Shown here: one piece after another, positions 1 to 64,000 of the stretch
Position numbering within the stretch: the first letter of the stretch is position 1
How the letters are laid out: every line of letters starts with the position of its first letter
Program-made: the position numbers and the translations under genes
Assembly: GCF_946408925.1 (NCBI RefSeq)
Contig: NZ_CAMJUE010000005.1
Span: forward strand, 1-64,000
DNA from: an uncultured Methanobrevibacter sp.
GTDB lineage: Archaea; Methanobacteriota; Methanobacteria; Methanobacteriales; Methanobacteriaceae
Length of the DNA stretch: 64,000 nt
Reading direction: 5' to 3'
The notes under the pieces: generated by a model
What the model saw: the letters and a program-made list of their open reading frames with translations, nothing else
Databases searched by the model: none
What the model was told of the DNA's origin: nothing

Positions 1-8
1 CAATTCAT

Positions 9-32
9 CCACGACCTAAAAAGAGGTCGTGG
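9..32. other. perfect 9-bp hairpin near window edge
   Basis: The sequence CCACGACCT is followed by a 6-base loop and its exact complement AGGTCGTGG. It lies beside the folded region that starts near position 90. On either strand no long T-run follows at once, so it may be a processing or termination structure, or the edge of the same RNA. The strand cannot be decided. Confidence 0.5.
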
Positions 33-89
33 TATTCTTGCACGATTAAGATAAAAATTGCGAATTTTTTTGTAGTTAATTAATTCTGG

Positions 90-440
90 AAATAGCAACC
101 TAACCATAGCCATGTTATTAAGCGAGCCAATTCGCCCAGGCCGACTCCCACGCTGGAGCGTTAGCGGAGGCGTGGAGGGGAGGCCTGGGTGAATAGACTT
201 GGCGAACATAAACTATAGTGAGGAAACGACCATTTCCTGCCGGTTCCGTAAGTCATCAATGAAAAAAGTAGTTTTATTTAAACAGCACCACCATTATATG
301 CAGTCCGAGCTTTAGGTCGAACTGGATGCCTTGAACGATAGCGAAAGGCCTATACTATAGACTTAACAATAGTAAGTTCGTCAAGGTTCGAGGAATAGGA
401 GCTTGTCCCCTATTCCGAGTTTATGGTTTGGTATAGGTGA
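90..440. ncRNA. candidate structured RNA of unknown class
   Basis: No coding frame explains this stretch, which is far richer in G and C than its surroundings. Helices I can draw are all nested. An outer helix pairs 98-108 with 422-432 (one mismatch). A 13-bp helix pairs 130-142 with 182-194 and is extended inward by 149-153 with 170-174. A 10-bp helix pairs 198-207 with 376-385. A 7-bp helix pairs 213-219 with 354-360, and hairpins lie at 221-238 and 392-416. The result is a closed multi-arm junction. I looked for the conserved blocks of archaeal RNase P RNA (GGAAAGUCC-like and ACAGAA) and for the SRP RNA helix 8 motif (GGAAG..AGCA) on both strands and did not find them. The strand is undecided. 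It could be an unrecognised ncRNA or a structured leader. Confidence 0.45.
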
Positions 441-785
441 ATTCGTCAAAAAAATGATTAATGAATGCTGGATGAAAATATTTAATTATTATTAGTTCTA
501 AAAAAAAGTAGTGTAGAGAGAACATAAATGATACAACTTTCGCATGAGTTTTCATATAAACTCTCTCCAATTATAATTAATTATTAATTTCATTTTTTAA
601 GTTATATATAAATAGCTATTTTTAACATGTGAATTTAAGGAATCAATTTTTTGATTTATTTATAGAATAAAAGCAAATACTTATGTTAATTTCTTTGAAT
701 TTAAGTTTCAAGAAAGTAAAATCATTAAAATTAAACATTGTGTTATTATAAGTCATATTTTACATTTTAAAAAAAGTAATGGAAT
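441..785. other. AT-rich spacer, no gene seen
   Basis: This stretch between the folded region and the tRNA gene is strongly AT-rich and has stops in all frames at short intervals. A minus-strand TATA-like run near 475-490 could serve the folded region if that is read on the minus strand. I see nothing else supportable. Confidence 0.5.
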
Positions 786-858
786 GGGTCCGACGGGAAT
801 TGAACCCGCGACATCAAGGTTAAGAGCCAAGCGCTCTGCCAGACTGAGCTACGGACCC
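786..858 (-). tRNA. tRNA-Lys (anticodon CUU)
   Basis: The minus strand folds as a 73-nt tRNA without an encoded CCA. It has a 7-bp acceptor stem GGGTCCG/CGGACCC, a D arm with GCTC/GAGC, a T arm GCGGG/CCCGT around TTCAATT and a 5-nt variable loop. The anticodon loop is CTCTTAA, so the anticodon is CUU (lysine, codon AAG). The anticodon stem is odd: CTTGG faces CCTTG, giving two adjacent U-U mismatches in the middle of a 5-bp stem where Lys tRNAs normally pair fully. It is otherwise intact and probably functional. Confidence 0.9.
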
Positions 859-983
859 TTGATTTTTTTATAAAAATAATTATATGTTCTTCACCATATT
901 TAACTATTTTGTTTTGATATGATATTCTTAATCCAACTGGTTATGTTGTATCTTTAATTAATAATCAAATTAAATTATTTAAA

Positions 984-1196
984 TTAAAAATCATGTTTCA
1001 GTTCATCCAATAGAAATACATCTGCAATGAATTTTTGATTTAATGCCCTGGCGATTCGATTTGCATCAAGAAGGGTGACTTCGATTTGATTATTTTCTAT
1101 CGCAATCAAGTCTTCAAGTGAAATTCCAGTAATTTTAGACAGTTCCATTTGTGAAATATTGTTTTTTTGCCTCAATTCCCTTATTCTATTTTCCAT
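984..1196 (-). CDS. small XRE-family HTH DNA-binding protein
   Basis: This 70-residue protein is almost entirely one Cro/C1-type helix-turn-helix. It opens with RIRELRQKNNISQMELS, continues through the recognition-helix region GISLEDLIAIENNQ and has a conserved DANRIARAL helix. The start ATG is preceded by GGTCAT, a near match to the usual GGTGAT ribosome site. It stands alone between the tRNA gene and a secreted protein, so its targets cannot be read from context. It could be a free-standing repressor or the antitoxin half of a lost pair; no toxin-like neighbour is present. Confidence 0.8.
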   Translation of the reverse strand: MENRIRELRQKNNISQMELSKITGISLEDLIAIENNQIEVTLLDANRIARALNQKFIADVFLLDELKHDF

Positions 1197-1256
1197 ATGA
1201 TGACCTTAATGTAATGTATTTATTACATCTATTTTAGATTTTCATCATTAATAAAA

Positions 1257-1646
1257 TTAATTAGGAACTACAGTGACATTTCCCTCATAACTGCATCCCT
1301 TATATTTACCATTTCCGGCAAATGTGAAATCACCATAATAGTTCTCATCCCCTGCATCAGGCAAATACTCCACATTGGTAATTGTAAACTCACCTTTTTC
1401 ATCGGTTTGGGCATCAACTATTGTCCCCATCTGATAGCCTGGCTTGTGGAAGGTTATTGTTTGATTGGCAACACCATTGCTGTATGCATCCATAAGCATT
1501 CCTGAAAATGATCCGTTTTCCTGAACTTCTGTTTCATTGAGGATTATGAATGTGGAAACATCGTTGTTGAACTGGAACCAGAACACTCCCATGCATATTA
1601 CAAATGCAACCAACAAGATTATTAAAAAATAACTCTGTTTTTCCAT
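1257..1646 (-). CDS. membrane-anchored Ig-like/CarbD-like domain protein
   Basis: The predicted protein is about 129 residues. The start chosen is the ATG of MEKQSY because GGTGAA sits 6 bases upstream; an upstream in-frame start lacks such a site. A hydrophobic segment (residues about 5-24) acts as signal peptide or anchor. The rest looks like one extracellular beta-sandwich with the pattern seen in carboxypeptidase-regulatory and Ig-like domains: an opening GSFSGMLMDAYSNGVANQ strand pair, then TDEKGEFTITNV. The same 'N-terminal G.. plus TDE/DG.F' pattern recurs in the large adhesins of this window, so a cell-surface role is likely. The function is unknown. Confidence 0.6.
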   Translation of the reverse strand: MEKQSYFLIILLVAFVICMGVFWFQFNNDVSTFIILNETEVQENGSFSGMLMDAYSNGVANQTITFHKPGYQMGTIVDAQTDEKGEFTITNVEYLPDAGDENYYGDFTFAGNGKYKGCSYEGNVTVVPN

Positions 1647-1731
1647 TATTTTCACCTTACTATTATATTGGAAAAACAATAAAATAAATTTTACTTAAAT
1701 TTCAATTCACAATTAACCTGGCCAAATTAAT

Positions 1732-2151
1732 TCAATGATTTAAAATCGCTTCACGCACCTTATCGACTGCAATCTGTTTTTTTGCAGGATATGCCGCAAT
1801 CTTAATTTTCAGATGAATCGCATCTCCCTTATCAAGGACGGTTAGTTTTTCATCGAGAGCATCAGTTTTATCGAATCTTAAAAACCAGTTACCTTTCTCA
1901 TCAGTTTTGCGCTCCAAATCATCATTTAACTTATCCAGGTCAACACTTTCTAGAAGTGTATTAAAAAAAGCTTTTGTGTATCGTTTTTTAGAAACAACAC
2001 CTGTCAAAATAAGTATTTTATCTTCAAGTAATCCTTCAGCCTCTTCAGCTTCTATTTCAGCTTCGGGAAGAATGTTTAAAATGGCTTCGGAAATCTCATC
2101 AACACTTTCATTTTCATAAACGAAAGCTCTGAATTTTATATTATGAATCAT
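1732..2151 (-). CDS. RNA-binding exosome-associated protein (COG1325 type)
   Basis: The protein is about 139 residues from the internal ATG (MIHNIKFRAFVYENE); an upstream TTG three codons earlier is less likely. The pattern fits the archaeal RNA-binding family described as exosome-associated with a dsRBD-like fold (COG1325): an N-terminal IKFRAFVYENES strand, ILPEAEIE, a central GNWFLRFDKTDAL and a C-terminal KIKIAAYPAKK strand with short helix. It follows the L15e gene by 27 bases on the same strand, and this L15e/RNA-binding pairing is a known conserved archaeal arrangement. It probably acts in RNA processing or turnover. The assignment rests on pattern and context. Confidence 0.75.
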   Translation of the reverse strand: MIHNIKFRAFVYENESVDEISEAILNILPEAEIEAEEAEGLLEDKILILTGVVSKKRYTKAFFNTLLESVDLDKLNDDLERKTDEKGNWFLRFDKTDALDEKLTVLDKGDAIHLKIKIAAYPAKKQIAVDKVREAILNH

Positions 2152-2177
2152 TTTTATCAAAAAAAGGAAAAGAAGAA

Positions 2178-2735
2178 TTATAATTTTCTTCTTCTAGCTT
2201 GTTCTGAGCCTTTTCCTTTAGATTTGATTCCACGTCCTTTGTTACCAGCACTGGTTAAGCCTCTGAGAGCTCTATTAGTGTGTTTTTTGGAACAGATCCA
2301 ATTGATTTTTTTATCGTTAACGATAGAAGGACTGTTAGGATCAACTAAAATTACTTCATAATATTTATGTTTTCCTGTAGACCATACCCAGTAGGAGTTT
2401 AATACTTCCATGTTAGGGTATTTTTTAGCTACACGTTCTTCTGCAATTCTTTGAATTGATTTAGCTTGAGTAATTTTGTTTACACCCATTCTTTTAGGTT
2501 TACGACCATTGAAACGACGGGTTTTCCTTCTTCCACCACGTCTTACTCTGGTTCTAACTAAAACGAAACCTTTTTTAGCTCTGTAACCTAAACTTCTAGC
2601 TCTGTCGAGCCTGGTTGGTCTTTCAATTCTTTGAACTGCACCTTGTTTTGCCCATTTAGGGGCTCTTTGCCACATGAGTTCACGTACGTAGGACTCATCT
2701 GGGTTTTTCCATGCGTCTCTAATATATTTATACAT
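2178..2735 (-). CDS. rpl15e: 50S ribosomal protein L15e
   Basis: This 185-residue basic protein is a clear L15e. It begins [20 protein letters not shown], contains [19 protein letters not shown] and the arginine-rich [19 protein letters not shown], and ends [12 protein letters not shown]. The start used follows AAAGGTGTT; an upstream in-frame ATG would add 12 residues encoded by a GC-rich leader and is unlikely. It is a component of the large ribosomal subunit found in archaea and eukaryotes. It is first in a two-gene unit with the RNA-binding protein downstream. The upstream leader carries a palindrome and a GC-rich structured stretch that may regulate it. Confidence 0.97.
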
Positions 2736-2857
2736 AAATAACACCTTTTTGTTCAGCCACGAGGGCCACATCCATATGGGAACTTATCCCAAAAAAAGTA
2801 ATTATAACTGTTAAATTTTTAACAGTAATCAAATATTTGTTTTATGCATTTATAAAA
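2736..2857 (-). promoter_or_regulatory. promoter and structured leader of rpl15e
   Basis: A TATA-like TTTTATAAAT (minus strand, 2848-2857) places the transcript start about 25 bases downstream. Exactly there lies a 20-bp perfect palindrome, ACTGTTAAA-2-TTTAACAGT (2807-2826). The remaining leader up to the ATG holds a small TGGGA/TCCCA hairpin and a GC-rich GTGGCCCTCGTGGCTG stretch unusual in this AT-rich DNA. Operator or autogenous ribosomal-protein control are both possible; this is inference from position and symmetry. Confidence 0.5.
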
Positions 2858-3017
2858 GTATCGATGAAATTAAAGATACATTAATTTCTCTAAAATCAAA
2901 ATTTTTTACAACACAAAATTTGAATCAAGATTTTATTTTATTGAAATTCACAGAGAAAATTTAAAAAATATTCTCATTTTGTGCATCCTACATTATAAGT
3001 TAGGGCAACTCAATAAT

Positions 3018-3197
3018 TTAGATATAATCTGATTCCAATTTTTCAAGAAATTGTCCAATAGACTCTTCCCATTTTCGTAAATCTTCATCAGAAACACAAA
3101 CCGGTCTTTCAAGATTTACTTTAAATTCTTCAGGATATTTTGGAATCCCTCTACATTTGGACACATAACCAAATCGTTCTTTTATATTATTAGACAT
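3018..3197 (-). CDS. small acidic protein coupled to JAMM-like gene
   Basis: This 59-residue frame starts at an ATG whose first base is the last base of the preceding gene's stop (TAATG), so translation is coupled. The protein starts MSNNIKERFGYVSKCRG, has a CRGIPKYPEEF stretch and ends in a charged amphipathic helix (DEDLRKWEESIGQFLEKLE). It has two cysteines, no signal peptide and no membrane segment. I do not recognise a family. The coupling says it works with the membrane-anchored JAMM-like protein, perhaps as a cytosolic partner, inhibitor or immunity-like protein. Only the coupling is directly seen. Confidence 0.65.
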   Translation of the reverse strand: MSNNIKERFGYVSKCRGIPKYPEEFKVNLERPVCVSDEDLRKWEESIGQFLEKLESDYI

Positions 3198-3928
3198 TAC
3201 TGAATCTCCTTTTTAATTAAAAATAAATCGATTTCATTAATATTTTTATCAATATTATTTAACAGATAATCTCCAATATATAATTCTATCATAGAATTAA
3301 TAATATCTGCATCAACATACATTAATTTAATTTTATCATTAATACTATTCATATCTTTTGCAAGATGATATTGAAACTTTTGTCTAATCTCTTTTTCAAC
3401 ATTGCCTCTAAATCCAACAATCCAAAAAACATTAGGGGAAATAATAATTTCATAGTCTTCAAATTCATTGCTTAGAATATCAAAATTATCAGAAGATGGA
3501 AAAGAATAATAATTTTTCGGATGATTATGCAACGAAGCAATATATCGCTCTTTAAGATGAATTCGATCATATTGCCCACCAGTTTTATCTTCCTCACCTT
3601 TCCAACTGTATATCACTTCTCCAGTTGTATAATCAAAGTACAGCATCCATTCAACTTCCTCATTAACGGTTTTTCTGTAAAATTCATCAACCAATCTGCA
3701 AGCCTCATCGCAAAACTCATCCGGCAAATCTTGAGGATCAATTGACCCAACTGACTTATCAACCCTCAATAATTTATACTCCAACCAATCAGCATCGGGA
3801 AACTCGATACCGTCAAATGACAATACCAAACCTCCACTATCATCAGTAAAAAATCTTTTAAAATCCTCAACTGAAAAAAGAAATACAAAAAATCCAATTA
3901 TTAACAAAGCCAATTTCTTCAAAATCAT
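3197..3928 (-). CDS. membrane-anchored JAMM/MPN-like domain protein
   Basis: The protein is 243 residues. Residues about 3-20 are a single hydrophobic segment (LKKLALLIIGFFVFLFSV), so it is anchored or secreted. Around residues 135-150 is SLHNHPKNYYSFPSSDNFD, which matches the JAMM metal-binding signature H-x-H followed by S-x-x-D (here HNH ... SSDN). Such domains are zinc isopeptidases in MPN+ and RadC-like families, and JAB-type domains also occur in polymorphic toxins. The assisting glutamate cannot be placed with confidence. The C-terminal third is helical and not recognised. Its stop overlaps the start of a 59-residue partner. Possible roles are a membrane-bound peptidase or a toxin-like effector. 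Activity is inferred only. Confidence 0.55.
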   Translation of the reverse strand: MILKKLALLIIGFFVFLFSVEDFKRFFTDDSGGLVLSFDGIEFPDADWLEYKLLRVDKSVGSIDPQDLPDEFCDEACRLVDEFYRKTVNEEVEWMLYFDYTTGEVIYSWKGEEDKTGGQYDRIHLKERYIASLHNHPKNYYSFPSSDNFDILSNEFEDYEIIISPNVFWIVGFRGNVEKEIRQKFQYHLAKDMNSINDKIKLMYVDADIINSMIELYIGDYLLNNIDKNINEIDLFLIKKEIQ

Positions 3929-4044
3929 AAAGTATATTAACTTTTAAAGCATATAAAACAATCAGTTACGGATAAAAGCAATTTTACAGTCTCAAATCAA
4001 TATTTCAAAGATATACAATATTGTTATAAAAAAATAGTGAAAAA

Positions 4045-4059
4045 GGAGTTGGAAACTCC
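4045..4059 (-). terminator. hairpin terminator after DUF2149 gene
   Basis: On the minus strand GGAGTT-TCC-AACTCC is followed at once by TTTTT and further T-rich sequence. It lies just past the stop of the ExbD-like gene and ends the three-gene membrane cluster. Confidence 0.6.
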
Positions 4060-4067
4060 CATAATTT

Positions 4068-4367
4068 TTAACCCGATACCATCACAAGCTCACCTGTGGT
4101 CGGGTCTTCATATACCTTTCCGACTTCACTGTAGCCGCTGTCTTCAAGCCCTCCAGCATCAGTGTAGTTTTGGGAAAATGTTTCTGCTGTTGAAACGTCC
4201 TGTGTGGATTGGGATTGTGTTATCATATCTGGATTTGCAGATAATGCCATGATTGCAAAGATTAAAAACCCCAATGCCAGTACGAGCATTGCATCTGAAA
4301 GGTTATTCAATCCGCTCATCGGATCATCATCTACGGATTCTGAAATCCTTCTTCTTTTTCTAAGCAT
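4068..4367 (-). CDS. DUF2149 protein, ExbD/MotB-like channel partner
   Basis: The protein is about 99 residues from the ATG of MLRKRRRIS, chosen because GGTGA, which contains the upstream gene's stop, sits 6 bases ahead. It has a basic cytosolic N-terminus, one membrane helix in which an aspartate precedes the hydrophobic run (LSDAMLVLALGFLIF), and a short external domain. That layout, with Asp at the start of the single helix, is the hallmark of ExbD/TolR/MotB proton-channel partners. The adjacent ExbB-like gene supports the reading. The external part is only about 55 residues and lacks a peptidoglycan-binding domain, as expected in a pseudomurein-walled archaeon. Its energised partner is unknown. 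Confidence 0.75.
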   Translation of the reverse strand: MLRKRRRISESVDDDPMSGLNNLSDAMLVLALGFLIFAIMALSANPDMITQSQSTQDVSTAETFSQNYTDAGGLEDSGYSEVGKVYEDPTTGELVMVSG

Positions 4368-4372
4368 GATTT

Positions 4373-5014
4373 TCACCATCTGTTAATAGTTTCAAGTTCC
4401 GCTTCAGCAACAGTTTCAACATCAATCAGTTCGGCTTCATACCATTGCTTTTTGTATTTTGAAATTAAAAATGCAATGGCTCCTATGGTCAAACCGGTAA
4501 CTGTGGTGTCGAATGCAATTGTTAGGGATTGTGCAAGTGTTGCAATGTCCCCGGTTCCAAGTGCTGCAAGTCCTGGTCCCAGTGGTATTAAGGTACCGAG
4601 CAGTCCTAAACTTGGACCTACACAAACAAGAATATCAGTCTTATTGGTTTTTTTGATTAGTCTTGTCTCCTCTGCGGAAATCAGTTCGCTTGCAAGTGCT
4701 TTTCTTGCATCAGGTCCGATGTCATGGTTGTCTGCTATTCTTGTTAGAACTTCCTTTTGATAATCGAACAAATTGCTGTTACTTACTTCCTCTTTCATCT
4801 GGTCTACATTGGATGAAAATGAAACTCTTCTTACCAAATCCTCCAAATCTCTTGAACTTATGGATTTTCTTGAAATGAATTCATTGATCAATCCTCCGAA
4901 AGATAAAATAACTATAACTATTCCAATTACAAGCAAGACTATAACCGGAGTCAGAAGACTTTCGGAAATTATATGAATCAATGAGGTCAGTGTTTCAGTT
5001 CCCTGAATTATCAT
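4373..5014 (-). CDS. MotA/TolQ/ExbB proton channel family protein
   Basis: This 213-residue membrane protein has one N-terminal helix (about 20-45), a cytoplasmic helical region with many charged residues, and two C-terminal helices. These carry the family pattern: GPSLGLLGTLIPLGPGLAAL, then SLTIAFDTTVTGLTIGAIAF. That is the MotA/TolQ/ExbB signature in which small residues and threonines line the pore. It overlaps the upstream membrane protein gene by 4 bases and abuts the DUF2149 gene, so the three are one operon. In bacteria such channels drive outer-membrane transport, flagella or lipid/cell-wall work; here no outer membrane exists, so the work done is unknown. Confidence 0.85.
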   Translation of the reverse strand: MIIQGTETLTSLIHIISESLLTPVIVLLVIGIVIVILSFGGLINEFISRKSISSRDLEDLVRRVSFSSNVDQMKEEVSNSNLFDYQKEVLTRIADNHDIGPDARKALASELISAEETRLIKKTNKTDILVCVGPSLGLLGTLIPLGPGLAALGTGDIATLAQSLTIAFDTTVTGLTIGAIAFLISKYKKQWYEAELIDVETVAEAELETINRW

Positions 5015-5661
5015 GAATTTCCTCCTTTATTATCATTTATAACAACGCCCACCACCAAAACAACAATGATTCCAATTATGACATAAATCAGCTGATAAGT
5101 TGGAGTTAAAATTAGAAACGGACTAAACATTGTGTAATCCAGGTTTCTTGTTGAATTGTAGGTCAATGCAAAAATAAACATCAATATTGAAGACAGTGAC
5201 ATGTATTCGCCTACAATTACTGAGTATTGTCGTTTTGCATGACGCAATAATTTTGTAAGCTGATAAACAATAAACATTATTAAAAAAACGAATAAGGAAT
5301 ATGATACTGTGCTAGAAATATCAAGAGTTGATTGGGATGCAAACAGCACCACAGACATGAAATATACAGCAGACACTACATATAACGGTAATTTAAAGTT
5401 ATCTGTTTTTACATAATAAACTGTTGAAGCGAATATTAAAATAGCAATCACCAGGAATATGTAGCTGAAATTATCCAATAAAAAGATTTGTTGAATTTCC
5501 AGATAACCTGAAGCGTATATTAAAAGGAATGTCATGACTGAAAACATCAATGATGCCATTATCAGTTTGATGTTGTTTAACCTGTAATTTCCAAAAATCA
5601 AGGAAATATTGGCAGCGAATAAGACCAACAGTATTAATAAGTATCCTCCAATCAAGTCCAT
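5011..5661 (-). CDS. polytopic membrane protein of ExbB-like operon (DUF2162-like)
   Basis: This 216-residue protein is hydrophobic throughout, with about seven predicted membrane helices and few charged residues outside short loops. It is first in the three-gene cluster with the ExbB-like and DUF2149 proteins and overlaps the next gene. No catalytic motif is visible. The archaeal family DUF2162 is known to travel with ExbB/DUF2149 genes and is a plausible assignment, but I cannot confirm it by eye. It may be the transporter or envelope component energised by the proton channel. Confidence 0.6.
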   Translation of the reverse strand: MDLIGGYLLILLVLFAANISLIFGNYRLNNIKLIMASLMFSVMTFLLIYASGYLEIQQIFLLDNFSYIFLVIAILIFASTVYYVKTDNFKLPLYVVSAVYFMSVVLFASQSTLDISSTVSYSLFVFLIMFIVYQLTKLLRHAKRQYSVIVGEYMSLSSILMFIFALTYNSTRNLDYTMFSPFLILTPTYQLIYVIIGIIVVLVVGVVINDNKGGNS

Positions 5662-5873
5662 CTTTTCAACCTTATCCCTTATCTAATTAAATATTAAACA
5701 ACATGAATATATAAACATATCGTAATGAATAATTTAAAAATAAATTTAAGTAATAAAAATTTCCTAAATTAATAAAATAAGAATTAAAATTAGTTAAACT
5801 AAAAACAAAGATTAAATTTTGAAAAATATGAAAAAATAGATAAAATTAAAAGAAAAATAAAATACAATGTAAA

Positions 5874-6443
5874 TTATTCTTCAATTAATTCATAATAAGA
5901 ACCTTCCGCACATGACCTGCAAACTGGCTTTCCACCAATCAACTTATGCCTGCCGTCAGACACCTTTTCGCCACAGACTGAACAGAAGACAGTGGTGTAA
6001 GGTTTACCCGGCATATCGCCCGGACCCAATTCAATTTTAACCCTGTCAACCTTGAAGAGTTCCTCAGGAGGTGTGCGTCTGAAACGTGCAATCATTTCCT
6101 CCTTTGTTTCCTCATCCTTGAATTTCTTGTTTGCATCGGCATCTGTGATTCTTAATGCCTCACCAGTGTCCTGATTCATGAAAGTGGCTGCGAATTTTCC
6201 ATAATACATCTGTTTCAGTGTTCTTTTACCCATGGAACATCCTGTAACTGACTGTACAGCATCAGACATGCACCTGTCGATTTCAAGAAATACAATCAGG
6301 TTTTTATGCCTTTCATTTAATGGCATTCCAAGCAGTTCCAGACCGTACATTGCAAGTTTTGTTCCGATTGCGATTCCACCACAGATATGTCCATGAAATT
6401 CTCCAGCCTTTGCCAGCTGATCCTCATAATCCTTTTCATTCAT
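5874..6443 (-). CDS. FmdE-family protein with C-terminal zinc ribbon
   Basis: The protein is about 189 residues. The start is the ATG of MNEKDYEDQL, since GGTGAT lies 4 bases upstream and the GTG inside that site is not a likely start. Residues about 15-40 hold the FmdE signature FHGHICGGIAIGTKLA (H-G-H-x-C). SVTGCSMGKRTL and the C-terminal CSVCGE..CRSC zinc ribbon complete the family pattern. FmdE proteins are linked to molybdenum/tungsten formylmethanofuran dehydrogenase, but many are free-standing. This one follows an ABC importer of the metal-chelate class by 9 bases, so handling of an imported metal or cofactor is likely. Confidence 0.85.
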   Translation of the reverse strand: MNEKDYEDQLAKAGEFHGHICGGIAIGTKLAMYGLELLGMPLNERHKNLIVFLEIDRCMSDAVQSVTGCSMGKRTLKQMYYGKFAATFMNQDTGEALRITDADANKKFKDEETKEEMIARFRRTPPEELFKVDRVKIELGPGDMPGKPYTTVFCSVCGEKVSDGRHKLIGGKPVCRSCAEGSYYELIEE

Positions 6444-6452
6444 AGTTATCAC

Positions 6453-7256
6453 CTATAAGTCTAATTTTAAGTTTGTCTTTAATGGTACACAAACCTTTCT
6501 TTTGCCACCCAAATCCATCAGCCTAACATCAATGGAATATGCCTTTCGCAAATTTTCCTCTGTCACCACATCATCGGGAGTTCCAAAATCAATGAATCCT
6601 CCGTCTTTCATGATTGCCACTTTTGTTGAACTTAAAAAAGCATGATCCGGAAAATGTGATGACATTATGATTGAAAGACCAGATTTTGAGAGGTTGTCAA
6701 TTATTTCCAAAAGCTTTATCTGATTTCCGAAATCCAAATGGGATGTCGGCTCATCCAAGATTAATATATCCGGCTTTTGGCACAACACCCTTGCAAGAAA
6801 TACAAGTTGTCTTTCACCACCGCTTAGGTTGGTGTATTCCTTGTCCTTTAAATCTTCAATTCCCAATATTTTCAATGATTCAAGTGCTATCCTTTTGTCA
6901 TCTTCTTTTGGGGAATCTGTCAGGTTAAGGTATGGTGCCCTTCCCATCAGCACCACATCAAATACCTTGAATGGAAATGATGGAACATGTGCCTGAGGAA
7001 TATAACCGACATGTTTTGAAATCTGCCTGAATGAGAGTTTCGTGATGTTTTCACCATTGATGAGTATTTCACCTGAGCTGATGTCATGCAAGCCGTTAAG
7101 GCATTTTATCAGAGTGGTTTTTCCGGTTCCGTTTGGCCCTAGAATGCATAACACATCACCCTTATCAATGGAAAAACTGATATTTGAAAATATTTCATCC
7201 CCGTCATAGTCGAAGGAGATGTTTTTTGCTTCAAACAGTTTGTTTTCTATGACCAT
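6453..7256 (-). CDS. ABC transporter ATP-binding protein, FecE/BtuD type
   Basis: This 267-residue ATPase has every required motif. Walker A is GPNGTGKTT (about residue 40), the Q-loop region is YIPQAH, the signature is LSGGERQ, Walker B is ILILDEPTSH, and the switch histidine lies in SSHFPDHA. The sequence type is that of metal-chelate importers (iron siderophore, haem, cobalamin or molybdate). It overlaps the permease gene by 10 bases and precedes the FmdE-family gene. Cytoplasmic, it would drive uptake through the permease. Confidence 0.92.
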   Translation of the reverse strand: MVIENKLFEAKNISFDYDGDEIFSNISFSIDKGDVLCILGPNGTGKTTLIKCLNGLHDISSGEILINGENITKLSFRQISKHVGYIPQAHVPSFPFKVFDVVLMGRAPYLNLTDSPKEDDKRIALESLKILGIEDLKDKEYTNLSGGERQLVFLARVLCQKPDILILDEPTSHLDFGNQIKLLEIIDNLSKSGLSIIMSSHFPDHAFLSSTKVAIMKDGGFIDFGTPDDVVTEENLRKAYSIDVRLMDLGGKRKVCVPLKTNLKLDL

Positions 7257-8260
7257 TCTGAATAACCTCTCTTAAGTAAGTATAAAAATATTGGAACTCC
7301 AATTATTGCCGTAAGTATTCCTATTGGGATTTCAATGGCTATCACTGCACGTGAAATGTTGTCAATTAGCAAGAGGAAACTTGCACCCAGACTGAGTGAT
7401 GCCGGAAGCAATACCCTGTTGTCAGGCCCCACTATCATACGGGACATGTGCGGTATGATTAATCCAATCCAGCCGACAATACCGCTTATAGATACTGCGG
7501 CAGATGTAAGTAGTGTGCATCCTGCAATTATCAGCAGTCTTATTCTTGAGGGATTTAAGCCTAGGGACTGTGCCTCCTCATCGCCCATGGCAAGCAGGTT
7601 CATGTGCCATCTTAAAACGAGCAGTATGATAAGTCCAATTATTACAGGTATTGCTATCATCAACAGTTTATCCATATTGATTGATGCAAGTGAGCCCATA
7701 AGCCAGTAGACGATTTCAGGGAGTTTATCATCAGGATCTGCAATAAATTTGATTGCAGATATCAGCGAATTGAAGAATGCTGATATTGCAACTCCTGAAA
7801 GCACCAGCACAAGTATTCCTCCGGCCTTGTATGATTTTGATATGAGATAGGTTGCGGAAACTGATATCAAACCGAAGATAAATGCGAAAATCTGTGTTAT
7901 TATATTGGCTCCGCTTAAAAGTATTCCAAGAGCTGCACCGAATCCTGCACCGTTTGACACTCCCAACAGGTCAGAGGAGACAAGAGGGTTTTTGAATATT
8001 GACTGGAATGCAGCACCGGAAATTGCAAGGCATGCTCCTACAACTATTGCTCCGATGATTCTTGGAAGTCTTATTTCAAAGACTATTGTTGTTACTGTTG
8101 GTGAAACCTCAAGCTGAGGGAATATTGGGGATAAAATCGTATTGATGACATCAATCGGGCTGATCGGATATCTTCCAATGAGAAATGAAGCAAAAAATAT
8201 GATAATTGGAAGAAAGATTAAAAGTACAATGCTTATAATCTCCCGTGTATCCTTATCCAT
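7247..8260 (-). CDS. ABC transporter permease, FecCD/BtuC family
   Basis: This 337-residue integral membrane protein has about ten helices. It carries the FecCD/BtuC landmarks: RLPRIIGAIVVGACLAISGA, the run FKNPLVSSDLLGVSNGAGFGA, and GWIGLIIPHMSRMIVGPDNR before the coupling helix. It sits between the binding protein and the ATPase in one operon. Its length is normal for a one-gene homodimeric permease. The substrate is not decided by sequence; cobalamin, siderophore-iron and molybdate/tungstate transporters all use this fold. The FmdE neighbour favours a metal or metal cofactor. Confidence 0.92.
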   Translation of the reverse strand: MDKDTREIISIVLLIFLPIIIFFASFLIGRYPISPIDVINTILSPIFPQLEVSPTVTTIVFEIRLPRIIGAIVVGACLAISGAAFQSIFKNPLVSSDLLGVSNGAGFGAALGILLSGANIITQIFAFIFGLISVSATYLISKSYKAGGILVLVLSGVAISAFFNSLISAIKFIADPDDKLPEIVYWLMGSLASINMDKLLMIAIPVIIGLIILLVLRWHMNLLAMGDEEAQSLGLNPSRIRLLIIAGCTLLTSAAVSISGIVGWIGLIIPHMSRMIVGPDNRVLLPASLSLGASFLLLIDNISRAVIAIEIPIGILTAIIGVPIFLYLLKRGYSEWS

Positions 8261-8274
8261 TTAAATCCCTTTTT

Positions 8275-9381
8275 TTATAGATTAGATTCCTTTAAGCCTG
8301 AATCGAGAAGAATCTGTTTTGCCTCATCATCACTTAAATCATAGTGATAGAAGTTTGAGTAGAATTCTTTTGTTGCATCAACCATGTTGATGTCCTGGTA
8401 GTCATCCGGATAAATTGCCTTTGCAGTCCATGGCGCTCCGATAATCATGTTTGCTCCAACAGGTCTGTCGAACCATTTGAACGGTGATTGTGGAGACAGA
8501 TAGACTTCCTTGTTTTTGACCGCATCAAGCTTGTTCCAGTTCGGATTATCATAAACGCTTGCATAGAATTCCGGATCGTTAGTGATTATTACATCAGGAT
8601 TCCAGCTTATCACCTGTTCGATTGACACCTGCACGCCGCTGGTTGTGTTTCCCTGAGCAACTGAATCTGCAACGTTCACTCCACCTACAAGGTCGATAAG
8701 CTGACCGTGTGTGGAATGTGAAGGATTGGTTTGAAGTCCGTCATCTCCCTGAGCATAGTAGACTGTCTTTTTATTGCTATCTGTTAATTTGGATGACTTG
8801 TCCTTGATTATCTTCAGGTATCTATCATTGAAGTCATTGAGCTCTTTTGCCTTGTCCTGTGCTCCCACAACCTCTCCCATGAATGTTATTGACTCTCCAA
8901 TCTTTTCAACGCTGGTTGTGTCCTTGACTGCAATTACAGGTATTGATCCGAATTTATCCTGATGTTCCTTGACTGTTGATGCGTCACCGTCACCGCCCTC
9001 ATCAATTGATTCTATTACAATGTCCGGTTCTGATGCGATGAATTCCTCATAGCTTCCGTCCTGTGTACCGTACCATCCGCCTACAACCGGCAGGTTCTGG
9101 TATTGACTTGGAACATATTTCATCTCATCATCTGTCCACTGGAAGTTGACGGCTTTAAGCTTGTCCGGTGCAATCATATACAATACGGTAGTCATTGGAG
9201 GGCTGGTGGCCACCACATTGCTGACAGATGCTGGGATTTCAACATCCCGGCCAATCATGTCTGTGACATTTTTTGATCCCACAGTTTCTACAGTCGAAGG
9301 TGTTAAAAACAGGTGTGTAGCAACTCCCGCTACAACCAAAACAACTAATAGTAAGATTATAACTTTAATTTTCTTTTCCAT
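8275..9381 (-). CDS. ABC transporter substrate-binding protein, BtuF/FecB type
   Basis: The protein is 368 residues, with an N-terminal hydrophobic helix (VIILLLVVLVVAGVATHLF) that anchors it outside the cell. The mature part starts TDMIGRDVEIPASVSNVVA, the typical entry of metal-chelate binding proteins, and continues with the two-lobed pattern including VIIESIDEG-like and WNPDVIITNDPEFY segments. No lipobox cysteine is present, as is usual in many archaea. GGGG lies 9 bases before the start. As first gene of the operon it probably defines the substrate, which I cannot name. Confidence 0.88.
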   Translation of the reverse strand: MEKKIKVIILLLVVLVVAGVATHLFLTPSTVETVGSKNVTDMIGRDVEIPASVSNVVATSPPMTTVLYMIAPDKLKAVNFQWTDDEMKYVPSQYQNLPVVGGWYGTQDGSYEEFIASEPDIVIESIDEGGDGDASTVKEHQDKFGSIPVIAVKDTTSVEKIGESITFMGEVVGAQDKAKELNDFNDRYLKIIKDKSSKLTDSNKKTVYYAQGDDGLQTNPSHSTHGQLIDLVGGVNVADSVAQGNTTSGVQVSIEQVISWNPDVIITNDPEFYASVYDNPNWNKLDAVKNKEVYLSPQSPFKWFDRPVGANMIIGAPWTAKAIYPDDYQDINMVDATKEFYSNFYHYDLSDDEAKQILLDSGLKESNL

Positions 9382-9588
9382 TTATATAAACCCCAATGTA
9401 ATTTATCGATAAGAATATATATTCATGAAGTTATTAAATAAGTTTTCTAAAAATTCATAAAATTAATGCAAAATAATTAATCCAAGAATATATTAATAAA
9501 AAAATAATGAAAAACAGATTAAATTAAATTAAAACAAGTATAAAACAAGATTTAAAGAAAATATAAATTATTATCGTTGTAATGAAGT

Positions 9589-10779
9589 TTACAATAACTT
9601 TTTCATGGAATCTTCAAACTTATCAGTAATGACTTCCCAATCGTTTGATTTGACATATTCACGGGCATTTTGGGCAATCCCATCATACAGATTGTTTTCA
9701 AGAATTTCACTGACCTTATCCAAAACCTCAGAGGCCTCCTGAATGTATTCTATTCCATGACCGTATCCGAATTCCTTTGAAAGGCCCGGCAGTTCGGTTG
9801 CGATTACAACCTTTTTCATAGCCAGATATTCGTAAATCTTTATCGGCACTATATCCTGCATTATCGGCTCGTCAATGTGTGCAGGCAATAGGCAAAAGTC
9901 GGCAGAGGCCAGAAATTCAGGAATCTTTTCAAATGGCTGCTTTCCAGTTAAAATCAACTGGTCTGCCATGTCATAATCGTCACGGATTTCACACATCTCA
10001 TCATATGCGTCTCCGTCACCGACAACAAGTATCTTATAGTTTGGATACTTATCCTTAGCCTTACCAAGTGCCCGTGCAAGCTCCTTCATTCCTGCAAACT
10101 CATATATCCAACCCATAAAGAAAAGGACAATGTCATCACTAGCTATGCCATATTCCTCACGTATTCGTGAGTCATCCAAATCAGGATCATAGCTTGAAAG
10201 GTCTATTCCGGCATCAATCAGTATTGTTGAGTTTTCCTTAGCGCCAACGGAATATGCGAATTCCGACAGTTTCTTGTTTATTGTAATGACAAGATCGGCA
10301 TTTCTGATGGTTTTTTCAGTGAAAAACTGTCCAAGCTTCTGGAATGCCTTTTCAGGAATCAGTGCATATATGACATCAATGAAGTAGTATACGAATGGAA
10401 TGCCATGCTTTTTAGCGAGTCTTGATGCATTGTATGAGTTCAATATCCCCAATGCGAGAATAACGTCAGGTTTAAACTCTTCAATCTGATGCTCTATTTC
10501 AAGTTTGTGAGTAAAGAAAAGTGTTGCATAGTTAAGGCCCTTGATTTTGATGAATTCCGGTCTTATGACTTGGATGTGAGTGTTTTCCTTGATTTTACTT
10601 ACATTCTCATAGACTTCCTTGTGGTATATCAGGCCGGTGTCATCATCGCTTGGCCAGTCGATGGGATAGTCAATGACCTTTATCTGGTGGCCACGCTCGG
10701 CCATTCTCTCCATCAGGTGATGCTGCTGGTGAGGGTTTCTCTCCAACCAGTCGGATTCCTGAACAACTAAAATTTTCAC
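9589..10779 (-). CDS. GT4-like glycosyltransferase
   Basis: This 396-residue protein has the GT-B fold pattern. The N-terminal domain begins MKILVVQESDWLERNPHQQH and contains IKENTHIQVIRPEFIK and PDVILALGILNSYNAS. The C-terminal domain has the nucleotide-sugar motif DIVLFFMGWIYEFAGMKEL, KILVVGDGDAYDEM and the E-x7-E region IVPIKIYEYLAMKKVVIAT. No membrane helix is seen, so it is probably cytoplasmic or peripheral. The acceptor could be a lipid, glycoprotein or wall sugar. It is divergent from the DUF3795 gene and stands apart from the transporter operon. Confidence 0.85.
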   Translation of the reverse strand: MKILVVQESDWLERNPHQQHHLMERMAERGHQIKVIDYPIDWPSDDDTGLIYHKEVYENVSKIKENTHIQVIRPEFIKIKGLNYATLFFTHKLEIEHQIEEFKPDVILALGILNSYNASRLAKKHGIPFVYYFIDVIYALIPEKAFQKLGQFFTEKTIRNADLVITINKKLSEFAYSVGAKENSTILIDAGIDLSSYDPDLDDSRIREEYGIASDDIVLFFMGWIYEFAGMKELARALGKAKDKYPNYKILVVGDGDAYDEMCEIRDDYDMADQLILTGKQPFEKIPEFLASADFCLLPAHIDEPIMQDIVPIKIYEYLAMKKVVIATELPGLSKEFGYGHGIEYIQEASEVLDKVSEILENNLYDGIAQNAREYVKSNDWEVITDKFEDSMKKLL

Positions 10780-10836
10780 AAATGCTTATTTGCATTTAAA
10801 TAAATATATAAGTTTCTTTTAATAGAATAATTAATT

Positions 10837-11238
10837 ATGAAAATGCCTAATGAACTGGATTCAAAATTATTGGCTCCCTGCGGGATTAATTGTATCAGTT
10901 GTGAGAAATTTCAAAATCCATGTGCCGGTTGTTTAATCAGCGATGATGGCAAGAGCAAGGCGAGTCTGAAATGCAAGATCAAGGCCTGTTTTGACAAGAA
11001 GAACTTCAGCTACTGCGGACGATGCAGCGAGTTTCCATGCCCCTTGATGAAAAAGCACTCCAAAAAGTATGTTAAAAGGCATGGTTTAAATACATTAGAT
11101 AGTGCAAAAAGAATCAAGACAATGGGAATCGGCAGAATGATGGCGGAAGACCGCAAGAAGTGGCTGTGTCCTGAATGTGATGGGGTTGTGAAATTCCAAA
11201 CCGGAAAGTGTTCGGAGTGCGGATTTCAAATCGAATAA
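10837..11238 (+). CDS. cysteine-rich DUF3795-type protein
   Basis: This 133-residue protein carries many paired cysteines. LLAPCGINCISCEKFQNPCAG opens the DUF3795 pattern, then CKIKACFDKKNFSYCGRCSEFPC follows, and a C-terminal zinc ribbon CPEC..CSECG (residues about 112-130). It is likely to bind zinc or an iron-sulfur cluster. No ribosome site is obvious ahead of the ATG, so it may be leaderless. The family's function is not known to me; small redox, metal-sensing or regulatory roles are possible. Confidence 0.75.
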   Translation: MKMPNELDSKLLAPCGINCISCEKFQNPCAGCLISDDGKSKASLKCKIKACFDKKNFSYCGRCSEFPCPLMKKHSKKYVKRHGLNTLDSAKRIKTMGIGRMMAEDRKKWLCPECDGVVKFQTGKCSECGFQIE

Positions 11239-11341
11239 ATGAAATATATAATTGATTTAACAGACAGTTCCAATAATAACATTCAAGATTATAAAGGATA
11301 AATCTTATTAAATTGAATCTAATTTAAAAATAGTAAAAAAT

Positions 11342-11413
11342 GATGTATGTGACATACATCAATTTATTTTTTAATAATATTTTTGCCGTTTAGATGATGC
11401 ATTAGACATCATC
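11342..11413. terminator. two hairpins between convergent genes
   Basis: GATGTATGT-G-ACATACATC (11342-11360) is a perfect 9-bp hairpin. Read on the minus strand it is followed by ATTTTTTACTATTTTT, so it probably ends the big adhesin gene. On the plus strand it is followed by a T-rich run and may also end the DUF3795 transcript. A second hairpin, GATGATG-7-CATCATC (11393-11413), lies closer to the adhesin stop. Confidence 0.6.
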
Positions 11414-11433
11414 CCCATGAAATTTGCTGGCAT

Positions 11434-14400
11434 TCAAGCCGGAATTTCTGAATCTGGAACACTGTATCCATAGGTCACTTTGAATGTTCTGGTAGTGGAG
11501 TTAATCAATGATCCGATTGAAATATCAATCTTATTGTTTTGTGGTTGATAATCACTTGAATTGAATGCAAATGTGCCCACACCAGCAACAACATTGAAAT
11601 TGACTTCAACTGCATCATTCAATGTCGCATACATGTCAAATACTGGAAGAATTGAATCAAACACTCCATTTTTATAAAACATTATACTGTAATTGCCCGG
11701 ACTGTTGCAGGTCATGTTGAATTCGATGTTTGTAGTATTAATTCTCGGACACATTGTTCCATAACCTACAACACCACTATCATTGTCCCAGGTAACCAAA
11801 TTATTTGTTCCATACCAGTTAGCTTCCAATTGAAGTTTTTTACTAGGGTCAGTTAACCCACCTCCATAAATACCAAATGGATTTGCACTCATCTCTCCAA
11901 GAATCATCATACTTGGACCCCTTGCATTTCTATATATTGCATTGTCAGTTACATGAGGTTTTAGAGCATTTTGTGCAAGATCATAACCTGCATTGAATCT
12001 TATTCCTTCAAGCACATTATCTGTTATTGTATTTTGGGTGATGACGATACCTGTTGAGTAGTTTGCATCAAGGGAGATTCCCAAATGATTTGCATAAATA
12101 TGGTTATGATTAATGGTGACATTTACGGCAGAATTATTCAAGAATATCCCATATCCACTTGGGCCTTCGGGAACTGTCATTATATACCACCCTGTTTGAT
12201 TGAATATGGTATTGTTGGCAATTTCAGTGTTTGCAACACCAAAACCATATTTTATACCATAGTTATTCTCTTTTAAAGTGTTATTGCCAATTACAATGTT
12301 TGAAGATTCCTGTGCGAATATTGCACTTTCAAATGATTTAACATTGTTTTTAGACAATTTAACATTAGCTGCTTTTGTAACTGAAATGCCATATCCCGGC
12401 ATGTTAACGGTTCCTGCAGCATATTGAGCAAGTTTAGATGAATCTAAAACATTTGAAATGATATTGTTTTCAATATTCACATTATTTGCGGAATCTATGA
12501 CAATTGCATCACCAGAGTTTCCCCTGATTGAAAATCCAGTGATATTCACATTATCCCCAGTAATGCGAAATACTGGACCCTTAGCTTTGGCAATCAAATC
12601 AGTTGCATTTGAAGAATAGATATTTAAAGCTTTATTTATATTCAATGAAATATCTGAATATCTGTCACCTAAAAACTCAATATCAGAGCCGTTTGAAGCA
12701 TGATTTAATATATTTTGAATTTCCTCATTTGGCAAATTATCATCCACAAATACAGTGCCCAATTTAGTTGAGACTGTAATTTTATTAGTGCTGGAAGTCT
12801 CCTTGTACTGATCATTGCCTGTGAATCTAACAATTACATCATAGGTTCCCTCTGTCAAACCATCAAGACCTATAATAGCATTGCCTTGTGAATCAGTGGT
12901 TTTTGTATAAGTTGAACCATTCACATCAAATACAATGCTTTTACTTGCAAGTGAATTGCCTGATGTGTCTTTTAAAGTAACCTGATAATTTTTTTGAGCA
13001 TCACGAGCAAATGTTTTATCATAGCTAGTTATTTGAGTTGGTAATTTAGAAACAATTATTTTACCAGTTGCCTTTGAAGCCTTATATGTTCCAGTTCCCT
13101 TATAGTTTACATCAACATTATAAGTATTTTCAGTTGCAAAATTAACACCCACACTAGCATGACCTTTGCTATCAGTTGTTTTAGTGAAAGTTTTGCCATT
13201 AACCTTAATTGTTAATTTTTGTTTAGACAAGGCTTTGTTTCCTACTTTTAAAGTAACAGTATAAGTTTTTGACTCCTTAGGAAGTAATGAAACAGAGGGA
13301 GCAGTGATTTTAGTGGCTGTTTTAGCCACAATAATTTTACCATTGGATGATGCTTTTTTATAAATTTTACTTCCTTTATAAGTTGCCTTTACCTTGTAGA
13401 TTTTTAATTTGGAAAATTTAACTTTAATCTTAATTTGGCCTTTGGAATTGGTCTTTTTAGTGTATTTTTTACCATTGATTTTGACAACCACTTTTTGTTT
13501 AGATATTCCCTTTGCATTCTCATCCTTTAAACTGACAGTATAATATTTAGCGGTTTTTGGAGGAATTACAAGATTAGGAGTTGACAATTTAGCTTTTTTG
13601 GAGGAATACTTGACAATTATCTTATTTGTTTTGATAACTGCATTGTATTTGTTGTTTCCTTTGTATGAAATAATAACCTTATAGGTTTTCTTGTTTTTGT
13701 TGAATTTGAGCTTGACTTTAGCAACACCTTTTGAGTCAGTGATTTTAGTATAGGTTTTACCGTTGACCTTAATTGTTACTTTTTGATTTGCCAATGCATT
13801 GCCTGAAGCATCTTTTAAAGTAACTGAGTAATATTCAGCCATTTTTGGAACCATGTTCAAGTTTGAAGATACGATTTTTGTAGCTGTTTTTTTAACGACA
13901 ACCCTTGCTTTTGAATAAGATCCATAATAGTCAATATCCCCATCTCCAGCATAACTTACTGTGATTGTGTAAGTTCCTTCCTTTGCCTCATCAATAACAA
14001 TTTGAGCTTTACCATTATCATCTGTTAGAATATTGTAATTTTTAGAGTTAATGTTGAAAGTTAGTGCTTCACTCTTGAGAGGATTTCCTGATGCATCAGT
14101 TAAAGTTGCAATAAATACATGATTTGAATTGGGATAAGTATTTACGTCTGAAACTGCAATTGTTGTGTTTGATGGAATTCCAGGGATATTTTCATCACTG
14201 ACAGATAATGTTTTAGAAACTTTGTCGTCGAAATTGCTACCTGGTGTTGGAAATACTGCAGTTATGACGTTTCCGGTTTTTGAAAATTCATCAGCATAAA
14301 ATCTGACTGTTGCAGTACCGTTTTTCATCATGACTGTTTTATAAACATCCCCTTCTTGTGGAGCAGCAGTCTTGCCAACCTTATTAATGTAGAATGTGAC

Positions 14401-15846
14401 AGGAACTGAACTGATATCTTTAGCGACATTTCCGTTTGCATCAACAATTGAAATAGAATATATTCCCTTTTTAACCTGTGTTATTTCACTTAATTCCAAT
14501 TCCAAACTTGGTTCTGCACTGGACCATATTTTTTTAGGTGCAGAATAGATATTCGGACAAAACACATATTCATTTATTTCAAAGACATGCCCTAAAAACA
14601 TTATCCCCTGATGACCGTAATAATCACCGCCACTTCCAACATAAGAATAAATGTCTTTATCTGCATCATAGGAATAATCCCCACTTCCCGGGCGATATTC
14701 GTATACCTGTGTCCAGACTGGACGGTCCACATCTCCTGAGCCGAAACCTCCATAATTAACCATATAATTATTTGTGATCATTTGTAATTTCGGACCTTTT
14801 GTTGCAAATGCACTGTTTTGAACATGGAAATCATTGAAAATTTCCCATTTGAGATTCTGATTAAAGAAATTGCCTTTAATTTCAACCAATGTAATCTCAT
14901 AATCAATATAAACACCATTGTTCTTGTTAAATGAAATGTAATTGCTCAAAATATAGACATTATTTGCTGAAGTGATGTTGATTCCATTACCATTTTCAGT
15001 CAGATTATTATATTTTACTGTTAATTCACTGCCTTTTCCTGAAAATGAGATTCCTGCAATTTTATTTTTAGAAATATCATTTGAATCGATTGATGTTTTA
15101 GTAACATCAATCATGTTTATTCCATAATTACAGTTATATGCCTGTGAATTTTTCACAACCAAATTTTCACTGCCCAATGCATTTATTCCGTTTATGGAGT
15201 TATGGACAGTTACATTGTCAATTACAATGCCATTAGTATTTTCCAGCCTGATTGAATCTGCCACATCATTCGTTGCAATGTCACAATCCTTGATTGTAAC
15301 ATCTGATGCACCCTTGACTAGAATTCCATAACCTTCATTTTCAGTAATCCTTAAATCATCATTGATAAATGTGAATCCCTGAATTACAGTTCCACTGGCT
15401 TTTGAAGTTAAATAAAATATCCCCTGATGGTTAGAAGTTGCCTTTGAAGAACAAGGATCAAGTGTTGTACCGACATTACTTATAATAGTTAACTTTTTAT
15501 TTACAACAAAATGACAGTGCACATAACTTCTACCATTAATTATAATGGTATCACCATCACTTGCTCCATCTATTGCCTTTTGAATGGTAGGTGAATTCAT
15601 TTCATTGTGATTTTGCTCAACTTCATCAACTACAATGACATTTGATGATAAAACAACAGAATTATCACATTCACCTAAATTTTCATTAACAGTATTCTCC
15701 TTTAATTGCAATTCATCAGTGCTTTCTAAATTCACATCTGATGAATCTGTAGTTAAATTATTATTCTCATCCACTGCTGAAACAGAACCTAAACACAGCA
15801 ATAACAATATGAATGAAAACATTATAAAAATTTTTTTACTTTTCAT
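11434..15846 (-). CDS. large adhesin-like surface protein (beta-helix and Ig-like repeats)
   Basis: This 1470-residue protein starts with a signal peptide (IFIMFSFILLLLCLGSVSA) and a T/S/N-rich linker. Residues about 90-400 are right-handed parallel beta-helix repeats of the NosD/PbH1 type, such as NTNGIVIDNVTVHNSINGI. Residues about 550-1010 hold about five Ig-like repeats of about 90 residues, each with the pattern TVTLKD..GN.L..Q.VTIKVNGKTYTKTTDSKG. A second beta-helix (about 1060-1400) follows. No C-terminal membrane helix or sortase motif is visible, so attachment may be by wall binding. GGGAG precedes the ATG. Proteins of this kind are the Methanobrevibacter adhesin-like proteins, thought to bind host or microbial partners. 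Confidence 0.85.
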   Translation of the reverse strand: MKSKKIFIMFSFILLLLCLGSVSAVDENNNLTTDSSDVNLESTDELQLKENTVNENLGECDNSVVLSSNVIVVDEVEQNHNEMNSPTIQKAIDGASDGDTIIINGRSYVHCHFVVNKKLTIISNVGTTLDPCSSKATSNHQGIFYLTSKASGTVIQGFTFINDDLRITENEGYGILVKGASDVTIKDCDIATNDVADSIRLENTNGIVIDNVTVHNSINGINALGSENLVVKNSQAYNCNYGINMIDVTKTSIDSNDISKNKIAGISFSGKGSELTVKYNNLTENGNGINITSANNVYILSNYISFNKNNGVYIDYEITLVEIKGNFFNQNLKWEIFNDFHVQNSAFATKGPKLQMITNNYMVNYGGFGSGDVDRPVWTQVYEYRPGSGDYSYDADKDIYSYVGSGGDYYGHQGIMFLGHVFEINEYVFCPNIYSAPKKIWSSAEPSLELELSEITQVKKGIYSISIVDANGNVAKDISSVPVTFYINKVGKTAAPQEGDVYKTVMMKNGTATVRFYADEFSKTGNVITAVFPTPGSNFDDKVSKTLSVSDENIPGIPSNTTIAVSDVNTYPNSNHVFIATLTDASGNPLKSEALTFNINSKNYNILTDDNGKAQIVIDEAKEGTYTITVSYAGDGDIDYYGSYSKARVVVKKTATKIVSSNLNMVPKMAEYYSVTLKDASGNALANQKVTIKVNGKTYTKITDSKGVAKVKLKFNKNKKTYKVIISYKGNNKYNAVIKTNKIIVKYSSKKAKLSTPNLVIPPKTAKYYTVSLKDENAKGISKQKVVVKINGKKYTKKTNSKGQIKIKVKFSKLKIYKVKATYKGSKIYKKASSNGKIIVAKTATKITAPSVSLLPKESKTYTVTLKVGNKALSKQKLTIKVNGKTFTKTTDSKGHASVGVNFATENTYNVDVNYKGTGTYKASKATGKIIVSKLPTQITSYDKTFARDAQKNYQVTLKDTSGNSLASKSIVFDVNGSTYTKTTDSQGNAIIGLDGLTEGTYDVIVRFTGNDQYKETSSTNKITVSTKLGTVFVDDNLPNEEIQNILNHASNGSDIEFLGDRYSDISLNINKALNIYSSNATDLIAKAKGPVFRITGDNVNITGFSIRGNSGDAIVIDSANNVNIENNIISNVLDSSKLAQYAAGTVNMPGYGISVTKAANVKLSKNNVKSFESAIFAQESSNIVIGNNTLKENNYGIKYGFGVANTEIANNTIFNQTGWYIMTVPEGPSGYGIFLNNSAVNVTINHNHIYANHLGISLDANYSTGIVITQNTITDNVLEGIRFNAGYDLAQNALKPHVTDNAIYRNARGPSMMILGEMSANPFGIYGGGLTDPSKKLQLEANWYGTNNLVTWDNDSGVVGYGTMCPRINTTNIEFNMTCNSPGNYSIMFYKNGVFDSILPVFDMYATLNDAVEVNFNVVAGVGTFAFNSSDYQPQNNKIDISIGSLINSTTRTFKVTYGYSVPDSEIPA

Positions 15847-15992
15847 ATTCTCCCACTATTTCAATTAATTATCAATATATAATAATATAACTATCGATAT
15901 ATTTAATATATTTGGTTTAGATTTACAAAAAAAGTTTTATTAATAATTTTTAAATTATTGATTTGAAAGTTATTTCTTAAAGAAAAAAGTTG

Positions 15993-16014
15993 ATGTATGA
16001 AATCAATCATACAT
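15993..16014 (-). terminator. hairpin terminator touching the adhesin stop
   Basis: On the minus strand ATGTATGA-6-TCATACAT is followed by CAACTTTTTTC. The stem reaches the stop codon of the upstream adhesin gene. The stem shares the ATGTATG/CATACAT core with the hairpin at 11342-11360, which follows the other large adhesin. Confidence 0.6.
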
Positions 16015-18929
16015 TACTTTTTAATTTTCAATGTTGTTTTAACATGTGAATTTAAATATTTGACAACAATAAAATATTTTCCCACTTTAAGATTTTTAAA
16101 AGTGACTTTAGCTATTCCCTGTTTATTTGTTTTTGCACTATAAGTTTTACCTTTGATTTTAAATGTAATCTTTTTTCCAACAATGGATTTTCCTTTAAAA
16201 GTTTTTAAAGCTGCAGAATAGGTGATTTTTCTAGATTTTTTCTTTGAGATATTCTTTGCCTTTAAAACATTTTTAACAGTAATTGTATTTTTTAGAGTCT
16301 TTCCATCACAGATAGTGTAGATATTATATTTTCCAGGGGCTAAACTAAATATTTTTGAAACATGACCGTTTTCATCACTTTTTATTGTATAAGATTTTCC
16401 ATTGATTTTCAAAACAACCTCAATTTCACTGCCCACAACACCATAATCATCTACAACCTTGAGCTTAAATTGTTCTTTGTCACCATAATCCACTATCAAA
16501 TTTTTATTATTCTCTACATTATAGTGATTTTCAACAATATCCAATGATAAATATTGATTATTAACATTTGCAGTTATGGAATTGAATTTTGGCATCAGAA
16601 CAGAATATTCTAATGAAGCATTTGAAATTAAAGATTGATAATTATTCAAATTAAAAACTACTTTGAAATTAGGTAAGATTTCAAGATTATCCAAATTATA
16701 ATAAATATTGTCTTTATTAATTACCTTATTAAAAGATACTAAAAAATCACATGATTTATACTGGATTAGTGGTGTCTGATTAATGAAATCCATTTGAATC
16801 CATGTGAAATTGTCAACAGCATTGAAATTAAATAATTTACTAAAATCAGGATTATTAACTCCCCACCAATTGTCTTTCAAGTTCAATTCATCCCATGTCT
16901 GATTAAATATTGAGAATCCGTTGGAATCATGATTATCATATATTATTGAGTGGGAAATTGTTGTAGTCCGTCTTGCAATTACTGCCCCGCCATCACCGTC
17001 GGCAGTATTATTTTCAAAAACAGATCCTGAAACTGTTAGATTACCTTTATTGTCAATTGCACCTCCGTTTCTTGTTGCCTTATTGAATGTAAAGTTTGAC
17101 TTGAGAATAATTAGTTTACCTCCATTATCAATAGCTCCTGCACCATATGCCTGATTTTTATCGAATACTGAGTTTTCAATAGTCATATCTCCACTATTGT
17201 CAATAGCACCTCCATAGCTTTTAGCCTTATTGGAAATGAATTGAGTATTGTTAATGTAGACATTTGCAAAGGAGTTAAAAATGCATCCCCCTTCATCTGA
17301 ACCTTTATTTAAACTAAAATTTGAATTTGATATGTTAACATCACCGGAAACTAGAAAAATTACGCCGTAACTTTTAGTAATCTCATTGCGGACAAACCTA
17401 GAATTGTTTATTTTTAAATCAGAAGTGGAATATATCGCAGCAGCCTGAGATGCTTTATTTAAATTAAATTCCGATTTTTCGATGTTGACATTACCCCGAT
17501 TAAATACTGCTCCCGCATTTTCGGCACTGTTGAAATTTAAATTAGAATTTATTAAAATTGATTCCCCTAAATTATAGATTGCCCCACCTTCATAAGCGGA
17601 ATTTTCGTTAAATTCAGTATTTTGAACTTTAACAATATTTTTATTATAAATTGAACCACCATAATAAGCAGAATTATTGTCAAACAATGCATATTGAGCT
17701 TCAAACTTATTCTTATTGTATACCGCACCACCGCAATAAGCGGAATTATTGTTAAATTTTGCATTTGAAATTTTGATATCCGCTAAACCGGCATAGATTC
17801 CCCCTCCATACTTTGCACCATTATCATTCAAAATAATATTTTTTAACACGGATGAATAGTCATACTCACAATATGATATTCCCCCTCCATAATTAGAAGC
17901 ATGGTTGTTGGTTAAATTAATGTTAGTCAATGTTAAAATGCCTCTTAAGATGCCGATTCCTCCGCCGTCATTTTCAGCAGAGTTATTGATTATTCGTGTG
18001 TCTTTAATTCTTAAATCTCCACCAACATCAACGAAAAATCCTCCACCATCAAATGCAGTATTATTTTCAACAATGCAATCATAGACCCTCATTCTGTACT
18101 GTGATATGAATAATCCTCCGCCCTGATAGCCTGTGTTATTAACTATGATTGAATCATGAACTGCACATTCACCCCAACTTTTAATTCCCCCACCTAAATG
18201 GCCTGCATAATTATTATAAAATTTAGACGTATAAATTATCATTTTTCCACGATTGTTATACACTCCCCCACCACGTTCCGAAGTGTTATTAAAAAAGATT
18301 GAATTGGCAACTATGAATTGTCCGAATCTATTGTAGATTGCCCCACCTTCATTTGCAGCATTATTGGTGAAAGTGGAGTTGTAAATGTTCAAGTCACAGT
18401 CATAGTTGTCAATTGCTGCACCCACAGCCGCCTTGTTATTATCAAATAATGAATTATAAACAGTTAATTTAGAACCTGTTGTTGTATGAACCGCACCGCC
18501 ATATGCATTATTATTTATAATAGTGAGATTGAATAGTGATAAAATTCCGCAATTATATATTGCTCCACCATCCCCATCGGAATGGCCGTTGGCCAATGTC
18601 AAATTGATTAAATCAACATTAACATTTGGAGACACTACAAAAATATTGGATTTATCACTTGCATTTAAAATAGCGTTTCTGCCATCAATTGTTATGTTCT
18701 TAGTGATTTTAATTGAGGATCCATTGCCCAAATAAGTTTTATTTTCCAGTTTTACGGAATCTCCAGGATTCGCATCATCAATTAAAACTTGAATTTGGTT
18801 AAAATTATAATCATCATTCTCATCAGTCATGTTATCATGAATAGTCAAATCATCTGCACTGACTGCATTAATAATACACATTGAAACGACAATAAAACAG
18901 AGAAATATTATAAAATGAGTTTTGGTTAT
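16014..18929 (-). CDS. adhesin-like beta-helix protein with apparent ATA start
   Basis: The protein is about 971 residues. GGAGGGG is followed after TTTAA by ATA ACC AAA, and from that ATA the frame encodes a complete signal peptide (I/M-TKTHFIIFLCFIVVS, then MCIINAVSA before DDL). The first in-frame ATG (18881) lies inside the hydrophobic core without a ribosome site, and a stop (TAA) lies two codons upstream of the ATA. No ATG, GTG or TTG fits better. The body is dozens of beta-helix turns ending in GGAIYN or GGGIY, like polymorphic outer-membrane protein repeats. It is followed by two Ig-like domains near the C-terminus ending HVKTTLKIKK. It is either started at AUA (poorly expressed) or a start-codon mutant. 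Confidence 0.75.
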   Translation of the reverse strand: MTKTHFIIFLCFIVVSMCIINAVSADDLTIHDNMTDENDDYNFNQIQVLIDDANPGDSVKLENKTYLGNGSSIKITKNITIDGRNAILNASDKSNIFVVSPNVNVDLINLTLANGHSDGDGGAIYNCGILSLFNLTIINNNAYGGAVHTTTGSKLTVYNSLFDNNKAAVGAAIDNYDCDLNIYNSTFTNNAANEGGAIYNRFGQFIVANSIFFNNTSERGGGVYNNRGKMIIYTSKFYNNYAGHLGGGIKSWGECAVHDSIIVNNTGYQGGGLFISQYRMRVYDCIVENNTAFDGGGFFVDVGGDLRIKDTRIINNSAENDGGGIGILRGILTLTNINLTNNHASNYGGGISYCEYDYSSVLKNIILNDNGAKYGGGIYAGLADIKISNAKFNNNSAYCGGAVYNKNKFEAQYALFDNNSAYYGGSIYNKNIVKVQNTEFNENSAYEGGAIYNLGESILINSNLNFNSAENAGAVFNRGNVNIEKSEFNLNKASQAAAIYSTSDLKINNSRFVRNEITKSYGVIFLVSGDVNISNSNFSLNKGSDEGGCIFNSFANVYINNTQFISNKAKSYGGAIDNSGDMTIENSVFDKNQAYGAGAIDNGGKLIILKSNFTFNKATRNGGAIDNKGNLTVSGSVFENNTADGDGGAVIARRTTTISHSIIYDNHDSNGFSIFNQTWDELNLKDNWWGVNNPDFSKLFNFNAVDNFTWIQMDFINQTPLIQYKSCDFLVSFNKVINKDNIYYNLDNLEILPNFKVVFNLNNYQSLISNASLEYSVLMPKFNSITANVNNQYLSLDIVENHYNVENNKNLIVDYGDKEQFKLKVVDDYGVVGSEIEVVLKINGKSYTIKSDENGHVSKIFSLAPGKYNIYTICDGKTLKNTITVKNVLKAKNISKKKSRKITYSAALKTFKGKSIVGKKITFKIKGKTYSAKTNKQGIAKVTFKNLKVGKYFIVVKYLNSHVKTTLKIKK

Positions 18930-18972
18930 TTAAACCCCTCCAATGAAAGAATCTAAAAAAAGAAAAGAATAA

Positions 18973-18993
18973 AAGTAATAAAAAATATTACTT
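18973..18993 (-). terminator. hairpin terminator after adhesin gene
   Basis: On the minus strand AAGTAATA-TTTTT-TATTACTT, a perfect 8-bp stem, is followed by TTATTCTTTTCTTTTTTT. It lies just beyond the stop of the 693-residue adhesin. Confidence 0.65.
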
Positions 18994-18995
18994 AT

Positions 18996-21077
18996 CTATT
19001 TTTTTACTGTAAGTTTAACAGTTTTTGTTGCTGCTTTGTAAGCTCCATCACCAGCAAAACTTACTTTTGCATTGAATTTGCCTTTTTTAGTAACTTTTAC
19101 TTTAATGGTAGCTACACCTTTAGCATTGGTTTTTGCTGAGAAAGTTTTACCATTTACTTTAATGGTAACTTTTTTATTAGCAACTGCTTTTCCTGCAGAT
19201 TTTAAAGTAACTTTAATTTTTTTAGCTTTTTTAACTTTTAAAGTTGCTTTTGCAGCAGTTAATGCAGTAGCTTTTTGATTAATAGTTATTTTACCAGTGC
19301 CAATAGATGCACCATAATCATCATCACCTATGAATGATACGGTAGCATAATGGGTTCCAGCACTTGCATAGCTTACAGGTAATCTTGCAACACCATTTGC
19401 ATCAGTAATAGCAGTTTTAGTTACTCCATCAATAATTACAGATACTGTTTTATTAACTAAAACACCTTCCATAGCATTTTTCAAAGTGATTTCTAAGTTT
19501 GCACTGTCACCTGCATTAGCAGTTAATGCTTTAACAGTGATTACAGTTCCGATAAGAGTATCTTGTGATGAAGTTAAGAAAGCGGAAGATTCACTTGAAG
19601 CTAATTTATCGGTTCCAGCAAAAGTGATGTTTACAGATTCACCGGATTTACCTACAACAGTAAATATACCGTTTTCATCAGTTTCAGTGGAATTAGATAC
19701 TTCGCCGATTTTATAATTTATGGTTTCACCTGCTAATGCTTTACCATTAATATCTGTTAATTCACAAGTTAAAACAAGACCATTAATGTCAACTATTTTA
19801 ATAATTGTAGGAGCAAGGGCACCTTTAGGAATTATTGTATTACCATCTTCAGTTCCCCAGTTGGTGTTCCAGTAGATTACAGATTTAGCACCGTTTAAAT
19901 CGTTTCCGGTTACATTAATAACACCAGTAGGGTTGAGGTCTGAACCTCTACTTAATATATGTAAAAGTACAACACTTTGAGCATCCACACCAGTTGGAAC
20001 TGTTATTTTGTTACCTGTTACTTTTACATCACCCATTTCACTTGGATATCCGTGTGCAGCGTTACCTGCTTCAGCAGCGATTAATACATTATTATTTACA
20101 GCTGTGAATTCATTGTCAGTGATTGCAATAACATCAGCAGCCTTTTGGATACTTATAATTGGTAATTTAGTCCATTCAACGTATTCTCCATGGTTATCTA
20201 ACTCTTTGTAGTAACCAACATTGATGAATCTGTTACCTTTAATGGTGGTTCCTCCAGTTGAAGCTCCACCGAAGTAAATAGCATATGCATTTCCATTGAA
20301 TGTATTATTATAGATATATGCATTTCCAGAATTTGAAGCCATGGATATAGCATCAAGCATTGGTCCTTCAAATGTATTATTAATAATTTGAGGTCTTAAT
20401 GATCCCATTATACCAATAGCTTTGGTACCTTTTTCGACATTTACTGTAGGGTCATTTCTCAAGTAGTTTGCAATTCCATAGAAGTAACTATTTTTAACTG
20501 TCACATCATTGGATTGAGCCTGGATTCTTACTCCATGGTTGAAGTTGATGAAACTACAATTGTCAACTACACCATTAGCCGCCCTTTGGAAGTGAATACC
20601 CCATCCTTTGATCTCATTCGCATTTTTTGTTGCATTATCATAATATGTCAAAACACTATTAGGATTTGTATCTACAAATTTAATTCCTTGGAAAGTTACA
20701 CCATTAGCGGAAACATGGAAGATACCGTTTCCAGGTCCTCCCCATCCTTTAATTTCAGTATTACCATTACCTTTGATAATAAGATTATTTACACCCACTT
20801 CAATGGTAGCATTTCCTACATCATATGAAGCGTGATCAGATAAATCAACAGTGTCTCCTTCTGTAGAACAGGTAATTGCTTTTTGGATAGCGTCAGCACT
20901 ATTGGTTTCTGGTTTGATGGTGCTTGCGATTACATCAGCATCATCTGAAGGAAGTGAAACTTCATCTACAGTTTCATCAGTTGCAACAACCTCAGTTGCC
21001 TCTTCAGCAGAAACTGCACTAACAGAAACTGCAATTAAAAGAACTAAGAATAAAGACAATAAAATCTTTTTATTCAT
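18996..21077 (-). CDS. adhesin-like protein, beta-helix with Ig-like tail
   Basis: The protein is 693 residues. The signal peptide is KILLSLFLVLLIAVSVSAVSA, followed by an acidic, threonine-rich linker. A beta-helix spans about residues 60-430 (for example NDVTVKNSYFYGIANYLRN). Three Ig-like modules then follow, the last being KATLKVKKAKKIKVTLKSAG to the C-terminal KTVKLTVKK, which is very lysine-rich. GGAG precedes the ATG by 8 bases, so this neighbour of the two ATA-start adhesins has a normal start. No membrane anchor is seen; the basic C-terminus may bind the wall. It is secreted and likely adhesive. Confidence 0.85.
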   Translation of the reverse strand: MNKKILLSLFLVLLIAVSVSAVSAEEATEVVATDETVDEVSLPSDDADVIASTIKPETNSADAIQKAITCSTEGDTVDLSDHASYDVGNATIEVGVNNLIIKGNGNTEIKGWGGPGNGIFHVSANGVTFQGIKFVDTNPNSVLTYYDNATKNANEIKGWGIHFQRAANGVVDNCSFINFNHGVRIQAQSNDVTVKNSYFYGIANYLRNDPTVNVEKGTKAIGIMGSLRPQIINNTFEGPMLDAISMASNSGNAYIYNNTFNGNAYAIYFGGASTGGTTIKGNRFINVGYYKELDNHGEYVEWTKLPIISIQKAADVIAITDNEFTAVNNNVLIAAEAGNAAHGYPSEMGDVKVTGNKITVPTGVDAQSVVLLHILSRGSDLNPTGVINVTGNDLNGAKSVIYWNTNWGTEDGNTIIPKGALAPTIIKIVDINGLVLTCELTDINGKALAGETINYKIGEVSNSTETDENGIFTVVGKSGESVNITFAGTDKLASSESSAFLTSSQDTLIGTVITVKALTANAGDSANLEITLKNAMEGVLVNKTVSVIIDGVTKTAITDANGVARLPVSYASAGTHYATVSFIGDDDYGASIGTGKITINQKATALTAAKATLKVKKAKKIKVTLKSAGKAVANKKVTIKVNGKTFSAKTNAKGVATIKVKVTKKGKFNAKVSFAGDGAYKAATKTVKLTVKK

Positions 21078-21093
21078 TATTTTTTCTCCTTAA

Positions 21094-21456
21094 TTTAATA
21101 ATTATTATACAAATATTCAAATGCCAATTATTATTTTTTACAAGGCATATTTGATATTAGTACGAATAATATATTTAGTCGAAATGCAATATAAATCTTA
21201 TCGTTTATCGACAAAAAATTAAATAATTAAAAACGAATAAAATAATAAATTAAAAACTAAAAAATAAGTTTTAACGTTAAAAAAATAATTTAAAATTAAA
21301 AATAATAATTATAAATATATAACACTATTTAATTAATTAAATAATAGATTTTTATTAATGAATAAAATTTCAAAACGAAAACAATATTGTTTCATTATAA
21401 ACATTATTAAATATCATTAAATTCAAAACTATTATTATCAAAACACTCCAAAGGAG
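21094..21456. promoter_or_regulatory. divergent adhesin intergenic region
   Basis: This very AT-rich stretch separates two divergently read adhesin genes and must hold both promoters. TATA-like runs are many (for instance near 21308-21320 for the plus-strand gene and near 21165-21175 for the minus-strand gene), so no single box can be named. A near-repeat of TTATCG/TTATCGAC lies at about 21198-21212. The ideal ribosome site AGGAGGTGA of the plus-strand gene ends at 21460. No other gene is seen. Confidence 0.4.
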
Positions 21457-21465
21457 GTGAAAAAA

Positions 21466-23052
21466 ATAAAAAAGACATATTTAATTATCCTAATAATTTT
21501 CATCTTTGCTATCGGCTCAGTCAATGCAATAGATTCAGATTCGAGCTTAAACAAAATCGATTTAACTTCAACCGAATTAAACCAAAAAAACAATAGTGTT
21601 GAAGAAGTTGCTTCGTTTGATTTAGAATCTGAAATCAATGATGCCGAAGATGGTGATGAAATACTTATTGAACCAGGAACATACAAAATCCATGATATGC
21701 TAATTACAAAAAGCATTACATTGCAGGGAAATGGAAACCCAAGGGACATCATCATTGACGGCGAGCAAAAATCAAGCATTTTTCTCATCAGAAATGATGA
21801 AGTTCATGTGACCTTCAAGAATATTACATTCATCAATGCCAACATTATAGGATTTGGAGGTGCAATATCAATGGAAACCGGACATGTATACGTGGATAAC
21901 TGCATATTTGCAAACAATACTGCCAGTGTAAATGCCGGAGGAATCTCCAACTATGGTAATGAAAACACAAGAGGATATCTGCTTGTAAACAACTCATTAT
22001 TTATTAACAATCATGGCGACCATGATGGAGGTGCAATAACTACCTGCTATGCTGATTCATACATCTATAATACTGTTTTTATTAACAACTCCGCTCACAG
22101 AGACGGTGGGGCGATACGCGTAAGCGTTGCAGGATATGGAAATGTTGAGGACTGTATTTTCATGTTCAATCATGCTGATGAATGGGGCGGCGCATATTAC
22201 AGCTGGTCAGGCACTTCAGATATCAACAGATGCATCTTTTTAAACAATACTGCAGGAACAAATGGAGGAGCAGTGATGGTTTCAGGAGATTTGAATCTGG
22301 AAAATTCAATTATCATGAATAATAATGGTGGAGAAACTGGAGGATCATTCTACATTCAACAGCCAATGTATGATGCCACCACCAAAATAAATGTACACAA
22401 TAATCTGATAACCAATAATACATCTCCTTATGGTAAAGAGATATTTATCAAATGGAACGATACAAAACATTTATTCACAAAGTTTGATGACAATGATTGG
22501 GGAGATGAAGACCCCAATGACCCGTCTGTAATCGATCCGGACAAGGTAACAAGCAGAAGTAAAGTCACATCAACAATCAAATCCAATTTGTTGAATATTT
22601 TAAATCTAGGTCTTTTAACAAAATATGCAGACCTGCTTGACCCATATTTCCCAGAAGATTATCTTGATAATATCAAAAACGGATTAAACAATACTAATGA
22701 AAATGAAAAAAATAAAAAGGAACCTAAAACTGTTTCAAGTAAGAATCTAGAAAAATTTAATGGAGATTTAACTTCTAAAAATCCATTGAAATCCGATGCA
22801 GATAGCAGAAAAATAAACACTGCCACATCAAATATCAATTCTCCACAGGTTAGTGAAGCCACATCAAACAGTCAAGTTGCCATTGGAAATTCAACAACTC
22901 ATGGAGAAAATGATAATGCATATGAGATAAATGAACATGAATCTGTGGCAAAACAGTCCAGTGTAGATTATAAAATGTTTATTGCAATATTATCATTAGC
23001 ATTAATATTATTGGCAATTGGTTATAGGAGAGAAAAAAAGATGAGTAAATAG
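21466..23052 (+). CDS. membrane-anchored adhesin-like protein with apparent ATA start
   Basis: The protein is about 528 residues. A full-length Shine-Dalgarno site AGGAGGTGA is followed by five A's and then ATA AAA AAG ACA, encoding the signal peptide (I/M)KKTYLIILIIFIFAIGSVNA. The only upstream alternative, a GTG, lies inside the Shine-Dalgarno site itself and has none of its own. The body (residues about 40-330) is beta-helix with GGAI-type turns (FGGAISMETGHVYVDN, GGAITTCYADSYIYN). A polar linker follows, and the C-terminus is a membrane helix and basic tail (MFIAILSLALILLAIGYRREKK). It is the second gene here with ATA exactly where ATG belongs. Confidence 0.75.
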   Translation: MKKTYLIILIIFIFAIGSVNAIDSDSSLNKIDLTSTELNQKNNSVEEVASFDLESEINDAEDGDEILIEPGTYKIHDMLITKSITLQGNGNPRDIIIDGEQKSSIFLIRNDEVHVTFKNITFINANIIGFGGAISMETGHVYVDNCIFANNTASVNAGGISNYGNENTRGYLLVNNSLFINNHGDHDGGAITTCYADSYIYNTVFINNSAHRDGGAIRVSVAGYGNVEDCIFMFNHADEWGGAYYSWSGTSDINRCIFLNNTAGTNGGAVMVSGDLNLENSIIMNNNGGETGGSFYIQQPMYDATTKINVHNNLITNNTSPYGKEIFIKWNDTKHLFTKFDDNDWGDEDPNDPSVIDPDKVTSRSKVTSTIKSNLLNILNLGLLTKYADLLDPYFPEDYLDNIKNGLNNTNENEKNKKEPKTVSSKNLEKFNGDLTSKNPLKSDADSRKINTATSNINSPQVSEATSNSQVAIGNSTTHGENDNAYEINEHESVAKQSSVDYKMFIAILSLALILLAIGYRREKKMSK

Positions 23053-23065
23053 CACTGCTATTTAC
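23045..23065. terminator. bidirectional hairpin between convergent genes
   Basis: GTAAATAGC-ACT-GCTATTTAC is a perfect 9-bp stem that overlaps the adhesin stop codon. It lies seven bases from the stop of the convergent DUF3021 gene. T-rich sequence follows on the plus strand (CTATTTTTTTATTT), so it may end both transcripts. Confidence 0.65.
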
Positions 23066-23489
23066 CATTCACTATTTTTTTATTTAAGTTGCGGGCAAGC
23101 AGGTAATAGTAAATGTAAAAACCGAACCAGAATATTGCGGCAAATACACATGCAATTGCAATCCAGATTACAATTGGCCCTATTCCCAAATCAACAGGCA
23201 TCCATTTTAAGTATATTGCAACTAAAAACAATACTGTCATTCCAATACCCATCTGGAAGATTATCTGAAACGGCAAAGCCAAATCCTCTTTTTCATATAT
23301 CAATCCGGTTAATGAAAAACCCCATCCTGCAACTATACAACCCAAGAACAGGTTAACAATATCAGTTCCTGAAAAAGTGATATTTTGAGGACCTGCCTGA
23401 AGAGAAATCAAAACTGCAACAAGCAGCCCTATAAAACAACCGACAAAGGCACCTAATGCCAAGCTTTCTATTATATCCGTGAATTTCAT
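23058..23489 (-). CDS. DUF3021-type four-helix membrane protein
   Basis: This 143-residue protein has four predicted membrane helices. It includes ESLALGAFVGCFIGLLVAV at the N-terminus and IWIAIACVFAAIFWFGFYIYYYL at the C-terminus, the outline of DUF3021 proteins. In Firmicutes, DUF3021 genes sit directly beside LytTR regulators, where the membrane protein modulates or is controlled by the regulator. Here it is the last gene of a three-gene unit, 9 bases after the LytTR gene. The sequence itself does not show a ligand site. Confidence 0.75.
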   Translation of the reverse strand: MKFTDIIESLALGAFVGCFIGLLVAVLISLQAGPQNITFSGTDIVNLFLGCIVAGWGFSLTGLIYEKEDLALPFQIIFQMGIGMTVLFLVAIYLKWMPVDLGIGPIVIWIAIACVFAAIFWFGFYIYYYLLARNLNKKIVNGK

Positions 23490-23497
23490 TTAATCAC

Positions 23498-23938
23498 CTA
23501 CAAATCCAATGCATTTTTAAAATCAGGCAAGTATTTTCTTGAGATATTGTCCTTCAAACCATTTTTCAACTGTATAAACATCATTCCCTTAAGTGAAGGC
23601 GCAACTCTTTCAACCTTTTTCAGGTTAATTATTGTTGTTTTTGAAATTCTAACGAAATCACCTGTCAGACTCTCTTCAATTTGATACAACGGCTTTTTGA
23701 TTATGTACTCATTAGTTTGTGTAAAAACCTTCACCTGTTTTTCTTCAACCCTAAACATGAAAATATCCTTCAACTCCAGAAGAGTGATGTCAGAACCCTT
23801 TTTGACAGCCAACATGTCCTTTTGATCGTCACTTTCCAAAATATTAATCGCTTTGGATATATTGTCTGTCAGCTCATCAGTATGTATATCTGCATAAGGC
23901 TCTTCAATATCTCTTGAAACAAACAAATTTACCTTCAT
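23498..23938 (-). CDS. LytTR-domain transcriptional regulator
   Basis: The protein is 146 residues. The C-terminal half (about 50-146) is a LytTR DNA-binding domain: DITLLELKDIFMFRVEEKQV, then FVRISKTTIINLKKVERV, then the closing IQLKNGLKDNISRKYLPDFK. No receiver domain is present; the N-terminal 45 residues are short and acidic. LytTR proteins are common in Firmicutes and rare in archaea, and the gene order regulator-DUF3021 is the bacterial one, so transfer from gut Firmicutes is likely. It lies 3 bases after the 2TM gene. A tandem repeat in the promoter region is a candidate own target. Confidence 0.88.
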   Translation of the reverse strand: MKVNLFVSRDIEEPYADIHTDELTDNISKAINILESDDQKDMLAVKKGSDITLLELKDIFMFRVEEKQVKVFTQTNEYIIKKPLYQIEESLTGDFVRISKTTIINLKKVERVAPSLKGMMFIQLKNGLKDNISRKYLPDFKNALDL

Positions 23939-23941
23939 AAT

Positions 23942-24220
23942 TTAATTCCTTAATTTTTCCATTTCCTCTTGGATTTTACGTTCCCTGTAACTTTCACTAT
24001 CAAAATCATCAATGAACACATATGCCTTTAAAAAGTCAGCAATGACTCCAATACCCCAGAAAAATACCGGAAACATTACCCACCAGAACTCGGGTGAGAA
24101 TAAGCCATTGATGATGGCCAGTATTGCATTAACAATAATGTATGCTTTCAAGTTTCTATAGAATTTAATTTTTAAGTTTACCCTTTCTTCAGCTCTTGCC
24201 CTTAAATTGTCATTCATCAT
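23942..24220 (-). CDS. 2TM-domain protein
   Basis: This 92-residue protein contains the pattern RAEERVNLKIKFYRNLKAYI, then a membrane helix, FWWVMFPVFFWGIGVIADF as second helix, and a charged C-terminal helix ending in EEMEKL. This is the 2TM domain often found at the N-terminus of, or beside, LytTR histidine-kinase and regulator systems. It is the first gene of the LytTR operon. A role as small membrane sensor or partner of the regulator is inferred from context. Confidence 0.75.
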   Translation of the reverse strand: MMNDNLRARAEERVNLKIKFYRNLKAYIIVNAILAIINGLFSPEFWWVMFPVFFWGIGVIADFLKAYVFIDDFDSESYRERKIQEEMEKLRN

Positions 24221-24255
24221 TATCGCCTTTTTAATCGATAATAATACTTAGTAAA

Positions 24256-24317
24256 ATTATATATAAATGGATAGTTATCAACTTTACCAAGATGCATAAT
24301 ATGATTGCCAAGATGCA
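24256..24317 (-). promoter_or_regulatory. promoter and tandem operator candidate of LytTR operon
   Basis: A minus-strand TATA box ATTTATATATAAT (24256-24268) lies about 36 bases before the first ATG. Upstream of it the 10-mer CCAAGATGCA occurs twice (24287-24296 and 24308-24317) with starts exactly 21 bases apart, two turns of the helix. LytTR regulators bind pairs of direct repeats at about this spacing, so this is a likely autoregulatory site. The repeat itself does not match the best-known bacterial LytTR consensus. Confidence 0.6.
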
Positions 24318-24338
24318 AAAAATAGAAGTTAAAAGTGA

Positions 24339-25037
24339 CTATAATACAGCCACCAAATAATATAATATTGAAGTTACTGCCGGAACTGTCAGGTTATCTA
24401 TTCCACCATAGCTGAACGCTTCACATATTGTTGCAACCGCCGAAATCATTATAATATTTACCAGATTGAATTCAGGCATTGTACAGCCAATGGATGTGAA
24501 AACCATCCATACAAATACGCTCATTACAGTTGTAATTACAAACATAGTAAGGGAGCCTTCAAGGGATTTTGTACCACCGAAGATGGTGTATTTGACCTTA
24601 CCGAATTTCTGACCTATAAGCGCTGCAAATCCGTCACCATAAACCATTGGAACAATTGCCAGTGCCACAATCCAGATAAAGAATTTTGGATCGTTTGCCG
24701 GTGAAATGATTGCAAATACTGCAATCAGCACTGTCCATATTCCTGCATAGAAGAATAATCCCAGTGCATGACCAGATTCAGTTACGCTGTTTTCTATTTT
24801 TATCGGAGAGTATTCTGTTAGGAAGAACAGCACTATTGTAATCGGCAGTGTTAAAAACCATACCATCACCCAGGGGTCTGAGAAAAATGGCATGGCAAAT
24901 ATCATGTTACCTACCATGATATGTAGAAATTTACGTGAAACTTCAGGCCGTGTCTTTAAAACCATTTCGGCTACTACGAAAATGACTGCAACATAAACAT
25001 ATACGATGATTAATGCAAGGATATCAGAGAATATCAT
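24339..25037 (-). CDS. phytol/dolichol-kinase-like membrane protein
   Basis: This 232-residue protein has six to seven membrane helices. Landmarks are SRKFLHIMVGNMIF in the second helix region and MVYGDGFAALIGQKFGKVKY, then GGTKSLEGSLTMF. The GDG..A..G..G and K(S)LEGS motifs are those of the CTP-dependent phytol kinase (VTE5), dolichol kinase and CDP-diglyceride synthase group. It overlaps the stop of the tocopherol-cyclase-like gene (TGATG), so the two are translated together. A prenyl-alcohol or lipid kinase is the most likely role; a cytidylyltransferase remains possible. Confidence 0.75.
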   Translation of the reverse strand: MIFSDILALIIVYVYVAVIFVVAEMVLKTRPEVSRKFLHIMVGNMIFAMPFFSDPWVMVWFLTLPITIVLFFLTEYSPIKIENSVTESGHALGLFFYAGIWTVLIAVFAIISPANDPKFFIWIVALAIVPMVYGDGFAALIGQKFGKVKYTIFGGTKSLEGSLTMFVITTVMSVFVWMVFTSIGCTMPEFNLVNIIMISAVATICEAFSYGGIDNLTVPAVTSILYYLVAVL

Positions 25038-26155
25038 CAGTCATCATACTCCCCATACTCACAACCGGCATTTTCGATTTTTACATGATCAATAAGAGTG
25101 CCGTCCTTTTTGTATAGCTTGATTTCACCCCAACCGTTTCCACCGTTCCATAGGCGGTTGTGTCTTTTGGTTCCGTTTGGTGCTTCATAGTTGAAAAGCA
25201 TCATTTCATCACGTTTACAGTAGAGTACCAATTCCATCTTGGAGTTCTTATTGCTTGCATTGATGTGCCAGGTGTTAACATCTTCGCCTTCCTCAAAGTC
25301 AAAGTCGATTTTAACAAGATTCCAGAATCTTGCAAAGTTGTATTCATACATTGTTCCTTCATAGTAGAATCCTATAAGCAGTTTACGTGGAATTTCTATA
25401 CCGAATGCCTTAGGCCTTCCCCCACCTGCTTCAAATGCAGAGTTGTTTAATTTTTTACCTGTGATTAAACTTGTAATGTTACATGAGGATATCCATAGCC
25501 ATGGTGAGGTAAAGTCTCCTCCCCAGTTCTTATCGGCATATCCATAGGATTTTTCAGGAATTACTTCATACTCTTCCCCATCAAGCCAGATTGTTCCGCT
25601 GTATTCTGTCTTGATTCCTTCAGCATGCCAGAACATTTCAAATGCATTTAATTTTCTGAAAAATGAGTTTGCACCATATCCCACATTAAAAGTGATTTTT
25701 TTGTCGATGTCCAAATCCCACATCATGTCTCCCGCATCAGACATGTATTCAGGGTGATTTTTGGCATCATCCTCTGATACTCTTGAAAAACCACTCATAT
25801 GAGTTTCTGTAAGGCTGCAGTCTCCAACTTGGATGTTGAGTTCATCGTCAGGGCAGTTGAAGTATTTCATTGAGTAAAAATTATGAATCTGTTTTGGATT
25901 TTTACCCCATGTTCCTGCCTTAATCATACAGTATGATGGTCTTTTACCTGCCTTTTGATTTTCAGGCAATTGTCCGAGTGTTGGTTCTTCTTCAGCTAAA
26001 TCAGGATTGCATACGAAGTATTCGATGAAGAATGGTTTGGGTTCGCCTGTCTTTTTATTATATGCTGTTAATGAATGCCACCACCAGTCATATCCCTTTT
26101 TGGCCAGCGGTCCCTTAAGCATAAAATAATCTCTTTTCAAATCACTTTTATTCAT
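25037..26155 (-). CDS. tocopherol cyclase-like protein
   Basis: This 372-residue soluble protein starts at the ATG of MNKSDLKRDYF, which follows GGAGG by 6 bases; further upstream starts are not used. The sequence opens with MLKGPLAKKGYDWWWHSLTA and KPFFIEYFVCNP. A central HAEGIKTEYSGTIWLDGEEY and SYGYADKNWGGDFTSPWLW follow, and it ends with an all-beta C-terminus. This resembles the tocopherol cyclase (VTE1) family, which also occurs in gut Clostridia. It is coupled to a phytol-kinase-like gene. No tocopherol pathway is known in methanogens, so the real substrate is probably another prenyl or lipid compound. The family call is by memory of the pattern. Confidence 0.6.
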   Translation of the reverse strand: MNKSDLKRDYFMLKGPLAKKGYDWWWHSLTAYNKKTGEPKPFFIEYFVCNPDLAEEEPTLGQLPENQKAGKRPSYCMIKAGTWGKNPKQIHNFYSMKYFNCPDDELNIQVGDCSLTETHMSGFSRVSEDDAKNHPEYMSDAGDMMWDLDIDKKITFNVGYGANSFFRKLNAFEMFWHAEGIKTEYSGTIWLDGEEYEVIPEKSYGYADKNWGGDFTSPWLWISSCNITSLITGKKLNNSAFEAGGGRPKAFGIEIPRKLLIGFYYEGTMYEYNFARFWNLVKIDFDFEEGEDVNTWHINASNKNSKMELVLYCKRDEMMLFNYEAPNGTKRHNRLWNGGNGWGEIKLYKKDGTLIDHVKIENAGCEYGEYDD

Positions 26156-26319
26156 AATAATCCTCCAAAGATAATATAATTTAGTATTTATCATAAATGT
26201 ATTAAATAATTTATTATAATCTCCTAAATTAACTGAAAAAACAATGAAAATATAAAAAAATATCAAATTGGAATAAAAATATAACCAAAAATTGAATTTT
26301 TGAATAAAAAAAGTGAAAA

Positions 26320-26338
26320 AAAAGATGAATCATCTTTT
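26320..26338 (-). terminator. hairpin terminator overlapping adhesin stop
   Basis: On the minus strand AAAAGATGA-T-TCATCTTTT is followed directly by TTTTCACTTTTTTT. The stem includes the stop codon of the adhesin gene, so the last codons and the terminator share bases. Confidence 0.65.
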
Positions 26339-28459
26339 GGAATTCATTTCTTTTATATCATCACGATAATAAAATCCGACTGTCAAAATCATCAGCAATA
26401 CAATAAATGAAATTCCAGTAATCTTAAAGAATTCATCTTCATCTATTATTATTTGTTTTACAACAGATTGGGATTGAGAACCAGGATTTCCTGAATCCCC
26501 AATGCTTGCTTGGGATGTACCTGCAGATGAAGTATCTGGTGTATCATAACTTTGTGAAACATCATTGACAGGATTATTTGCATTATTTGCAGGATCTGAT
26601 TTTTGGCTGTGGGTGCTGTTACCATTGGATTGGCTATCCTGTGTTGATGCACTATTTCCTCGATTAGCGCTACTCCCAGAACCCTCTCCATTTCCGTCAC
26701 CATCACCATTTCCACCAACATTGCCGTTTATCATATCATCGTAGATTTGATAGTTAGGAATACTTGGGTAGGAATATGTTGGTGTTTTTCCATTTAATGA
26801 ATTTGAATTTGGAGTGGTTGAATCATAGGTATTTTTACGTTCGGAGTAGTCAACCTTGGCATTTACAATATCCCCATCATTTGCATCTACTGTAAATGTT
26901 GCAACACCACCACTTACTGTTAATGAAATTGTTTTTCCATCATTGGTTTTATAGGATAATGTCCTGTCAGGAAGCAAGCTAGCAATATTTCCTTTGGAAT
27001 CCAGAAATGTTGCCTGAAATTGATTTTTTCCTGTTTGAGTGACGACAAATTTTATATTATTCGATTTGATTTTCGGACATAATGTATTATAGTCACTATA
27101 CCAATTATCACCTATTTCCAATCTATTACCATTTTCCTGATAATATGTATCTTTTGCTTCCACTTCTCTGCCACTGTTGCCAAATATGGCATTATAGCTG
27201 ACATCTTGAGATTTAGGTTTTACATAATTATCAAAGAATTTGATTCCATTTGCATGATTATCTGTGATTACATTGGATTGCACCTTATTATTTCCAATGT
27301 GTCCTATTGAAATACCATTGCCCCAGTTGGAATTAATTTCATTGGAATTGATATTAACATCATTTCCAGCATTTTGAATTAAAATTCCATCATTGGAATT
27401 CCTGTTGAGGGTATTCTTGTTAATGTAAATCTTTTCAGGACCTTCGCCATAGTTTGCTCCATTGACTGTTTTTGAAAGGTAAACACCATTAGCACCATTA
27501 TTTGAAATAGAATTGTCATGAATATATACATTGCTTGATTTTGCCACTTCAATACCGTTTGCACCATTATTACTGATTTTATTGTTAAAAATATAAGTAT
27601 AACTGGACTCTGCCAGACTTATTCCACTTTTTAAGTTTTTAACAATGTTGTTTTTAGTAATGTTTAAGTATTTAGTATCCAAAGCAACAACACCATTTCC
27701 TTTACATGTAATGCCATTACCCTCAATTGTCACATAATCAGCCGCATCGACTTTGATTCCGTCACCTGTGCATTCAATTGTAAATCCCTTTACTTTTGCA
27801 AGTGAAGCGGATTTGCCATTAATTGTTATTACAGGAGATGATGAACTTGATTTAAGGGTTGTTCCAACATTACTTAAAAGGGTTAGTGATTTGGTAATCA
27901 TCAAGTTGATGCCGGAATAGCTTGATCCCTTAAAAAGTATTACATTGTTGGTTTTGGCATTGTCAATGATGCTTTGAATCTCTGAATTGCTTAAACCTGC
28001 ATCAACTACCCTGGTATTGGCCATCTTTACTGTTGTGGTCATGCTTGATGCCTCATATTTACTGTTACCTGCATATTTGGCAACTATCTTATATGTTCCA
28101 TCTTTTAGTCTGAGCTGAAGTGAAGCGATTCCGGATGAATCGGTGTTTTGATTATAGCTTTTGCCGTTTACTGTGAATGTCACTTTGGTGTTTTTAAGCA
28201 CATTATTGCTTGAGTCACTTAATTTCACTTTAAAGTAATCGCCAATTGCATCAAAATCTGTTTTTCCTGCAACATCAATGTGAGTATTTACGCCGGAAGA
28301 TTGTAAAACATGAGTCTCATTTGCAACTTCCAAAGCAGGTTCTTCAAAGACCGATAATTCATTTACTGTTTCTGTTGAATTATCATCCTGTGCAGCACAG
28401 GTACTTATCGTTAGTAATGTTAATGCAAGAAGCCCCATAATAATTAAATTTCTATTCAT
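26330..28459 (-). CDS. membrane-anchored adhesin-like protein
   Basis: The protein is 709 residues. The signal peptide is NLIIMGLLALTLLTISTCAA. Residues about 55-150 form one Ig-like domain (KVKLSDSSNNVLKNTKVTFT). A beta-helix follows (about 150-440; SYTYIFNNKISNNGANGI and similar turns), then a short beta domain. A low-complexity linker rich in Gly, Ser, Asn and Gln (about 545-665) leads to a C-terminal membrane helix with basic tail (ISFIVLLMILTVGFYYRDD). GGAGGTG precedes the ATG. The linker would span the pseudomurein wall and display the N-terminal domains outside. Confidence 0.85.
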   Translation of the reverse strand: MNRNLIIMGLLALTLLTISTCAAQDDNSTETVNELSVFEEPALEVANETHVLQSSGVNTHIDVAGKTDFDAIGDYFKVKLSDSSNNVLKNTKVTFTVNGKSYNQNTDSSGIASLQLRLKDGTYKIVAKYAGNSKYEASSMTTTVKMANTRVVDAGLSNSEIQSIIDNAKTNNVILFKGSSYSGINLMITKSLTLLSNVGTTLKSSSSSPVITINGKSASLAKVKGFTIECTGDGIKVDAADYVTIEGNGITCKGNGVVALDTKYLNITKNNIVKNLKSGISLAESSYTYIFNNKISNNGANGIEVAKSSNVYIHDNSISNNGANGVYLSKTVNGANYGEGPEKIYINKNTLNRNSNDGILIQNAGNDVNINSNEINSNWGNGISIGHIGNNKVQSNVITDNHANGIKFFDNYVKPKSQDVSYNAIFGNSGREVEAKDTYYQENGNRLEIGDNWYSDYNTLCPKIKSNNIKFVVTQTGKNQFQATFLDSKGNIASLLPDRTLSYKTNDGKTISLTVSGGVATFTVDANDGDIVNAKVDYSERKNTYDSTTPNSNSLNGKTPTYSYPSIPNYQIYDDMINGNVGGNGDGDGNGEGSGSSANRGNSASTQDSQSNGNSTHSQKSDPANNANNPVNDVSQSYDTPDTSSAGTSQASIGDSGNPGSQSQSVVKQIIIDEDEFFKITGISFIVLLMILTVGFYYRDDIKEMNSKR

Positions 28460-28753
28460 TTTTCACCTCCATTAACTTCGATTAGCAAGGAATTTATTAT
28501 TGATAATTTTCCTTAATTTATACTATATCCTTAATCAATATATATTATTGCCTTTTTCTTTTAATGATATTAACTTATAATAATGTCGATGAAATTTTCA
28601 ATTCAAGGTAAAAATTGATTTAAAGATGTCAAATAATGATTAAAAAGCAATATTGTAATTAAACAATATATAACTTTAAAAAAAAAGCGTTATTAAAAAA
28701 ATTATTTAGTTAATATTGTTATTTTACTAATTTAAAAATTTTAAGGTGAAAAA

Positions 28754-28798
28754 ATGAGCGAAGATTATAGAATAGAAAATCCAAAAAAAAGAGTTTAG
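28754..28798 (+). CDS. possible 14-residue peptide or gene remnant
   Basis: AAGGTGAAAAAATG is a strong ribosome site and start, followed by the frame MSEDYRIENPKKRV and a stop. A TATA-like AATATATAAC lies about 90 bases upstream. Shifting one base in the following A8 run would extend the frame to about 30 residues into the terminator of the exporter gene. It may be the 5' end of a lost gene or a leader peptide. The rest of the region 28460-28818 is AT-rich, with the promoter of the upstream adhesin gene and nothing else seen. Confidence 0.3.
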   Translation: MSEDYRIENPKKRV

Positions 28799-28812
28799 AA
28801 AAATTATTAGAT

Positions 28813-28840
28813 TGAAATTCACATCATATCGTGAATTTCA
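28813..28840 (-). terminator. hairpin over the stop of the exporter gene
   Basis: TGAAATTCAC-8-GTGAATTTCA is a perfect 10-bp stem that spans the stop codon of the DHA2 exporter gene. On the minus strand it is followed by ATCTAATAATTTTT. Such a stem in the last codons is likely to be a transcription end signal. Confidence 0.55.
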
Positions 28841-30204
28841 TCTTTAATATATAATACCACAATCACTGCTGAGATAATGGCTAGAACAGACATTACAAGA
28901 GAAGTCTGTGCAAATGCAGACACTGAAACATGGTTATGACCAACGTTTCCTCCCGCAAATGTTGCCATCAGCACTACTGCCACAGCAGATCCGATTGCTC
29001 CTATGATTTGTCTTACGGTGTTGTTGATTGCGGTTGCATCCTCAACATCCCCTGACACTACAGCAATTGTCCAGGTTACCGCTGGCATTAATCCTAATCC
29101 AGCACCGATTGCGCGCACAATCTGAGTAATGACCATGTATTCAACAGTGGTTGACTGATCATAGGTCATCATCAACAGATATCCGACAACTGTGAATAAA
29201 CAGGACAATAATAATACTTTACGAACACCGAACTTATTAGCCATCAACGGGCCAATGAAGTTGAATACAATCATTACCAGTGTTGCCGGAAGCAGTATGA
29301 TTCCCGCAGTTGTTGCATCATAATTGGATATGCTTTGGGCAAACAATGGCATAATCACATTCAGTCCGCACATTGTGAAATAAAGAATAGCTGAAAACAA
29401 TGTTCCAAAGAAGAAATACTTATTTTTCAATGCATTCAAATCAACCAATGGTGTTTTGATGCCAAATTGTCTTTTAACAAACAATACCAAGGACACTGCA
29501 CCTATGACAATCGGCAGAATCACCCAAACAATGTCGAATCCGTTTTCTGCAATGTTTGTAAATCCAAACATTATTCCCACACATGCCAATACACATAATA
29601 TCAATGAGCTGATATCTAACGGATAATGTCCTGTTTCAAATTCCAGTTTAACAACAACTGCTGCCACCAATATCAGTACTGCAATAATTGCTGCAAATAT
29701 TAAAAATATTGATCTCCATCCGACAGTGTCGATTATGAATCCTCCAGCGGTTGGTGCCAGTGCAGGTGCGATTCCTATGATAAATCCGAACAGTCCCATG
29801 TATACCTGCCATTTTTCTTCAGGAATCACCTTGAACAGTACAATTTGTGTGATAGGAAGCAGGATTCCAGAACCGATGGCCTGAACTACACGTGCCAATA
29901 TCAACACTTCAATGTTTGGAGAAAAAAATGCTATGATTGACCCGATTAAAAATAATGTTAATGATGCCAATAATATTGTTTTTACTTTAAATCTACGGGT
30001 GAAAAATGCGGATAATGGAATCATCACACCTAAAACAAGCAGAAATGAAGAGTAAATCCATTGTGCTGTTGTTGAGGATATATGAAAATCAGTCATTATC
30101 CCAGCAATCCCGGTTGTCACTACACTTTGAGCAGCGCTCAATATCGCTGCGGCAATAATAAAAATGATTAATGTTGACATTCCTCTGTCTATGTTCTCAT
30201 TCAT
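28819..30204 (-). CDS. MFS multidrug exporter, DHA2 (14-helix) family
   Basis: This protein of about 461 residues has 14 predicted membrane helices. The start is the ATG of MNENIDRG; an upstream GTG is part of the weak ribosome site. Typical DHA2 motifs are visible: motif C-like GIAPALAPTAGGFIIDTVGW in helix 5, RVVQAIGSGILLPITQIVLF in helix 4, and NKFGVRKVLLLSCLF between helices 10 and 11. The family exports drugs or metabolites in exchange for protons. It stands alone in the window and its substrate is unknown. Confidence 0.88.
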   Translation of the reverse strand: MNENIDRGMSTLIIFIIAAAILSAAQSVVTTGIAGIMTDFHISSTTAQWIYSSFLLVLGVMIPLSAFFTRRFKVKTILLASLTLFLIGSIIAFFSPNIEVLILARVVQAIGSGILLPITQIVLFKVIPEEKWQVYMGLFGFIIGIAPALAPTAGGFIIDTVGWRSIFLIFAAIIAVLILVAAVVVKLEFETGHYPLDISSLILCVLACVGIMFGFTNIAENGFDIVWVILPIVIGAVSLVLFVKRQFGIKTPLVDLNALKNKYFFFGTLFSAILYFTMCGLNVIMPLFAQSISNYDATTAGIILLPATLVMIVFNFIGPLMANKFGVRKVLLLSCLFTVVGYLLMMTYDQSTTVEYMVITQIVRAIGAGLGLMPAVTWTIAVVSGDVEDATAINNTVRQIIGAIGSAVAVVLMATFAGGNVGHNHVSVSAFAQTSLVMSVLAIISAVIVVLYIKDEIHDMM

Positions 30205-30415
30205 AATATTCACTCTAATAATTCTATAATTATATTAATCAAAAATATTATATAAATATAATTTATAAAACAAATTAATAAATATATCTTGTTAAAATTA
30301 AACAATAAACTATAAATTTAAAATATAATTAGTAATTTATTAAAATAAATTGCAGTTTAATGTAAAAAAAATTATCCGAAACATGCAACGGACATAAAAA
30401 AATAGATATAATCAG

Positions 30416-30853
30416 CTACTTTAACTTATTAGAATTAATGATATCCAAAAGACCCAAATCAAAAATCAACCTGCGCAAGTGCCTTTCAGAGTATGTTACA
30501 CCAAATTCACGTTGAATCTCTTTTTTAATCTCTGAAATTGATGACAAACCCTTAACGGTAATATTGGTCTTTAGAATTTCCCTCTGATAATCGGACAATT
30601 TTGAAATTCTTCCAGAACCCTCTTTTCTAAACAGACCATCAAAGCCTTCTTCATTCCATGATTTCAACCATTTATAACCTGTTTGTGGAGTTTTACCTCT
30701 CCTCTCCATTGCAGATTTGACCGTTTCATCACAATATAACTCTTCAATGAAAGCTACCTTTTCATACAAGTCCACAAATTTCTGCAAATCACGTTTTACT
30801 TTGCGAATTTCAGTTATTGGAATATGTTTATTGACTTTGGCTTGCCTGCTCAT
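30416..30853 (-). CDS. transposase-like helix-turn-helix protein
   Basis: This 145-residue protein matches the N-terminal DNA-binding part of IS630-type transposases: a first HTH (DETVKSAMERRGKTPQTGYKWL), the bridge KSWNEEGFDGLFRKEGSGR and a second winged helix (SSISEIKKEIQREFGVTYSERH). No DDE catalytic domain follows; the frame stops after NSNKLK and the next bases do not continue it. It is either a domesticated DNA-binding protein or what is left of an insertion sequence. No terminal inverted repeats are evident nearby. Confidence 0.7.
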   Translation of the reverse strand: MSRQAKVNKHIPITEIRKVKRDLQKFVDLYEKVAFIEELYCDETVKSAMERRGKTPQTGYKWLKSWNEEGFDGLFRKEGSGRISKLSDYQREILKTNITVKGLSSISEIKKEIQREFGVTYSERHLRRLIFDLGLLDIINSNKLK

Positions 30854-30896
30854 TGATAATACTTTATTAAAAAATACTATAAAAATTTTATGTCAA

Positions 30897-30998
30897 TTAA
30901 AAATCATCTTCACCGTCAATACAGTAAATATCATATCCGCAATTTGGACAGTATTCCTCGCCTTCCTCTACAAATGTTCCACATACCGGACAATACAT
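30897..30998 (-). CDS. 33-residue zinc-ribbon protein
   Basis: The frame MYCPVCGTFVEEGEEYCPNC and an acidic tail ends GEDDF. Two CxxC pairs spaced 12 residues apart form a complete zinc ribbon. GAGGTGA lies 5 bases before the ATG, an excellent ribosome site, so it is very probably translated. It follows the half-size EamA gene by 10 bases and is likely in the same transcript. Such mini zinc ribbons usually act as metal or nucleic-acid binding adaptors; the partner is unknown. Confidence 0.75.
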   Translation of the reverse strand: MYCPVCGTFVEEGEEYCPNCGYDIYCIDGEDDF

Positions 30999-31008
30999 TA
31001 TTTTCACC

Positions 31009-31434
31009 TCAAAGATTGATTAAAACCAAACCGAACATGCAAACCACTATTCCGATTATTTGGCGTATTGATACATTTTCTCTGTATAAGAAATATCCAA
31101 CAATTAAAAGCACACATGCAAGGCCAATGTTTGCAACGACACTTGCCGTACTCACCTGCCAGCCTGCACGGTAGACAAATACATATCCAACTTCCAATCC
31201 CACCAGCACCAATGCCAAAACGATTGATGTCCAATTAACTTTAGATAGTTCAAACATCACATTTGACGGCTTTACCATAACAACAAATATGATTGCCGTA
31301 ATTATTGCTGAAACTATATAGGTAACCATCAGTGCACCGAATGGATTGACATCCGATGGCATTGATTTCATACAAATATTATAGAATGTATTTGACAAAA
31401 TTACGATTAAAATCGGCCAGATTAAGTTCCACAT
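31009..31434 (-). CDS. half-size EamA/DMT-type membrane protein
   Basis: About 141 residues form five membrane helices that cover a single EamA domain (starting WNLIWPILIVILSNTFYNIC, ending IIGIVVCMFGLVLINL). The start at MWNLIWP is preferred because the terminator of the upstream upp gene lies just before it, so longer starts would run through that hairpin. Two-domain DMT transporters are twice as long; single-domain ones must dimerise, as small multidrug resistance proteins do. The substrate is unknown. Confidence 0.7.
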   Translation of the reverse strand: MWNLIWPILIVILSNTFYNICMKSMPSDVNPFGALMVTYIVSAIITAIIFVVMVKPSNVMFELSKVNWTSIVLALVLVGLEVGYVFVYRAGWQVSTASVVANIGLACVLLIVGYFLYRENVSIRQIIGIVVCMFGLVLINL

Positions 31435-31439
31435 TGTAT

Positions 31440-31477
31440 CAAAAAAAAGAAAAAAATTAGTGAAGATTATCTTCACT
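31440..31477 (-). terminator. terminator of upp
   Basis: On the minus strand AGTGAAGA-TAA-TCTTCACT is a perfect 8-bp hairpin touching the upp stop. It is followed by AATTTTTTTCTTTTTTTT. It separates upp from the EamA gene and fixes the start of that gene. Confidence 0.7.
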
Positions 31478-32102
31478 ATTTTGTACCGTATACCCTGTCA
31501 CCTGCATCCCCGAGACCTGGCAGGATATATGCATTTTCGTTAAGTTCACGGTCAACTGTTGCACAGAATATTTTAACATCAGGATGATCGTCTTCAATGC
31601 ATTTTATACCTTCCGGCGCAGCTACAATACATAATAGCTTAATTTTGCTTACACCATCCCGTTTAAGCCTTGAAATTGTTGCTGATGCGCTTCCACCTGT
31701 TGCAAGCATAGGATCAACTACTAAAACTTCCCGATCTCCAATTCCTTCAGGCATCTTGTAGTAATATTCCACTGGCTCGAAGGTTTCCTCATCACGGTAA
31801 AGACCAATGTGTCCTATTTTTGCATTTGGAATAATATTCAATACTCCGTCAACCATACCCATTCCTGCCCTGAGTATTGGTACGATTGCATATTTGTCCT
31901 CGTTCAACATTCCAGTATCCATTTTCTCCAAGGGAGTTTCAATTGTTGTTTTTTCCAGTTTAGCATCCCACATTGATTCATAAACAAGAATTGTTGAAAT
32001 TTCTGTAACTAATTCTCTGAATTCTTTTGTTCCTGTGTTTTTATCCCTTAGAATCGCTAGTTTATGAGTTATCAATGGATGATTCAATACATATTCATTC
32101 AT
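31476..32102 (-). CDS. upp: uracil phosphoribosyltransferase
   Basis: This 208-residue enzyme makes UMP from uracil and PRPP in pyrimidine salvage. The PRPP-binding loop [18 protein letters not shown] is intact. The N-terminal [20 protein letters not shown], central [15 protein letters not shown] and C-terminal [17 protein letters not shown] complete the family pattern at normal length. The ATG overlaps the end of the permease frame (ATGA) with GGAGG just upstream, showing the pair was an operon. Cytoplasmic. The gene looks fully functional although its permease partner is truncated. Confidence 0.95.
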
Positions 32103-33030
32103 GATTTTCCTCCGGCACTAAAAGATTTAATAATACACCTACAATAGCTGCAAGAGACATTCCTGAAATAGATATGGACAAGTCCCCATAAGCTAAGGAT
32201 AATGCTGCTCCACCTAATCCTAAAACAAGCATTGTTGCAGCGACAACCACATTCTTGTTGTTGTTGAAGTCAACTTGATTGTGGATCAATATTTTCAAAC
32301 CGTTTACAGAAATAAATCCGTATAACAATACTGAAATACCTCCTAAAACAGGTCCGGGAATTGCAGTTAAAAGTGCTGTCAAATGCCCTGAGAATGCAAA
32401 TATTATTGCAATGATTGCTGCAAGACCTATCACATATGTTGATACCACACGAGTCATACCGACAACTGAAGTGTTTTCACCATATGTGGTGTTTGCCGGA
32501 CCTCCAAGGAGCGCTGCTACGAATGTTGCAAGACCGTCACCAAGAAGAGTTCTTTGAAGACCAGAATCTTCAATTAGGTCACGGCCGATTATTTCACTCA
32601 ATACCTTGTGGTCTCCGACATGCTCCACCATTGTCACCAGTGCAATCGGAACTATTGTCAGAACTGCTGCAAAGTTAAGGTTATAGTTCAGGAAAGGCAT
32701 GTAGAATTTAGGAACTTCTATTACATGGGCTGAAAAAGTGGCTGCAAAATCAACCATACCGAGAGCTGCAGCAACTATATAACCTACAACAATACCCACC
32801 CGGAACGGAATAACCTGCAGAATACCTTTTCCACGAACCGCAACTATTGCAGTCACCAAAAATGATATGAATGCAACCAGAAGGCTTTGCCATGGCACAA
32901 CTTCCAAATCCAGTCCGATTGATGCAATTGCTGTTGGAGCAAGGGACAGACCAATAACCATAATCATCGGTCCAACCACTACAGGAGGCAGCAGTTTGTT
33001 AATTATAAAATCTAATATACCAATTTCTGA
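32095..33030 (-). pseudogene. uraA: uracil permease (UraA), N-terminally truncated
   Basis: The frame encodes the last two thirds of a nucleobase:cation symporter-2 protein. It has the signature VEHVGDHKVLSEIIGRDL, then NTTYGENTSVVGMTRVVST and GGISVLLYGFISVNGLKIL. Homology begins in-frame at GILDFIINKLLPPVVVGP, directly after a TAA, so the first 110-120 residues (about the first three to four of 14 helices) are missing. The nearest possible start is GTG at 32979 without a clear ribosome site. Upstream DNA to the next gene is AT-rich with no sign of the missing part. Transport is unlikely; it could survive as the leader of upp. Confidence 0.8.
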
Positions 33031-33106
33031 TTAATAATATATATCTGAATAAAAGTATAAAATATTTGCCCAAAAAAACAAAATTGATAGGAAAATAAAA
33101 AAAAGT

Positions 33107-33124
33107 TTGGGAAAAAATTCCCAA
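33107..33124 (-). terminator. terminator after the QPTR-like transporter gene
   Basis: On the minus strand TTGGGAA-TTTT-TTCCCAA is followed by ACTTTTTTTTATTTT. It lies 10 bases beyond the stop. Confidence 0.7.
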
Positions 33125-33133
33125 TGAAAATTT

Positions 33134-33775
33134 TTAAGCTTCTGCCGGTTTTCCTTTCTCAGCCCATCTAACTGCCATACCAGTAAATGGCTGAGCGATT
33201 GCACTCCAAATCAAACTTAATATCCAATGAGAAATAATCATTACCAAGATTTCCCATACAGGGAAAACTCCAATGAATGCTAGTCCAATGAAAACAAAGT
33301 TATCAATCAATTCACTGAAAGCAATAACAGATAAGTTTTTAACTGCTGAATACTCATTTCCCCTGTTAACGATTGTTGTAATTCTTGCGTTTACAAAGTT
33401 ACCGATAAGATAACTGATATATGATGCAATAAGGATTCTTGGAGTCTGTGTGAATACGAATGCAAGGCTTGAATCCCCTGTGAATGTTGCAGGAGAAGGC
33501 AGGAACAGTATCAGAGTTGTCATGAAAACAAACAATACATCAACACATAAACCCAAAATGATGGTTCTGCGTGCTGTTCTTTCACCGTAAACATCCGCAA
33601 TTACATTGGTTAAGATATATACCAAAGGATATATCAAAACTCCAGCAGGAGTTTCCATTCCTAAAAATCCTATGTTTATGATTTTAACTGTAATTAAGTT
33701 TGCGATTGTGAATGCCATACAGAAAAATGCAGTAAGGATTACCCTTTTTTCAGTAAAGTCAAAATTCAAATCCAT
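33134..33775 (-). CDS. queuosine-precursor transporter (VUT/YhhQ family)
   Basis: This protein of about 213 residues has six membrane helices. Family landmarks are FTIANLITVKIINIGFLGM, PAGVLIYPLVYILTNVIADV and YGERTARRTIILG, the conserved D-x-YG-E-x-x-A-R block. FSELIDNFVFIGLAFIG lies in the later helices. YhhQ proteins import preQ0/preQ1; in archaea this would supply archaeosine synthesis in tRNA. The ATG of MDLNFDF is used, an upstream TTG being less likely. It stands alone with its own terminator. Confidence 0.8.
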   Translation of the reverse strand: MDLNFDFTEKRVILTAFFCMAFTIANLITVKIINIGFLGMETPAGVLIYPLVYILTNVIADVYGERTARRTIILGLCVDVLFVFMTTLILFLPSPATFTGDSSLAFVFTQTPRILIASYISYLIGNFVNARITTIVNRGNEYSAVKNLSVIAFSELIDNFVFIGLAFIGVFPVWEILVMIISHWILSLIWSAIAQPFTGMAVRWAEKGKPAEA

Positions 33776-33856
33776 ACACAACTATATTAAGTTTTAATGT
33801 ATTAAAAGTAATTATAAAGTTTATTTGAGTTATCTAAAATGAGAATGAATGTAAAA

Positions 33857-35734
33857 TTACACCCTTCCTATATTATGGTGAGCATTTTGTACTACCCAAT
33901 TCTTGCCCATGCTGGAATAATAGCTGTTAATGCTGTTGATAGTGGAATCAGATAACTTATAGTTAAGCTTGACAACTAAACTTTCATCCCACTTTGGAGA
34001 GAATTTATTTTTCATATAGCTAACCTTAACCCAACCTGTAGGAATATTATCATATGATCCATAGGAATTGCTTACTAAAACCTTTTTACCATCCTTACTG
34101 ATATCCAATATACTTACATAATGATTGTTTGCATGGAATATTAAAGCACAACCACCATTTTTAAGTTCATTCAGTGCAGAGTTAAATGTGGATTTATAGA
34201 AGTAATAGCAATTAAAATTATTCTTCCTCATTGCATTTATCATATCATCACAGGAGGTTCCATACCTGCTGGTTTTGGCAAGTTTTGCAATGTATTTTTC
34301 ACATACATAATTTTTTAAAACCTGACTGCACATACTGCATGAAGTAGGTCCGCATGTATGGCCATTATTTTGAGCATCCCTCACAAACGGGTATTTATAC
34401 GATTTGCCCTTTAGAGAAACCGTAATCTTAGCCGGCCAATAGCCCGGTTTATTTTTCATGACAAGTTTTGTATTAATAGCCCTTTCAATCACATTCCATT
34501 TTTCACGCTTGACAATGTGATTTAAGCTAGGATGATTTTTTGTTTTGAAAAAAGTGTATTTTGGCAATTTATTATATAAAAATAAACAATAGCTATCTCT
34601 TTTTAAAACTTCATTATATTGTGATTTTTTAAGAGAGTATTTGGCATTTTCATCGGCCATAATATAATTTCCGGGCATTAGGTCAATATCCGGAGCACCG
34701 TTTTTATATGGAATAGCTTCAGTCATTGGATCTTTTACATTGCCTTCATAACATTTTATGTATTTAGCAGAATAATATTTACCATATTTTGCTTTAACAG
34801 TATAAGCTCCCACTTTAGCATGAGGCTTAAATATTGTTACCCCTTCAGAGTTGGTCTTATGCTTTAATTTAATAGCACCCACAGTTAATGTGATTGTTTT
34901 TTTAGATAAAGCCTTGCCGTTCTGTTTTAAATAAACTCTTATAAAACCATTAGTCAATAATTTAGAGTTTCCAATAGTTATTGAAATTGACTTTTTAACT
35001 ACATTAAGGGTAATTTTTTTAGAAGCTGAATTGTACTGATTATCTCCCAAAAATTTGACTGATATGGAATTTTTTGACTTTGAAGAAGTTATCCTTACTG
35101 AAACCCTTCCATTGGATTTGGTGGTTTTTGTATATTTTTTACCGTTAACCTTAATAGTTATCTTTTTTCCGGAAAGAGAATCGCCGTTCATATCAGTTAA
35201 ATGGAAAAACAATAATCTATTTTTTAAAATAAAATTTGACGATTCCGTGATTTTAGTATTTAATTTACTGACTTTTATCATGAAGACTTTTGATACTTCA
35301 TTATATTCGCTATCACCATCAAACATTACTGTCAATTTATAAGATTTAGCAGGTAAATCTATATTTAAATTTGAACAGCCCTCTGAGTCTGTTTTAAGTG
35401 AATATTTTTTATCATTTAAGATTGCAGTGATTTTTTTAGAAGCTAATGGATTTCCAGTTGAATTTTTTAAATAAATTTTCAAATTATCCTTAGCCTTAAC
35501 ACTGTAAGAATCAATTGTGATGACCGGTGTTGTTTTTTCAACACTATTATTTTCATCACTGGATTGGTTAAAATCAATATCTTGTGAAGCGATTTGATTA
35601 TCTAACTCCAAACTTACATTATCAATTTCCAATGTTTCATTAGAATTTAAATCACTGGCTGAAACGGATGCAACATTGATTGCTATGAAAACCACTAATA
35701 TAACAAAAAATATTCTGTTATTCATTATATTCAT
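33857..35734 (-). CDS. surface protein with Ig-like repeats and C39-like peptidase domain
   Basis: The protein is 625 residues. A signal peptide (IFFVILVVFIAINVASVSA) and S/N-rich linker precede three Ig-like repeats (about 70-330; KKITIKVNGKKYTKTTKSNG and others) of the adhesin kind. Residues about 340-450 form a linker domain. The C-terminal domain has the cysteine-peptidase pattern HTCGPTSCSMCS (Cys461), a histidine in NNHYVSILD (His538) and VSNSYG (Asn556), as in C39-like papain folds. Such proteins in methanogens are suspected to cut cell-wall pseudomurein peptides or to process surface proteins. No ribosome site is obvious before the ATG. Confidence 0.75.
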   Translation of the reverse strand: MNIMNNRIFFVILVVFIAINVASVSASDLNSNETLEIDNVSLELDNQIASQDIDFNQSSDENNSVEKTTPVITIDSYSVKAKDNLKIYLKNSTGNPLASKKITAILNDKKYSLKTDSEGCSNLNIDLPAKSYKLTVMFDGDSEYNEVSKVFMIKVSKLNTKITESSNFILKNRLLFFHLTDMNGDSLSGKKITIKVNGKKYTKTTKSNGRVSVRITSSKSKNSISVKFLGDNQYNSASKKITLNVVKKSISITIGNSKLLTNGFIRVYLKQNGKALSKKTITLTVGAIKLKHKTNSEGVTIFKPHAKVGAYTVKAKYGKYYSAKYIKCYEGNVKDPMTEAIPYKNGAPDIDLMPGNYIMADENAKYSLKKSQYNEVLKRDSYCLFLYNKLPKYTFFKTKNHPSLNHIVKREKWNVIERAINTKLVMKNKPGYWPAKITVSLKGKSYKYPFVRDAQNNGHTCGPTSCSMCSQVLKNYVCEKYIAKLAKTSRYGTSCDDMINAMRKNNFNCYYFYKSTFNSALNELKNGGCALIFHANNHYVSILDISKDGKKVLVSNSYGSYDNIPTGWVKVSYMKNKFSPKWDESLVVKLNYKLSDSTINSINSYYSSMGKNWVVQNAHHNIGRV

Positions 35735-35753
35735 TAATAATTATTCAATTGAC

Positions 35754-36389
35754 TTATTTTTTAGCCCGGCCCACTCTGCGAGCAACAACCATTTCACCGA
35801 CAGAAATTAAACCTGCAAAGAATTTTTCAAGTCCTCCTGTTGCCCAAATAGCTTCTCCAAATGTGGAATCCATAATGTTTGCTTCATATTCTTCTGCAGA
35901 AATCTTTTTACCGGTTGTCTTTTTAGACACAAGTGCAGAAGCGGACATTAACTCCTCCCAGCTTACGCCTTTTAGTTGGTGTTGCATTGCTTTGTATAAG
36001 CTTTCAACTTTAATATCATATAAATCGGACAATAATTCTACAATGTCGCATGCGCGCACCATACCGATTACCTGATTGTCATCATTTACCACAGGTACGG
36101 TTACGAATTTATTGTTAGCAGTTAAAATTACCGCTTTTCTTGCAGGATCATTTTCATGAACTGTAGAAACTTCATCTGAACTACTCATAATTTCAGAAAT
36201 CTTATCATTACCTTCTCTTAAACCTTTTGTAATATCAAATGCAGTTACCCATCCGATTAACTGTTTTTTATCATTTACAACAGGACAGGTGAAACGTCTG
36301 ACATTTTCCATAGCTTTTGAAGCTTCAATTACACTATCATTAGCATTTAAGTACACGAAATCTTTATCCATTAATTCATTTGCTTTCAT
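35754..36389 (-). CDS. tandem CBS-domain protein at end of eha run
   Basis: The protein is 211 residues. GGAGG lies 6 bases before the ATG of MKANELMDKDF, which rules out longer starts. Two CBS domains occupy residues about 5-125 (VYLNANDSVIEASKAMENV, PVVNDDNQVIGMVRACDIV). The C-terminal 80 residues end in GLISVGEMVVARRVGRAKK and are not recognised. CBS pairs bind adenine nucleotides and act as energy sensors. It is the last gene in the eha run, 14 bases after the polyferredoxin, so it may report energy state to the hydrogenase module. Confidence 0.8.
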   Translation of the reverse strand: MKANELMDKDFVYLNANDSVIEASKAMENVRRFTCPVVNDKKQLIGWVTAFDITKGLREGNDKISEIMSSSDEVSTVHENDPARKAVILTANNKFVTVPVVNDDNQVIGMVRACDIVELLSDLYDIKVESLYKAMQHQLKGVSWEELMSASALVSKKTTGKKISAEEYEANIMDSTFGEAIWATGGLEKFFAGLISVGEMVVARRVGRAKK

Positions 36390-36403
36390 AAACAGCCTCC
36401 ATT

Positions 36404-37234
36404 TTATTCTATTTCCACTCTTTTTAATGCTCCTACAGGACAATGATGTGTACATTCAACACATCGTATACATTTATCATTATCTAAAACAACTTCTCCA
36501 TCCACCAACTCTACAGCACCTGTTGGACAATTTTCTTCACATAAATAGCAATTTACACATGCCTCATGATTGACATCAATATATCTGCTGTGAACAATAG
36601 GCCCTATATACCTATCCAATTGAATTGCAAAATCATTTAGTGAAATTTCACGACAGGCTCCGCATCCAATGCACATTTTCTCATTAATGTAGGGATATAC
36701 CTCATCATCCATAAGGTCGATTCCCAAATCCATACCTTTTTCTTCAAAAAATTCCTTAAATTCCAAAGAAAATGCATTTGTTGGACATAAGTTTGCACAA
36801 TCATCCCAATTATTGTCTTCAACCGAATAATCGATTGAAATACTATTCATACGAATGACCCTATGAGAACAACTGATATTGGCCAAATTATATTCAATGA
36901 CTTGTCTTTCATCCTCATGGTTATAACTAATTAAATTATCAATTAGCTTAATGGCTGAAACCGGACAAGTTTGAACACATATTTCACATTTAACACATTT
37001 ATCAGTAATCTTAGCCATTCTAAAAATATTAGCTGGTTCAATTGCATTAACTGGACATTCACCAACACAGGTATTACACCTTACACATCTAGGTGAAACA
37101 GCAAGGATTTCTTCGTTTGTACTGAAATTATCCAGTTCAAATTGGAAATCATCACCATCATCATCTAATTCAACAGATTTTAAAAGAACTTCACGTTCTA
37201 AGTTTTTCACCTGTTTTATAAAAGATACATTCAT
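36404..37234 (-). CDS. polyferredoxin of the eha run
   Basis: This 276-residue protein has several 4Fe-4S motifs: CVRCNTCVGECP, CVKCEICVQTCP, CVNCYLCEENCP and CIRCVECTHHCP are complete. CIGCGACREIS and CANLCP look like degenerate halves of further clusters. The N-terminal 45 residues are acidic and non-cluster. It would pass electrons between the hydrogenase and its partners. It follows the PfkB kinase by 39 bases, the widest gap of this part of the run, and precedes the CBS protein. Confidence 0.88.
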   Translation of the reverse strand: MNVSFIKQVKNLEREVLLKSVELDDDGDDFQFELDNFSTNEEILAVSPRCVRCNTCVGECPVNAIEPANIFRMAKITDKCVKCEICVQTCPVSAIKLIDNLISYNHEDERQVIEYNLANISCSHRVIRMNSISIDYSVEDNNWDDCANLCPTNAFSLEFKEFFEEKGMDLGIDLMDDEVYPYINEKMCIGCGACREISLNDFAIQLDRYIGPIVHSRYIDVNHEACVNCYLCEENCPTGAVELVDGEVVLDNDKCIRCVECTHHCPVGALKRVEIE

Positions 37235-37273
37235 TTTAATACCAACTAAATAATTTATTTTGATAAATTTTAA

Positions 37274-38209
37274 TTATTTGAAAAATTCCTCCAAATCTTT
37301 TAGAGTCGGGAATTTTTCCATTCCAAATCCTTCAATGGATTTGCTGGCCACCCAATTTGCGATTCTGCATGATTTTTCCAAATCATACCCTTTAAGATAA
37401 GAATATAAAAATCCGCTATTGAAACTGTCTCCGGCTCCGGTGGTATCCACAACATCACATTCAAAAACATCAACTTCACATTCGGTGGAGTTGTTGATTG
37501 CAAACACTCCTTTTGAACCCCGTTTAACAACAACAGTTTCAATTCCTAAATCTAAAAATTCAATAGCCAATTGCCTTAAAGGACTTTCATTATTATTGCA
37601 TAATAATCTTAATTCTGATTCATTAATTAATAGGATATTGGTTCTCTCAAGTATAGGTTTTATCTCATCAAATCCTTTTTTGACATATAACATGCCCGGA
37701 TCAAAGCTTAATACACATTCATCATTGAGCTTTTCTAGCAGTTCTATTTGTGTATAAAATGAATCTCCAACAAAAGATGTGTAATGCATTATTTTACATC
37801 TCATGATGTTTAACGGATTTATTTCACCAATTTTAATGTCATCATTGACTCCGGGGTCAATGTACAGGCATCTTTCACCTTCATCATCAACAAAACCTAG
37901 ACATTTACCGGTTGAACCTGTTTCTGAGTAAATCAGATTATTTGAATAAACTCCATTTATTGCCAGATGATATTCAATTAAATCCCCGTCTTCATCTTCA
38001 GCTATTTTACCGATCATGGATGTGGAACAGCCCAGTCTTGACAATCCCACTATGGTATTAGCTGCAGAACCTCCGGGAGTATCAGTTTCACTTTTTATAA
38101 AGCTTTCTTCATCTTTTGAAACAATACTTTCTACTGAATATAGCTTATCCACATTCAGTGCTCCAAATCCAATTACTTCAGCATTCAAATCATTGTCAAA
38201 AATTTCCAT
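37274..38209 (-). CDS. PfkB-family carbohydrate/nucleoside kinase
   Basis: This 311-residue kinase has the two PfkB signatures: the N-terminal GGSAANTIVGLSRLG and the C-terminal DVVDTTGAGDSFNSGFLYSY with the catalytic Asp in GAGD. It resembles ribokinase and adenosine-kinase types. The substrate is not given by the sequence. It lies 9 bases after the formyltransferase paralogue within the eha run, an unusual place for a sugar kinase but one that I believe is conserved in related Methanobacteriales. A regulatory or cofactor-related role is possible. Confidence 0.87.
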   Translation of the reverse strand: MEIFDNDLNAEVIGFGALNVDKLYSVESIVSKDEESFIKSETDTPGGSAANTIVGLSRLGCSTSMIGKIAEDEDGDLIEYHLAINGVYSNNLIYSETGSTGKCLGFVDDEGERCLYIDPGVNDDIKIGEINPLNIMRCKIMHYTSFVGDSFYTQIELLEKLNDECVLSFDPGMLYVKKGFDEIKPILERTNILLINESELRLLCNNNESPLRQLAIEFLDLGIETVVVKRGSKGVFAINNSTECEVDVFECDVVDTTGAGDSFNSGFLYSYLKGYDLEKSCRIANWVASKSIEGFGMEKFPTLKDLEEFFK

Positions 38210-38218
38210 ATTAAAACC

Positions 38219-39109
38219 TTACTTTAATATATCCAATAAATTAATATTTTTATCTCCAAGTTTTCCATCAAAGTTACCTGCAGAAATGCCAACTACTCCT
38301 TCAAATTGTAAAGCCGCATCAATACCTGCTTTAACTGCATCATTCATGGATTTTTCATCAATTGCATTAATGACAACTTCAGGAATATAGTTAACCCCAT
38401 CCGGAACTTTGGATTCATCACCTAAACGTTCTTTAAGGGACGGACAGTAAAAATGATTTGTGGTCGGACCAATTTCCGGGAAATTTGTTTCAGGTTTTGA
38501 AGCAGCTGAACAGATATCAAATGGTGCAGTTGCCCCTTCAACATTCATAATTGCTTCAATAATCGCATCACCAGCATCAATTACTGCTTCTGGAGTTTCA
38601 CATAGATACCAGAAGTTTCCACCCATTGTTCCGTCATTGATTCTGAATTTTTCTTCTATCTGAAAATCAGGTACTGCTATTGGGACATTGATCATTTTCC
38701 TTCCATATTCTTCAACAGTCCATTCATATCCATCACCACAGTGACCTACGATATCCATCATTTCAATATATTCCTCACTTTCCTTATCTGAATAGTCAAA
38801 AATGCGTGTGAACGGTTTTACTAGCACATCCTGTCTTAATCTGTAGGACAGTTCAAATGCGAATTTTTCCACATCATCTCCACCTAACCAGTATTGTACG
38901 ATTGCTCCGAATCTTCCGTCAGGAGTTTGTGATTCATCCAAAAAGCCTTCAACTCCACCTTCAACTCTTCCAATTACTGCACTGGGAGTTGAAGTTGAAT
39001 CATATGCCGCTCTTTTAACGATAGATTCATTCGGACCTGTAATCAGTGCCCTTACATATTTTCCTTGGAACGCTTCAAAGAATGTGTCTTCTACTTTATC
39101 ATAATTCAT
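38219..39109 (-). CDS. formylmethanofuran:H4MPT formyltransferase paralogue (FtrII type)
   Basis: This 296-residue protein is full length for the Ftr family. It contains [20 protein letters not shown] at the N-terminus, [13 protein letters not shown], the conserved [16 protein letters not shown]-like region ([18 protein letters not shown]) and the C-terminal [15 protein letters not shown]. Ftr moves the formyl group from formylmethanofuran to tetrahydromethanopterin, the second step of CO2 reduction to methane. A second copy inside the eha run is known from related hydrogenotrophs. Its location ties the hydrogenase that supplies low-potential ferredoxin to the first CO2-reducing steps. The paralogue's own activity is unproven. 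Confidence 0.9.
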
Positions 39110-39117
39110 TTTTACAC

Positions 39118-40161
39118 CTAACCTAATCCGCCTATATCCTGACCACGAATATTATTTCTCATTTCTTTACTGACTTTTAATATTTCTTCATAGTTTTCCC
39201 CAGTTATTATTTGGATTAACGGATATTCGCTTGTAAATACTTTGAAAAATTGATTTTTAATATTTGAATCTATATTGTAGTCATTGAATAATTTTTCTAA
39301 ATCATCTGAATTGTTATAATCATTTATAAACTTTAAAACTTTATTTTTGTCATTTTGTGAATATACATCTGCAATAACTGCAGTGGCTATTGCACTAGGA
39401 GATACTATTGCAATTTCCGCCACTTTTAGCGGATATTCATTTCCGTTAAAGGATATGCTGATTCCGTTGTTTTTTCTGGCAAATTCCAATGGTTCAACAT
39501 CTGTTATGCTGTCACCAATGTAGAGTATCTCTCCGACATCAATATCATCCCTTTCGATGATTTTATCGATTGCCAGTTTTTTACCTTCTCCGCCAACAAC
39601 TTCAATTTCATGGAGCTTTTCATAGATTCCCATTTTTGGAATTTGAGCGAAGAAAATATCATCAAACAGTTCGTAATCATCAGGATTATCCAAAATCATC
39701 CTCTTGAATTCATTGATTTTTTGAATTTCATCATCATTTAATTTAAGGCTATCCACATCAACATCTGTATAAAATGTGTTTTCAAATGGAACTTCCATAT
39801 AATTGGATACCGCTTCAATATATTGGCCATAACTGGTACTGACTATATATGTATTCATAGTTTCCTTTAAGTATTCCAGTAGAAATTTGGAATCATTTAC
39901 CGCATAAATATTGTCTTTTGAAAAATCCACCATAATATTATTTGAAAGGTTTTCAACAACAAAGAAAGGCAAAATCAACTTTAAAGTATTGCCCGCCTTA
40001 TAATTCTCTTTTTTAACAATATCTGCAAGATAATCATCATATAAACTGAGAACTTTAAATAATTCACCGCCATTTTCAATTAGATTTTCTGCCAGTTCAT
40101 AGGCATTGTCATTTAATGTCAGCGGACCTTCACAATCTGTAATAAATGATTTTTCAAACAT
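39118..40161 (-). CDS. ehaR: EhaR, HAD-like protein of energy-converting hydrogenase A
   Basis: This 347-residue protein carries HAD-superfamily elements. Motif I-like [10 protein letters not shown] is near the N-terminus, and a motif IV-like [18 protein letters not shown] lies at about residue 210. It is soluble. It follows ehaQ by 3 bases and precedes the Ftr paralogue. The name EhaR is used for this archaeal HAD-like family encoded in eha clusters. A phosphatase role is suggested by the fold, but no substrate is known and it may be an accessory factor. Confidence 0.8.
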
Positions 40162-40164
40162 GTT

Positions 40165-41526
40165 TCACCTGAAATTTACTATTCTAATGGCATCAAGAGG
40201 ACAAATATCCTCACAAGTTCTACAATAAATACATTTTTCACTCTCAAATTCTATTTTATCATCTTCAGTCAGTGACAAAGCTTCTGTCGGACAATTTTTA
40301 GTACAAATTGCACATGCCTGACATTTATCTTCTGAAAGTGAAAAGTCACCGAGCCTTTGCTTGTAAAGATAAGACCTTGCATAGTATAAGTCCTGGTCCT
40401 TACTGTAGAAATAATCATCATAAGCTCCGATAGCATCAAATTGACATACCTCAACACATTTTCCACAGTATATACAATCATCAGTTATGGTAATTGGATT
40501 TGGACCGTTTAATTTAATTGCATTAACCGGACATACATTAAAACATTCTCCGCATGCAACACATTTTTTATCATAAACTTCAATGTTTCTGTCCATTAAA
40601 TAGGAACCTACCAATTTTGTGAATTTATCCACTTCAATACTTGTGTCAAGACTTATTTTCAATTCCCTTTCCATCATGTCATTTACTTTATATTCGATGA
40701 AATGTTCAAAGTCCTGATCGTTGAATTCCAAGGCAGTTGCCTTCCCCACTTTTTCAAGAACCTTATTTAAACTAATCAAATCAAGTGACAGTCTTTTAAC
40801 ATCATGGTCAATTATGCTGGACACTATATCATATGATTTTATTTCACTGTACATCTTATATGCCTTTTTACGTGAGGAATACCTAATTGCGGTTGATGGG
40901 CATGAATGCATACATTCTTCACATCTGGCACAATACCCCGGGTTAATATATGGCAATTTGTTAGTTCTTCCAACATTGATTGCACCCATTGAAGGACAGA
41001 CTCTGGTACAGGTCATACAACCGATACACTTGTCCTGGTTGACAATGATTGCCTTACCTCCCTTGACGGTTTTAGGAAGCAATTCACCATATTTAATCGC
41101 ATCTGTAGGACATACTCTGAAACAGTATCCGCACCTGACACATGTATCCTTATCTATCTTACTGTGAGGCTCATGTTTTCCATCGGCAACAATATGAATT
41201 GAAGCATTTTTACATGCCTGAACACAGGCTCCACATGCCTTACAAAGCTTTGTGTTAATGTTTGGAACATTCTCCTTAAGTGGAGGATCCATTTTAACAT
41301 CCAATGATATTGCATCAAATGGACATGCATTACGACACAATACACAACCGAAGCAAGTACTTTTTAACTTTATAAGACCATCTGACTCGTCCAAATAGAC
41401 TGCATCAATAGGACATGATGTAAGGCAGGGTTTTTCACTGCATTTCGCACACTGAGTCTGGTCAATTACGAAATCAACATCAACATGCCTTAATGGCCTT
41501 GGTGTTTTAGTAAAACTATCTATCAT
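40165..41526 (-). CDS. ehaQ: EhaQ, polyferredoxin with ten 4Fe-4S motifs
   Basis: The protein is about 453 residues. I count ten CxxCxxC..C(P) motifs: six in the first 210 residues (for example CVRCGYCFRVCP and CIGCMTCTRVCP) and four in the last 130 (CVACGECFNVCP, CIYCGKCVEVCQ, CQACAICTKNCP, CIYCRTCEDICP). A cluster-free helical insert of about 100 residues separates them. The first motif is expanded (CAKCSEKPCLTSCP). The ATG of MIDSFTKT, 8 bases after GGAG, is preferred to an overlapping GTG. It is a soluble electron wire of the hydrogenase. The insert may dock to the core complex. Confidence 0.92.
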   Translation of the reverse strand: MIDSFTKTPRPLRHVDVDFVIDQTQCAKCSEKPCLTSCPIDAVYLDESDGLIKLKSTCFGCVLCRNACPFDAISLDVKMDPPLKENVPNINTKLCKACGACVQACKNASIHIVADGKHEPHSKIDKDTCVRCGYCFRVCPTDAIKYGELLPKTVKGGKAIIVNQDKCIGCMTCTRVCPSMGAINVGRTNKLPYINPGYCARCEECMHSCPSTAIRYSSRKKAYKMYSEIKSYDIVSSIIDHDVKRLSLDLISLNKVLEKVGKATALEFNDQDFEHFIEYKVNDMMERELKISLDTSIEVDKFTKLVGSYLMDRNIEVYDKKCVACGECFNVCPVNAIKLNGPNPITITDDCIYCGKCVEVCQFDAIGAYDDYFYSKDQDLYYARSYLYKQRLGDFSLSEDKCQACAICTKNCPTEALSLTEDDKIEFESEKCIYCRTCEDICPLDAIRIVNFR

Positions 41527-41531
41527 AACGC

Positions 41532-42557
41532 TCACTCCACAATATTCTCATTTAGATTAGATGCCTTTACAGTAACATGTATGATTTTGCCATCATCTAT
41601 TGAGAATTTGGCTATAAAGTATTTGATTACTGAAAACGGACATGTCTGGTAACAAATACTGCAACGTAAACATCTATCTTTATCTCTTACAATCGTATCC
41701 CTTGACTCATCAAATGAAATACATTTGGTTGGACAATCAGGAATACATAATTGACATTTTTCACATTTATCTTTATCCCAGTCAATGATTCTGACTTTAA
41801 GCCTGTTGACTGCATTGGTCATGATTTCCAATGCGATTTCCTCATCAGGCATTATTTTCAAAGCATCGTCTATAATCTCAGAAATAGGGACATCATACTG
41901 CAGGAGACCGTCTTTTTCCAAAGACCTTAAATCATCTTCCTTAGCGTTAATGTATTCCTCAAGGTAATTTACACATAAAAGTATCAATTCTTTTTGGTCT
42001 TGCAGGTTATCAACGAAAACCGCTTTCATAGCACCATTTACAGGACATACATCAAGACATTCCCCACAGGAAATGCATTTAAGCTGATCCACTACCACTT
42101 TTCCATCAATTTCACTGATTGCCTCAACAGGACATTTTTTCAGACATTTCTTACATTTAATACACAGATAATCATCAACAATGTATTGTCTTTTTGATGG
42201 GATAATATTGAATTCCGGTAAAATTAAATGATTGTGACCGCATTCCAATGTTTTAGGATCTGTCGGACAAACTTCAGCACAAAAACCGCAACGGATACAT
42301 GCTCCTGGCTTGATTACAGGATATGTCATGCCCGCACCCTCTTCAGAGTCCTCATCACGAACAAGTTTTATAGCATTCGGTGAAGGACAAGAAACTGTAC
42401 ATGCTCCACAGCCAATACAATATTCCTTATTAACTTTTGGAAAATCCCTGAAACGTTCCGGCTTTTCAGATATGTCAGGTTCGTTTTTTGCATTTAAAAA
42501 TGTATCTGCCCATGCCTTTCTTGCAAAATCATAAATATACCATATAAGAGATGACAT
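41532..42557 (-). CDS. ehaP: EhaP, polyferredoxin with six 4Fe-4S motifs
   Basis: This 341-residue protein has six cluster motifs, in order CIGCGACTVSCP, CIRCGFCAEVCP, CIKCKKCLKKCP, CISCGECLDVCP, CEKCQLCIPDCP and CLRCSICYQTCP. A helical segment (about 185-245) separates the fourth and fifth. GGTGAT lies 4 bases before the ATG, and the gene abuts the large-subunit gene. It would carry electrons between the hydrogenase core and external ferredoxin or partner enzymes. Confidence 0.92.
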   Translation of the reverse strand: MSSLIWYIYDFARKAWADTFLNAKNEPDISEKPERFRDFPKVNKEYCIGCGACTVSCPSPNAIKLVRDEDSEEGAGMTYPVIKPGACIRCGFCAEVCPTDPKTLECGHNHLILPEFNIIPSKRQYIVDDYLCIKCKKCLKKCPVEAISEIDGKVVVDQLKCISCGECLDVCPVNGAMKAVFVDNLQDQKELILLCVNYLEEYINAKEDDLRSLEKDGLLQYDVPISEIIDDALKIMPDEEIALEIMTNAVNRLKVRIIDWDKDKCEKCQLCIPDCPTKCISFDESRDTIVRDKDRCLRCSICYQTCPFSVIKYFIAKFSIDDGKIIHVTVKASNLNENIVE

Positions 42558-43682
42558 CTATATCACCTCATCGAATTTTTTGATTGATGTGATTCCGGCC
42601 TCGTTTGTTATTGCAACTCTTTCCGCACATGCAACACACGGATCACTAGTTGCATAAGTGGCCACAGCATCTGCAACTGTCGGAACATCCCGAATCATAT
42701 ATCTCGCACAGGAATCCATGTTTGCAATACTTGGAGTTCTGATGGAAATGTTTTTGATTAAACTGCCATTAGTTTCAATCATATATGTAACTTCCCCACG
42801 AGGAGCTTCATTCTGACGCATAGCATATCCAGACTTTAAGTCTACAGGAGTACGTACTTCACCTTTAGGTATATTTTCAATAGCTTGTCTCAATATGCTT
42901 ATTGATTCTGGTATTTCATCAAATCTTGTTAAAGTTCTTGCGTAATTGTCCCCTTCAGTTCGGGTAATTACCTTAAAGTCAAAGTAATCATCATAAGTAT
43001 AATGGCCGTTACGGAAATCCTTTGTGATTCCTGATGCTCTTCCAATAGGTCCTACAGCTCTTCCTTTGATGGCTTCTTTTTTAGTCATTACACCAATGCC
43101 TTTACATCTTAAAGCCAAAGCAGGACCTTCTGCAAACAATTGACGGGTTCTTTCAAATCCTTCTTCAATAATATCAAGATTTTTAAGAATTTTATTGAAA
43201 TGGCGTTCATCAGCATCCATTCTAACACCGCCAACAACATTCCAACCCATATTAACCCGATTACCAGTTAATAGTTCTATGGAATCCATTGCATATTCCC
43301 TCAATTCCAAAACGTGCATGAATAATGTTTCATGATCCATTGATTTGAAAAATGTAGAATTACCGAGCAAATGACTTTGTATCCTATCCAATTCATTCGC
43401 AATGACTCTTAAAAATTGTGCTCTTACCGGCACATCAACATCAGAAATTTGTTCAATTGTCTCTGCAAAAGTCTGTGTGTGTTCATATGAACAGATTCCA
43501 CATACCCTTTCAGACAAGTATATTCCTTTCTGCCAGGTTTTACCTTCAATTATCTTTTCAATTCCCCTATGAACATAACCATATTCAATTTCTGCTTTAA
43601 CAACTCTTTCACCTTCAGTCTGTAGTTTTAATCTGATAGGTTCTTTTAAAGCAGGGTGAATTGGACCAATAGGAACTATCAT
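42558..43682 (-). CDS. ehaO: EhaO, [NiFe] hydrogenase large subunit
   Basis: This 374-residue protein belongs to the NuoD/hydrogenase large-subunit family. Both nickel-ligand motifs are intact: L1 [12 protein letters not shown] (about residue 60) and L2 [10 protein letters not shown] near the C-terminus, giving the four cysteines. [15 protein letters not shown] and [19 protein letters not shown] are typical of group 4 enzymes. It oxidises H2 and, with the membrane arm, pushes electrons to low-potential ferredoxin. Its start overlaps the small-subunit stop by 4 bases, GGGAG being the ribosome site. Confidence 0.95.
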
Positions 43683-44128
43683 TGTTGCTCCCTCCCCCTG
43701 TCAGCAATAGCTTGCGGTCCGACTGCAAGAATAGCTTCTAAAATCTCACTAGGTCTTGGAGGACATCCTGGAATTTCTGCCGCAACTGGAATGAAATTAG
43801 ATGCAGGAGCATTTACATGACCCCCTTCCTGTGCAAATACATCCCCAGATATCGGGCAGTTTCCCACTGCTACAGCTATTTTTGGTTCAGGAGCCTTATC
43901 ATAAATTCTTTTTAAATTGTCTTTCCATTGTTCGGTTACAGCACCTGTTAACAATAGAACATCAGCTTCACGAGGATTATTGTGAACATAAATACCAAAT
44001 TGCTCTAAGTCGTATCTAGGAGATAATAATGCAACACATTCCACGTCACATCCATTACACCCTCCACAATTTACGATACAGACATGAATTGAGCTTTTTC
44101 TCACAACATCCCTAATAGCATCAAACAT
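43679..44128 (-). CDS. ehaN: EhaN, [NiFe] hydrogenase small subunit
   Basis: This 149-residue protein of the NuoB family carries the proximal 4Fe-4S cluster. The cysteines are visible in [26 protein letters not shown] and [12 protein letters not shown], the standard order for group 4 hydrogenases. There is no Tat signal, so the enzyme faces the cytoplasm. GGGAG precedes the ATG. It pairs with the large subunit whose gene overlaps it. Confidence 0.95.
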
Positions 44129-44161
44129 TGTACTCCCTCTTATTAAATAAATTTATAAACA

Positions 44162-44554
44162 TTAATATTCTGATTTTTCTTTTAGTAATTCAAATAATTC
44201 TAATTGACCCTCTTTTAGTGCATCATCATAATTTTTTCCTGATTTGACTTGGCCAACCAATTTTTCCTTTAATTCATCCCCTTCTTCAGGAGTGATTATC
44301 TCCAAAGTGCCAATATACCAACATAATCTTAAATCCGCATGGAATTTCTTTGCCAAACATATATCCTGAGCAATATCCAATGTTCCATGGGAGGCCTCTA
44401 AAGTAGACATGTCGAACAGTTTAAAGAATACCTCTTTCAGTTCATCAGGTGTGCAGTCATAATCCTTAGAAAGGGGTTTAATAATATCCCTTTGCCATGC
44501 ATAACTTCCGAGTATTCTTTCTTTCATTAAATTCATTTTAGATTCATCATCCAT
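44162..44554 (-). CDS. ehaM: EhaM, DUF1959 subunit
   Basis: This soluble helical protein of about 130 residues has the DUF1959 pattern: MKERILGSYAWQRDIIKPLS, then LSKDYDCTPDELKEVFFKLF and ADLRLCWYIGTLEIITPEEG. The ATG of MDDESKMN is used because the upstream GTG lies in its GGTGAT site. DUF1959 proteins are found only in eha clusters. Its role in the complex is not known; an assembly or peripheral subunit is possible. Confidence 0.88.
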   Translation of the reverse strand: MDDESKMNLMKERILGSYAWQRDIIKPLSKDYDCTPDELKEVFFKLFDMSTLEASHGTLDIAQDICLAKKFHADLRLCWYIGTLEIITPEEGDELKEKLVGQVKSGKNYDDALKEGQLELFELLKEKSEY

Positions 44555-44563
44555 GCAAATCAC

Positions 44564-44863
44564 CTAAATTATCGGCATTGCCCAGTACACAATCACGGAT
44601 ATAATCAATCCAATTGCGGTTTCCTTTCTTCCATAACCTGGCCTTTCTCCCATTACAAATCCTGCGAGGAGAAAACCGATAGCTGATAAAATAACGTTTC
44701 CTGCATTGAATGCCAAAAACCATCCGAAAATTGCAATAATCAAAGCAACAATATTGATTTTAGTTACCGCAACAAATGGTTCACCATGCTGCTTGTAACT
44801 GTAAAGCAATCCCAAAATGGATCCAACAACAAATGCAAGTATATAAATCATATAATTTAACAT
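44564..44863 (-). CDS. ehaL: EhaL, small membrane subunit
   Basis: This 99-residue protein has three membrane helices with a conserved loop VMGERPGYGRKETAIG between the second and third (DUF2104-like). GGAG lies 5 bases before the ATG. It is in the Eha run between ehaK and ehaM. It forms part of the membrane arm; no catalytic residues are visible. Confidence 0.82.
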   Translation of the reverse strand: MLNYMIYILAFVVGSILGLLYSYKQHGEPFVAVTKINIVALIIAIFGWFLAFNAGNVILSAIGFLLAGFVMGERPGYGRKETAIGLIISVIVYWAMPII

Positions 44864-44871
44864 AATATCTC

Positions 44872-45126
44872 CTACATAGGTTTATAAAGTAATATAAATG
44901 AACATATAATTGCTATAAATGTAATTACAAAACATAATTTCTCAATGCTCTCTATCTTATGGGAAAAACTGCCTTTAGACAATAATACGAATATTGCCAA
45001 AATCACCCCAATAACGACTATTGGAGCAAGGGCAGTTGAGTGGAAAAGAGTTGCCAAGAGTCCAACAACAATTATGCCTACAGCAACCAATAGAGTAAAA
45101 TACCTTATTACATCTTCACTGTTCAT
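44872..45126 (-). CDS. ehaK: EhaK, small membrane subunit
   Basis: This protein of about 84 residues has three membrane helices. The ATG of [10 protein letters not shown] overlaps the ehaJ stop (ATGA) and follows GGAGTGGT, so the longer upstream frame is rejected. It is part of the membrane arm. Sequence alone gives no further role. Confidence 0.8.
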
Positions 45127-45995
45127 GCTACCACTCCTGTAAATATCATCAATATTGTTCCAAAGAAGCAAATTGCCCCAATTGTAATTTGAGTCATGAC
45201 TGAATGATTTGGAGAGAATATCGGTGTTGTAGCATTAATAAATCCTGTAATGAATGTTATAACAATCATTCCAACCAGATATCCCACAGCTGTTAAAGGA
45301 CCAAAGAATATTGTTAAGAATACCCAAAGCATAACATACCATGCGATTGATTCTGAAAAATGCATGAATCCCCTTAAAAGTCCATAATGCTCGGTTTCAA
45401 AACCTGAAATCAACACTTTATCCTTTGTTATTGCAAATGGAGAGTAAGGTGATTTTGTAATGATTAGCATGAAAAACATCAACGCTGCAAGTGGAATTGA
45501 AAATATCAAAGGACCATGAACTGATTGATAAGCAATGATTTCACCAATATTCATTGTACCGGTTACCAGATAAACAAAGATGATAGCTGCAAACAATGGA
45601 AGTTCAGTTGCCGCTGACAGTACTGCCCTTACACAACTTAATTTACCATATGGAGAACCGGAACTTGATCCTGAGTTATGTTCCACAATTTTATAAACTG
45701 CATAAACACCAAATAAGATTAATAATGAATCATGAGCCACAGGCCCTGCAATAACACCAACAATCCAAATTAAAGCAAGTATAAATGTAATGCCTATATA
45801 AAATGGTTTTGAAGCGGTTTTTGGAAAACCTGTTTCCTTAAAGAAAAATTTCAATGAATGCAGCAAGTGCTGTATAATAGGTGGTCCCGGACGTCTTTGG
45901 ACACGTGCCATAATTTTCCTATGCAATCCCAGAAGCAAACTTCCCGCCAGAAATGCAATAATTACCTGAATTAAAATATTTGCCATTAAATTCAT
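45123..45995 (-). CDS. ehaJ: EhaJ, NuoH-like membrane subunit
   Basis: This 290-residue protein has eight membrane helices and is the NuoH (HycD) homologue that connects the catalytic arm to the ion-translocating subunits. Landmarks are [20 protein letters not shown] in the first loop and [20 protein letters not shown] with the conserved acidic residue. GGTGGT precedes the ATG. Ion flow through this subunit is believed to energise ferredoxin reduction. Confidence 0.92.
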
Positions 45996-46004
45996 GATAC
46001 CACC

Positions 46005-46220
46005 TTAATATCCAGTAAATGGCTCCTTGACCCTTTCTTCAGCATCTTCGGGTTTTGGTTTAGCCATAGTCAGTAAACCTAAAGATAATACCCATGCAGG
46101 AATACCGAAAATAGATACTGTATAAACAATCCATGTCTCTAAGTTTATAACCAAACATGCCAAGATTGCTATTGTAGATAATACCAATACGATAATACTT
46201 ATAATTTTTTGACTATTCAT
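46005..46220 (-). CDS. ehaI: EhaI, small membrane subunit
   Basis: About 71 residues form two membrane helices (IISIIVLVLSTIAILACLVI and an aliphatic second helix), with a basic-acidic tail KPKPEDAEERVKEPFTGY. The internal ATG (MNSQKI) after the GTGGTTAG site is preferred. It lies between ehaH and ehaJ. It is part of the membrane arm. Confidence 0.8.
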   Translation of the reverse strand: MNSQKIISIIVLVLSTIAILACLVINLETWIVYTVSIFGIPAWVLSLGLLTMAKPKPEDAEERVKEPFTGY

Positions 46221-46229
46221 ACTAACCAC

Positions 46230-46904
46230 TTACCACAATACCAATAATAAAATTTCAACAGCTCTTACAATAATAAATAATGAACTTAAGTGAATAATAA
46301 CAATAAATGGAGAACCAGGTGTTCTAAACATTTCTGCCTTACTTGCAAAGAACGGTGCCACTCCACTTTCACCAAGAATACCTATCAGCATCAATATTGC
46401 ACCGAATACCACCATTGGACTTGCATGCATTTGTGACAATACTGCAAGAGAAAGTGTTCCTGTGGATGCCAAAATTATTGAAGCTCCACCAAATAACGGT
46501 AAACTGCACATCATGGCTATCAAACCATAATTGAATGCTGAGTTTAAAACGCTAGTCTGTTTAACCGCAGAAACAATACCAATGTTCAATATTCCAACCA
46601 GAGCCATGAACAATGTGAAGTTAAATAAATCTCCAGTTATCATTGCTCCAGCTGAAGCAATACCGCAGATTACTGATAGGAATCTTCTTTGTCTGAATTC
46701 TTTTTCATCAACCTTAACTTGAGCATTGTCTAATGTATTAAATTTAGCGGCTTCAACTTGTGTTTCCGGTTTACTTACTGCAATCAATGCTGTAAAACCA
46801 AGTAACACTGCAAAAAGGAACAGGTTAAACGGATTAACATACAATACAATATCTCCAAGCGGAATTGTTCCAAGTAAATTTCCTCCCAATGTAACAAAAT
46901 CCAT
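46230..46904 (-). CDS. ehaH: EhaH, short NuoN/MrpD-like antiporter subunit
   Basis: This 224-residue protein has about six membrane helices related to the antiporter-like NuoL/M/N family but much shorter. Charged and helix-breaking positions are in [20 protein letters not shown] and [20 protein letters not shown], the latter with the conserved lysine. It probably carries the coupling ion, H+ or Na+. It is a core part of the Eha membrane arm. Confidence 0.88.
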
Positions 46905-46909
46905 ATTAT

Positions 46910-47605
46910 CTACTCCTTATCAATGTCCTCTCTCATAAGCAGGCCTATTAAACCTACTTTGGAAGCTACTTTTAATAGTAATCCACATGCAGCCAAGAAT
47001 AAACTTAATACCCAGTATTGAGGTGCAACAAAGAATAATAAGAAACCAATTATCCATAAACACCATGCAATTCCAGAAACTCCTGCAATTCCATCCAATA
47101 ATAAAACTGGAAGCCCTCTGGCTTTTTTAGATATTGCATGCAATACTATTCCTCCACCGGCTACTGCTCCACCAGTAAAACCAGTTAAGAAAATTCCATA
47201 TCCTATTAAGACCAATGCAATGAAATTAGGTGCGGTAGTCATTATTTCCATGTCAAGGGAGAATGCCTGAGGAAACATTGAAGAGGATTTTGTTAGATTT
47301 GCTCTTGGATCCTGTTCAATTTTACGCATTTCTCTTGTAATCAGTATTTCGGAAATAGCTAGAGTTTCTGCTAGCTCAACTACCAATCCAGGCAGAATCA
47401 ATGCTTCTGCAAGGTCCGTTCCAACTGCAGAAACCACAAAAATCATAGCAAGACCGACAAGATCAGTCAGGATAAGAATATGAATTTCTTCTCTTTTCAT
47501 TGCTATTGCCATAGTTGCTATAAAACCAACGATTAATCCGGCATAAATTGCAGGCATATACATTGTTATGAATGTTTCAGGAACAAACGGAGGTATGAAT
47601 ACCAT
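46910..47605 (-). CDS. ehaG: EhaG, membrane subunit (DUF2105)
   Basis: This 231-residue protein has about six helices. [20 protein letters not shown] is a conserved acidic helix, and a cytoplasmic loop with [19 protein letters not shown] follows. The start ATG overlaps the ehaF stop (TGATGG) with GGAGG upstream. Its length and position fit EhaG. The role within the complex is not known beyond membership of the membrane arm. Confidence 0.88.
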
Positions 47606-48198
47606 CAGTTATCCCTCCTCAATTGCTTTGACCTTGCTTTAGCATCATTTGCCTTAACTTCTCTTGCTACATGTACAGAGTCATTCACTGCTTTTTTCAT
47701 GTCTTTTTTGATTTCATCAGCATCATTTTTTCTATTCATAGTATAATTGATTGACAACCATGAAGCAATGATAAATGACATCATTAAAATGCTTGATTCA
47801 AGAATTGTATCGAATCCTCTTGTATAATATAATATTTCATCGACAAGACCTCCCGGCGAAGAGTAAATTGATGTACCAAAGTAAGGTGAAATTGATGAAA
47901 TCCACTCCGCCAGAGGTGACATGTATCCTGTAATCATACCCAAACTAGCGGCATTTTCCGGATATTGAGGATTAATGAATCCCGCCTCTTTTAATGGTTC
48001 ACCTCCCCTGTCATAAGGAGCAAGAGCCAATCCTTCATCGATTTGCTCTTGTGGGTCTGGTCTAACATATATCTGATCGGGATTTAATGCCATCGGGACA
48101 ATAAAACCGATTATTAAAATTATTCCTAAACTAAATGCAAATAAACGTGGAATATTTTTAGGGTCAGCCAATTTGTTCCATAAAACTCCAATTCTCAT
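47605..48198 (-). CDS. ehaF: EhaF, membrane subunit (DUF2106)
   Basis: This 197-residue protein has an N-terminal helix, an external loop of about 80 residues ([20 protein letters not shown] region), a second helix ([20 protein letters not shown]) and a highly charged cytoplasmic tail. ATGA overlap with ehaE shows coupling. The large external loop is the only sizeable outside domain in the complex. Confidence 0.87.
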
Positions 48199-48455
48199 AC
48201 GTCTGCCCCCATTTCTTCTAAACGAATAATTGCTCTAAATAATATTAGTGAAATGATAACAGTTGTTGCAAGCAATGTCAATAATGCCAATACATGATTA
48301 TAGCATAGCAATACCAAACATACTCCAATTGATGCAACTTCTGTGTTGAATGTTCTGACAATAGGGTCATTTACTCCAGGACCCCAAGCAGTAGCAATAC
48401 TTCCTACAACCGCTAAAATTATACCAAAGTAGAAGAATAATGAAATATTAATCAT
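48195..48455 (-). CDS. ehaE: EhaE, membrane subunit (DUF2107)
   Basis: This 86-residue protein with three helices contains [20 protein letters not shown] between the first two, and ends [15 protein letters not shown] lies inside the end of ehaD. MnhG/MrpG-like small subunits have a similar size and may be distant relatives. It is part of the membrane arm. Confidence 0.85.
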
Positions 48456-48717
48456 TTATATCACCACTTGCCAGTTTTTTAGTTCTTATCTCCTTGATTT
48501 TAACTATTGATAAGATGAATACTAAAGTTGATAGCGGACCGGCCAGAGCCGCAAACATTGCCACATCCAAATACTTAAATAATACAATAACTAAAACAAA
48601 TCCCGCATCCATTATTGAAAACATGATTACCTTATCCAATGGTCTTTTTAGAAATATTACACCAAAGGCACCAATAATCATCAAGGCTATTGCAATTATT
48701 GAAACGAAAAATTCCAT
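48448..48717 (-). CDS. ehaD: EhaD, membrane subunit (DUF2108)
   Basis: This 89-residue protein has three helices. [20 protein letters not shown] and a C-terminal [10 protein letters not shown] tail are typical. GGAGTGAT, including the ehaC stop, precedes the ATG. It overlaps ehaE by 8 bases. Its size and position correspond to MrpG/NuoJ-like small subunits. Confidence 0.85.
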
Positions 48718-48723
48718 TTTTTA

Positions 48724-48972
48724 TCACTCCAATAGTATCTCATCATCTAGTCTTTTTAATGTATAAGCAATAGCATTCGCACTTATTGTGGAACAAATAA
48801 AGAATGCGGCTGCAACTACAAGAGCAAATGGAGTGTTGATTACCAATGCAATAATTGCTGAAACTCCAAAACCAATAACATTTAAATATAAAAGTCTTTC
48901 AGCCCTATTTTGTGTTATCAGTGCTCTCAATGCTACAAATATGACTATAACTCCAATAATTTCGACATACAT
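48724..48972 (-). CDS. ehaC: EhaC, membrane subunit (DUF2109)
   Basis: About 82 residues form three helices, the pattern of NuoK/MrpC-like small subunits (RALITQNRAERLLYLNVIGF). The ATG of MYVEII, after GAGTGAT, is preferred to an upstream ATG that would overlap ehaB. It is part of the Eha membrane arm. Confidence 0.85.
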   Translation of the reverse strand: MYVEIIGVIVIFVALRALITQNRAERLLYLNVIGFGVSAIIALVINTPFALVVAAAFFICSTISANAIAYTLKRLDDEILLE

Positions 48973-48976
48973 ATAA

Positions 48977-49474
48977 TCACTCTCTAGCATACCTATTGAA
49001 TTTTTTGGCTATTTTTCCTAAAACTACAGAAATCCTTGCCTGGTCTATACCCATGATAATAAATATTGCAATAACCATGCCCACAATAAACATTTCAGGC
49101 TTGAATCCTACAAATGAAGTTAAAAATATTATTGTAGTGGCTGTCAGACATCCGGTAGTTCCGGCATAGCCAGGATCAGCACATAATCTATTTCCAATAA
49201 ATACTAAAAGTGCCGCAATTATTCCTCCAGGAATTCCTAAAAGCAAATATCCAATAGAAGCCATTAATGTACCAGCAGATGCATCAGGAGAACATAAAAT
49301 GTTACCCTGGAAAAATCCGCCAGCAATATCTCCCCCTCTTTTTTCGACATCTTTTCCAATTATCCTAGCCCCTCTCACGCCAGGCTGCTCGGGAAGTCCG
49401 AAATATGTATCTACAATTATAAAATTCAACAAACATAAAACTGTGGCAATTATGATTCCAATTACCTCATTCAT
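48977..49474 (-). CDS. ehaB: EhaB, membrane subunit
   Basis: This 165-residue protein has four helices. A cytoplasmic loop carries [20 protein letters not shown] and [20 protein letters not shown]. Its ATG overlaps the end of ehaA with GGGGGAGG upstream. EhaB is specific to Eha-type hydrogenases. Its particular role is unknown. Confidence 0.85.
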
Positions 49475-49856
49475 TTATATCCTCCCCCGCATTTTCATCC
49501 AGAGGTTTTGGAAATACAAAATCAAACAAATATTTCACAAATAATGCTGATAAAACACCAATAACAATAGCTAAAACCAAACCATTATACATGAAAGAAT
49601 AATTTAAAACTAAAAATATAGAAAGAATACTGATAGCTATTATTGGAGTTGGATATAATGCACTTACATCAAAAGAATACCTATATGGTTTGCTCGGAAG
49701 TAAGGGCAATCTTAAAACTAAAGCTACAATAATAGAACAAACAATAGCTACAATATAAGCTAATAAAATATCGAATGAAGATAAACTTATATTGCCTAGC
49801 CCATAGAAATTACTATACGAAGCAAAATATATGGCATTAAACACCAAATCAAACAT
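49467..49856 (-). CDS. ehaA: EhaA, membrane subunit and first gene of the eha operon
   Basis: This 129-residue protein has three to four helices and a conserved loop [24 protein letters not shown] lies 7 bases before the ATG, and the operon promoter is directly upstream. It overlaps ehaB by 8 bases. As first gene it opens the 22-gene run that ends with the CBS protein. Confidence 0.85.
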
Positions 49857-49894
49857 ATTATTAGACTCCTCTTATAATATAATTATATTCGCAT

Positions 49895-49910
49895 AAAAAT
49901 ATATAAATAT
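49895..49910 (-). promoter_or_regulatory. eha operon promoter (TATA box)
   Basis: On the minus strand ATTTATATAT lies about 43 bases before the ehaA ATG, so transcription would start about 20 bases ahead of that ATG. The same AT-rich stretch also serves the divergent epimerase gene. No operator symmetry stands out. Confidence 0.5.
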
Positions 49911-49971
49911 TGTGACTTAAAAATAATAAATAATTGTTTAATTAATATTTAACTTTATTATTGGTGGATTA

Positions 49972-50904
49972 ATGAAGAATAAAAATATTTTAATAACTGG
50001 TGGTGCAGGTTTTATTGGTTCTCACATTGCAAATGAACTAATAGACGAAAATAAAGTCACTATTGTAGATAATCTCTCCACTGGAAACATTAAAAATTTA
50101 AAAAATCCAGAACATGACAATTTAAATTTCATCAAAGCAGATATCTCTAAAGTGAATTTGGATGAACTGACCTCTGGAATTGACTACATTTTTCATCTTG
50201 CAGCTATGGTAAGTGTTCCGCTAAGTGTTGAAAATCCAACCAAATGCAATGAAATAAACCTTAATGCAACTGTAAAACTTCTTGAATCCGCTGTCAAACA
50301 TGATGTTAAAAAAATAGTGTTTTCATCATCATCTGCAGTTTATGGGGAAAATAAAAACATACCCCTAAAAGAAACAGAACCACCAATGCCAACTTCACCC
50401 TATGCAGCATCAAAAGCAAGTTGTGAATTATATTTAAAATCATTTTATGAAAGTTATGGATTAAATTATACTGCTTTAAGATACTTTAATGTATTCGGGC
50501 CAAAACAGGACAAGAACTCACCGTATTCTGCTGTCATTCCCAATTTCATCAGTGCATTGCTTGAAGGAAAGCAGGCTGAAATTTATGGGGATGGTGAGCA
50601 AACCCGTGATTTCGTTTATGTGAGTGATATCGTTCGTGCAAACATATATGCCTGCAAATCCGATTACAACGGTATCGTAAATGTTGCATCCGGCGAGAAA
50701 TTAACCATAAATCAATTATACAAAATAATTAAAGACGCACTGGAAAGTGATTTGGAACCTGAATACTTACCTGAAATATTAGGTGACATTAAACACTCCC
50801 TAGCTGATGTAGACAATATGAAGAAAATTAATTTAAAAATTGACTCTGAAAATTTTGAAAATCAGCTTATTGAAACTATAAACTGGTTTAAAACTGTTCT
50901 GTAG
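49972..50904 (+). CDS. NAD-dependent nucleotide-sugar epimerase (GalE/WbpP-like)
   Basis: This 310-residue short-chain dehydrogenase-type epimerase has the Rossmann motif TGGAGFIGSHIA, the SSSAVYGE strand and the catalytic YAASK (Tyr-x-x-x-Lys). FGPKQDKNSPYSAVIPNFIS and GDGEQTRDFVYVSDIVRA follow. It interconverts UDP-hexoses for glycan or pseudomurein synthesis. GGTGG precedes the ATG. It is divergent from eha and followed after 8 bases by the CPBP protease gene. Confidence 0.92.
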   Translation: MKNKNILITGGAGFIGSHIANELIDENKVTIVDNLSTGNIKNLKNPEHDNLNFIKADISKVNLDELTSGIDYIFHLAAMVSVPLSVENPTKCNEINLNATVKLLESAVKHDVKKIVFSSSSAVYGENKNIPLKETEPPMPTSPYAASKASCELYLKSFYESYGLNYTALRYFNVFGPKQDKNSPYSAVIPNFISALLEGKQAEIYGDGEQTRDFVYVSDIVRANIYACKSDYNGIVNVASGEKLTINQLYKIIKDALESDLEPEYLPEILGDIKHSLADVDNMKKINLKIDSENFENQLIETINWFKTVL

Positions 50905-50912
50905 GTATAAAA

Positions 50913-51722
50913 ATGGATAAAAGAGTATCTGATTTTAATGTTCGTTTAAGAACCATAAGAATAAGGGAACTGATTGTTGGAATAATACTGACTTTCATAT
51001 TAACTGGAGTATTGACAGTTATTTTTCCAGAAGTTTCCGAATCCGATGAATTGTTTTTCATAATTTTATTTTTAATTGGTGCTTTACTGTTTGCATGGGG
51101 TCTTCGAGGTACCCGGGGACTTGACAAGAATATTGAAAACATATTTGAAGAAAATAACAGAAAAGAGATTTTATATGTATTTTTAATTAATATTCTGTTT
51201 GCATTCCTGTTCATGTTTGTGATATCTTCAGCAGATATTCTCATTGGTTTGAATGACCCCAACTGGATATCTATGTGGGATATTGAAACATATGATGTTG
51301 ATGCGGGAATAATTATTCTTGAAGCTATCGGATCAATAATTTTTGCACCTATTGTTGAGGAATTGGTTTTTAGAGGAGTTTTATTCAACAGATTAAAAAT
51401 CAGAACTGGAATAATTCCTGCAATGTTGATTTCATCATTTTTATTTGCAATCGGACATGATGTTGGAGGAATGGTAAGTGCATTCCTATTTGGAGTGTGC
51501 ATGTGTATTTTATACTTAAAAACAGACAATATTCTAATTCCAATGAGCGTCCATTTTTTAAACAATGTTGCTGCAACACTATTGGAAGTGACACAGATTG
51601 ATATAATTTTAGCACAGTTCCCATTAATCGTGCCTTCCTTAATTTTATCAATCATCGGAACTGTTTTATTAATCAGGTATATTATTAAAGAAGTTAAAAC
51701 ACTTCGAAGCCAATATACTTAA
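50913..51722 (+). CDS. CPBP-family intramembrane metalloprotease
   Basis: This 269-residue protein has about seven helices and the three CPBP motifs: EELVFRGVLFNRLK (EExxxR), FAIGHDVGGM (FxxxH) and SVHFLNN (HxxxN). These form the zinc-free or metal site of the CAAX/bacteriocin-processing protease superfamily. It likely cleaves membrane substrates or modifies prenylated peptides. Its gene follows the epimerase in one transcript, with a weak AGGT ribosome site. Confidence 0.88.
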   Translation: MDKRVSDFNVRLRTIRIRELIVGIILTFILTGVLTVIFPEVSESDELFFIILFLIGALLFAWGLRGTRGLDKNIENIFEENNRKEILYVFLINILFAFLFMFVISSADILIGLNDPNWISMWDIETYDVDAGIIILEAIGSIIFAPIVEELVFRGVLFNRLKIRTGIIPAMLISSFLFAIGHDVGGMVSAFLFGVCMCILYLKTDNILIPMSVHFLNNVAATLLEVTQIDIILAQFPLIVPSLILSIIGTVLLIRYIIKEVKTLRSQYT

Positions 51723-51744
51723 ATATTTACTAAATAGAATAACC

Positions 51745-51900
51745 ATATTATAGATTATCTAAAGAAATTCCAATTATATTAGCAACTTCAGCATAGTATG
51801 ATTTTCCAATAGCATTCTAATAATGCTTTTTCACTAAAACCCTATGTTTTACACGGATTAATCAAACATTCAATTATACCCCGAGTTTTAATTCCATACC
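51745..51900 (-). pseudogene. decayed duplicate of Rpn-type C-terminal fragment
   Basis: This stretch aligns base by base with 52000-52140 at roughly 70 percent: TTTTCCAATAGCATT, TTAATCAAA and CAATTA blocks lie in the same order. It has small gaps and stop codons. It is a second, non-coding copy of the tail of the neighbouring Rpn-type gene, so a tandem duplication has decayed here. Confidence 0.6.
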
Positions 51901-51962
51901 ATAACAAAATATTATTTATTAATTTAAAAAAAAAAAGAAAAAAAGAACTAAAAGATAAATTA

Positions 51963-52358
51963 TTAACTTTTAATTATTTCTTTTAATTCATTTAATGAAA
52001 TTTCAAGAAGATTTGCAACTTCCACCATAGAATGATTTTCCAATAGCATTTCAATAATACTTTTTCTACCTTCACCAAAACCTTGAGTTTTACCTTCATT
52101 AATCAAAGCTTCAATTACTCCTTCAGTTTTAGATTCCATATCAATCTTCTCCAGCATTTCATCCTGCCTTTTAGGATCAACATATTCTACTATATTCAAG
52201 TACATTCCAGTTACAACATTACCTAATTCTTCATTAGGAATGCATTGAGACTTATTTTCAATATATCCACAAATTTCTTCAACGACTACGTCTTCACTTT
52301 CTTCCAATTCAAATAGAGGAAATGCAATTAACTGTGAACATTCATCGGAATTTATAGT
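51963..52358 (-). pseudogene. C-terminal fragment of Rpn/PD-(D/E)XK nuclease-family transposase
   Basis: The frame upstream of the first possible start (TTG at 52307) continues as IAFPLFELEESED to a stop near 52358, so only the last 130 residues or so of the protein remain. The tail has the typical acidic helices (DPKRQDEMLEKIDMESKTEG), the GKTQGFGEGRKSIIEMLLEN repeat and a short HTH-like end (SMVEVANLLEISLNELKEII). This is the C-terminal architecture of the Rpn family of recombination-promoting nucleases. The catalytic domain is absent, so it cannot be active. Confidence 0.65.
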
Positions 52359-52404
52359 CTTTTACTTAATGTTTGTACCATTTTGTAAAATTATTCTTGG
52401 GCTA

Positions 52405-52485
52405 TTATAAAATTTATGTTTTATAAGATTTACCAAGCTATCTCCCGTTGACTGACGGGTTCGATGAAAAATATATTTTTTTCAT
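52405..52485 (-). mobile_element. hairpins at the 3' end of the TnpB element (possible omega RNA)
   Basis: Three stem-loops follow the TnpB stop on its strand: ATGAAAAA/TTTTTCAT (52464-52485), CCCGT/ACGGG with a 6-base loop (52444-52459) and TTATAAAA/TTTTATAA (52405-52426). IS605/IS1341-type elements have such subterminal hairpins, and TnpB guide RNAs come from this end. The exact element border cannot be fixed. Confidence 0.45.
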
Positions 52486-53630
52486 TTACTTTATTTTTTT
52501 GGCATGATTTAGTATTTGTAGTCCTTCGTTTAAGATATTTTTTGCTGCGTTGATGTCTCTTTGATGGTGTGTTCCACAAATTGGACATTTCCATTCTCGT
52601 ATTTTGAGTGTTAAATCATTTTTTTGATATCCACAGATGCAACATCTTTTGCTTGAAGGGTAAAATCTGTCTATTTGTACGAATTTTTTGTTATACCATT
52701 TTGATTTGTATTTTATCATGTTTATTAGTTTGTATAGGCTTATTTTTTGAAGTTTTGGTGACCATTTTTTGTTTTGAAACATTCCGTGAATGTTTAAATT
52801 TTCCATTGCTATGATGTCGTAGTTTTTTACTAGGTATTTGCTGAATTGGTGGTATGCGTTTTGTATTTTGTTGTTTTTCTTGTTTTGCCATTTGTAGTAT
52901 TTTTTAAGTGTTTTTTGATAATTTTTACTCATATATTTTTGTCGGGATAATTTTTTTTGATATTTTTGTATCATATGATCTTCATATCTTAGGTCAAGAT
53001 TGGTTATCTCTTGGCCGTTGGATAGTGTTGCAAGATTTTTTAATCCTAAATCAATACCAATGTTTTTTCCACTGCATTCCAACTCTTTTACGATGGTAGT
53101 GATGTTTATTATTGCATAGTATTTACCATTTTCTTTTTTAATTGTTATGTTGTTGATTTTTGATGATTTCAATAATTTGCGATATTTCTTGCTTGTGCGA
53201 TAATGTACAAATCCAATTTTTGCCAGTCTGATGCGCCTGTTGGTTATTTGTATATTGTTGCCGTTTTTTTGAATTCTGAAAGATTGTTTGGAGTTTTTCT
53301 TAGATTTAAAGTTAGGAAAAGCACTTTTTCCTTTAAAAAATCTGGTAAAAGCTTTATTCAAATCACGAAATACTTGCTGCTGACTTGTAGACTCACCATC
53401 ATATAAAAAAGGATAATCCTGCTTTAACATCTTTAAAATCGCATTCAAATTATTGATATTTGGGTTTAAAGGATATCCGTGAAAACAAAAAAGATATATA
53501 TGTAATTGTATCTGGAGAGAATATTATTCCAGATAAATCGTGCATTGCCAATATTTTGATTTATACTGTGTTCCATATTTTTATCAGGAAGAATTTCAAC
53601 TTTTAAACCTTTTTTTACAACATTAACCAT
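52486..53630 (-). pseudogene. tnpB: TnpB (IS605/IS1341 type), frameshifted
   Basis: The frame from MVNVVKKGLKVEILP runs to about residue 47 (ARFIWNNILSRYNYI) and then goes out of frame. The following part reads on from FHGYPLNPNINNLNAIL in another frame to the end. The total length, 1145 bases, is one base short of 382 codons, and the break falls at an A6 run (T6 on the coding strand, 53487-53492). The body has the RuvC-like residues: Asp in GIDLGLKNLA, Glu in IAMENLNIHG and Asp in HQRDINAAKNI. A zinc finger CCICGY..CPICG is also present. No TnpA is near. It is inactive unless frameshifting restores the frame or the base was lost in sequencing. Confidence 0.8.
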
Positions 53631-53782
53631 AAAAAAAAATACTCCAAATATTTTTTTTAGAATATTTTTTCTAAAACGTACAATAATTATATAATTAAAA
53701 TAACCTATATAAATAAATCCAGAGAGCATTTGCAAACTAACCATCAACAATACCCTAAATGGTAAAAACTTTAAGAGATACA

Positions 53783-53896
53783 CTATAATATTATGTTATT
53801 TTCAAATTTATCCCTAACCACTTTTAAATCTTGTTGTTTGTTAATATCTTTAGTTTTGATGATTTTGGTAAATTGAATATAAACATATTCGCTCAG
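53783..53896 (-). pseudogene. short remnant of a coding sequence
   Basis: A 37-codon open stretch without a start reads LSEYVYIQFTKIIKTKDINK and ends in a stop. The pattern YIQ..I...D.N with a closing V..DKF.NNI resembles the C-terminal end of DUF4143-type AAA ATPases, but this is a weak impression. It lies between the TnpB element and the next gene in otherwise AT-rich DNA. Confidence 0.25.
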
Positions 53897-54046
53897 TTAA
53901 TAGTTTATTTGAAGAAATATATAAAATGTTTGTTACAATTAAAGTAAATTTAACAAGATAAAAACAATATTGAGATATATTAACAGATTTTTATATTAGG
54001 TTAATAATAATGATTTGAAAGCAAGTGAATAATAAAAAAAGTTAAA

Positions 54047-54418
54047 TTAGTGGAATCCGCATCCACTACAGGTTTCACATTTCTCTTCTTCTAAAGGATC
54101 ATACTGTTTATCTTCTTGTAAAGTAGCTGAAATAAAGTATTGGTCAAATTCATCCTTATTTTTTAAAACTGGAGACACCCCTTTGAAATCACATTTGATA
54201 TCACCGGTTCCACCAATATCAACCATGATTGGTTCGCCCATCTTAAATTTTTTAAAGTAAGCTTCAACTTCGTCCTTTAATGCACCAGGTACTCTAAAAT
54301 TAAAAGATAAAATATTATTTTCCTTCATCTTCAAACCGACATATTTCTGGTCTATTTCATAGTTTAATCCTAATTGTTTTTTGAAAATTACATTAGTACC
54401 TATCTCATTAGATGACAT
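54047..54418 (-). CDS. small protein with C-terminal cysteine motif
   Basis: This 123-residue soluble protein has a mixed alpha/beta pattern (ILSFNFRVPGALKDEVEAYF, then PIMVDIGGTGDIKCDFKGVS) and a C-terminal EEKCETCSGCGFH. That tail holds three cysteines (CxxCxxC) plus a histidine and may bind zinc, iron-sulfur or be an electron/sulfur carrier site. I do not recognise a named family. It stands alone, convergent with nothing, and is read toward the TnpB patch. Confidence 0.65.
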   Translation of the reverse strand: MSSNEIGTNVIFKKQLGLNYEIDQKYVGLKMKENNILSFNFRVPGALKDEVEAYFKKFKMGEPIMVDIGGTGDIKCDFKGVSPVLKNKDEFDQYFISATLQEDKQYDPLEEEKCETCSGCGFH

Positions 54419-54641
54419 TTTTATAATCTCCTTAAATGATTAAGTTAAAATTATTGTTTGTAATATATAAAACTTTCCATAAGAAATCATTAATGTAACT
54501 TTAAATTTAATTCCCAACAATAGAAATGTAAAAAATTCCTCCCAAATTATCAAAGAAAGTTACAGATAATTTAAAAATGTTTAAATTATAAATTTTTTTG
54601 TTCAATGAAATTGTAACGAATTTTAATGATTTTTAATAAGG

Positions 54642-54696
54642 TTTATATAAAGTTAAAATCAAAATTTATAATATGTTATAATATTTATTATAATAT
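54642..54696 (+). promoter_or_regulatory. promoter and triple-repeat operator candidate
   Basis: TATA box TTTATATAAA (54642-54651) places the transcript start at about 54672-54678. Three exact copies of TTATAATAT lie at 54666-54674, 54676-54684 and 54688-54696, right over that start. The first gene encodes an XRE-type DNA-binding protein, so autorepression is likely. The rest of the 54419-54728 spacer is AT-rich without genes. Confidence 0.5.
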
Positions 54697-54728
54697 GAAA
54701 AATCAATTAGAAAAATAGGTGTTTATAA

Positions 54729-55280
54729 ATGAATGAATACAACAAAGATATTGGAAATAGAATTAGAGAATTAAGAGAATTGTCAGATATTACCATTAAA
54801 GAAATTGCAGACGAATTGAACATTAAACAAGAAACTTATATCCAATATGAAAACGCTGAAGTAGACATTCCAGCAAGTTTTTTATATGAACTGGCACACA
54901 TTTTCAAAGTTGATTTAGGATTATTATTAACAGGTGAAGAATCAAGAATGAGCATTTTCGACATCACCCGTGCAGATAAAGGTGTTTCAGTCGACAGAAG
55001 AAAAGAATATACACATCAAAACCTATGTTCTAATTTCATTCACAAACAGGCTGAAACATTTATCGTAGTGGTGGATCCGGAAAAAAACCCTGTGCCTTCA
55101 CTTAACTCACACCCTGGACAGGAATTCAACTATGTCCTAGAGGGTTCCTTAAAAATATATATCCACAATAACGAAATCGTGCTAAACGAAGGAGATTCAA
55201 TTTTCTTCGATTCAACACACAGACACGCAATGGTAGCGCTTAACGATAAACCCGCTAAATTCTTAGCAGTAATAATATAA
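54729..55280 (+). CDS. XRE-cupin transcriptional regulator
   Basis: The protein is 183 residues. Residues about 8-65 are an XRE helix-turn-helix ([20 protein letters not shown]), and residues about 105-180 are a cupin barrel ([20 protein letters not shown], then [15 protein letters not shown]). The cupin histidines and glutamate are present (H-x-G-x-E, H). Such proteins sense a small molecule or metal and regulate the neighbouring genes. GGTG precedes the ATG. It is 20 bases ahead of the acyl-CoA ligase gene and probably controls the whole cluster to vorA. Confidence 0.88.
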
Positions 55281-55300
55281 TATTTATAGGAGTAATTTTA

Positions 55301-56968
55301 ATGACCTCAGTAATAGAAGATTTTGTAGAAAGAGTTGAATTCAACTCTTATGAAGACTTTTTTAAAAATTTCAAGCTTAAATATAAAGATGACTATAATT
55401 TCGGATTTGATGTAGTGGACAAGTATGCCGAAATAGACCCAGATAAAATAGCATTGATTTGGGTAAATGACCATGATGAAGAACACATCTTCACTTTCAA
55501 AGACATGAAGGAATATTCAAATAGAGCCGCCAATTTATTTAAAAGTTTAGGAATCAAGAAAGGCGACTGTGTAATGTTAACACTTAAAAACAGATATGAA
55601 TGGTGGTTCTGCATGGTTGCATTGCACAAAATCGGTGCAATACCAATTCCTGGAACACATATGCTTAAGCTTCATGATATCGATTTCAGATTAAAAGAAG
55701 CCAATGTGAAAATGGTCGTTTCAATAGAAGAGGATACACTCCTTCCAGATTATGAAGAAGCTGAAAAACAACTAGATTACGAACTGAAAAAAGTAGTTAT
55801 TGAAACCGACAGGGACGGATGGATTAACTTCAGTGAAGCCATAAAAGACGAAAGCCCAATATTCGAAAGGCCAACAGGCGAAGACAAGACTTATGCTGAA
55901 GAGATATTTTTAATCTACTTTACTTCAGGAACCAGCGGACTTCCAAAAATGGTATCCCACAAGCACACCTACTCATTAGGCCACATCCCTACCGCAAAAT
56001 ACTGGCATAATGTTGTGGAAGATGGAATTCACCATTCCGCTGCAGATACCGGATGGGGAAAAGCTGTATGGGGAAACATTTACGGACAATGGATTGCTGG
56101 AACCGCAATATTCATTTATGATTATGACAGGTTCAATGGAATAAAACTGCTTGAAAATGTAATTAAATATAAGGTCAATACTTTCTGTGCGCCACCAACA
56201 GTTTACAGATTTTTAATTAAGGAAAACATCAAAGGATATGATTTTTCAAATATGACCTATGTCACAACTGCAGGTGAACCTCTCCCTCCGGAAGTTTCAG
56301 AAAGATTTTATGACATTTCCGGATTAAGGATTAAGGAAGGATTCGGCCAAACTGAAACCACATTGTCAATTGGAACATTCATCTGGTTGGATGCAAAAGT
56401 CGGATCAATCGGTAAGCCTTCCCCATTATTCGATTTAAGATTACTTGATGAAAATCATGAAAGAGTTGAAATTGGAGATGAAGGAGAGTTATGTTTCAAG
56501 TTACAGGAAGGCCCTAATCCGGGTTTATTCAAAGATTATGTTAATGATGATGAAAAATATAAAAAGCAAATCCATCACGGTTACTACCACTGTGGAGACA
56601 CAGCTTGGGTGGATGAAGAAGGTTATGTTCACTTTGTCGGAAGAAACGATGATATAATCAAATCTTCAGGTTATCGTATTGGACCTTATGAAGTGGAAAG
56701 TGCAGTATTATCACATGAAGCGGTTTCAAACTGTGCGATTACCGCTTATCCTGATGAAGTTCGTGGCCAAATCGTAAAGGCAACAATCATATTGCAGCCT
56801 GGCTTTGAACCGTCAGATGCACTTACAAAAGACATTCAGAATCATGTTAAAAGAGTTACAGCTCCTTATAAGTACCCTAGAATGATTGAATATGTGGATG
56901 AAATCCCAGAAACAATCAGCGGTAAAATAAGAAGAGTAGAAATCAGAGAAAATGATAAAGAAAATTAA
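55301..56968 (+). CDS. AMP-forming acyl-CoA synthetase
   Basis: This 555-residue enzyme has all adenylate-forming motifs: the P-loop-like IYFTSGTSGLPKMVSHKHT, the GFGQTETT block, the HCGDTAWVDEEGYVHFVGR hinge region and the catalytic lysine in ISGKIRRVEI. It belongs to the medium-chain or branched-chain acyl-CoA synthetase group rather than acetyl-CoA synthetase (shorter N-terminus). With the oxidoreductase genes directly downstream it could turn branched or aryl acids into CoA esters for reductive carboxylation to 2-oxoacids, a route to amino acids known in methanogens. That pathway is inference. Confidence 0.88.
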   Translation: MTSVIEDFVERVEFNSYEDFFKNFKLKYKDDYNFGFDVVDKYAEIDPDKIALIWVNDHDEEHIFTFKDMKEYSNRAANLFKSLGIKKGDCVMLTLKNRYEWWFCMVALHKIGAIPIPGTHMLKLHDIDFRLKEANVKMVVSIEEDTLLPDYEEAEKQLDYELKKVVIETDRDGWINFSEAIKDESPIFERPTGEDKTYAEEIFLIYFTSGTSGLPKMVSHKHTYSLGHIPTAKYWHNVVEDGIHHSAADTGWGKAVWGNIYGQWIAGTAIFIYDYDRFNGIKLLENVIKYKVNTFCAPPTVYRFLIKENIKGYDFSNMTYVTTAGEPLPPEVSERFYDISGLRIKEGFGQTETTLSIGTFIWLDAKVGSIGKPSPLFDLRLLDENHERVEIGDEGELCFKLQEGPNPGLFKDYVNDDEKYKKQIHHGYYHCGDTAWVDEEGYVHFVGRNDDIIKSSGYRIGPYEVESAVLSHEAVSNCAITAYPDEVRGQIVKATIILQPGFEPSDALTKDIQNHVKRVTAPYKYPRMIEYVDEIPETISGKIRRVEIRENDKEN

Positions 56969-56972
56969 TTAG

Positions 56973-57266
56973 ATGATAATAATGACAGAGGAAATATCTT
57001 ATCCAGTTATAAATAAAGAAATTTGTAAAGGGTGCATGAGATGCATCACAGGATGTCCTCAAAATGCAATATTACTTTCAGAAGACATGAACAACGCAGG
57101 ATATCAATATGCATATTATAGCGGAGACGGATGTACAGGATGTAAAGACTGTTACTTTACATGCCCTGAACCATTAGGTCTTGAAGTACATCAAATCAAA
57201 AATATTGCCAATAACTCCGTTGCAAAAATGATTAAAGCCAAAGTGGCTAACAAAGGGGGAAACTAA
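56973..57266 (+). CDS. vorC: 2-oxoacid:ferredoxin oxidoreductase ferredoxin subunit (VorC type)
   Basis: This ferredoxin of about 97 residues has two 4Fe-4S motifs, [15 protein letters not shown] and [14 protein letters not shown]. It forms the delta subunit that collects electrons from the thiamine enzyme. An ATG three codons further (MTEEISYP) with GATGAT ahead is an alternative start. It is 1 base from vorB and 4 from the ligase gene. The order delta, alpha, beta-gamma matches the archaeal 2-oxoisovalerate enzyme. Confidence 0.88.
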
Positions 57267-57267
57267 T

Positions 57268-58380
57268 ATGAGTAATCAGATGGTTAAAGGAAATACAGCT
57301 GTTGTCATTGGTGCAATGTATGCCGGTTGTGACTGTTTCTTTGGATATCCAATTACTCCCGCAAGTGAAATTTTACATGAGGCATCAAAATACTTCCCGA
57401 TGGTTGGAAGAAACTTTGTTCAGGCCGAAAGTGAAGAGGCATCCATCAACATGGTTTATGGTGCATCAGGTACCGGCCATAGAGTAATGACCTCATCATC
57501 AGGACCTGGAATCAGTCTAATGCAGGAAGGTTTCACTTTCCTTGCAGGTGCTGAACTGCCTGCAGTAATCGTCGACATCATGAGGGCAGGACCTGGACTT
57601 GGAAACATCGGCCCTGAACAGGGAGACTACAATCAAGTCGTTAAAGGAGGAGGACATGGAAACTATAAAAACATAGTTTTAGCCCCAAATAGTGTTCAGG
57701 AAATGTGTGACCTGACCATGAAGGCCTTTGAACTGGCAGACAAATGGAGAAATCCAGTAGTTGTTTTAGCGGATGGTACTTTAGGTCAGATGGCAGAGCC
57801 ATTGGTATTCCCTGAAAAGGCAATTGAACCTAAAAATGATAAGGATTGGGCTGTGAAAGGTAACGCTGAAACCATGGACAATCTCATTACATCAATATTC
57901 AATGACTTTAATGACCTGGAGGATTTCAACTTCAAGCTTCAGGAAAAATATGCTAAAATTGATGAAGAGGAAGTCATTGTTGATGAATATCAGGTTGATG
58001 ATGCTGAAATCATTCTTGTATCCTATGGTATCAGCAGCAGAATTGCAAGATCTGCCGTTGACAAAAGCCGTGAAAAAGGATTGAAAGTAGGGCTTTTAAG
58101 ACCTATCACATTAAATCCGTTCCCAGTTGACAGAATCAAGGAACTGTCCGACAAAGGCGTTAGCTTCATATCAGTTGAAATGAGTAACGGACAGCTGTTG
58201 GCTGATGTCCAGTTTGCAGCACTTAAAAAGGAAGACACCTATCTTGTTAACAGAATGGGCGGAAATCTTATTGAACTTAAGCATGTGCTTGCAAAGATTT
58301 ATGAAATTGCAGGACTTGACGAGGAAATTGATACTTCAAAAAGAAGTGATGAAAAAGCAAGCCCAAATATAATTGACTAG
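57268..58380 (+). CDS. vorB: 2-oxoacid:ferredoxin oxidoreductase alpha subunit (VorB type)
   Basis: This 370-residue protein is the alpha chain. [20 protein letters not shown] and [19 protein letters not shown] open the family pattern. [20 protein letters not shown] and [20 protein letters not shown] follow. GGGGG precedes the ATG. With the fused beta-gamma chain it binds CoA and thiamine diphosphate and converts 2-oxoacids to acyl-CoA and CO2, reducing ferredoxin, or the reverse. Substrate preference (isovalerate, pyruvate, glutarate) is not certain from sequence. Confidence 0.9.
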
Positions 58381-58393
58381 AGGATGTGGAATA

Positions 58394-59839
58394 ATGAATG
58401 ATAAAGAATTTAACGATAAAGATTATGAATTACAAGTGCGTAGAAATCCACAATCCCTTTTAGAAGAGTATCCTAGAAAAGGAACTAATATCCAATCAAC
58501 TCACTATTGTGCAGGTTGTGGACATGGAATATTGCATAAGTTAATTGCAGAATGTATGGATGAACTTGGAATCCAGGAAAGATGTGTAATGATTTCCCCT
58601 GTGGGATGTTCAGTATATGCATATTTCTATTTTAACTGTGGAAACTTCCAGACAGCTCACGGAAGAGCACCTGCAGTAGCTACAGGTATTTCAAGAGCTG
58701 AAGACAATGCAATTGTCATGAGTTATCAGGGTGATGGAGACCTTGCTTCAATCGGTTTGAACGAAACCCTTCAGGCTGCAAACCGTGGAGAGAAAATTGC
58801 AGTGTTCTTTGTTAACAATACCGTTTATGGAATGACCGGAGGACAGATGGCTCCAACCACATTAATCGGTGAAAAGACAGTAACATGTCAAACCGGAAGA
58901 GACCCTGACTATGCAGGACACCCAACACACATGTGCGAATTAATCAACACATTGAAAGCACCAGTGTTCATTGAACGTGTATCCTTAGCCAATCCTTTAA
59001 AAATCAGGCTTGCAAAATATGCCATAAAACAGGCATTGACCGTTCAAAAGGAAGGTAAAGGTTATTCATTTGTTGAAGTCCTATCACCTTGTCCAACCAA
59101 CTTAAAGCAGGATGTGGTAAGTGCACAAAAATTCATTGAAGAACAGATGGAAAAGGAATTCCCTGTTAAAAACTTCAGAAATAACCTATACACCAAACAA
59201 CCTGTCCAAAGACCCGCAAGTGATTTTTCAACAGAATCATTGGATAAGATTTTCAATGTTACAAGAGATGGCGATTCAGGATATGTTGACGATGAAATCA
59301 ATCCTGTAAGCATCAAGGTTTCAGGTTTCGGAGGCCAGGGAGTATTGAGTGCAGGTTTAACCATTGCACAGGCTGCCTGTGCAGAAGGAAAACATGTTTC
59401 ATGGTATCCAAGCTACGGACCTGAACAAAGAGGAGGAAAATCCAACTGTTCAGTTGTGATATCCAATGAAACCATTGGTACCCCGGTCGTTGATGATATT
59501 GATATTCTTATAGCTTTAAACAAACCGTCTTTAGAACAGTTCTCACAGGATGTTAAAGAAGGCGGAACAATACTTTATGATGCTCATATCGGCGAGTTTG
59601 AAACTGACCGTGACGTGAAAGTCATTGCAATGCCTTGTGTTGACATTGCAGAGGAACATGGAAATGCAAGAACTGCTAACACTGCTCTTTTAGGCGCATT
59701 AACCGAATTGGGCGATGTTTTAAAACGTGAAAGTTATGAAAATGCAATTCGTGAAATGTTTGCATCCAAACCAAAAGTCATTGACGTGAATATTGATGTA
59801 TTGCATGCGGGAGCAGAATGGATTAAAAACAATTCATAA
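58394..59839 (+). CDS. vorA: 2-oxoacid:ferredoxin oxidoreductase beta-gamma fusion (VorA type)
   Basis: The protein is about 481 residues. Residues 1-265 are the thiamine-diphosphate beta domain: [40 protein letters not shown] (GDG...N motif), and [16 protein letters not shown]. Residues about 305-481 are the gamma domain ([38 protein letters not shown]). The beta-gamma fusion is the layout of the methanogen 2-oxoisovalerate ferredoxin oxidoreductase. The ATG of MNDKEFND is used; the TTG upstream lies in the vorB stop region. Confidence 0.9.
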
Positions 59840-59849
59840 GTGTGATTTA

Positions 59850-61160
59850 ATGACATATAAGAAAAACAGCGAAAACTATATTGAAAATTACGGTTTAAGT
59901 ATAGGAGACACAATTAAAGTACATAAGGAAGACATCACCTATACCGGTATCTTACTTGACAGACCTGAAGACGCTGATGACGGATACATTGTTATCAAAT
60001 TATCAAGCGGATATAATATTGGAGTGGCAATCGAGGACACAACAGCAGAGCTTGTTGAAAAAGGTGACAAACCTAAAATCGGTTATGATGAAACTGAAAT
60101 ACCCCATGACGATTCCAAACAAAACATTTCAATAGTATCAACCGGAGGTACAGTATCCTCAGTTATTGATTATCGTACAGGAGCTGTGCATCCTAAGTTT
60201 ACTGCATCTGATCTTGTTAAGGCCAACCCTGAATTATTGGATTATGCAAATTATAATGTTAAGGCATTATATAATATCTTAAGTGAAGACATGAAACCTG
60301 AATACTGGGTTAAAGCTGCAGAGGAAGTGGCAAATGATATTTCAAACGGTGCCGACGGTGTTGTAATAGCACACGGTACAGATACCATGCACTACACTTC
60401 CGCCGCATTGAGCTTTATGTTAAAAACCCCAGTACCAATCGTTATTACAGGAGCTCAAAGAAGTTCAGACCGACCTTCAAGTGATGCCAACATCAACCTG
60501 ATTGATTCAGTTATTGCTGCAAAATCAGACATTGCTGAGGTTTGTGTCTGCATGCACGGCAGTTTAAATGACAAATACACCTACCTTCACAAGGGAACAA
60601 AGGTAAGAAAAATGCACACTTCAAGAAGAGATACCTTCAGAAGCATCAATGCCCAGCCAATAGCTAAAATCGAAAATAAGAAAGTTAGCATTAATCCGGA
60701 TTATGATTATACCAAACGTGGAGCTAATGAGCTGGAATTGAATACTGATATCGAAGAGAAAGTCGGTTTCATCAAAAGCTTCCCAGGCATTTCTCAAGAG
60801 TTTATTGAATATCACATTGATAAAGGTTATAAAGGTCTTGTTATTGAAGGAACCGGTCTTGGACATGTTCCAAATAACCTAATCGATTCATTCAAAAGAG
60901 CACAAGATGAAAAAATCCCAATAGTCATGACATCCCAATGTCTTTACGGAAGAGTTAATATGAACGTTTACTCTACAGGACGTAATATTTTAGATGCAGG
61001 AGTAATCTCAGGTCGTGACATGACTCCTGAAACCACTTATGTCAAGTTATGTTGGGCATTAGGTCAAAGTGACGATTACGAGAATGTGAAAGAGATTATG
61101 CAAACTAATATTGCAGGTGAATTTTCACAAAAATCCTCAATCAAGGATTTCTTAAACTAG
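59850..61160 (+). CDS. gatD: Glu-tRNA(Gln) amidotransferase subunit D
   Basis: This 436-residue protein starts at [10 protein letters not shown] after GTGAT; longer frames overlap vorA. The N-terminal domain (about 1-85) is the archaeal GatD beta domain. The rest is the L-asparaginase fold with [20 protein letters not shown] (catalytic Thr), [15 protein letters not shown] (Thr-Asp) and the Lys-type region [15 protein letters not shown]. It releases ammonia from glutamine for GatE. It is 9 bases from gatE. Confidence 0.96.
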
Positions 61161-61169
61161 GGTGATAGC

Positions 61170-63041
61170 ATGGATTTTGATTATGAAAAATTAGGATTAA
61201 AAATGGGACTTGAAATTCACCAACAGTTAAACAGTCAGCACAAGTTGTTCTGCCCATGTAAAACAGAACTTGTTGATGATGAATTCAGTGAATTGGTTCA
61301 AAGAAAATTAAGGCCAACACAATCTGAGCTTGGTGAAATCGACCGTGCAGCATTACAGGAATCCCTCAGAGGATTGAATTTCAAGTATGAGAACTTTGAA
61401 AAACATACCTGTCTTGTTGAAAACGATGATGAACCGCCTCACAGTTTAAATGAAGAAGCTTTGGACATTTGTATCACCATTGCATGTTTGATGAATATGC
61501 ATATTGTTGATGAGTTCCATACCATGCGTAAACAGGTTATTGATGGAAGTAACACTGGAGGTTTCCAGAGAACCGGTATGGTTGCAACCGACGGTTATTT
61601 GGACACTCCATACGGCAAGGTAATAATTGAAAGCCTTGGTCTTGAAGAGGACGCAGCAAGAAGAGTTGAAACCAAGGACGGATTTACCGAATTCAGATTA
61701 GACCGTTTAGGAATACCATTAGCTGAAATTACCACCGACCCTTCAATGCACCATCCCGATCAAGTTCGTGAAGTTGCATATATGCTTGGTCAGATATTGA
61801 GGAGTACAAATGTTAAAAGAGGTCTCGGTACAATCAGGCAGGACTTGAACATTTCCATTGCTGAGGGCGCACGTGTGGAAATCAAAGGTGTTCAGGATTT
61901 AGATTTAATGGCTGAAATCGTAAACCGTGAAGTTCAAAGACAGTTGGAATTGATTGACATTAAAAAACAGCTTCAAGATAGAAATGCTGAAGTGTTAGAT
62001 GAAATTCATGACTTGGACGAATTATTCGAGGATACCGAATCCAAAATATTGAAATCCGCTGAAACCATTAAGGCAGTAGTTCTTAAAGGTTATGATGGAT
62101 TGATCGGTCATGAAGTGCAACCTGGAAGAAGATTCGGTACTGAAATTGCAAGCTATGCTAAAAAACGTGGAGTTTCAGGAATATTCCACTCCGACGAATT
62201 ACCTGCATACGGCATAACCCAGGAAGAAGTCGATAAAGTAAATGATTTCCTAAATATTGGTGAAGATGATGCATTTATTATCGTGGCTCATGATGAAGAT
62301 ATAGCAATATCCGCTTTGGAAGAAGTTAAAAGAAGAGCTTCCTTAGGTCTTGAAGGGGTTGTTGAAGAGACAAGAAAAGCTCTTGATGACGGTAACACTG
62401 AGTATATGAGACCGCTTCCAACCGCAAACAGAATGTATCTTGAAACAGACATTCCACTATTCAAGATTACTGATGACAGAATTGAACCTATAGCCAACAA
62501 CTTGCCTGAATTGCCTGATGTCAAACAGGCAAGAATCATTGAGGAATACAAACTAAGTGAAGATTTGGCAACACAGCTTGTCAAAAGGCAAGAAGCTGAC
62601 ATGTTTGAGGCTATTTTAGCAGATGTTGATGTTGATGCAACACCAGTTGCTTCACTTCTCGCATATGATTTAAGAGAAATCAAAAGGGAAGGTCATGATA
62701 TCAATGTGTTAACCCTTAATCACTTCAAGGATATATTCACATTATTGGCCGATGGTAAAATTGCAAAGGACAGCGTTCGTAAACTGGCGATTGAGACAAT
62801 CAAAACACCTGATGAGAACATATCAGAAATTGCTGAGAAAAACAATTTGACAATGCTTAGTGAGGAAGATGTTGTAAGTATTATTTCTGAAATTGTAGCT
62901 AACAATGAGGGAATGGTTAAAGAACGTCAAATGGGAGCTATGGGTCCTTTGATGGGAATGTGCATGAAACAGCTGAAAGGAAAAGCCGACGGCAGCTTAG
63001 TCAATAAGGTTGTTCGTGAAGAAATTCAAAAATTAATTTAA
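61170..63041 (+). CDS. gatE: Glu-tRNA(Gln) amidotransferase subunit E
   Basis: This 623-residue protein has the GatB/GatE family pattern: [20 protein letters not shown] with metal-binding cysteines, then [20 protein letters not shown] and [19 protein letters not shown]. An archaeal GatE insert (AspRS-like domain, about 270-400) and a C-terminal YqeY-like tail ([16 protein letters not shown]) follow. It activates Glu-tRNA(Gln) and transfers ammonia to form Gln-tRNA. GGGTGAT precedes the ATG. This system is the archaeal replacement for glutaminyl-tRNA synthetase. Confidence 0.96.
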
Positions 63042-63078
63042 GGAAACTCAGTTGGGTTTCCATTCAAACTCTTTTTTT
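63042..63078 (+). terminator. terminator after gatE
   Basis: GGAAAC-8-GTTTCC begins one base after the gatE stop and is followed by ATTCAAACTC and T7. It ends the cluster before the nitroreductase gene, whose GGTGAT site follows. Confidence 0.6.
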
Positions 63079-63099
63079 AAAAATTTTTTAGGTGATATT

Positions 63100-63611
63100 A
63101 TGCAAGATTTTTACAGTTAGCCTGTGAAAGGTATTCAGTCAGAAAATATGCAGACAAAGAAATTGAAGATGAAAAACTGGAAAAGATTTTAAAGGCAGCG
63201 CAGGTTGCTCCAACAGGAAACAATTTCCAGCCACAACGTGTTTTTGTAATTAAAAGTGAAGAAGAGCTCAAGAAAGTTAGGGACTTCACACCATACTGTT
63301 TTAATGCTCCGGTCGTGCTTTTAATCTGTTATGATAAGAATGTATCATGGAAGACTGTTGACGGTCATGATGCAGGTCTTGATGATGCAGTCATTGCAAC
63401 AACACAGATGATGCTTGAGGCATATGATTTAGGAATAGGTTCCGTTTGGGTTAGAGGTTATGACAAACGGGTGTTGGATGAACTATTCGACCTACCTGAA
63501 AATATGGTTTCAGTGGCATTGCTTCCTATAGGCTATCCTTCAGATAAGGCCCGACCCTCCCCATTGCATTCCAGAAACATAAGCATGGAAGATATGGTAG
63601 AATACTTATAA
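63100..63611 (+). pseudogene. nitroreductase-family protein, N-terminal frameshift
   Basis: GGTGAT and ATG (63100) start a frame that stops after five further codons (CAA GAT TTT TAC AGT, then TAG). The correct product continues in another frame from FLQLACERYSVRKYADKEI. Adding one T to the T5 run (63108-63112) restores MQDFLQLACERYSVRKYAD exactly. The remainder is a complete small nitroreductase: AAQVAPTGNNFQPQRVFVIK, DAGLDDAVIATTQMMLEAYD and VALLPIGYPSD. It is an FMN-dependent NAD(P)H oxidoreductase fold of about 172 residues. Either a real null mutation or a homopolymer sequencing error. Confidence 0.85.
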
Positions 63612-63660
63612 TCAGGAAAATTTTAAATAAACCAAAAAATAATATAACAATGGTGATAAT

Positions 63661-64000
63661 GTGGAAAAACTAGATGACATTATTGTATCAAGAGCAATCA
63701 TTGAAGAATTCATGAACGATTTTTTAGACTACACAGACATTGATGTGGCAATCGGTGGCGGAGGCCCATCAGGAATAACTGCAGGTTATTATCTTGCAAA
63801 GGCAGGGTATAAGGTTGCATTGTTTGAACGCAAACTTTCCATTGGTGGTGGAATGTGGGGAGGGGGAATGATGTTCAATAAAGTTGTTGTTCAGGAAGAA
63901 GGCCGCAGAATCCTTGATGAGTTCGGAATAAACTACAAAAAATATCAGGAAAACTATTATGTTGTCGACTCCATAGAGTGCACATCAACACTTACATCCA
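63661..64000 (+). CDS. thiazole synthase Thi4-type, 5' part (cut by window end)
   Basis: GGTGAT is followed after 4 bases by GTG GAA AAA CTA, the start used. The visible 113 residues contain the dinucleotide motif [20 protein letters not shown] and [20 protein letters not shown]. They include the region around [20 protein letters not shown] typical of archaeal Thi4 (ribulose-1,5-bisphosphate-named and sulfide-dependent ADP-thiazole synthases). In methanogens it makes the thiamin thiazole from NAD, glycine and free sulfide. The gene runs off the window, so the cysteine or histidine that separates the sulfur-donating types cannot be read. Confidence 0.9.

Follow-up and report, generated by a model that had tools for sequence, protein, structure and literature searches.

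The described systems closest in kind to the locus considered here are ROOL (Rumen-Originating, Ornate, Large) and GOLLD, large structured non-coding RNAs of phages and prophages, the function of which is unknown (PMC12286853). These RNAs come from bacteria, are frequently found close to tRNA islands, have defined global folds and form nanocages. The element that we describe resembles them in being large, structured and borne by tailed viruses or proviruses; it departs from them in belonging to archaeal viruses, in its place beside a prohead protease gene, and in its make-up as a modular string of hairpins. Membership in either family was rejected, as the ROOL and GOLLD Rfam models matched nothing in the stretch under study at the gathering score and, at E values up to 5-10, neither its copy of the element nor two viral copies (locus L046 and the virus vir323). 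Structured RNA also serves tailed viruses in head assembly, as the phi29 packaging RNA (pRNA) does; its likeness to our element is that of a structured RNA in a tailed virus, and a packaging role for the latter would be an analogy. Among archaeal RNAs, RNase P RNA (RF00373) and SRP RNA (RF01857) are structured and of similar length, and the element matches neither. The literature that was searched contained no paper on such an RNA.

A non-coding, GC-rich region in AT-rich DNA

The window, as we call the whole 64,000-nucleotide stretch of DNA that was analysed, opens contig C5 in the genome of an uncultured Methanobrevibacter sp. Its positions 95-440, over which we place the core of a copy of the viral element, are non-coding and GC-rich amid AT-rich DNA (GC 0.56-0.58 at 101-250, against 0.16-0.24 at 451-750), just as the original prediction had it, and homologues align over about 94-450. 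Folding of this region beats all shuffles on either strand, with a z of -5.7 on the + strand and of -4.8 on the - strand. A coding gene could be ruled out: no reading frame is common to the homologues, in which most gaps relative to the window copy are of 1-3 nt, and no gene runs across the region. We have provisionally entered the core element as + because its domain M1 favours that strand.

One might think of some known RNA in divergent form (RNase P RNA, SRP RNA, tmRNA, a riboswitch or an intron), which the length and GC content would suit. The genome has, however, its only match to RF00373 elsewhere, at G000:C16 (203.8 bits), and its only match to RF01857 at G000:C34 (194.6 bits), which refutes the first two. 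ARAGORN finds only a tRNA-Lys at 785-858, and a tRNA or tmRNA identity was rejected on that basis. Rfam is silent as well, giving no family for the element in window 1-700 at the gathering score or at E up to 5-10, and none at E up to 5-10 for the full L046 copy or the vir323 copy. As the element is, besides, multi-copy and viral, we regard its derivation from a known RNA as barely conceivable. Further along the window, Rfam places an eL15-Euryarchaeota ribosomal-protein leader at 2745-2791 (-), upstream of an eL15-like gene at 2178-2771 (-), an ordinary arrangement.

A structure maintained by compensatory changes

Domain M1 (111-216, +; 75.5 bits with its covariance model R1) is made of a stem 122-133:196-207, with tandem G.A at 124-125/204-205, a stem 134-142:182-190, and an inner hairpin at about 145-180. 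Over the 33 copies and 29 pairs of alignment A5, which was itself fitted to the M1 model, 93.8% of the cells are paired, against 26-45% when the pairs are slid; two-sided changes affect 14 of the 29 pairs, and covariation amounts to 0.223 against 0.098 in shuffles (0/500). An independent MAFFT alignment (A2) gives 94.9% paired cells and two-sided changes at 6 pairs, and both A2 and A4 agree with A5 on covariation; counts on alignment A3 were left out because it has antisense rows. In hairpins and helices P6-P9, 95.7% of the cells are paired, 4 pairs show two-sided changes and there are 29 cells with a double change where shuffles give 9.9 (0/500). All these covariation counts are inflated by the kinship of the copies, though the slid controls lack the same signal. 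Compensatory changes between homologues, expected of a structured RNA, are therefore present in excess of both shuffles and slid controls.

P5 (222-247, +), which in viruses is GGAACCGACC...GGTCGGTTCC, is paired in 92.7% of the cells, with two-sided changes at 3 pairs. P6 (298-327, +) has, in viral copies, now Watson-Crick GA/UC and now tandem G.A, the latter state with GNRA loops, and P7 (328-349, +) has an invariant tandem G.A (CUU-GA-GC-loop-GC-GA-AAG) and 99.4% paired cells, while P9 (392-416, +) reaches 99.6%, with two-sided changes at 2 pairs. The long-range helix P8 (213-360, +) joins the CUAUAG of 213-219 to 354-360. The unpaired stretches of the element are strongly conserved too.

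The original prediction had closed five nested helices into one multi-arm fold, and all five do exist in the letters of the window, with 10/11, 13/13, 10/10, 7/7 and 8/8 standard pairs, in the order 98-108:422-432, 130-142:182-194, 198-207:376-385, 213-219:354-360 and 392-399:409-416. Homologues support them unequally. The second and the fifth hold, being paired in 96.9% and 99.0% of homologue cells with two-sided changes, and the fourth, which is P8, is conserved (79.4%) but without covariation; the outermost helix is poorly conserved (60.8%), as is the third (71.1%), the homologues pairing 196-207 with 122-133 instead. This mixed support, together with the alternative pairing, makes the overall five-helix fold only partly right. 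The broader claim of an undescribed structured element fares better, supported as it is by the lack of an Rfam family, the spread of the element and its strong covariation; that it acts as RNA, and from the + strand, is the tentative part.

The viral setting

A plain DNA search found homologues in 33 of 139 family genomes, with up to 7 matches per genome, the weakest of which are short and may be due to chance. Roughly one related genome in five (Methanobrevibacter and neighbours) has the element, and several copies in one genome are common. Model R1 retrieves M1 in 30 of the 151 genomes of the order and in 3 of its 19 genera, weak and worn copies included. Named records with homologues are mostly Methanobrevibacter metagenome-assembled genomes from goat, roe deer and other animals. 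At locus L121, two strongly diverged copies of M1 (G057:C19:20256-20352 and 21127-21224) lie about 870 nt apart in a genome where a search for the portal gene came out empty, possibly a separate subfamily.

Of 39 contexts, 32 have the element 155-349 nt past a prohead protease gene (c1), itself behind a portal gene (c2), both on the strand opposite to the + strand of the element. The c2 product shares 94% identity with the protein annotated as portal in Caudoviricetes sp. vir323, a complete deposited virus (circular, 34,179 bp), in which the next gene is annotated as prohead protease and the element falls inside an unannotated gap, 2477-3616. This recurrent order of portal, protease and element, vir323 included, makes the element viral, a provenance that lay beyond the sight of the original prediction, as did the solitary and partly decayed state of the window copy. 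A pattern search of viral contigs added one true record, of the same virus, the other five being chance matches according to model R1. The family portal is present in 42 of 139 genomes.

On its other flank the element meets genes that vary and may point either way. In loci L032-L069 the stretch that runs from the element to the c0 genes holds cargo, the gene content of which differs among related proviruses; it includes HEAT-repeat-like proteins and, at L056, a gene that we take to resemble a DUF262/GmrSD-type restriction protein. The region may be a hotspot for defence genes or for cargo of other kinds. Integron-like cassette sites were considered and rejected, since copies of the element do not flank the cargo. 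A leader of the neighbouring host gene was likewise rejected: at the solitary copies L064 and L065 the next gene apparently has a TATA-like box of its own between it and the element, as judged by eye.

Modularity is a marked trait of the element. Proviruses without the full version often keep a shorter set, namely two alternative hairpins with P10, P12 and P13, and the provirus of the window genome itself (at C6) carries such a set; the L183 provirus has intact portal and protease genes and no element at all. Because modules come and go in this way, and a provirus may do without them, the element is not strictly essential. At L036, L038, L040, L049 and L063, tandem partial second copies start at about 214-232 (window numbering), with P5-P9 duplicated without M1. 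What we have, then, is a modular, non-coding, structure-conserving element that head-tailed viruses and proviruses carry in Methanobrevibacter and its close relatives, with the prohead-protease gene on one side of it and a variable cargo region on the other.

A solitary copy in the window

The window copy lies outside any recognisable provirus. Its neighbours are the tRNA-Lys and ordinary genes, portal and protease being absent; it lacks the virus-side 3' modules, and some of its pairs are lost, with standard pairs left at 8/12 in the basal stem (tandem G.A positions counted), 7/10 in P5 and 6/8 in P6. These three features make a solitary relic, or a captured copy, the best reading of it. In the place of viral modules P10-P13 stands a separate dispersed host repeat (476-623; 5 matches in its own genome, 9 in G048). 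This intergenic repeat of some 150 nt, found between unrelated genes, contains a GAGAG/CTCTC hairpin and has a TATA-like end. At the other side, 1-56 is the end of another dispersed element (8 copies in its own genome, 19 in G045) and the left border of the shared block. That element has a hairpin CCACGACCT..AGGTCGTGG, and the TnpB-like open reading frame beside one copy makes it probably IS200/IS605-like.

The window copy might also be seen as a functional host RNA with exactly the five-helix fold first proposed and no tie to the viral family. Such a fold can indeed be drawn from the letters of the window, and 51-512 recurs nearly identical in another species (G048), amid different surroundings. 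Against this, homologues conserve two of the five helices poorly, and P2, P5 and P6 are mismatched in the window copy and paired in viral copies, which leaves such a host RNA very improbable.

Strand and mode of action

The element is most likely a modular structured viral non-coding RNA, a putative transcript. In the virus, a folded RNA would be made from the + strand, opposite to the head genes, as a chain of hairpins, M1 and P5-P9 together with alternatives that can take one another's place. The chain would be built on one recurring design, a stem, a tandem sheared G.A, two pairs and a small or GNRA loop; we conjecture that it most likely offers a viral or host protein repeated sites to bind, in the style of the ornate phage RNAs. 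We favour such an RNA over one rigid fold because of the repeated design, the conserved unpaired stretches and the shuffling of modules. Internal motifs speak for the + strand: GA/GA is found in tandem at the base of M1 in 30 of 33 copies and at P7 in all 23, and in P6 GA faces UC in 15 copies and GA in 7, with loops that read GUAA, GAAA and GUGA on +. Wobble cells in M1 lean the same way (46 G.U against 11 A.C), most of the G.U coming from one conserved pair. Other signs count against a + RNA. In helices predicted on both strands, G.U and A.C are even in the core (24 against 25), and downstream the late strand is favoured (12 against 39), which leaves the + strand without any advantage overall. 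A separate + transcript needs a promoter, yet a scan for TATA upstream of the + 5' border in 28 copies showed no positional enrichment, upon which a + strand promoter was rejected. A convergent layout, with a + RNA from M1 to P9/P10 and, on the opposite strand, a late messenger that has P12 and P13 at its 3' end, would reconcile these mixed signs. The whole of this, a folded + strand RNA with repeated hairpins of which the window holds a relic or captured copy, we put forward tentatively, as plausible but somewhat short of probable.

The same facts can be read from the other strand. Lying so close past the protease stop, and with its - strand co-directional with the late genes, the structure might be a segment of the head-gene messenger, rich in hairpins and either intercistronic or 3' untranslated, with a putative role in ending, processing or protecting the transcript after the protease and before the variable cargo. 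The lack of a conserved promoter for a + transcript would fit, and so would P12 and P13, two hairpins abutting the protease stop, which in many variants show A.C on + (that is, G.U on -) and which have U-rich loops when read on -. On that strand, however, GA/GA turns into UC/UC, the GNRA loops are no longer GNRA and the conserved wobble G134.U190 becomes C.A, while the unpaired stretches are conserved beyond the needs of a terminator; we hold a late-strand role of the whole structure to be unlikely, if worth serious attention. The element may also work as DNA: folded as a single strand or a cruciform, it would be a site at which the virus recombines (exchanging cargo), is packaged or replicates. 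Strand neutrality of the core wobbles, the border with a cargo region that varies between proviruses, and modules that duplicate and swap all agree with this; the cargo has no copies on both sides, the internal-loop motifs are RNA-like and no adjacent recombinase was identified, so that a DNA site seems to us improbable.

Significance

More boldly, the element may stand for a class of ornate RNAs in the tailed viruses of archaea, modular and non-coding, made of repeated tandem-G.A hairpins, that would be expressed late in infection and would bind a virion or host protein, or form RNA particles, like GOLLD and ROOL; we rate this extension by analogy as less likely than not, though worth serious attention. 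Few structured RNAs from archaeal viruses are known. The present element is widespread in viruses of gut methanogens, covaries strongly, is absent from Rfam and occupies a blank in the annotation of a deposited virus. Were it transcribed, archaeal viruses would have their own equivalent of the ornate and unexplained RNAs known from bacterial phages, one whose natural module deletions make its function testable.
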